The position numbers and the translations under genes were made by a program. Positions 1-36,602 of a DNA stretch of 36,602 bases are shown here, piece by piece (within the stretch, counting starts at the first letter, position 1; every line of letters begins with the position of its first letter). Source of the DNA: a bacterium (GTDB taxonomy: Bacteria > Sysuimicrobiota > Sysuimicrobiia > Sysuimicrobiales > Humicultoraceae); assembly GCA_030018905.1 (NCBI GenBank), contig JASEHJ010000005.1:1-36602 (forward strand), in the 5' to 3' direction. The notes beneath the pieces are model-generated. The model did no database searches. It was not told where the DNA came from and saw only the letters and a program-made list of their open reading frames with translations.

Positions 1-1
1 G

Positions 2-166
2 TGGAAGACCGACGATGACACCACTACGACGCGGTTGTTCGTGGCGGCCGCGGACGGCCTTCCCAGGCGCATCCAGGTTCTGGGGGATAAGGGCGCGGTG
101 ACGATGACGCTGAGCTACTTCGACTTCAACGCGGCGATCAAGATCGTTCTGCCACCGTGCAAGTAG
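2..166 (+). CDS. C-terminal fragment of a CDS truncated by the window edge; possible LolA/LppX-like outer-membrane lipoprotein-sorting protein
   Basis: Frame 2 reads WKTDDDTTTTRLFVAAADGLPRRIQVLGDKGAVTMTLSYFDFNAAIKIVLPPCK* with stop TAG 164-166. The '..DGLPRRIQV...YFDFNAAIKI' ending resembles LolA-like C-termini. Confidence 0.45.
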   Translation, partial: WKTDDDTTTTRLFVAAADGLPRRIQVLGDKGAVTMTLSYFDFNAAIKIVLPPCK

Positions 167-180
167 AACCGTGAACTAGC

Positions 181-219
181 GGGGGGCTCCCGGATTTCGC
201 CAGAACCGGGACGCCCCCC
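181..219. terminator. GC-rich hairpin between convergent genes, putative bidirectional terminator
   Basis: GGGGGGC-TCCCGG (181-193) pairs with CCGGGA-C-GCCCCCC (206-219) with a one-nt bulge. It lies between the plus-strand stop at 166 and the minus-strand aroKB stop at 275. No strong U tract. Confidence 0.55.
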
Positions 220-274
220 ACGCGGCCTGCTCGCACGGTCGCCCCAACCAGACCTGGCCAGGCCTGCTCGGTGC

Positions 275-1885
275 CTAACCCCCGGCGCCGGCCGGAGGGG
301 CGTGCGCCGTAATCACACTCTCCACCATCTCGATAGGAACATCGCCGCGGACCTCTCCCCGGCCGATCTCCACAGGAAGGATAAATCGCAGGCTGGCTCC
401 CTGACGCTTCTTGTCGCGCCAGAGCGCCTCCACCAGGCGGGCCGGTGCCACGCCGGAGAAGTCGATGGGGAGCCCGAGCGCCCGCAACAGCGTGGTCTGG
501 CGGGCTTCCAATGAAGAGGGGGCGAGCCCCATCGCCACCGCGACCCTCGCGGCCAGCGTCATCCCGATTGCCACGGCTTCACCGTGCGTGTACCGGTGGA
601 ATCCCGTCGAGGATTCGATCGCGTGCCCGAAGGTGTGCCCGTAGTTGAGAAGCATGCGCGGGCCCACCCCCTGCTCGTCCTCTTCCACGAAACGGGCCTT
701 GATCCGCAGGCACCGCGCTACGAGCTCCGGAAGGCGGCGGCTGTCCGCGTCCAGCAGTTCGGAGGCGTGGGCCTCAATGAATGCGAACAGGTCGGCGTCC
801 GCGATCGCGCCGTACTTGACGGCCTCGGCCAGGCCTGCCCGAACGGACCGCACTCCGCTTCCACCGACGGCTGCCACGTCCACGACGGCCAGGCGCGGGT
901 GATGGAGGAACCCTATGAGGTTCTTCGCCCGGAAATGGTTGAGGGCCACTTTCCCGCCGATGCAACTGTCGAGCTGCGCCATTAGCGTGGTTGGAACGTG
1001 CGCGATTGGAATACCGCGCATGTAGGTTCCGGCCAGGAAACCGCCCGCGTCTATCACTTCCTCGCCGCCCATCGCGATGAGGCATCCTGTCCGGTCGATC
1101 TGCTCACGGAGGAGGCGGCCGTAGAGACCACCTACGTTCTCCCACGTCTTGACGCTCTCACCGGAGGGGACCTCTATCAGCACCGGGTCCAGGCCCGCTC
1201 CCTGCAGCGCATCGCAGACCTGCTCGCCGTGCCGGCGGGCCGCCGCCGGGGATGCCAGGATGCCTACCCGACCCGACAGGCCGGCCTCGCGCGCGTAGTA
1301 TCCCAGAAGACCAAGAATCCCAGTGCCGACGATGGCGCGGTAGGGCTGGGCCTGGCCGGGATTGACCTCGATCGAGGAGACCGGCTCCCGTTCCGCAAGG
1401 AATCCCAGGATCTTGCGCACGACCCCGTCCACGTCTTCGTGCCCCACGTCCACCACCAGATCGGCTGACAGGTACTTCTCTGCGCGCCGCGCCCACAGCC
1501 GCTCCAGGTTTGCCACCACCTGGCCCTTCAGCAAAGGCCACTGGTCGGCCTGTCCAACCCGGCGCGCTATGGCCTCCGGAGAGGCGACGAGCGCGATGAG
1601 CCATCCCCAGGAACGCAGGGCCTGGAGGTTGCTCGCCCTCTCCACCACGCCGCCGCCGGTGGCGACCACACCCGGCGCCTGCGTGATCTCGGCGATCAGC
1701 GCCTCTTCAATGGCTCGGAAGTGGGGTTCGCCGTGGCGCTCGAAGATCGAGGAGATTGACGCGTCTTCGCGGCTCTCGATCGTCTCGTCGGTGTCCACGA
1801 AGGGCAGGCCAAGGGTGAGCGAGAGCTGTCGGCCTACAGCGCTCTTTCCGGTGGCCGGCATCCCGATCAAGGCGATGTTCCTCAC
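275..1885 (-). CDS. aroKB: Bifunctional shikimate kinase / 3-dehydroquinate synthase (AroK-AroB fusion)
   Basis: N-terminal shikimate kinase motifs: P-loop GMPATGKSAVG, FVDTDE, FR..E, ATGGGVV. C-terminal DHQS motifs: HVPTTLMAQLDSCIGGK, AEAVKYG, LNYGHTFGHAIE, HGEAVAIGM. Confidence 0.93.
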   Translation of the reverse strand: MRNIALIGMPATGKSAVGRQLSLTLGLPFVDTDETIESREDASISSIFERHGEPHFRAIEEALIAEITQAPGVVATGGGVVERASNLQALRSWGWLIALVASPEAIARRVGQADQWPLLKGQVVANLERLWARRAEKYLSADLVVDVGHEDVDGVVRKILGFLAEREPVSSIEVNPGQAQPYRAIVGTGILGLLGYYAREAGLSGRVGILASPAAARRHGEQVCDALQGAGLDPVLIEVPSGESVKTWENVGGLYGRLLREQIDRTGCLIAMGGEEVIDAGGFLAGTYMRGIPIAHVPTTLMAQLDSCIGGKVALNHFRAKNLIGFLHHPRLAVVDVAAVGGSGVRSVRAGLAEAVKYGAIADADLFAFIEAHASELLDADSRRLPELVARCLRIKARFVEEDEQGVGPRMLLNYGHTFGHAIESSTGFHRYTHGEAVAIGMTLAARVAVAMGLAPSSLEARQTTLLRALGLPIDFSGVAPARLVEALWRDKKRQGASLRFILPVEIGRGEVRGDVPIEMVESVITAHAPPAGAGG

Positions 1886-1910
1886 GGCGAACGCCCCCCA
1901 GGGCTCCTGC

Positions 1911-1931
1911 GGCCCCCTGCGGCAGGGGGCC
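1911..1931. repeat. 21-bp perfect palindrome GGCCCCCTGC-G-GCAGGGGGCC, hairpin or terminator candidate
   Basis: Two 10-bp arms around a central G, between the alkaline phosphatase stop (2022) and the aroKB start (1885), both minus strand. Confidence 0.6.
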
Positions 1932-2021
1932 CCGTTGTTGCGAGAGAGTATACCACGGCCGGCGCCGGCTACCTGTGTAGCCCGCCGGGGGCGAGGAGGC
2001 GTGAGTGCCTGTCTCTGGCCT

Positions 2022-3434
2022 CTAGCGCCCTCCCATCAGATCGAACAGGGTGTGCGCGAACTTGGTGTTGTCCATGTAGCCCCTGAAGCGCTCCGCGCCG
2101 ACTCCGATCGCGGCGACCGGCACAGGGATGGAGGTGTGCCCGGTGGAGCCCCAGTAGACGAGCGTGTACTGGCCGAGCATGAGCCCGAATGCGCCCTGTC
2201 GTATCCGACGCGCCAGCGCGGGATTGACCATCTCGTTGCGCAGGATGTGCTGTTGGTAGCGATCATGCATCACCAGCCCCGGATAGGACTCGCTCATGAC
2301 CCTGGCCAGATCTGCTGCAGTTGGGCGCGCGCCCAGCCGCGCCGACGCCGTGTTCACCGAGGTCCGGGCCACGCGGGCCATCGCGAGGTGCGCCGCTGTA
2401 GGGTAAACGCGGTCGGCGCTCGCCGTGTGCGACAGACTTCGCTGCGCGTAGGTCAACCCCGGCGCTCCGGTGTCGTGGTCGGAGGTGACGATGAGCAGTG
2501 TCTCCTTCGGGTGCGCCAGGTAGAAGCCGTAGGCCAGCCGGACGCCGCGCTCGAACTCTTCCAGCGCCGCGAGCGTGGACGGGAGATCGTTATCATGCGT
2601 CGCTGCGTCCGTGTTCTCGTTCTCCAGCATCGCTATGAACTTGCCCTGGCCGGACTTCATGACCCGAAGTACCGCGGCCACCATCTCCGCGTAGGAGGGC
2701 TCTTCCGGGTCCTTATCCAGGTCCAGGCTCAGCCCGCCCGTGTCGAAGAGCCCGAACACCTTGCCGCCGGCGACCTTGCGCAGCTCGTCCCCTGTGGTGA
2801 TAACCGAGTACCCGCGCGCGCGCAGCTCGGCCAGAAGGTCTCGACCGTCGGCCCGCTCGCCTCCCGCGGCCTTCGGCAGGAAGGCGCCCCTGCCCCCGCC
2901 TAGCACGATCGTCGGCTCTAGGGCGACATACTGCTCCGCTATGGAGGGCGCATCCCTGCGCGACTCGGCGTGGGCCGAAAAGGCGCCCGGCGTCGCATCC
3001 CAGACTGCGTCCGTGGAAACCAGCCCTATCCGGTAGCCCCTGGCCTTGGCCACCTCGGCCAGGTTGCGGACGGGCTGCTTGTTCGGTGTCACCCCGATCA
3101 TGCCGGTGTTTGTCTTGAACCCGGTGAACATGGCCGTCGCGGCGGCGGCGGAGTCGCACACCAGGGCGTCCGCGCAGGTGTGGATCATCAGGCCCAGGTT
3201 GCCGGCGGCCATGATGGTATCGGTGGTGATGAACCCCTTGCGCAGGACCTCCTTGTGGTAGAGGCGGCCCAGCTCAAACGTCCCAGGGCCGGCGCCGTCC
3301 GCGAACATGATGAGGATGTACTTCGGCAATCCGGGGTCCGCGGCGAGGCCGGCCGACCCGAAAGACGTGAGCAGGACGGCCAGGGATGTCAGGACAGCGA
3401 GCGTGGTCGTACGCCAGCGATTCACGACAGTCAA
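2022..3434 (-). CDS. Alkaline phosphatase (PhoA family), secreted
   Basis: Signal-like N-terminus (LAVLTSLAVLLTSFGSAGLA), nucleophile motif CDSAAAATAMFTG, metal-ligand motifs MFADGAG, ML.EN.NTDAATHDND and TSDHDTGA, and a C-terminal GHTSIPVPVAAIGVGA. Confidence 0.9.
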   Translation of the reverse strand: MTVVNRWRTTTLAVLTSLAVLLTSFGSAGLAADPGLPKYILIMFADGAGPGTFELGRLYHKEVLRKGFITTDTIMAAGNLGLMIHTCADALVCDSAAAATAMFTGFKTNTGMIGVTPNKQPVRNLAEVAKARGYRIGLVSTDAVWDATPGAFSAHAESRRDAPSIAEQYVALEPTIVLGGGRGAFLPKAAGGERADGRDLLAELRARGYSVITTGDELRKVAGGKVFGLFDTGGLSLDLDKDPEEPSYAEMVAAVLRVMKSGQGKFIAMLENENTDAATHDNDLPSTLAALEEFERGVRLAYGFYLAHPKETLLIVTSDHDTGAPGLTYAQRSLSHTASADRVYPTAAHLAMARVARTSVNTASARLGARPTAADLARVMSESYPGLVMHDRYQQHILRNEMVNPALARRIRQGAFGLMLGQYTLVYWGSTGHTSIPVPVAAIGVGAERFRGYMDNTKFAHTLFDLMGGR

Positions 3435-3537
3435 CCCTCCCCTTCACGGAATGGTCTGGCCCTGGCAGGGGCGGTCCCTCCTCTGCAGGGCCCCGCCGGT
3501 GCGTTCTTCCACACGAAGGCAGGTGGGGCCTCTCTGC

Positions 3538-3559
3538 CGTTGCCACGGCCGTGGCAACG
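3538..3559. repeat. 22-bp perfect palindrome CGTTGCCACGGCCGTGGCAACG upstream of the alkaline phosphatase
   Basis: Read directly: the sequence equals its own reverse complement over 22 nt, about 104 bp upstream of the phosphatase start and downstream of mazF. Confidence 0.7.
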
Positions 3560-3635
3560 CACAGCATACCCCAGATTGGCAACTCGCCAGGCGGCGCAGG
3601 CTACTGACGGTTGCGGGGGCCCGATGGATGGCTCC

Positions 3636-3980
3636 TCATCGCCCAAGGACGACATCGATCCCAGAAAGCACTAGGCTGAGCTTGGCTCGTGGCAGCTTCC
3701 CGACCCGCTCGGTAAGATCGGTCTTGTCCAACGCCACGATTTGCGAGACGTTGGCAACCGACTCTTTTGGGAGCCCGGTGACACGCGGCGAAAGCAGCAC
3801 GTTTCCCGGTGCGGCCGCCCACTTCGGGTTGCTCGTCAGAGGAACACAAACGACCGTCGCGACTCGACTGCGGTTCAGCGCGTCTCCCTGCACGACGACC
3901 ACCGGACGGCGAAACCCCGGCCCGGACCCCCTCGGCGCCGACAGGTCCGCCCACCAAACGTCCCCCTGGCCGATGCTCAC
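3636..3980 (-). CDS. mazF: MazF/PemK-family endoribonuclease toxin
   Basis: GDVWWADL.APRGSGPGFRRPVVVVQGDALNRSRVATVVCVPLTSN....PGNVLL....GLPKESVANVSQIVALDK..L is a classic MazF pattern. Confidence 0.9.
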   Translation of the reverse strand: MSIGQGDVWWADLSAPRGSGPGFRRPVVVVQGDALNRSRVATVVCVPLTSNPKWAAAPGNVLLSPRVTGLPKESVANVSQIVALDKTDLTERVGKLPRAKLSLVLSGIDVVLGR

Positions 3981-4213
3981 CAGCGGCTGCGCTTCAGGAC
4001 GCGCCGGGACGCCACCCGTGTGAACTGATCCGCCGGTTCGTTGATCTCGTCCAGCGCCCGGTCCATGGCTTCGGTCACGCGGTCAGGGGCGTGACGTGCA
4101 ACGTATTCAGCGAGGGCTCGACTGTATAGCTCGCTGCGGGACCGCCTCATGCGCCGCGCCAGCTGTTCGGCTCCCTCGAACACCTCGTTCGGGATGGACA
4201 CTGCGGTCTTCAT
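3977..4213 (-). CDS. Ribbon-helix-helix antitoxin partner of the MazF toxin
   Basis: MKTAVSIPNEVFEGAEQLARRMRRSRSELYSRALAEYVARHA: RHH N-terminus plus SRSELYSRAL. It overlaps the toxin gene by 4 nt. Confidence 0.82.
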   Translation of the reverse strand: MKTAVSIPNEVFEGAEQLARRMRRSRSELYSRALAEYVARHAPDRVTEAMDRALDEINEPADQFTRVASRRVLKRSRW

Positions 4214-4330
4214 ACCCCAAGTATAACCGGCCTGCGCGCGTCGTCAATTCTCCCGGTCGTCTGTGTCCAGCGTCCTAGCGCAGCAGCGGCTGCAGCGCCG
4301 TTCGCTGATACGCACGGTGGGGCTTCATGC

Positions 4331-4774
4331 CTATGGAATTCTCGCCTTTTTCGAGAGAATCGCCTTCGGGTCTATCTCCTTATGAGTGATCGGCTCAATA
4401 CCGCCGCTGTAGACGGCAACCTCGTACTCTCCCGAGGCCAGATTGGTGAGGGTGGCCTCAATTCGAGAGGAGCACATGCAGCGGCACCCATCGCCCGTCC
4501 AGAACTCCGTCAGAACGATTCGTCTCCCCTGGACTTGCCTGCGGACCACAACCATCCGGCAACACTGATGCGTGCCTGCTCTGGAATAGCGGATACCGCC
4601 CCCGACGACCTCAATCGTCGCGCCAACAGTCTGATACGGGGACCGTGTCTTCGAGGGCATACCCGTTTCTCTCTCGGCACAGCCTGTCACGCGATACGAA
4701 AACGAGGGCTCCGGGCTGGCGCTCGCGGCGCCAAGGAGAGGCAGCACCGCGAGCATCAAGATTATCCTTCTCAT
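4331..4774 (-). CDS. Secreted cysteine-rich protein of unknown function
   Basis: MRRIILMLAVLPLLGAASA signal-like peptide, then a ~128-aa mature domain with HQCCRM and GDGCRCMCSSRIEATL. Start chosen at ATG 4774. Confidence 0.6.
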   Translation of the reverse strand: MRRIILMLAVLPLLGAASASPEPSFSYRVTGCAERETGMPSKTRSPYQTVGATIEVVGGGIRYSRAGTHQCCRMVVVRRQVQGRRIVLTEFWTGDGCRCMCSSRIEATLTNLASGEYEVAVYSGGIEPITHKEIDPKAILSKKARIP

Positions 4775-4868
4775 GGTCGTGTGCGCCCCCCAGTCTGTTC
4801 TTCCGCCATTGTCGCAAACCCCTTTCGCAGGTATTGTACCGCGGGGTCTGTCCGCGGGGGGCCGGGGG

Positions 4869-5723
4869 CTACACCTGCCCTGGGAGGTCTCTTCTGGGAA
4901 CTCCGGTGTACGTATAGCCGGCCTCAGGAGGAACCGGTCCCTTGATGCGCTCGCCCTGCTGGCTCTGCTCCCACGCGTGTGCCAGGATGCCCGCGGCCCG
5001 CGACAGCACAAACAGGCCGCGGCCCAGCGGCGGGGGAAAGCCCAGTTCGCAGAAGACCACTGCGGTAACGCCGTCAATGTTCATGGGGATCCGCCGGCCT
5101 TTGCGCCGCTCCAGTTCCGCCTCGACCGCGCGGCCGATGCGCGCAAACCGGCCCGCAACGACGCCGTCCCTCGCTGCCTGATCCACCATCGCCAGCAGGC
5201 GCACCGCCCGCGGATCCACCGGGTGGAACCGGTGGCCGAACCCCGGGATCAGCCGGTTAGGCCTGCGGCTAGCCCGCTCGACCTCGTCGCGCACGGCTTC
5301 TTCAAGGGATGCGCCCCGATCTGTCTCCTCGCCGAGTGAGCGCTCACCGCAGGCAGCCGCTATCGCCTCGTACATCTCCATGCACTGCTGCCCTGCGCCG
5401 CCGTGGACGTCGCCCAGAGAGTTGACCCCCGACGCCACGGCGTTGTTGAGGGGGAGCCCGCAGGTAACCGACATCCGTGCAATCGCAATGGACGGCGCCT
5501 GCGGCCCGTGGTCCACGGAGGCCACAAGGGCTGCCTCCAGAAGTGCGGCCTGCGCAGGGGACGGCAACTCCCCGCGCAGAAGCAACCAGATCATGGCAGG
5601 AAAGGAGATCGAGCCGATGAGTTGCTCTATCGGGTAACCCCGCACGCCGATCTGGCCGGGGGCGATGTCAATGATCGCCGTGCGCCACCAGGCCCGGGAC
5701 GGGTCGGCCGGCTGATCCGTCAT
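4869..5723 (-). CDS. Citrate-synthase-fold citryl-CoA lyase-like enzyme
   Basis: Citrate-synthase superfamily active-site regions GDVHGGAGQ, PGFGHRFHPVDPR and PMNIDGVTAVVFCELGFP. The 'NIDG' variant is typical of citryl-CoA lyase / ACL C-terminal domains. Confidence 0.8.
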   Translation of the reverse strand: MTDQPADPSRAWWRTAIIDIAPGQIGVRGYPIEQLIGSISFPAMIWLLLRGELPSPAQAALLEAALVASVDHGPQAPSIAIARMSVTCGLPLNNAVASGVNSLGDVHGGAGQQCMEMYEAIAAACGERSLGEETDRGASLEEAVRDEVERASRRPNRLIPGFGHRFHPVDPRAVRLLAMVDQAARDGVVAGRFARIGRAVEAELERRKGRRIPMNIDGVTAVVFCELGFPPPLGRGLFVLSRAAGILAHAWEQSQQGERIKGPVPPEAGYTYTGVPRRDLPGQV

Positions 5724-6922
5724 ATCGCGCCCTCCGCTCGCAGCGTGGCGATCTCGTCGTCGGTGAATCCCAGGCCCCGGAGCACCTCGTCGGTGTGCTC
5801 TCCGAGGCGGGGAGGCGGGCGGTCCACATCGGGCCGGCATCCGGACAACCTGAACCCGGCGGTCGTGACCGAGATGCCTCGGCCGGCTCCTGGAACGTCA
5901 CCGAACTGGCGCACCAGCCCACACCCGGCAACTTGCGGGTGGGACAGTATCTCCGGAACCGAGAGCACGCGGCCCGCCGGCACCCCGGCCTGATTCAGCA
6001 GGGGCTCCCACTCGGCCGCCGTGCGCGAGGCCAGGGCAACCTCGATCTCCGCGGTCAGGGCGGCGCGGTGGCTGAGGCGGTCCCCGCGCCGCGCGAACCT
6101 GGGGTCGTCTGCAAGATCAGGACGCCCCGCCACCCTGCAGAGCGCCACGAACTGCTCCTGCTTGTTGGCGGCGATGTTGAGCAGGCCGTCCCGGGTTCGG
6201 AACGCACCCGACGGGCTGGTCGTGAAGTTGTCGTTGCCCATGGGCTGGGGCTCCTCGCCCGCGATCAGGTAGTTCGAGACAACCCACCCCATGGCCACCA
6301 GAGTGGCCTCAAGCATTGACACGTCTATGAACGCGCCCTGGCCGCCCTGCCGGCGGGCCAGAAGAGCAGAGGTGATCGCGAACGCCGCGGTGAGCCCGCC
6401 GAGGGTGTCGCATATCGGAAACCCTGCCCTCAGTGGCCCGGTCGCCGCGTCCCCGGTGACGCTCATCACGCCTGAGAGTCCCTGAATGATCTGGTCGTAG
6501 GCCAGGTTGCCACGCAACGGACCGTCGCTGCCGAATCCGGAGATGGCACAGTAGATCAAGGCGGGGTTGATGCGAGATAGCTCGTCGTAGCCCGTACCCA
6601 GACGTGCCATGACACCGGGCCGGAAGTTCTCAACCAGCACGTCCGCGGTTGCAACGAGCCGCTCGAACACGGCGCGGCCACGGGCCTGCTTGAGGTCCAA
6701 CGTCACCGACCGCTTGCCGGCATTCTGGGCCATGAAGGACGCGCCCATCAGGCGCTGGTTCAGTTCAGGGTCCGCGCCGAGCTGGCGCGCCAGGTCGCCG
6801 GTCCCGGGCACCTCGACCTTGATGACCTCGGCCCCCACCAGCGCGAGCTGGAACGTGCAGAGCGGGCCCGCCAGCACGTTGGTGAGATCGAGGACCCTTA
6901 TGCCCTCAAGCGGACGTAACAC
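5720..6922 (-). CDS. Class III (CaiB/BaiF, formyl-CoA transferase family) CoA-transferase
   Basis: PLEGIRVLDLTNVLAGPLCTFQLALVGAEVIKVEVPGTGDLAR, GKRSVTLDLK, LVENFRPGVMARLGTGYDEL..INPALIYCAISGFG.DGP are CaiB/BaiF hallmarks. Confidence 0.95.
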   Translation of the reverse strand: MLRPLEGIRVLDLTNVLAGPLCTFQLALVGAEVIKVEVPGTGDLARQLGADPELNQRLMGASFMAQNAGKRSVTLDLKQARGRAVFERLVATADVLVENFRPGVMARLGTGYDELSRINPALIYCAISGFGSDGPLRGNLAYDQIIQGLSGVMSVTGDAATGPLRAGFPICDTLGGLTAAFAITSALLARRQGGQGAFIDVSMLEATLVAMGWVVSNYLIAGEEPQPMGNDNFTTSPSGAFRTRDGLLNIAANKQEQFVALCRVAGRPDLADDPRFARRGDRLSHRAALTAEIEVALASRTAAEWEPLLNQAGVPAGRVLSVPEILSHPQVAGCGLVRQFGDVPGAGRGISVTTAGFRLSGCRPDVDRPPPRLGEHTDEVLRGLGFTDDEIATLRAEGAI

Positions 6923-7643
6923 GTGTGGCCATCCTCTTGTCGAAGGGCCGGCGGTCGCCGCCCAGGGCAGCGGTCAGGTCCGCAGCCTCCCGCATCAGCG
7001 CCGCGGACATCCGTCGCACCGCCTCGGGACGGAACCGGTAGAGCGGGCCGGACAGCGACAGCACGCCGACGAGCTCCTGCTCTACGCCGAAGACCGGACA
7101 GGCGACGGCCGCGGTCTCGGGGTTGCGTTCGCCGAAGGAGGCGGCGATCAGGTCGCGGCGGACGGCTGCGAAGAGCGAGCCCCTGGCCCCGCCGAACGCC
7201 AGCAGCACCCGACCCGCCGCGCCCCGGTCCAGCGGTAGGTGGTCGCCCTCGCGCACGTGATCGCGGATCGGCGCCGGGGAGTCAACGCGGTGGAGGCACA
7301 CACGCACAGCCCCATGGCGGATATAGAACGAAGCGCTCTCGCCGCTATACTTCGCGAGCCGGCGCAGGACCGGCACGACGCGGTCGGCCAGGGGAAACCC
7401 GCGCTGGTAGAGGCTGCCGAGGCGCATGGGCGTGGGGCCCAACCGGTACCTGCCGTCAGGCACCCTCCACAGATACCCGTACTTCTCCAGCGAGGCACAC
7501 AGGCGCAGGATGGTGCTCTTGTACATCCTCGTGCGCTCGGCGATCTCGGCCAGGGTGAGGCCGTCATCGCCCTCGCGGAACGCGTCGAGGATGGCAAGCG
7601 CGCGCTCTACCGCCGCCACGCCGCTAGTCTTCATGGCCGCCAT
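6906..7643 (-). CDS. IclR-family transcriptional regulator
   Basis: N-terminal wHTH (AVERALAILDAFREGDDGLTLAEIAERTRMYKSTILRLCASLEKYGYL) and C-terminal IclR effector domain. Confidence 0.94.
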   Translation of the reverse strand: MAAMKTSGVAAVERALAILDAFREGDDGLTLAEIAERTRMYKSTILRLCASLEKYGYLWRVPDGRYRLGPTPMRLGSLYQRGFPLADRVVPVLRRLAKYSGESASFYIRHGAVRVCLHRVDSPAPIRDHVREGDHLPLDRGAAGRVLLAFGGARGSLFAAVRRDLIAASFGERNPETAAVACPVFGVEQELVGVLSLSGPLYRFRPEAVRRMSAALMREAADLTAALGGDRRPFDKRMATRVTSA

Positions 7644-7676
7644 CGTGCCGTCAACCGGGGCTTGAGGGCCAAACGG

Positions 7677-9404
7677 TCACCACCGGTAGATGTCGTTGAT
7701 GTCCCAGTGACCGGCGGTCGGCACCGGATCGTTCACCATCGGCACGTCAATGACCGTGGGCCTTCCGGACCCCAGCGCGCGCGCGAGTGCCGGGGCCAGG
7801 TCGTCGGCCCGCTCGACCTTCACTCCGTCGACCCCATAGGCGCGCGCGAGCGCCGCGAAGTCCGGGCTGTACGGCTGCCCGGCGCACTGGAACTCGCAGC
7901 CGAAGGCGCGGCCGTAGTGCGCCTCCATCAACCCGGCTATCGTGCCGTGGGCGCTGTTGTTCATCACGACCCAGGTGACAGCGATGCCTCCCTCCACGGC
8001 GGCCGCCAGCACCGAGGGGTTGGCGCTGAACGCGCCATCGCCCACCATGGCGAGGCAGGGAACATCGGGCCTGGCGAGCTTCGCGCCCAGGACCGCTGCC
8101 GGACCATATCCCATGGTCGCCAGGCCGCTGGGCGGCAGGTGCGTTCGCGGCAGGTAAATGGGGAACTGCTGCCCCACGCCGTTCTTGTTCCAGCCCACGT
8201 CGGTGACCAGGACTCCCTCCCGGGGAAGCGCGGCGCGGACGTCCGCCAGTATCCTCTGAGGGGCCAGCGGCACCGATGAGGACCGCGAGGGGCCCACCAG
8301 CCCCTCCAGCCAGGTGCGCCGCTCCGACTGGATGCGGGCAAGATCCGCGTGACCGCCCCCTCCGTTTGGCGCCAGATCGCGCAGCGCGGCCAGGATCGCG
8401 GCGAGGCCGGCGCGCGCGTCCGTCACGGCACCCACCGAGACAGGGAACGAGCGGCCGATCTCCTGGGGGTCGATGTCGAGATGGATGAGCTCCGTCGGGG
8501 GGATCGCGAAGGTGAACCGCGGATCCCACGAGCTGGAGTCGGCCTCGGCGAACCGGGTACCCACCGCCAGGATGAGGTCGGCCTCGCGCGTCACACGGTT
8601 CGTGAGTTCGGTCCCCCAGAACCCGGTCATGCCGAGGATGAGGGGGTGGTCGTCCGGCAGGGCACCCTTGCCCATCAGCGAGTAGGCGACGGGCGAGCCG
8701 AGGTGCTCGGCCACCAGCCGCAGCTCCTCAGAGGCGCCTGATGAGATCACGCCTCCGCCCGCGTAGATGACCGGGCGGCGCGCCGCCAGCAGGCGCCGGG
8801 CGATATGTGCCGCGGCGGCCGGATCGAGCCCAGGCGGCGCCATCGGAGCCGGAGGCAGCGGCGGGGGGCCTTCCTCCGGCGCCGAGAAGACGTCCATGGC
8901 CACATTCACGAGCACAGGGCCCGGCCGGCCGCTCGTGGCCAGGCCGTAGGCACGCGGCAGGATGCGATTGAGCCCGCGCGGATCCGCCACCCTCCAGGCC
9001 CGCTTGACGAAGGGGCGGAAGACCTCCCACTGATCGCCATCGGTGTGGTACTGGATCTCCTGGTGCGGGTGACGGCCGTAGAAGTAGCCGGGCACATCTC
9101 CCGCGATTACGAGGAGCGGGATCGAGTCCAGCGCGGCGTTCGCCACCCCGGTCGCGGCATTCGTGAGCCCGGGCCCCAGGTGCGTCAGCAGCACGCCGCA
9201 GCGCCCGGACGCGCGCGCGTAGCCCTCAGCCATGTGCGCCGCGATCTGCTCGTGCCGGGCCATCACGAAGCGCACGCGGCTGTCGGAGAGCGCATCCAGC
9301 ACCGCTATCACCGTGTGGCCGCACAGCCCGAACACGTACTCGGTGCCCGCGCCCTCCAGGAACCGTACGATCTGGTGCGCGACGTTGTGCTGCTTGGATC
9401 CCAT
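7677..9404 (-). CDS. Thiamine diphosphate-dependent enzyme (acetolactate synthase / 2-oxoacid decarboxylase superfamily)
   Basis: ThDP N-domain (EYVFGLCGHTVIAVLDAL, RHEQIAAHMAEGYARASGRCGV) and C-terminal GDGAFSANPSVLAAAVEGGIAVTWVVMNNSAHGTI motif (GDG-X(n)-NN). Confidence 0.92.
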   Translation of the reverse strand: MGSKQHNVAHQIVRFLEGAGTEYVFGLCGHTVIAVLDALSDSRVRFVMARHEQIAAHMAEGYARASGRCGVLLTHLGPGLTNAATGVANAALDSIPLLVIAGDVPGYFYGRHPHQEIQYHTDGDQWEVFRPFVKRAWRVADPRGLNRILPRAYGLATSGRPGPVLVNVAMDVFSAPEEGPPPLPPAPMAPPGLDPAAAAHIARRLLAARRPVIYAGGGVISSGASEELRLVAEHLGSPVAYSLMGKGALPDDHPLILGMTGFWGTELTNRVTREADLILAVGTRFAEADSSSWDPRFTFAIPPTELIHLDIDPQEIGRSFPVSVGAVTDARAGLAAILAALRDLAPNGGGGHADLARIQSERRTWLEGLVGPSRSSSVPLAPQRILADVRAALPREGVLVTDVGWNKNGVGQQFPIYLPRTHLPPSGLATMGYGPAAVLGAKLARPDVPCLAMVGDGAFSANPSVLAAAVEGGIAVTWVVMNNSAHGTIAGLMEAHYGRAFGCEFQCAGQPYSPDFAALARAYGVDGVKVERADDLAPALARALGSGRPTVIDVPMVNDPVPTAGHWDINDIYRW

Positions 9405-9422
9405 CGATACTAACCCTCCGAG

Positions 9423-10445
9423 CTAGGTGACGCGGATGACTGCCTTCACAAACCGGGACTCGGCGGCTGCCTGCAGGCCGGCAGCCGCCTCTTCGAGCGG
9501 GAACTCGGCCTCAACGAGATGGCCCGCCCGCAGCCCGCCCTCGACGAGGTTGAGCGCTCGGCGGAAGTCGTCGGGATGGTCGTAGATCAACGAACCAACC
9601 AGCTCTATCCCCTCGCGGACGAAGTGCAGCGGCGAGAACGCCACCTCATCCGCGCCCAGCCCCAAAAGCAGGACGCGACCCCTTCGTGGAACCGCCCGGA
9701 TGCACCATGCAGCGCCGGCCGCAGCCCCCGAGCACTCGAAGACCGTGGCTGGCTCGCCGGTCTCACGCATGCGCGCCGCGATTTCTCTACCGGCCTCCTG
9801 GCTCATCACGACCGCCTCGGTCGCGCCCAGGCCCCGGGCCACCTCGACCCTCCTGGGGTCAAGGTCGAGCGCGGCGACCGAGATGCGCGCGGCGCTCAGT
9901 AGCTGCGTCAGCAACAGCCCAATGGCGCCGCACCCGAGAACCACGGCGCGGTCTCCCGGAACCAGCCCTGAGGCCGCCAGAGCATGCACCGCCACCGCGA
10001 GCGGCTCGGTCAGCACCAGGTCCGGGTCTGGGATGTCATCCGGCGCCACCCAGGCGTGGCTGGCCGGTATAGACGCGTACTCCGCGAAGACGCCGTCCTC
10101 GTTGACACCCAGGACGCGCTTGTTGAGGCAGACGTTGCCGTGGCCGCGCCGGCAAATAGGACAGGTTGTGCAGGGGATGTTGGGCTCGACCACGGCCCGC
10201 CGGCCCACAAGCCCAAGAGAGACGCCGTCGCCGACCGCGGTGATTCTGCCTATCGCCTCGTGTCCCAGGATCATGGGGTAGGGCGCCTGCCGGTGGCCGG
10301 CGTAGAGGTGCACGTCGGAGCCGCAGATGCCGACCCGCTCAACCCGGACCAGCACCTCGCCCTGCCGCGGGGTTGGGACCGGTACCTCGTCCAGGCGCAG
10401 GTCTCGCGGCCCGTGCAGTCTCGCTGCTCGCATCTTGCTCATCAC
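9423..10445 (-). CDS. Zinc-dependent medium-chain alcohol/polyol dehydrogenase
   Basis: GICGSDVHLY, GHEAIGRITAVGDGV, structural-Zn Cys cluster CTTCPICRRGHGNVC, Rossmann region AVVLGCGAIGLL. Confidence 0.92.
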   Translation of the reverse strand: MMSKMRAARLHGPRDLRLDEVPVPTPRQGEVLVRVERVGICGSDVHLYAGHRQAPYPMILGHEAIGRITAVGDGVSLGLVGRRAVVEPNIPCTTCPICRRGHGNVCLNKRVLGVNEDGVFAEYASIPASHAWVAPDDIPDPDLVLTEPLAVAVHALAASGLVPGDRAVVLGCGAIGLLLTQLLSAARISVAALDLDPRRVEVARGLGATEAVVMSQEAGREIAARMRETGEPATVFECSGAAAGAAWCIRAVPRRGRVLLLGLGADEVAFSPLHFVREGIELVGSLIYDHPDDFRRALNLVEGGLRAGHLVEAEFPLEEAAAGLQAAAESRFVKAVIRVT

Positions 10446-11239
10446 GACCCTCCTGTCATGGGCTCACCCTCCGGCCCGAGCCCGACGGCGGCGAGGAGCC
10501 GCTTGGCGATATCCAGCCCGATCTGGCCTGGAGCCGAGGCCGCTATCCCTACCGCGAAGGTCAGGTCGGAGCCGAAGTACCCCCCGCCAATGCGGCTGAT
10601 CGCGCCTTCGGCGCCCATCGACATGAGGACGGCAGGGATCTCCAGAAACGTTCGGCGGGCTTCCAGCCCTGCCCTCAGCAGCAACAGAACGTCCTCCGGA
10701 GTGCGGGGCATCACCGCCACCTTTGCGACGTCTGCCCCTGCCTCCTGCATCGCCCGCATCGAATCCAGGAGCACTGCGGCCGGGGGCGTGGCGCCGAAGT
10801 CGTGCCACGAGCGGATGACCGCGGCCCCGGATCCGTGGGCGGCGGCCGCGGCTCTCTCTGCCAGGGCCGGTGCCGTGGCCATCTCGATATCCACCAGCGC
10901 GGCCAGCCCGGTTGACGCCGCGGCCTCAAGTATGGCCAGGCGTTGCGCCTCGTCCTGGGGACGGGCCCCACCCTCTTCATGCCGCCGGTTGGTGAAGATC
11001 AGCGCGCAGCGCGCGGCTGCGGAGATCCCGGCAAGCAGCTCCGTCACATCCTCAGGGGTCAGGCCGGAGACGAAGTCGGCGCGCCACTCGACGCAGTCGG
11101 GTCCAAGCCCCCCAAGGCGCGCTGCCTGCGGAACCAGCGCCGCGCGCTCCGCCGCGGTCAGCGGCACGCATGTCAGTACCGCTGGCCCGCCGAGTGTGCG
11201 GTCACCTATCCGAACCGGCCGCCTGGCCTCCAGTCGCAT
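10442..11239 (-). CDS. aroD: Type I 3-dehydroquinate dehydratase
   Basis: Type I DHQase residues intact: CVEWRADF, TNRRHEEGG, IRSWHDF (His), VAKVAVMP (Schiff-base Lys), MSMGAEGAISRIGGGYFGSDLTFAVG..ASAPGQI. Confidence 0.85.
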   Translation of the reverse strand: MRLEARRPVRIGDRTLGGPAVLTCVPLTAAERAALVPQAARLGGLGPDCVEWRADFVSGLTPEDVTELLAGISAAARCALIFTNRRHEEGGARPQDEAQRLAILEAAASTGLAALVDIEMATAPALAERAAAAAHGSGAAVIRSWHDFGATPPAAVLLDSMRAMQEAGADVAKVAVMPRTPEDVLLLLRAGLEARRTFLEIPAVLMSMGAEGAISRIGGGYFGSDLTFAVGIAASAPGQIGLDIAKRLLAAVGLGPEGEPMTGGS

Positions 11240-11266
11240 CGCGCTCGCCCTCCCACCGGGCTGCCG

Positions 11267-11662
11267 CTACCGCGCGGGGTTCTCTCCCGGCGGTGTGTAG
11301 GCCCACAGTAGCACGAGCGGCTCGGTGCCGGTGTTGACGTGCTGGTGCTTGCGGCCCTTGGGCACGAATATCATGTCGTGCGGGCCAAACGGCTGCCGGT
11401 TGCCGTCGGCGTCGACCCCCTCCCCGCTACCCGAGAGGACCACGTTGATCTCCTCGGATCCTGGGTGCTCGTGCATCGAGCTCGACTCCCCCTGCGGGAA
11501 GACGGTGATTCCCGCGACCAGGAACTCGGAGCCGCAGAGTTCCCCGTCGACGGTCCGGAACACCTTGCGGCGGAACCCGGGGCTGTCGAGGCCGATCCAG
11601 GACTGCTTGCCCTCGGCGAACGTGCGGATCACCTTGATGCCGGCCTTCTGCGTGACGCTCAT
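11267..11662 (-). CDS. Small single-domain cupin protein
   Basis: Cupin motif 1 (MHEHPGSEEINVVLSGSGEGVDADG) and motif 2 (GPHDMIFVPKGRKHQHVN). Confidence 0.88.
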   Translation of the reverse strand: MSVTQKAGIKVIRTFAEGKQSWIGLDSPGFRRKVFRTVDGELCGSEFLVAGITVFPQGESSSMHEHPGSEEINVVLSGSGEGVDADGNRQPFGPHDMIFVPKGRKHQHVNTGTEPLVLLWAYTPPGENPAR

Positions 11663-11697
11663 TGCGTACGCCTCCTTGTCACACTCTCATGAACACA

Positions 11698-13110
11698 TCA
11701 ATCGACGGGCATCCCATAGAACTCGCCGAAGAGCTCCTGCTCGGACGGCCGATCCTCGGGAATCGGGCGGCTCACCCAGGTCGTGTTCATGTAGTGCTTG
11801 AGGTGGATGTTCTCCGAGGTGATATTGCCGCCCCAGGTCCCGCACCCGAGGCTCGAGGTCATCGGCATCCCGTTGTTGAAGGCGCCGGCGTTCGCCTTCG
11901 ACTGCGGCTGACGGACCATGATCCGGCTCACGGGCGCGACGCGCCCCAGCCGGTCGACGTGGTCGTCGTTGAACGAGTAGATGCCGCAGGAATGGCCCTT
12001 GCCTCCGACCTCGTAGATGGCCCTGACCATCTCGAGCGCCTCGTCGAAGCCGGAGTAGCGGAACATCGACAGGACCACGCCGAGCTTCTCGGAGCTGAAC
12101 GGGTTGTGCCGCCCGATGTCGGTCTGCTCGACAATGAAGAAGCGCCGATCCAAAGCGACCTCGAAGCCAGCCCGTTCGGCCAGTTTCTGGGCCGAGATCG
12201 CGATCGTGTCCGGCGTCCGGTGGCCGTCGTCGTCCCAGAGGATCGCCCGCAGCTTCGCCGCCTCCTCGGCCGTGGCGAGGTGGCCGCCCTCCGCCACGAG
12301 GCAGTCGCGCAGCGCCTCGTAGATTCCGGCCTCGACGACGAGATTGCCGTCGGCCGAGCAGCCGGAGCCGAAGTCGGACATCTTGCTGATCCGGGTATTC
12401 CGGGCCGCCTCGGCGACGTCCGCGGTCTCGTCGATGACCATCGTCGAGTTGCCGGCGCCGACGCCATAGGCCGGCGTCCCGGAGGCGTACGCGGCCTTGA
12501 CCATATCGCGCCCGCCGGTCGCCTGGACCATATCGACCCGGGTCATCAGGTACTGGGCGGCGGGGATGCTCGGACGCTCGACGCACTGAAGGAGGTCGAT
12601 CGGAGCCCCTTCGCGGGCCAGGGCGCGGCGCATGATCTCGACCGTCTCGCGGGTAGTGTTCTTGCTGCGCGGGTGCGGCGAGAAGATGACCGCGTCCCGA
12701 CACTTGATGGCGAAGATCCCGACGCCGGGCGGCGTCAGCTCGGGGTTGGTGGTGGGGACGAGCGAGGCAATGAGGCCCACCGGCTTGCCGTACTTTACGA
12801 TGCCCTTCTCCGGGAGTTCCTCGATGATGCCGAGGCTCTTCTGCCGCAGGACGTCTCGCAGGATTCCCATGACCTTGAAGCGCTTCCCGACCCGGCTCTC
12901 GGGGTCGCCGATGCCGCTCTCCTCAACCCCCATGTGGGCGAGGCGCGTGAAGGTCTTCTCGTTCGCGACCGCCCACGCCACCGCCTGGCAGAGCCGGTCC
13001 ACCTGTTCCTGGGTGGCGCCTTCGAACGCCTGGAGCGCCCCCCGCGCGCGCGCCACGAGCTCGTCGACATGAGCGGATTCTTCAGGGGTGATCGGTCGAG
13101 GCGACATCAT
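11698..13110 (-). CDS. CoA-acylating aldehyde dehydrogenase family (EutE/AdhE-type; possibly SauS-like)
   Basis: PVGLIASLVPTTNP, FGSGCSADGNLVVE catalytic-Cys region, and CGTWGGNITSENIHLKHYMNTTWVSRPIPEDRPSEQELFGEF C-terminus as in acylating ALDHs. It overlaps tctA by 4 nt. Confidence 0.82.
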   Translation of the reverse strand: MMSPRPITPEESAHVDELVARARGALQAFEGATQEQVDRLCQAVAWAVANEKTFTRLAHMGVEESGIGDPESRVGKRFKVMGILRDVLRQKSLGIIEELPEKGIVKYGKPVGLIASLVPTTNPELTPPGVGIFAIKCRDAVIFSPHPRSKNTTRETVEIMRRALAREGAPIDLLQCVERPSIPAAQYLMTRVDMVQATGGRDMVKAAYASGTPAYGVGAGNSTMVIDETADVAEAARNTRISKMSDFGSGCSADGNLVVEAGIYEALRDCLVAEGGHLATAEEAAKLRAILWDDDGHRTPDTIAISAQKLAERAGFEVALDRRFFIVEQTDIGRHNPFSSEKLGVVLSMFRYSGFDEALEMVRAIYEVGGKGHSCGIYSFNDDHVDRLGRVAPVSRIMVRQPQSKANAGAFNNGMPMTSSLGCGTWGGNITSENIHLKHYMNTTWVSRPIPEDRPSEQELFGEFYGMPVD

Positions 13111-14582
13111 GCACCCTCCTTCCTTCCCAACCGCGGCAGGCGTCGCAGCCGCCCGCGCAGTGACGCAGCGGACGGCAGGCGGGGGATGAACGCGGTTATC
13201 AGCATGATCGCGAGAATCAGGCTAATGGGGTTCGAGACTATCTCCCACAGGAAGGCGGGTATGTTCCCGTGGACCGAGATGATGGCCCTCCTGAAGTTGA
13301 TGTCCGCGAGCGGGCCAAGGATGACGCCCAGCACCATGGGGCCGACCGGATAGTCGCCCAGCTTCATGAAGTACCCCAGGATGCCGAACCCGATCATCCA
13401 GAAGACGTCGTAGATGTTGCTCTGGATGGCGTACGTGCCCACGACGGAGATCAGCGTGATCATAGGCATCAGTATCTTCTTGTTGACGTTGACGAGCTTC
13501 ACGAACGGACGGACCGCCATCAACCCGAAGATCAGCAGGAAGACGTTGGCCAGAGCGTAGGACCACGCGATGAACCAGAACAGGTCGGGCATCTCCACCA
13601 TGAGCAGGGGCCCGGGGCGCAGCCCATGGATGAACAGCGCGCCGATGAGCACCGCGGTGACCGCGTCGCCGGGGATCCCCAGCGTGAGCATGGGGATGAG
13701 GGCGCCCCCAATGGCGGCGTTGTTGGCCGTCTCCGGAGCAACGACGCCCTCGATGGCGCCCTGCCCGAACGGCCTCGTGGGTTTGCGCACGGTCCGCTTG
13801 GCATGGTCGTACGCCAGCAGGGCCGCGATCTCGCCGCCGGTTCCCGGCAGCGCACCGACAATGATGCCCAGCACCGACGTGCGCAGGCTCAGCGGCAGGA
13901 ACCGCAGCACGAACGACCACGACGGCAGGATCCGGCCCACCTCGGGGATCGTGACCTGCGGCACGGCTCCGCGGCCGATCCTGCCCAACTGGTAGAACAC
14001 CTCGGACAGGCCGAACAGGCCGATGAGGACGGCGATATAGTGCACGCCGCCGATCAGCAGGGGCAACCCGAAGGTGAACCGTCCCTCGCCCGTTACGGGG
14101 TCCATGCCGACCAACCCCACCAGCACCCCACCCGCGGCCGCGATGAGCGCCCGCGGCATCGACCTGGCCCCGAGCCGGCTGACGAGCGACAGCCCCATCG
14201 CCACCAGCAGGAAGTAGTCGCGGGGCGCGAACTTCAACGCGAACTCGGAGATGAGAGGGCCGGCTACCACCAGGGCCACGAGACCCAGGACGCCGCCGAT
14301 GAACGACTGCACGGTCGCGACCCCGATGGCCACGCCGGCCTCGCCGCGCTGTGCCAGGGGATAACCGTCGAACCCGGTGGCGATGGCCGCCGGCGCCCCC
14401 GGGATGTTGATCAGGATCGCCGAGCGCGACCCGCCGTAGACGCCCCCGGCATACACGCCCAGCATCATCGCCAGCGCCGGCTTGGTGTCCCACGCATATG
14501 TCATGGACACCAGCAGCGCCGTGGCCATGGTCACCGACAGCCCGGGGACCGCGCCCACGACGATCCCCGCCACCACACCCAC
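13107..14582 (-). CDS. tctA: Tripartite tricarboxylate transporter, large TctA-family permease (true start probably upstream, 14582-14657)
   Basis: Large hydrophobic protein with AVPGLSVTMATALLVSMTYAWDTKPALAMMLGVYAGGVYGGSRSAILINIPGAPAAIATGFDGYPLAQRGEAG, GALPGTGGEIAALLAYDHAKRT, PGDAVTAVLIGALFIHGLRPGP. The listed GTG start cuts the usual N-terminal helix. Confidence 0.93.
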   Translation of the reverse strand: MGVVAGIVVGAVPGLSVTMATALLVSMTYAWDTKPALAMMLGVYAGGVYGGSRSAILINIPGAPAAIATGFDGYPLAQRGEAGVAIGVATVQSFIGGVLGLVALVVAGPLISEFALKFAPRDYFLLVAMGLSLVSRLGARSMPRALIAAAGGVLVGLVGMDPVTGEGRFTFGLPLLIGGVHYIAVLIGLFGLSEVFYQLGRIGRGAVPQVTIPEVGRILPSWSFVLRFLPLSLRTSVLGIIVGALPGTGGEIAALLAYDHAKRTVRKPTRPFGQGAIEGVVAPETANNAAIGGALIPMLTLGIPGDAVTAVLIGALFIHGLRPGPLLMVEMPDLFWFIAWSYALANVFLLIFGLMAVRPFVKLVNVNKKILMPMITLISVVGTYAIQSNIYDVFWMIGFGILGYFMKLGDYPVGPMVLGVILGPLADINFRRAIISVHGNIPAFLWEIVSNPISLILAIMLITAFIPRLPSAASLRGRLRRLPRLGRKEGA

Positions 14583-14657
14583 GGCGGACAGCGCGATGTT
14601 CTGCGGAGTAAGGAACTCCCGGAAGACCTGCAGCGCCAGTTCGATGACCGTGACTCC

Positions 14658-15104
14658 CTAGGGCAGGATCACCAGGAACACCTGCCGGAACACCACGAAC
14701 GTGACAGCCACGGCCGCGATCGCCAGCAGGACGGACTTCCACCAGGTTGCCGCGCGCAGCCACAGGAAGGAAGCTGTCAGGTACAGGAGCGATGCACCCA
14801 CGAAGCCCAGTTTCCTGAGCACCGCCCCGTAGAGGATGGCCATCAAGGCGGCGATGAGGGCCGTAGACCTCACGGTCCCGCCGTCGGAGGCCGGCGCGGC
14901 CTCTCCTGCCGCCGCACTCTCCCGCCATATCAACAGGGCGCATGACAGCAGGACCAGGGCGATCAGGGCCGGGAAGACCCCGGGCGAGCCGGGGTCCGTC
15001 CCGAAGTTGGACATCCGGCTCGCCCGGTAGAACACGAATCCGGCCAGCGCAACAATGCCCGCTGACTGCAGGCGCGCGGACAGCCTCCGGCGATCAGCGG
15101 ACAT
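14658..15104 (-). CDS. tctB: Tripartite tricarboxylate transporter, small TctB-family membrane protein
   Basis: ~148-aa protein with four predicted hydrophobic segments including GTDPGSPGVFPALIALVLLSCALLIW, immediately upstream of tctA. Start chosen at ATG 15104. Confidence 0.85.
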   Translation of the reverse strand: MSADRRRLSARLQSAGIVALAGFVFYRASRMSNFGTDPGSPGVFPALIALVLLSCALLIWRESAAAGEAAPASDGGTVRSTALIAALMAILYGAVLRKLGFVGASLLYLTASFLWLRAATWWKSVLLAIAAVAVTFVVFRQVFLVILP

Positions 15105-15112
15105 CGCCGGGC

Positions 15113-16153
15113 CTACCGGCGGGCAGGCCTGGGGATTCCGAATTGCTCCGGCGACTTCTGGGTCGCCTTGGCGTCGTGGAGCAGCCAGGCGGTCACCGAC
15201 TGCCATTGCTTGACGAACCTGACGGCCTCCTCGCCTGACAGGTTCAGCGGCGTGGACCCCATCAGGCCAATGAACTCCGTGAAGTCCTCCGAGGCCACCG
15301 CCGGCCTGAACGCGTCAACCAGCCTCCGCACTGCGGGCGCCGGCGTCCCCTTCTTGACCCACGCGCCGTAGAACGGGCCCCACGGCAGGTAGGCGCGGTA
15401 TTCAGGCATCATCTGGCCCAGGGCCGGCGTCGCCGGGACGATGTCCACCGGGGCCAGGTCCACCACCGCGATGACCCGAAGTCGCTCGGCACGGATGTGC
15501 TCGGCCGCTGCAGCCAGACCCACCGCCATGAAGTCCACGTGCCCACCGAGCAGCGCCGTCATGCCCGGGCCCTCACCGTCGAAGGGGATGGAGTTGAACC
15601 TGACGCCGCTCACCGCGGTCATCATCGCGCCGACGACGAAGGGCAGCCCGCCGGGACCCGTCGAGCCTGCCTTGATCTGTCCCGGATGGCTCTTGGCCTC
15701 CTGGATCAACTCGGTCAGGTACCGCCACTTGGCGTCCCGTCGGACGACCACGACCGGGATGCTGCGGGCAAACAGGTTGATCGGTTCGAACTCGTCGAAG
15801 GTCCGCGGCGAGATGTCAAGCACGCCATAGAGGGCGGGGTTCTCCGCCGCGAGCAGCAGCGTGTAGCCGTCGGCCCGCTGATCGAAGACGTACTGCATGG
15901 CCACCGCGCCGGTGGCCCCGGTCATGTTGCTGAGGACGATCCGCTGGCCGAGGCCTCTTTCGGCCAGGGGCGCCACCCGGCGTGATACCCGGTCGGTCGC
16001 TCCTCCTGCGCCCCACTGGATGATCCCGGTAATGCTGCGCTCCGGGTACACCTGCGCGCCGGACGGACCGATAGCCACACCCCATGCCAGGGTGATCACC
16101 AATGCAGGAACGAGGAAGACCCTCAACAGCCTAGAAGCCGTGGTCGCGTGCAT
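15113..16153 (-). CDS. tctC: Tripartite tricarboxylate transporter substrate-binding protein (TctC/Bug family)
   Basis: Signal peptide, then YPERSITGIIQWGAGGATDRVSRRVAPLAERGLGQRIVLSNMTGATGAVAMQYVFDQRADGYTLL, the Bug-family pattern. Confidence 0.93.
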   Translation of the reverse strand: MHATTASRLLRVFLVPALVITLAWGVAIGPSGAQVYPERSITGIIQWGAGGATDRVSRRVAPLAERGLGQRIVLSNMTGATGAVAMQYVFDQRADGYTLLLAAENPALYGVLDISPRTFDEFEPINLFARSIPVVVVRRDAKWRYLTELIQEAKSHPGQIKAGSTGPGGLPFVVGAMMTAVSGVRFNSIPFDGEGPGMTALLGGHVDFMAVGLAAAAEHIRAERLRVIAVVDLAPVDIVPATPALGQMMPEYRAYLPWGPFYGAWVKKGTPAPAVRRLVDAFRPAVASEDFTEFIGLMGSTPLNLSGEEAVRFVKQWQSVTAWLLHDAKATQKSPEQFGIPRPARR

Positions 16154-16205
16154 CTCGTTACCTCCCTCTGGCGGTTAGATGGCACTCCACGTGGCGATGG
16201 GCCCC

Positions 16206-16221
16206 TGCGTACTACTGCGCA
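16206..16221. promoter_or_regulatory. Imperfect palindrome TGCGTACTACTGCGCA, candidate operator at the tct operon promoter
   Basis: 12/16 positions symmetric. It lies just downstream of the predicted -10 and upstream of tctC. Confidence 0.35.
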
Positions 16222-16233
16222 GAACTCCATTCT

Positions 16234-16262
16234 AAATTACGCCTGCCCAGCGCCCGTGTCAA
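16234..16262 (-). promoter_or_regulatory. Sigma70-like promoter for the tctC-led operon
   Basis: Minus strand: perfect -35 TTGACA (16262-16257), 17-nt spacer, -10-like TAATTT (16239-16234), in a locally AT-rich patch upstream of tctC. Confidence 0.5.
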
Positions 16263-16285
16263 CATTCCGCCGGTAGGAGTTGGTC

Positions 16286-16756
16286 TCAGGATGTCGCCCG
16301 CAGCAGGGCGACGAGGTAGCGGATCTGCCCCAGGTGGTAGGCCAGGTGCTGCGTGGCGTGAAGGAGGGCGGTGGCCCTGGTCTCCTTGAAGGTGCCCCGG
16401 GCGCGCCGTATCTCCACCTCCCCTGTGAGGTCGACCAGGCGCAGCCCTTCCAGCACCTCCCGCGAGAGCGCCGCGACGCGCTCGATCTCCTCCAGCAGCG
16501 CGCCCTTGTTCAGCCGATCCGTCCCGAACTCCGCGTCGCGGTTGCGGTGGGCCGGGCGGCCGCCGACTACCTCACCGATCATATACCGCTCGGACCCGGC
16601 CAGGTGCCGCAGGAGGACGGCCACCGTGTTGCGCAGGCCCGGGACGGCCCGGTTCACCTGATCGTCATCCAGGGGCCTGGCGGCCTCGACCACCTGCCCC
16701 CGGAGGTCCTCCATCACGCGCAGGTGCGCTGCCACGTATGGGTCCACCCAACTCAC
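16286..16756 (-). CDS. DinB-like / DUF664-type four-helix protein
   Basis: N-terminal AAHLRVMEDLRGQVVEAARPL...LLRHLAGSERYMIGEV and C-terminal LLHATQHLAYHLGQIRYLVALLR His pattern typical of DinB superfamily. Confidence 0.8.
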   Translation of the reverse strand: MSWVDPYVAAHLRVMEDLRGQVVEAARPLDDDQVNRAVPGLRNTVAVLLRHLAGSERYMIGEVVGGRPAHRNRDAEFGTDRLNKGALLEEIERVAALSREVLEGLRLVDLTGEVEIRRARGTFKETRATALLHATQHLAYHLGQIRYLVALLRATS

Positions 16757-17417
16757 CTCCCCGCAGTCTGGCCAGATCGCTCAGGAGCACGCGAAGCGCG
16801 AACCACAGGAACAGCGCCGCGGAGATCTGCCGGAACGCCGACACGACCGAGGGCCGCGCGCCGGCGGCCTCCAGGCGCGCCGCGGCCAGATGCCCGCCGT
16901 CCAGCGGCATCACCGGGAGCAGGTTGGAGAGCCCGACGCTCAGGTTGACCGCGGCCGCCGCCGCGATCAGGGAGGGCAGGCCGGCGTCCGCGGCACGCGT
17001 CAGCATCGCCAGCGCGGCCAGCAGCCCGCCTACCTGTATGCTCCCGCTGCGCCCTGACAACGCCGCGTGTCCCGGCAGCGCCGCGTGCTCCGCAGACGCC
17101 GGCGCGGACACGCGGGCGACGTAGCGGAGCAGCAGGCCCGCGGCGATATTGGCCAGCGGCCCGGCCAGCAGGACCGGGATGCGCCGGGCCGGGGGCAGGC
17201 GGTCCAGGTCAAGGGCGGCGAAGCCGCCGAACGGCAGGGGCCGCAGCGTGACGTCCACGCCGCGAATCTTTCGGCGCAGCAGGGCCGGCCCGAAGCCCAC
17301 CCCGACTTCGCGTACATCGCCCCCCGCGCGTCGGGCGGCGATCGCGTGGGCGATTTCGTGCACCATCACGGTTCCGCCGATTACGCCCACAACCCTGGCC
17401 CAGCGCGCCCAGTCCAC
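16665..17417 (-). CDS. Site-2 protease / M50-family membrane metalloprotease
   Basis: HEIAHAIAARRAGG (HExxH) and NLLPVMPLDGGHL motifs, with several hydrophobic segments. Overlaps the DinB start. Confidence 0.85.
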   Translation of the reverse strand: MDWARWARVVGVIGGTVMVHEIAHAIAARRAGGDVREVGVGFGPALLRRKIRGVDVTLRPLPFGGFAALDLDRLPPARRIPVLLAGPLANIAAGLLLRYVARVSAPASAEHAALPGHAALSGRSGSIQVGGLLAALAMLTRAADAGLPSLIAAAAAVNLSVGLSNLLPVMPLDGGHLAAARLEAAGARPSVVSAFRQISAALFLWFALRVLLSDLARLRGGELGGPIRGSAPARDGGPPGAGGRGRQAPG

Positions 17418-17455
17418 CTTCGCGCCCCCTGCCCTGCCTCGGTACTCTGCCCCTG

Positions 17456-19909
<2,454 letters not shown>

Positions 19910-19930
19910 CGGCGTGGGGTTGGCGCGCTC

Positions 19931-21853
<1,923 letters not shown>

Positions 21854-21947
21854 TCAAGCAAACGGGCACACGCCTCGCCGCGCATGCCCACTCCTTATTC
21901 TACCGCCGCGACGGTCGGGGTGTCAACGGTGGAAATCCTCGTCCTGA

Positions 21948-22235
21948 CTATCTCTGCGCCGTTTTACGCCGCCGGCTTCCGGCCATTTTGCCGATCCGGC
22001 CGGCCACGGTGGCTGGAGCCACCGGCGTAGGGTAGAGGCGGGCGGCCGTCACCACGATCGCCCTGGCCGACGGCAGAAGTCCGGGTTCTACCAGGCGGCC
22101 GGCGGCTGCGGCCCGCGCGAGTAGGTTTCGGCCTTCAGAAGACCGCCGCAGCCCTCGGGCGTCGAGAATCGCCACTACCTCCCGCAAGTCCACCACGGTG
22201 TCCCCGCCCAAGTAGACGAACAGCCCGGCGCTCAC
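21948..22235 (-). CDS. DUF370 family protein (RemB/YaaB-like)
   Basis: FVYLGGDTVVDLREVVAILDARGL fits the DUF370 pattern. Position between recF and gyrB matches yaaB/remB in Bacillus. Confidence 0.75.
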   Translation of the reverse strand: MSAGLFVYLGGDTVVDLREVVAILDARGLRRSSEGRNLLARAAAAGRLVEPGLLPSARAIVVTAARLYPTPVAPATVAGRIGKMAGSRRRKTAQR

Positions 22236-22558
22236 CGCGCCTTCCCCTGGCCCGACCCGCGATCGGGCAGCCTTCGCCGCGCCACCGGCGTCACGTCGGT
22301 AATTGCCCCCTCGCCCAGCTCGCGCCCGAGGGCCGCCACGATCTCTGAGCGCCGCAGCCGGACTTCCTGCCCGGCCGCCTCGTGCGTCACCCCCACGAGC
22401 AACCTCTTGCCCCGTAGGGTAACCGGAGCGCTTACTCCTGCCAGCGCCTGGCCTGCGATCCGCGGCCAGATCTCCCGGGCAGTGGCAAGGTGCACCGCGG
22501 GCTCAATTCCCAGCGCGCGGGCCGCAGCTCTTAGAACCTCTCTAATCGGGACGACCAT
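22232..22558 (-). CDS. DUF721 / DciA-like protein
   Basis: VREVL-type N-terminus, then IEPAVHLATAREIWPRIAGQALAGVSAPVTLRGKRLLVGVTHEAAGQEVRLRRSEIVAALGRELG. Start at ATG 22558 lies inside the end of recF. Confidence 0.82.
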   Translation of the reverse strand: MVVPIREVLRAAARALGIEPAVHLATAREIWPRIAGQALAGVSAPVTLRGKRLLVGVTHEAAGQEVRLRRSEIVAALGRELGEGAITDVTPVARRRLPDRGSGQGKAR

Positions 22559-23640
22559 ATCGCCTCCGCCACCGCGCCCGCTTCCACCGCCAGCACCCTC
22601 ACCGGCCCGGCAACCTGCGGCAGCCCGGTGGAGGTCAGCAGCACCTGTGCCTCGTCCGCCAGCCCCAGGACTCGTTTCTGCCGGTCCCCGTCGAGCTCCG
22701 CGATCGCGTCGTCCAACAGCAGAACAGGGCTCTCTCCCGTCTCGGAGGCCATCACGCCGCGCTCGGCCAACCGGACCGCCAGCATGGCGGTCCGCCACTG
22801 CCCCTGCGAACCGTTTGCGCGCAGCGCAGCGCCCTCCAGCGACAGATCCACGTCGTCGCGGTGGGGTCCTGACAGTGTGGTGCCCCGCTTGATTTCATCG
22901 GCGCGCAGGCGCGCCAATTGCGCCCGTGCTTCTTCCTCTCGGGACTCGTCCGTTTCTCCAGGCCAGGACGGTCGGTAGGCGACGGCGAGCGTGCCCTCAC
23001 CTCCCAGGCGGCTGAACCATGCTTCCGCCTCGGGCGCCACGCGCCGCATGTACTCGGTGCGGTGCGCCGCGATCCTCACACCAAGCGCGACCATCTGGGC
23101 GTCCCAAGCTTCTGTGCCGCCGGGCGCCCCACGCCTCATGTGGGCGTTCCGTTGTGCCACCACCCGATGATACCGGTGCAGCGCGAAGAAGTAGGAAGGG
23201 CTGAGTTGAGCCAGGGCCGCGTCCAGGAGGCGGCGCCGCCCTGCGGCCGAGCCGCGTACCATCTCCAAGTCCCACGGCGCCGCCAGGACAACCGTTAGGC
23301 GGCCGAGCACGCTTCCCCGTGGGGTGGGCGCGCCGTTCACCCGCATCTGTGAGGTCAGGCGCCCGTCCTCCACTGCCAGCGTGATCTCGATCTCCTCTTC
23401 GCGTCCCCGCCGGGAGATCTGTGCCCGCACGCGGGCGGCCGTCTCGCCCCGGAGGATTGCCTCCTCCTCGCGCGCGGTCCGGTAAGAGCGTCCCGTCGCC
23501 ACCAGGTAGACGGCCTCCAGCAAGTTGGACTTGCCCGCCCCGTTGCGGCCGACGAGCGCAGTGATGCCGTCGTCGAGCGCGATGTCCGCTCGGGAGTAGT
23601 TACGAAAGGCGCGGATCCAGAGGCGCCGGAGTCGTGGCAT
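22531..23640 (-). CDS. recF: DNA replication and repair protein RecF
   Basis: LRRLWIRAFRNYSRADIALDDGITALVGRNGAGKSNLLEAVYLVATGRSYRT, LSGPHRDDVDLSL, LLLDDAIAELD. Confidence 0.97.
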   Translation of the reverse strand: MPRLRRLWIRAFRNYSRADIALDDGITALVGRNGAGKSNLLEAVYLVATGRSYRTAREEEAILRGETAARVRAQISRRGREEEIEITLAVEDGRLTSQMRVNGAPTPRGSVLGRLTVVLAAPWDLEMVRGSAAGRRRLLDAALAQLSPSYFFALHRYHRVVAQRNAHMRRGAPGGTEAWDAQMVALGVRIAAHRTEYMRRVAPEAEAWFSRLGGEGTLAVAYRPSWPGETDESREEEARAQLARLRADEIKRGTTLSGPHRDDVDLSLEGAALRANGSQGQWRTAMLAVRLAERGVMASETGESPVLLLDDAIAELDGDRQKRVLGLADEAQVLLTSTGLPQVAGPVRVLAVEAGAVAEAIWSSRLERF

Positions 23641-23872
23641 CGTCTGCGTATGCGGCTGCAATCGCCAGGGTAGGCCCTCCCTGCACGGCGACCAGGTCCC
23701 CGGCGGCCACCCGGCGGCCGCGCTTTGTCTCAACCTGACCGTTGACCAGAACGCGGCGCACCGCGATGAGTGTCTTGGCTTCGCCGCCGGTTCCCACCAC
23801 GCCGGCCCACTTCAACAGCGCGCCGAGGGCGATGGTCTCGGTGTGGATCCTTACCGTGCGCTCATGTGGCAA
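23600..23872 (-). CDS. S4-domain RNA-binding protein (YaaA/RlbA-like) between dnaN and recF
   Basis: TVRIHTETIALGALLKWAGVVGTGGEAKTLIAVRRVLVNGQVETKRGRRVAAGDLV is the S4/YaaA pattern. No in-frame ATG; TTG at 23872 chosen as start. Confidence 0.85.
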   Translation of the reverse strand: MPHERTVRIHTETIALGALLKWAGVVGTGGEAKTLIAVRRVLVNGQVETKRGRRVAAGDLVAVQGGPTLAIAAAYADDATTPAPLDPRLS

Positions 23873-24971
23873 CGCGGACCGGCGCCAGAACGTACGTGTA
23901 GTCCGCTCCTCCGGCCGGGCGCAGCGCACCCGGGCTCAGGGGTCCGGTCAGCTCCAGGATCATTTCGTCCGCGTCGAGCACCGACAGGCACTCAATCAGG
24001 TACCTGGCGTTGAAGGCGGTTGCGACGACATCCCCCTCAGAGGAGACCTGCAGGCGCTCCTCGGATCGGCCGTACTCGGGCGTGTTGGAGGCAAGCGTCA
24101 GCGTGTCCCCCTCGGCTTGAATCCGGACCACGTTGGCCGAGTCGCGTGCGGTGAGGGCGACACGACGCACGGCGGCCAGCAGCCGCTGCGTACCGACGGT
24201 CACGCGTTGCTTGTAGCCCTGGGGAATAACCTGCTGATAGTTCGGGAAGGGCCCTGGAATCAGTCGGCTGACCAGCCTGGCCCCCGGCATGGTGAACAGG
24301 ATCTGGTTCTCCGCCAGAGAGATCCCCACCTCGCCCTCGGCGCTTCCAAGGGCGCGTGTCAACTCGCGCATGGTCTTGGAAGGCACAATGACGCCTATCT
24401 TCTGCGACGCCGGGTTTGCGAGCGCGGCGGTGCGCAGGGCGAGTCGGCCGCCGTCGGTGGCCACCACGCGGATTTCCTTCCCGTCCATCACAAGGTAGAG
24501 CCCGGTTAGGAACACACGCGCGTCATCGGTGGAAACCGCGAACTCGGTCTGGCGCACCATGGTGCGAAGCAACCCGGCGTCCACGCTGGCCACCGGAGCT
24601 GCTTCGGGCTCGGGCATCAGCGGGAAGTCCGACGCCGGAAGCCCCATAAGGTCGTAGGTAACTCTCTCGCACTGGACCTCTACCTCGGTCCCTCCCTCGG
24701 CGACCTTCACCTGCACGGGCGCATCGGGCAGGTTGGAAACGATCTCGCCGAAGAGCCGCGCCGGAAGGGTTATCGCACCGCCCTTCTTGACCTTGGCCGG
24801 CACCTCGGTTTGCATCCCGTGGTCGAGGTCGGTGGCGGCCAACTTGATCGCGTCCTTCCGCGTCTCGATCAGTATGTTGCTCAGGATGGGCATCGTGGCG
24901 CGCGTGGATACGGCCCGGCCCACCAGGGCAACTGCTTTGTTTAGATGATCGTGCGCACAGGTGAACTGCAT
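23862..24971 (-). CDS. dnaN: DNA polymerase III subunit beta (sliding clamp)
   Basis: MQFTCAHDHLNKAVALVGRAVSTRATMPILSNILIE... with ADEMILELTGPLSPGALRPAGGADYTYVLAPVR C-terminus. Confidence 0.98.
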   Translation of the reverse strand: MQFTCAHDHLNKAVALVGRAVSTRATMPILSNILIETRKDAIKLAATDLDHGMQTEVPAKVKKGGAITLPARLFGEIVSNLPDAPVQVKVAEGGTEVEVQCERVTYDLMGLPASDFPLMPEPEAAPVASVDAGLLRTMVRQTEFAVSTDDARVFLTGLYLVMDGKEIRVVATDGGRLALRTAALANPASQKIGVIVPSKTMRELTRALGSAEGEVGISLAENQILFTMPGARLVSRLIPGPFPNYQQVIPQGYKQRVTVGTQRLLAAVRRVALTARDSANVVRIQAEGDTLTLASNTPEYGRSEERLQVSSEGDVVATAFNARYLIECLSVLDADEMILELTGPLSPGALRPAGGADYTYVLAPVRVAT

Positions 24972-24983
24972 GCGCGCCTCCTT

Positions 24984-25042
24984 CTATATCTTTATTGTAA
25001 TCAAACAGCAGTAGTAGTAGGCGGTGTGCGCTTTGTGGACAA
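24984..25042 (-). promoter_or_regulatory. Putative origin unwinding element: DnaA box + GC-rich spacer + DnaA-trios + AT-rich tract
   Basis: Minus strand 5'->3': TTGTCCACA (25042-25034), 13-nt spacer AAGCGCACACCGC (25033-25021), CTACTACTACTGCTG (25020-25006), AT-rich TTTGATTACAATAAAGATATAG (25005-24984). Confidence 0.72.
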
Positions 25043-25070
25043 CCGCCCAGGAAGCCTGGGCATGGATCGT

Positions 25071-25128
25071 TGAGGCCTCATGCCCTCCTGGACGGCGTGG
25101 GGACATCTCAGCGAAGCATGAGGCCTCA
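25071..25128. repeat. 13-bp perfect inverted repeat TGAGGCCTCATGC / GCATGAGGCCTCA with 32-nt spacer
   Basis: Arms 25071-25083 and 25116-25128. Each arm carries the 10-bp palindrome TGAGGCCTCA. Located in the dnaA-dnaN intergenic region. Confidence 0.75.
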
Positions 25129-25181
25129 CGTACTCCACGCCCTTCAGTCGTCCACATGGTCCCACGTGTGCGCACAGGATA

Positions 25182-26555
25182 TCAACCTTGACGTTGAAGG
25201 TCTTCCATCAGGCGTTTGATGCTGGCCGCCAGGTGGGCGTCCCTTTGAAGCGCTTCGCGCACCCGCCGGCACGCGTGCATAACCGTGGTGTGATCGCGGC
25301 CCCCGAACTCCTCACCGACGCGCGGCAGCGAGGCGTCGGTGATCTCTCGAGCCACGTACATGGCCACCTGGCGCGGGAAGGCCACGCCCTTGGTGCGGCG
25401 CTTGGCGCGCATCTCTTCCACCCGCAGGCCGAAGAACTCCGCCACCGACTGCTGGATGGACTGTATTGTCACGACCCTGGCGCGCGCGGGAGGCAGCAGA
25501 TCGCGCAGCACGTCCGCGGCCAGCTCCACGCCGATGGGCGAGCGGGTGAGAGAAGCGTACGCGACCACGCGCACCAGCGCGCCTTCCAGTTCCCGGATGT
25601 TCGTGTGGATGCGCTGGGCGATGAACTCCGCGACCTCGCCGGGCACGGAAAGCCCATCACTCTCGGCCTTCTTGCTCAGGATAGCGATGCGGGTCTCCAG
25701 GTCGGGAGGCTGGATATCTGCGATCAGCCCCCACTCGAAACGGCTCCGGAGACGGGCCTCCAGGGTTGGTATCTCCTTGGGCGGCCGATCGGACGAGATG
25801 ATGATCTGGTGGTTGGTCTCGTGCAGCGCGTTGAACGTGTGGAAGAACTCCTCCTGCGTGCGCTCCTTCCCCGCCAGGAACTGGATGTCGTCTATCAATA
25901 GGACGTCCACGCTGCGGTACCGCTGACGGAACTCCAGGGTCTTGTCGTCCCGGATCGAGTTGATCAACTCGTTGGTGAACTTCTCGCTGCTGACATACGC
26001 GACCCGCGCGATGCCCGCGCCGTGCAGCACCCGGTGCCCGATGGCCTGGAGCAGGTGTGTCTTGCCCAGGCCTACGCCGCCGTAGATGAACAGGGGGTTG
26101 TAGGCCCGCGCAGGCGACTCGGCCACGGCCATCGCCGCCGCGTGGGCGAACCGGTTTCCGGCGCCCACGACGAACGTTTCAAAGGTGTACTTGGGCGAGA
26201 TGTGGAGCCCTTCGGGAACGCGGGATGGCGCAGGAGAGGACGGCGCCGCAAGGCGGGGGACCGGTGCCGCGAGGTTGGGGGCCGGCGCGGGCGGCGCGGC
26301 CTCGACGACCGAGATGCGCACGCCCACATCGCGTCCGACCACGACGCGCAGTGCCCGCCGGATCGTGTCCATCAGCCGCTGTTCCACCCAGTCCTTCGCA
26401 AAGCGGTTTGGGACGGCGAAGTGAAAGGTGTCATCCTGGAGGCCGACGGGACGCATCACCCGCAGAAACGATTCGAGGGTCGGCTTGTTGAGCTGCCCTT
26501 CTATTCGTCGCAGGGCTTCCGTCCACAACTCGGCGGGGGAGACTTCGATCGTCAC
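25182..26555 (-). CDS. dnaA: Chromosomal replication initiator protein DnaA
   Basis: KYTFETFVVGAGNRFAHAAAMAVAESPARAYNPLFIYGGVGLGKTHLLQAIGH, LLIDDIQFLAGKERTQEEFFHTFNALHE, C-terminal GGRDHTTVMHACRRV. GTG start at 26555 chosen. Confidence 0.98.
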   Translation of the reverse strand: MTIEVSPAELWTEALRRIEGQLNKPTLESFLRVMRPVGLQDDTFHFAVPNRFAKDWVEQRLMDTIRRALRVVVGRDVGVRISVVEAAPPAPAPNLAAPVPRLAAPSSPAPSRVPEGLHISPKYTFETFVVGAGNRFAHAAAMAVAESPARAYNPLFIYGGVGLGKTHLLQAIGHRVLHGAGIARVAYVSSEKFTNELINSIRDDKTLEFRQRYRSVDVLLIDDIQFLAGKERTQEEFFHTFNALHETNHQIIISSDRPPKEIPTLEARLRSRFEWGLIADIQPPDLETRIAILSKKAESDGLSVPGEVAEFIAQRIHTNIRELEGALVRVVAYASLTRSPIGVELAADVLRDLLPPARARVVTIQSIQQSVAEFFGLRVEEMRAKRRTKGVAFPRQVAMYVAREITDASLPRVGEEFGGRDHTTVMHACRRVREALQRDAHLAASIKRLMEDLQRQG

Positions 26556-26598
26556 AACCTGCTCCTCTCTCGGTGCGCGATGCCCAGCGGTCGCCCCA

Positions 26599-27390
26599 TT
26601 AGGACTTGAAGATCTCATCGAGGAAGGCAATGCCCTCCTCCGTGAGTGTGCGCTTCCCGTGCCCCTTCCCCGTGGCAAGCTTGAGGGTTTCCAGGGACTG
26701 AAGCTCACGGTACGCTGTGCTGTGGCTGATGTCGAGCTCCTTGGCGATCGTCGTGGGGCCCGCCGCGCCCAACTCGGCGACCAACAGCAGCACCTTCTTC
26801 TGCCGCGGGGTGATCGTCGGGGCCCGGCGAGGGGCCGGCTCCGGGGCCGTCTCGGGAGCGGACGGCTCCTGCTGTATGCGCAGCGTAACCACGGTGCCGT
26901 GGTCCAAGTTGTCCTCTATGGACAGCGAACCGCCCAGAAACTGCATCTGCTCCCTTGCCACCGGCAGCCCGCTGCCAACGCCGCGGATGAACCGACGCAT
27001 CTCGGCGGTGGCGGTGGAGAAACCCGGCACCACCGCGCGCTCCTTGTCGGAGATCCCCGGCCCTTGGTCGGCGACGCGAATCGTGTTGCCGTCATCGAGG
27101 ACGGTGACCGTGGCGTTGTGGAAATAGGCGTGTATCAAGTTTTCAATGATCTCCTTGATGACAACAAACGGCACCCGTCCCCCGCGTTCATGTGATACCG
27201 CGTACGTGCGCGCCGCCAGCTCGCCGACGAGCGCGTGGAAATCGTCCCCGCGCAGCGAGATAACCCTCGGAGCCGCCAGGGGCGAGTCGTAAACCGCCAG
27301 GCGCACCTCCGGCTCGGCATCGTCGCCGGCAGGCAGCGGCGCGACGCGCCGCTCCTCGATCAGCCGCGCGATGATTTCACGAATGGACAT
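26599..27390 (-). CDS. GHKL/HATPase-domain protein fused to a C-terminal winged helix; putative regulator adjacent to dnaA
   Basis: N box FVVIKEIIENLIHAYF, G1 VADQGPGISD, G2 IRGVGSGLPVAREQM, GTVVTLRI; then linker and HTH ITPRQKKVLLLVAELGAAGPTTIAKELDISHSTAYRELQSLETLKLA. No DHp/H-box seen. Confidence 0.85.
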   Translation of the reverse strand: MSIREIIARLIEERRVAPLPAGDDAEPEVRLAVYDSPLAAPRVISLRGDDFHALVGELAARTYAVSHERGGRVPFVVIKEIIENLIHAYFHNATVTVLDDGNTIRVADQGPGISDKERAVVPGFSTATAEMRRFIRGVGSGLPVAREQMQFLGGSLSIEDNLDHGTVVTLRIQQEPSAPETAPEPAPRRAPTITPRQKKVLLLVAELGAAGPTTIAKELDISHSTAYRELQSLETLKLATGKGHGKRTLTEEGIAFLDEIFKS

Positions 27391-27505
27391 CGAGTCCCCG
27401 CTGCGCTCGGTAGTGGTTGGCCGCCACCGCGCAGACTCCTACCCCACAGACCGCCGGGCATCGGATTTCACGCCCACCCCTGGACGGTCACCGGAACGGC
27501 AAGGG

Positions 27506-27755
27506 TGTGGACAACACGACCCGGACAGACATGGGGTTCGCGCTGCCGCGCCCGGCATCCTCTGTCCGAGGCCAACCCGAAAACCAGCGGGGGCAGCGGG
27601 GCCTGGACGTTATCCACAGGTGTGGAAAACCCTGTGGACAATGGAGGGGGTTTTGGGGGCATTTTCGCGCATCCGTCGGTGAACCTTGGGTCCGACTCGG
27701 GTTCGGTTCGGGCGTTCGCGGTCAAAGATGTGGACAGGGGCACGGGTTATGCACA
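27506..27755. promoter_or_regulatory. DnaA-box cluster, putative upstream lobe of oriC
   Basis: TGTGGACAA 27506-27514, TTATCCACA 27610-27618 (perfect consensus), TGTGGAAAA 27621-27629, TGTGGACAA 27633-27641, TGTGGACAG 27729-27737, TTATGCACA 27747-27755, in the gap where gene orientation flips. Confidence 0.8.
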
Positions 27756-27849
27756 GGGTATGCGCAGGGTGCGCCCGTCGTACCGCAGGCGCCGGCGCCC
27801 GCAGGCCGGGCGTCGCGTATGAATGGCGGGCGGGGCTACACCGCGCGCG

Positions 27850-27878
27850 TTGCCGCAGCATTTGCGCTGTGCTATAGT
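27850..27878 (+). promoter_or_regulatory. Sigma70-like promoter for rpmH-rnpA operon
   Basis: TTGCCG (27850-27855), 17-nt spacer, TATAGT (27873-27878). RBS GGAGGT at 27895-27900. Confidence 0.7.
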
Positions 27879-27906
27879 AGGCCTGTTCTGTGGCGGAGGT
27901 TCCCAA

Positions 27907-28047
27907 GTGAAGCGCACATATCAACCCAAGAATCGGAAGCGCGGGCGCGTACACGGCTTTCGCGCGCGCATGCGCACCCCGGGCGGACGCCAGACGCTGA
28001 AGCGCCGGAGGGCGAAGGGGAGGCACCGGCTGACCGTTTCCGGGTAG
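27907..28047 (+). CDS. rpmH: 50S ribosomal protein L34
   Basis: GTG start after [52 protein letters not shown]. Confidence 0.98.
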
Positions 28048-28056
28048 GGCGCTGCG

Positions 28057-28419
28057 GTGCCCTCCATCCGGCTTGGCCGCCTGTCCCAAGAGGAAGACTT
28101 TCGCCGCGTGTATCGCGAAGGCTCCCGCCGCACGACCGCGCTCCTGGTACTGCACGCCCGGCCCAACGGCACCGAGAGTGTGCGCGTGGGGCTGGTTGTG
28201 GGCAGGCGGCTCGGCGGGGCAGTTGCGCGCAACCGCGTCCGGCGGCGGCTACGCGAGGCGATCCGTGCCGAGCGCGGGCGCATCCGCAGCGGGGCCGACT
28301 TGGTGGTGGTTCCGCGCCGGGCCGCCGCCGCGGCGAGCTACGCTGCTCTTCGCGGTGCCGTGTGCGTGGCCCTGGACCAGGCCGGGATGGGCGGCGCGGC
28401 GGAGGAACGTGGCCGATGA
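28057..28419 (+). CDS. rnpA: Ribonuclease P protein component
   Basis: [61 protein letters not shown] RnpA signature. Confidence 0.96.
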
Positions 28420-28625
28420 CGCGGATCCTGCTAACCCTTATAGCCGGATACAGACGGTTTCTCTCACCACTGCTGCCGCGCGCGTGCCGGTTCTATCCGT
28501 CCTGCTCGGCGTACGCGGCCGAGGCAATTGAGCGCCACGGCGCCCTGAGGGGACTGCCGCTGGTCGCGCGGCGAATCGCCCGCTGCCATCCGTTTCATCC
28601 CGGCGGATACGACCCGGTTCCATGA
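28416..28625 (+). CDS. yidD: Membrane protein insertion efficiency factor YidD
   Basis: [69 protein letters not shown]. Start overlaps the rnpA stop. Confidence 0.97.
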
Positions 28626-28646
28626 TGGGCATGAGGAGGAAATCGC

Positions 28647-29357
28647 GTGTTTGATGCCATTGTGACGCTGCTGCAGGGCGTGCTCCAGGTCTTCCACGGC
28701 GTCACCCAAAACTACGTGATGGCGATCGTGCTGCTGACGATCGCCATCAAGATCGTCCTGCACCCCCTGACGCGAAAGCAACTTGGCTCCATGAAGGCGA
28801 TGCAGGCACTTGCGCCCCAGATGGAGGTCCTGCGGCGCAAGTACAAGGAAGACCCCAAGCAACTGAACGTCGAGGTGATGAACCTCTACCGCGCGAACAA
28901 AGTGAACCCGCTCGGAGGGTGCCTTCCTCTCCTGGTTCAGTTGCCGGTGCTGTACGCGCTATTTGCGCTCTTACGAAAACCGGGCCTGTTTGGCGGAGAG
29001 AAGTTGTTCGGGCTTTCCCTGGAGGCCCACCCCTGGCCGGTCCCGGTGCTCCTCGACCACCCACTGCTCATACTTATCCCGCTCCTGAGCGGCCTGACCA
29101 CTTACTACCAGCAGAAGATGTCCATCACCGACCCACAGCAAGCCAAAATGTTTATTTTTATGCCAATTATGATCGCATGGTTTTCTACCCAGTTTCCGCT
29201 CGGCCTGTCCGTATACTGGATCTCCTCGACCGTGGCCTACATTGCAGAGTACTTCATCGTGGTCGGGCCGCCCCGGCCGGTGAAGGTAGCCCCGGCCCGG
29301 CAGCCCGCCGCCGCCGCGAAGGCCAAGCGCAAGTCCGGCGGAGGGAACGACCGGTGA
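28647..29357 (+). CDS. yidC: Membrane protein insertase YidC/OxaI
   Basis: GVTQNYVMAIVLLTIAIKIVLHPLTRKQLGSMKAMQALAPQMEVLRRKYKEDPKQLNVEVMNLYRANKVNPLGGCLPLLVQLPVLYALF. Confidence 0.96.
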   Translation: MFDAIVTLLQGVLQVFHGVTQNYVMAIVLLTIAIKIVLHPLTRKQLGSMKAMQALAPQMEVLRRKYKEDPKQLNVEVMNLYRANKVNPLGGCLPLLVQLPVLYALFALLRKPGLFGGEKLFGLSLEAHPWPVPVLLDHPLLILIPLLSGLTTYYQQKMSITDPQQAKMFIFMPIMIAWFSTQFPLGLSVYWISSTVAYIAEYFIVVGPPRPVKVAPARQPAAAAKAKRKSGGGNDR

Positions 29358-30025
29358 CCACCGCAGAGGCCTCGGGCCGCACTGTTGACGATGCCGTTGA
29401 GAAGGCCCTTGCGCAACTGGGCGTCGCGCGGAGCGAGGTGGAGATCGAGATCCTCCAGGAGCCCAAAATGGCCCTGCTGGGCTTCGGAGGGAGAGAGGCG
29501 CGCGTCAGGCTCACCGTGCGGCCTGGCGCAGCCGACGCCCTGGGATCGCTAACCACGGAGATCGTCCATCTCATGGGGCTTACCACGACCGTCAAGGTCG
29601 GGGAGGCCGCCGAGGGCCTTACCGCGGACCTAGAGAGCCCAAACCTGTCCCGGCTGGTCGGCCGGGACGGTCGGGCGCTTGACGCGCTCGAGCTAGTCGC
29701 CGGCCTTCACCTGCATCGGCGGTTGGGCCGCAAGGTCCCGGTGGTCTTGGACGCCATGGGATACCGGGCGCACCGGGAGCGGGCGGTGCGGGAAGCGGCC
29801 CTCCAGGCCGCCGAACGCGCTGCCAGGGAAGGCGCGCCGGTCGAGTTGGAGCCGATGAGTGCCCGGGACCGGAGGTCTGCACACCTGACGCTCAAGGACG
29901 ATGCCCGTGTAACGACAAGTAGTCTCGGGGAAGATGACGCGCGCCGCGTCGTGGTCCTGCCGCGCACCGGGGAGGAGTCTCCCCCCACCCCGGATCCGGG
30001 AAGCGAGCCAGCACCCGGGGAGTGA
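29354..30025 (+). CDS. jag: RNA-binding protein Jag/KhpB
   Basis: Jag-N EASGRTVDDAVEKALAQLGVARSEVEIEILQEPKMALLGFGGREARVRL, KH region NLSRLVGRDGRALDALELVAGL, R3H-like ERAAREGAPVELEPMSARDRRSAHLTLKDDARVTTSSLGEDDARRVVV. Start taken as GTG overlapping yidC stop. Confidence 0.93.
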   Translation: MTTAEASGRTVDDAVEKALAQLGVARSEVEIEILQEPKMALLGFGGREARVRLTVRPGAADALGSLTTEIVHLMGLTTTVKVGEAAEGLTADLESPNLSRLVGRDGRALDALELVAGLHLHRRLGRKVPVVLDAMGYRAHRERAVREAALQAAERAAREGAPVELEPMSARDRRSAHLTLKDDARVTTSSLGEDDARRVVVLPRTGEESPPTPDPGSEPAPGE

Positions 30026-30804
30026 CCCTGCCACTTTCCCGCCTGCGGTCAGGCGCCTCGCTGCTCGGCATCACGCTATCTCCTGCAGCCCTTGCCCGAT
30101 TCGAACGTTTCCTGCAGGAGCTGCTCTTATGGAAGGAGCGATTGAACCTGACCGCTGCCGCCAGCGCCGACCAGGTAGAGGGGCTGCACTTCCTAGACTC
30201 GCTTCTTCCGCTGGGGGCCTGCGGCGTGCCGCCTGGCTGCAGGGTCGTGGATGTGGGCTCTGGCGCCGGCTTCCCCGGCATTCCGATGAAGATCGTGCGG
30301 CCGGACCTGCGCGTCGTACTGGTTGAGGCCTCCCGGCGGCGCGCTGCCTTCCTTGAGCACCTCCGCGACGTGCTCGATCTTCCGGACATTGAGATCAGGT
30401 GGGCGCGGGCTGAGGCGCTCGGCCACGAGGAAGGCTTTCGCGAGGCGTTTGGACTGGCTGTCTCCCGCGCGGCCGCTCCACTAGGCGCGACATGCGAGCT
30501 CTGCCTCCCGCTGGTGGAGCCCGGAAGCGCGGCAGTCCTCCTGAGGGGCCCAAAGGTCACGGAAGAGGTCGGCACAGCCGGGCGGCTCCTGGAGGAGCTC
30601 GGCGGGGTTGTTGAATCCTGCGCGATCGGCACCCTCCCCACCACCGACCGTTGTCGCGCGGCCCTGGTGCTTCGAAAGCGGCGTCCCACGCCCCCAGAGT
30701 TCCCGCGCAGCGGCCGCCGCCTGGGCACTGCCCTGCCGCGCAAGGGGGAAGGACCAACCGCGACGTTGAACCGTCCACCAGAGGGACTGTGCGACGGATC
30801 ATAG
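30022..30804 (+). CDS. rsmG: 16S rRNA (guanine527-N7)-methyltransferase
   Basis: [31 protein letters not shown] and [37 protein letters not shown]. Confidence 0.95.
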
Positions 30805-31550
30805 CGATAGTCAACCAGAAAGGCGGCGTCGGCAAGTCCACGACGGCCGTCAACCTGGGCGCGTGCCTGGCGGATGAAGGGCACCGGACGCTATTGGTGG
30901 ACCTGGACCCGCAGGCAAATGCCACCAGCGGCCTGGGCATAGAGAGGACCCCCTTTTCTGCCTCCACGTATGATGTGCTGATGAACGGCGCAGCCCTGGA
31001 GGACATAGTAGTGGTCGCGGAGGTTCCCGGACTGTACGTCGCCCCCAGCAGCATCCACCTGGCCGGGATCGAGGTTGAGCTGGCGGGCACGCAGGGTCCG
31101 GAGTCCAGGCTCCGGAGCGCGCTTGGGCCGGTGGACTACCCGCTCATCCTGCTGGACTGTCCGCCGGCAATGGGGCTGCTGACAATCAACGCGCTCACCG
31201 CCGCAACCGAGGTCCTCATCCCGATTCAATGTGAGTACTATGCGCTGGAAGGCCTGAAGCAGCTTCTCCGCTCGATCGAGCTGGTGCAGCGGCACCTGAA
31301 TCAGGGACTCGAGATCAGCGGCGTGCTGCTGACGATGTTCGACTCCCGGACCAACCTTTCCGACCAGGTCGCCGGTGAAGTCCGGCGTTTCTTCGGCGAG
31401 CGCGTCTATCAGAGCGTCATTCCGCGCAGCGTGCGGCTGGCCGAGGCGCCCAGCCATGGCAAGCCGATCACGCTGTACGATCCAGGCTCGCGCGGCGCCC
31501 AGGCCTACCGGGCGCTCTGCCAGGAGGTGATACAGCGTGGCCGACACTGA
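30789..31550 (+). CDS. parA: Chromosome partitioning ATPase ParA/Soj
   Basis: [83 protein letters not shown]. Confidence 0.97.
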
Positions 31551-32451
31551 ACGCCAGGCCCCCGAACGCCAAACCCCTGACCCGGCGCATTCTCCCCGAC
31601 GCGCCCTTGGTCGCGGACTGGGCGCCCTGATCCCTGGGGCCGGACCCGACGCCCCTGCCGGAGCGGTCGAGCTGCCCATCGACAAGATCCGCCCCAACCG
31701 GCTTCAGCCCCGTGTAGGATTCGACCCGGAATCCCTGGCCGAAATGGAGACATCCATCCGCGAACACGGCGTGCTGCAGCCAGTGCTGGTACGGCCCACC
31801 CCCGACGGCTACGAGCTGATCGCCGGAGAGCGTAGGTGGCGGGCGGCGGCGACAGCCGGGCTGAGGACCGTGCCCGCCCTGGTGCGCAACCTCGACGACC
31901 GCGGCGCCCTGGAGGCAGCGCTGGTCGAGAACCTGCAGCGCGAGAACCTCAACCCGATGGAGCGCGCCACCGCCTACCGGCGACTGCAGGACGAGTTCCA
32001 CCTCACCCAGGAAGCCGTGGCCCGCCGGGTGGGCAGGAGCCAGCCGTCGGTGGCCAACACCCTGCGCCTGCTGGGTCTTCCGCCGGAAGTTCAGGCCTCA
32101 CTCATGGCAGGGCGGATCACCGAAGGCCATGCCCGGGCCCTGCTGGCGATAGAGGACCCGCGTCGCCTCCTATCCGTCTGGAAAGAAGTGGAGGCGAAAG
32201 GCCTCTCAGTCAGGGAAACCGAGTCCCGGGCACGCACCCGCACTATTTCACGTGGAATAGCACCGCGCGCCCGCCAAGAGGCAAGAGAGATAAGTATTAT
32301 TCAACAACGCCTTCAAGACGCGCTGGGAACCCAGGTGCGCCTGCGCGTGCGGCAGAACGGCTCCGGCGAGATCGCGATTGCCTTCTACACGCCCGCAGAC
32401 CTGGAACGGCTCCTGGACGCGTTGACGCGACGAGAGGGAGGGCCCCGATGA
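31537..32451 (+). CDS. parB: Chromosome partitioning protein ParB/Spo0J
   Basis: [98 protein letters not shown]. Confidence 0.97.
32243..32260. promoter_or_regulatory. parS-like centromere site inside parB
   Basis: CTATTTCACGTGGAATAG: 18-bp palindrome with one mismatched pair, containing the TTnCACGTGnAA parS core. Confidence 0.8.
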
Positions 32452-33041
32452 CGGAGAACCCAATGCGCATGCCCGCGCGCGAGGAGGCCTGGGCTCTTCT
32501 GTGCGAATGGACGCCCACCCCTAACCTGCGCAAGCACATGCTTGCGGTGGAAGCCGCGATGCGCTCCTACGCCAGACGGTTTGACGAAGACGAGGGCCTC
32601 TGGGGCCTGGTGGGCCTTCTTCACGACTTGGACTACGAGCGGTTTCCCTCCCAGGAGGCCGGGCACCCCTTCCGGGGAGTCGAGCACCTGCGGGCGGCAG
32701 GATACCCCGAGGTCGTCTGCCGGGCGATCCTTTCTCACGCCGACTACACCGGGGTGCCCAGGCAGGCACGCATGGAGCACGCCCTCCACGCCTGCGACGA
32801 ACTGACCGGGTTCATCGTGGCGGTGGCACTCGTGCGGCCATCGCGCAGCCTCGACGATGTGGACGCCGCGGCCGTTCGTAGGAAGATGAAGGACAAGGCC
32901 TTCGCCCGCGCGGTGGACCGAGACGAGATGCTGCGCGCCGCGGAGACGCTGGGCGTGTCGTTCGAGGAGCACGCCGCGCTGGTGATCGCAGCGATGCGCG
33001 AGGTCGGGCCCGAGCTGGGCCTGGCCGGGGCGCAGGGCTAG
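32448..33041 (+). CDS. HD-domain hydrolase
   Basis: NLRKHMLAVEAAMRSYA...LWGLVGLLHDLDYERFP, ILSHADYTG, HALHACDELTGF. ATG overlaps the parB stop. Confidence 0.88.
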   Translation: MTENPMRMPAREEAWALLCEWTPTPNLRKHMLAVEAAMRSYARRFDEDEGLWGLVGLLHDLDYERFPSQEAGHPFRGVEHLRAAGYPEVVCRAILSHADYTGVPRQARMEHALHACDELTGFIVAVALVRPSRSLDDVDAAAVRRKMKDKAFARAVDRDEMLRAAETLGVSFEEHAALVIAAMREVGPELGLAGAQG

Positions 33042-33082
33042 ATTGCGCATGGCCGGATCCTGCATGCGAGGAGAGGCCTGAC

Positions 33083-33799
33083 GTGGAAGGCACGCTCGTC
33101 AACGCGATAGCAGTTGTCGCCGGAGGCCTGGCAGGAGTGACCCTGCGCCACCGGTTTTCCGAGCGGGTGCGCGAGACGGTCATGGCGGGCATCGGCCTGG
33201 CCACCTTGCTGATCGGGTTTCAGATGGCGTTGCAGACCGGCAACGTGCTCGTCGTCATCGCGAGTCTCGTGCTCGGAGGAATCATCGGAGAGGCGATCCA
33301 CATCGAGGAGGGTATCGAAGCACTGGGGCGCTGGGCACAGCGGATGTACGGTTCCCAGACACAGGAGAGCACCGTGGCGGCGGCGTTTGTCACAAGCAGT
33401 CTTCTCTTCTGCGTCGGGCCGATGACCGTGCTCGGCGCGATTCAGGATGGGCTGGGGCAGACGCCAGTGCTTCTCTACACGAAGTCGCTCCTGGACGGCA
33501 TCTCCGCGGTCGCCATCGGCGCGGCGTTGGGTGCCGGCGTGTTGCTGTCCGCGGGCACCGTGCTGCTCTACCAGGGAGCGCTGACGCTGGCGGCAGGCGC
33601 GGTGCACAGCGTCATGACACAGGAGATGACGCGCGAGCTCACCGCCACCGGCGGCGCATTGATCATCGGCCTGGGCCTGGGAATCCTCCAGATCCGCAAG
33701 ATCCGCGTTGGGAACCTGCTGCCGGCGCTGGTCATCTCCGTCCTGCTGACGGCCGCGTTGCCATACCTGCGGGTTCTGGCGCGCGCCGTGGGCCTGTAG
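33083..33799 (+). CDS. DUF554 family membrane protein
   Basis: GTLVNAIAVVAGGLAGVTLRHRFSERVRETVMAGIGLATLLIGFQMAL, FVTSSLLFCVGPMTVLGAIQDGL. Confidence 0.92.
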   Translation: MEGTLVNAIAVVAGGLAGVTLRHRFSERVRETVMAGIGLATLLIGFQMALQTGNVLVVIASLVLGGIIGEAIHIEEGIEALGRWAQRMYGSQTQESTVAAAFVTSSLLFCVGPMTVLGAIQDGLGQTPVLLYTKSLLDGISAVAIGAALGAGVLLSAGTVLLYQGALTLAAGAVHSVMTQEMTRELTATGGALIIGLGLGILQIRKIRVGNLLPALVISVLLTAALPYLRVLARAVGL

Positions 33800-33800
33800 C

Positions 33801-33823
33801 GCCGCGGCTTGCATCGCCGCGGC
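33801..33823 (+). terminator. Hairpin immediately after DUF554 stop, possible terminator
   Basis: GCCGCGGC (33801-33808) - TTGCATC loop - GCCGCGGC (33816-33823): 8-bp perfect stem two nt after the stop. No U tract. Confidence 0.4.
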
Positions 33824-33900
33824 CCCGTGAGGCGGGCAACAGGAGGTGGGCAGGACGGCGTGGAAGAAGATAACCCCGACCCTGGAGGCGAAAACCGACG

Positions 33901-34359
33901 ATGCCCTTGAGTGCTGAGCCCCTGATTCCGTACGTGCTTGTGGCCACCGGAGCACTTCTAATCACGGCGTTGATCATGACCCTGTGGCTCCGCAGGCTCT
34001 CGCGGCGGGTCGCCGCCGCGGGTGGTGACCCCGCGTTCGTGGAGCGGGTGGCGGCGCTCCAGCGTGAGGTGGCTGCCGCCACTCGGCAGATAGAACACCT
34101 GGGGGGCCGGGTGGACCGCCTGGGCGAGCAGGCCCAGCGCAGCCTTCAGCACACCGGACTGGTAAGGTACGACGCGTTCAAAGAGCTTGGGGGGCACCTG
34201 AGCTTCAGTTTGGCATTGTTGGACGCGCGCCGGGACGGGGTTGTGTTGAGCGTGCTCAACGACCGAGACGGCGCGCGCGGGTACGCCAAGCCCGTGACCG
34301 GCGGACGGTCAACTTATACCCTATCGGAGGAAGAGCAGCGCGCCATAGGCGAAACATAG
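33901..34359 (+). CDS. DUF4446 family membrane-anchored protein
   Basis: Single N-terminal hydrophobic helix, coiled coil, then HTGLVRYDAFKELGGHLSFSLALLDARRDGVVLSVLNDRDGARGYAKPVTGG.STYTLSEEEQRAI. Confidence 0.85.
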   Translation: MPLSAEPLIPYVLVATGALLITALIMTLWLRRLSRRVAAAGGDPAFVERVAALQREVAAATRQIEHLGGRVDRLGEQAQRSLQHTGLVRYDAFKELGGHLSFSLALLDARRDGVVLSVLNDRDGARGYAKPVTGGRSTYTLSEEEQRAIGET

Positions 34360-34372
34360 GCGCGCGGCCGCC

Positions 34373-35002
34373 ATGGTCTTTACCGATCGGCGAGACGCAG
34401 GCCGCCACTTGGCCGTGGCCCTCGAACACCTGCGGGACCGGGACCCGGTGGTGCTGGCGGTGCCGCGCGGCGGCGTGGTGGTGGGCCGTGAGGTCGCCGA
34501 GCGCTTGGGCACCCTGCTGGAAGTGATCGTCCCTCGCAAGCTGCGCGCACCCTACAACCCCGAGCTGGCGATCGGCGCGGTGGCCGAAGGCGGCGAGGCG
34601 GTGCTGGACGAGATGGCGCACGGCGTGGGCGCGGCCTACCTGGAGCAGGAGATCGAGGCACAGCGCGCGGAGATCGCCCGGCGCGTCAAGGCGTATCGTA
34701 GAGGCCGGCCCCTTCCTTCCCTGGCCGGTCGGACCGTCATCGTTCTCGACGACGGCATCGCAACCGGCGCCACCCTCATCGCGGCGCTGCGCGCGGTGCG
34801 CGCCATGGCCCCATCCCACTTGGTGGCGGCCGTCCCGGTGGCCCCGCCCGAGTCGGTTGCCCGCCTGGCCAAGGAGGCAGACGAAGTGGTCTGCCTGAGC
34901 GCCCCCGAGTTCTTCCAGGCGGTCGGGCAGTTCTACGAGGACTTCACCCAGGTGGAAGACGCCGAAGTGGTTGCGCTTCTAGCGGAGGGACGGCAGAAGT
35001 GA
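34373..35002 (+). CDS. Phosphoribosyltransferase family protein
   Basis: TVIVLDDGIATGATLIAALRAVR PRPP-binding motif; AVPRGGVVVGREVAERL. Confidence 0.93.
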   Translation: MVFTDRRDAGRHLAVALEHLRDRDPVVLAVPRGGVVVGREVAERLGTLLEVIVPRKLRAPYNPELAIGAVAEGGEAVLDEMAHGVGAAYLEQEIEAQRAEIARRVKAYRRGRPLPSLAGRTVIVLDDGIATGATLIAALRAVRAMAPSHLVAAVPVAPPESVARLAKEADEVVCLSAPEFFQAVGQFYEDFTQVEDAEVVALLAEGRQK

Positions 35003-36102
35003 CTCGGGGCGCGGCCCTGCGCCGCAGTCCGCTCTACGAGGCCCACCGGGCCGCCGGCGGCCGGATGGTGCCGTTCGCCGGATGGGAGATGCCCGTGCAG
35101 TACGCGGGACTGGTGGAGGAGCACGTGGCGGTGCGCACGCGCGTTGGGCTCTTCGACGTGTCGCATATGGGTGAGATCCTTATCGAAGGCCCCCACGCGC
35201 TTGTCGCGGTGCAGCGGCTGATCACCAACGACGTGCGGCCCCTGGCGGTGGGCCAGGGCCTGTACACCCCGATGTGCAACCCCGGTGGCGGGGTGATTGA
35301 TGACCTGATCGTCTTCCGCACGGCCGACCAGGAGTACCTCCTCATCGTGAACGCGGGCACCCGAGGCCAGGACCTGGCCTGGATCCAGGAGCACGCCGCG
35401 CCTGCGGTTGTGCGGGACCTGTCAGATGAGGTGGCGCTCCTGGCCCTGCAGGGACCGAGGGCGGAATCGGTGCTCACTGCCGCGTCAGGGGCCCGGCTTG
35501 GCGCCCTGCAGCCGTTTCACCGCCTCGAGGGGATTGCGGTGCAGGGTGTTTCGGTGGCGGTTGCTCGGACTGGATACACCGGCGAAGACGGGTTCGAGAT
35601 CGCCTCGGCACGGGACGCTGCGCCCCGAGTCTGGGAGGCATTAATCGAGGCCGGCCGGCCGCACGGGTTGGTTCCGGTTGGTCTGGGCGCCCGCGATACG
35701 CTCCGCCTCGAAGCAGGGCTGATGCTCTACGGGCAGGACATTGACGAGACAACCTCTCCGTTGGAGGCGCCCCTGGCCTGGACGGTGAAGTTCGACAAGG
35801 AGGAGTTCATAGGCAGGCCGGCGCTGGAACGGCAGCGCAAGGAAGGCGTGGCAAGGCGTCTGGTCGGATTCGAGGCGGATGGACGGGCCATTCCACGGCA
35901 CGGGTGCGAAATCCGCGCTGCGGGTGAACGCGCCGGCACCGTCACCAGCGGAACGTTCTCTCCCTCGCTCCGCCGTCCGATCGGCATGGGCTACGTGCCG
36001 AGGGCAGCGTCCGCGCGAGGGAGCGGCCTCGAGATAGAGGTTCGGGGCTCGCCCGTGCCTGCCCGAGTGGTTCGGCTCCCGTTCTACAGGCGCACACCAT
36101 GA
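34999..36102 (+). CDS. gcvT: Aminomethyltransferase (glycine cleavage system T protein)
   Basis: RRSPLYEAHRAAGGRMVPFAGWEMPVQYAGLVEEHVAVRTRVGLFDVSHMGEI, GYTGEDGFEI, LGARDTLRLEAGLMLYGQDIDETTSPLEAPLAWTVKF. Confidence 0.97.
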   Translation: MTRGAALRRSPLYEAHRAAGGRMVPFAGWEMPVQYAGLVEEHVAVRTRVGLFDVSHMGEILIEGPHALVAVQRLITNDVRPLAVGQGLYTPMCNPGGGVIDDLIVFRTADQEYLLIVNAGTRGQDLAWIQEHAAPAVVRDLSDEVALLALQGPRAESVLTAASGARLGALQPFHRLEGIAVQGVSVAVARTGYTGEDGFEIASARDAAPRVWEALIEAGRPHGLVPVGLGARDTLRLEAGLMLYGQDIDETTSPLEAPLAWTVKFDKEEFIGRPALERQRKEGVARRLVGFEADGRAIPRHGCEIRAAGERAGTVTSGTFSPSLRRPIGMGYVPRAASARGSGLEIEVRGSPVPARVVRLPFYRRTP

Positions 36103-36411
36103 CCAAACCGGTTTTCCGCATGACGCACCAGGCGCCCATGGCGCTTGTGGTCACGGACCCACTTCTGGCAGAGCCGCGCCTGCTTCTCCGAGAGGCGTAA
36201 CGTCCTGGTCTTCCCCGCTAGCCGATGTTTGACAAGATTGGGGGCTTTTTGAGCCGCTCGGATACCTCTGGGTAGCCGAAACCCGCATCAAGACTGACTT
36301 TTTTCTGCAGACCAACCAGCCTGCGCCAAGAGATGTAGTGATATGACTAACTGCGTTGAGCAGGAATTCCCCCTGTTATGTCGAATGGGTAGGGGAGTGA
36401 GGTGTGGTGAG

Positions 36412-36602
36412 ATGTTCTTGCGTGCGATCACCCGACAGCACAAGGGCGGCCCGGTCCAGTACCTGTTCCTGCTGCAGTCGTATCGGGAGGGCGCCCGGGT
36501 CCGCCAGCGCGTGGTCGCCACCCTGGGCCGCGCTGACATCCTGGCCCCGCACGCCGCGCAATTAGTCCGGCTCCTGCGCCCCTATCTGCATGAGCCCATC
36601 GG
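36412..36602 (+). mobile_element. N-terminus of an IS1634/IS4-like transposase, truncated by the window edge
   Basis: Open frame MFLRAITRQHKGGPVQYLFLLQSYREGARVRQRVVATLGRADILAPHAAQLVRLLRPYLHEPIG matches the MFLR...Y..L..S.R...RVRQRVVATLG start of IS1634-family transposases. Missing from the ORF track because it has no stop in the window. Confidence 0.75.

Follow-up and report, generated by a model that had tools for sequence, protein, structure and literature searches.

In Bacillus subtilis, the basal unwinding system (BUS) of the chromosomal origin oriC is made of DnaA-boxes 6/7 and DnaA-trios and lies between dnaA and dnaN (PMC6669920, PMC8287927, PMC10721633). A BUS comprises, in this order and polarity, a DnaA box carrying at most two mismatches, a distance of 0-16 nt, three or more 3'-NAN-5' trios in a row (preferably GAT) and AT-rich DNA, all within oriC. 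Such systems are predicted in about 85% of 2,070 species (PMC8287927), and a tandem second box with at most four mismatches is present in about 57% of species according to the published BUS survey. An element with the same location and polarity as in B. subtilis is found in the window, i.e. the whole stretch of 36,602 nt that was analysed. We consider, with a probability of about 0.92, that this element is the BUS of the chromosome's oriC. Opening of the chromosome for copying almost certainly begins in the short region that separates dnaA from dnaN.

The element occupies part of a 210-nt gap between dnaA (25182-26555, minus strand, stop at 25182; Pfam Bac_DnaA, Bac_DnaA_C and DnaA_N) and dnaN, which encodes the sliding clamp (23862-24971, minus strand, ATG at 24971; Pfam beta-clamp domains). 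The longest open reading frame of dnaA begins at 26708, and its start is likely the GTG at 26555. Read on the minus strand, the element and the beginning of dnaN are TTGTCCACA AAGCGCACACCGC CTACTACTACTGCTG TTTGATTACAATAAAGATATAG AAGGAGG CGCGC ATG, i.e. box, spacer, trios, AT-rich tract, ribosome binding site (24977-24983) and start codon, the last A of the AT-rich tract abutting the first A of the ribosome site. Direct reading of this strand thus confirmed the coordinates, the strand and the order (box, 13 nt, trios, AT-rich DNA) given by the initial annotation. The DnaA box TTGTCCACA (25034-25042, minus strand), whose position is kept in relatives, is the predicted anchoring site in double-stranded DNA. 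It has one mismatch to TTATCCACA and lies 13 nt from the trios.

The 13-nt spacer AAGCGCACACCGC (25021-25033, minus strand) had been described as GC-rich; its length is correct, but with 9 G+C out of 13 it is no richer than the surrounding DNA (64-68%). From comparison with relatives, it appears better read as a decayed second box of 9 nt followed by a 4-nt linker, as in the published BUS architecture. The putative second box AAGCGCACA (25025-25033, minus strand), recognized by alignment with the true second boxes of relatives, abuts the first one and retains only the CACA. It has five mismatches, versus at most four in the tandem-box criterion, and its counterpart in congeners, GAGTGCACA, has four. 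Many members of the order have clear second boxes, for instance CTATCCACA and CAATCCACA. Hence, the single adjacent box previously reported has to be amended: in relatives two boxes abut, and a remnant of the second persists in the window. The linker that separates the box region from the trios, CCGC (25021-25024, minus strand), corresponds to linkers of 2-4 nt, mostly 3-4 nt, in relatives.

The five DnaA-trios CTACTACTACTGCTG (25006-25020, minus strand) read CTA CTA CTA CTG CTG, and the complementary strand reads 3'-GAT GAT GAT GAC GAC-5'. All five are A-centred, and they are followed by AAA, since TTT, the first triplet of the AT-rich tract, can also be read as a sixth trio (3'-AAA-5'). The two CTG triplets had been viewed as degenerate. 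However, 3'-GAC-5' retains the captured 3'-GA-5' and differs by the third base alone; they are therefore not degenerate at the bases that matter. The third base of a trio faces away from the DnaA pocket (PMC10721633). The AT-rich tract TTTGATTACAATAAAGATATAG (24984-25005, minus strand), which also serves as dnaN leader and is A+T-rich in relatives, contains 18 A+T out of 22, one of the highest A+T contents of any 22-mer in the window. It is likely the first DNA to melt.

The gap harbors other motifs. A second DnaA-like box, TCGTCCACA, lies in the opposite orientation (25148-25156, plus strand) and has a counterpart at this position in two of three congeners. A GC-rich inverted repeat located just upstream of the DnaA box at 25034-25042 (CCCAGG-CTT-CCTGGG, 25046-25060, minus strand) gave no call in a terminator scan; congeners have a similar GC-rich stretch, ending with GGGCGG, at this position. 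In addition, a 10-nt palindrome, TGAGGCCTCA, occurs in two copies (25070-25129, minus strand) and is not kept in congeners.

When the 210-nt gap was shuffled 20,000 times with its dinucleotides preserved, the strict form of the module (box with at most two mismatches, 0-16 nt, then CTACTACTA) never arose, and the loose rule of three NAN trios used in the published survey was satisfied 688 times (about 3.4%). Since chance satisfies the loose rule in about 3% of cases, it is the strict form, together with conservation, that carries the argument. Furthermore, the genome (2.75 Mb) contains a single copy of the exact module, and a genome-wide search for a box, 8-18 nt and CTACTAC retrieved this site and one weaker match (box TCATCCACA). 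This weaker match (GTAGTAGGCGTGGTAGCCGGTGTGGATGA), whose sequence is also present in most of the phylum at a separate locus not adjacent to dnaN, was set aside; it is probably coding sequence.

The dnaA-dnaN gap was also compared among 35 genomes of the same order, which belong to seven families and whose DnaN identity ranges from 94-95% down to about 50%. The succession of box, box, short linker and trinucleotides just upstream of dnaN is found in about 33 of them, and the box is usually followed by an abutting second box, 2-4 nt, trios, AT-rich DNA and the dnaN ribosome site. For instance, L013 carries TTATCCACA CTATCCACA GCC TTA CTA GTA CTA and L025 carries ATATTCACA CAATCCACA GGTT CTA CTA CTA CTA CGA CGA. 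The two others (L010 and L022) could not be put in register. Hence, the alignment across relatives proposed in the initial annotation reveals an arrangement conserved in both close and distant ones.

The surroundings are those of an origin. The gene order, gyrA-gyrB-dciA-recF-dnaN-dnaA / rpmH-yidD-jag, is of the origin type. The run dnaA-dnaN-recF-dciA-gyrB-gyrA includes a gene for the replicative helicase operator DciA (22232-22798, minus strand; Pfam DciA, 2e-13). Six DnaA boxes with 0-1 mismatch are clustered between rpmH (27907-28047) and dnaA (27506-27755), with a similar spacing in most relatives, and this cluster is the predicted other half of a bipartite oriC, as in B. subtilis. The cumulative GC skew of the window has a flat minimum from 25.0 to 27.6 kb. 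As the assembly consists of 340 contigs, the long-range skew was read instead from 400 kb of a member of the same family (G007), whose dnaA lies on a contig of 3.15 Mb. There, the bin with the minimum is 1034001-1035000 and the start of dnaN is at 1035197. The skew minimum expected at this locus is therefore present in the window and in G007.

Such a bipartite organization leaves another reading, namely that opening occurs in the upstream half (27506-27755), with the dnaA-dnaN element serving as a secondary site for DnaA binding or regulation. The number and quality of the upstream boxes, the conservation of their cluster and the position of the lowest cumulative skew of the window (27585) would fit this reading. 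However, the skew is flat over the whole interval and the trios themselves are conserved at dnaN, beyond boxes alone. Moreover, no trio array was seen beside the boxes when the sequence of the upstream cluster region was read, and in a stricter scan the sole box-plus-trio match of the window was the one at dnaN; likewise, the dnaA-dnaN site was the sole match in the 400 kb of G007. Opening in the upstream half is thus very unlikely, and we retain the dnaA-dnaN element as the BUS.

A gene encoding a GHKL ATPase fused C-terminally to a winged helix (26599-27390, minus strand) lies inside the bipartite origin, between the upstream cluster and dnaA. Its N, G1 and G2 motifs look intact, and the protein had no NCBIfam match at the curated cut-off. 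Almost every genome of the phylum carries this gene at dnaA, with identities of about 56-95%, and one genome from another phylum has it as well (G057, 51%), again placed between rpmH and dnaA. The protein may be a lineage-specific regulator that acts on dnaA or oriC.

The relatives also provide information on the bases of the trios. Only the boxes and trio 1 served to set the register, which was fixed by a scoring rule. In trios 2-5 of the 35 genomes, the middle base on the trio strand is A in 80 cases, C in 59, G in one and T in none, and none of 5000 within-sequence shuffles reached the observed middle-base periodicity. Without L010 and L022, all 132 middle bases are A or C (33 genomes). As close relatives are not independent, changes were counted by parsimony: in one most-parsimonious reconstruction on the DnaN tree of the 33 genomes, the 24 changes at the middle position are all A<->C transversions, versus 31 transitions and 15 transversions at positions 1 and 3 of the same trios (Fisher p about 1e-8). 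A-to-G transitions, which neutral drift to high G+C would favour, are absent at the middle base. The published survey demanded an A at this position, and its authors (Pelliciari et al. 2021) suspected the existence of trios without middle adenine. The C-centred trios of the relatives break this "NAN" search rule; by our own count, 14 of the 33 genomes lack a middle A in at least one of their first three trios. In B. subtilis, C substituted well for A at the middle base in vitro and, in vivo, better than G or T; both bases carry the amino group that contacts Asn187. The A<->C pattern seen in sequences of relatives fits this biochemical amino-group rule and lends it natural support.

The trio code of this phylum-level lineage is quite probably N-M-N (M being A or C, which carry an exocyclic amino group) rather than N-A-N. 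In that case, trios with a central C, for instance 3'-GCT-5' and 3'-GCC-5', would be functional and common, the Asn187/amino-group rule found by mutagenesis would be confirmed by natural sequences, and one reason why the NAN search misses some origins would be explained. An extension of the A/C rule to other phyla was not retained: C-centred trios are a minority there, and strong use of C is seen in this order. Indeed, the middle bases of trios 3-5 at named, mostly Bacillota, loci are A in 124 cases, C in 12, T in five and G in three, and those of distant genomes, placed with loose anchors, are A in 64, C in seven, T in 12 and G in 10. A simple NMN search, which is a crude rule, gained 11 of the 35 members of the order and 10 of 150 other genomes, with few matches on the opposite strand. 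The trios of a sister species (L151) read CGA CGA CGA TGA CGA, with C in the middle.

The view that the CTA/CTG run is devoid of any role in opening, being either a trinucleotide microsatellite or promoter or ribosome-site context within the dnaN leader, was rejected as very improbable: the run does lie 35 nt from the dnaN start, next to an AT-rich tract that doubles as leader, but it gave no sigma-70-type promoter, terminator or Rfam match, it stays at a near-constant distance from the DnaA box across families whose DnaN proteins are only about 50-60% identical, and neither slippage nor leader function predicts middle-base changes exclusively between A and C.

The DnaA residues that would read the trios are conserved as well. 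The DnaA of the window aligns to residues 60-504 of B. subtilis DnaA in the structure of the BUS complex (8btg). Eight residues involved in trio binding or oligomerization (E183, N187, I190, R202, K222, E223, E228 and R264; PMC10721633, PMC8287927) are all present; N196 is replaced by D. Among the 32 readable relatives, E183, N187, I190, R202, K222 and E228 are identical in all, and E223 is Pro in five; the Arg finger R264 is present in 33 of 33. At position 196, whose residue contacts the third base of the trio (the uncaptured one), 27 relatives have Asp and five have Gly. One clade (L012, L020, L148, L149 and L151) combines Gly196 and Pro223 (B. subtilis numbering), located near the trio and phosphate contacts. 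Its trios are rich in middle C, and it is possible that these residues and the C-centred trios co-vary.

The BUS-like reading initially made from order and polarity is thus supported by conservation, GC skew and DnaA residues. By analogy with the work done in B. subtilis, domain IV of DnaA would bind the box at 25034-25042. A DnaA-ATP oligomer would then extend over the weak second box and the 4-nt linker onto the 3'-GAT GAT GAT GAC GAC-5' strand, where each pair of protomers would use the initiator-specific motif to capture GA, the first two bases of a trio, and would stretch the strand. The duplex would melt toward the AT-rich tract and dnaN, so that the helicase could load, and the box cluster upstream of dnaA would act as the partner half of the bipartite origin.

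This type of element is already known, and the A/C constraint seen in relatives had been predicted before but not yet charted. Our analysis extends the range of bacteria with a clear BUS to an uncultured, GC-rich lineage of phylum level. Furthermore, the relatives can be viewed as a natural mutagenesis series: along the tree, the middle base changed about 24 times, each time from A to C or from C to A, in agreement with the claim, made from structures, that Asn187 of DnaA reads the amino group of the middle base. The C-centred arrays of these relatives provide concrete sequences for the suspected trios without middle adenine and point to an improved search rule for origins in which trios went undetected (15%).

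As in B. subtilis, the element combines a box, about 13 nt, GA-type trios and AT-rich DNA with conserved DnaA contact residues and a second box cluster upstream of dnaA. It differs from the B. subtilis BUS by the GC-rich lineage that carries it, the almost complete loss of the second box in the genus, the Asp (or Gly) instead of Asn at DnaA residue 196 and the many C-centred trios of relatives. The same module and order are also known outside Bacillota, in Helicobacter pylori, whose origin is also bipartite, Deinococcus radiodurans and Synechococcus elongatus (PMC8287927). The BUS of these three species was demonstrated by a strand-separation assay, whereas that of the window is predicted from sequence. 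Thermotoga maritima likewise has TAG-type repeats that DnaA reads in single-stranded DNA near DnaA boxes (DUE with eTrio, PMC10316083). However, it needs repeats located further from the box and a TTATT motif, whereas the strong trios of the window start right after the 4-nt linker.
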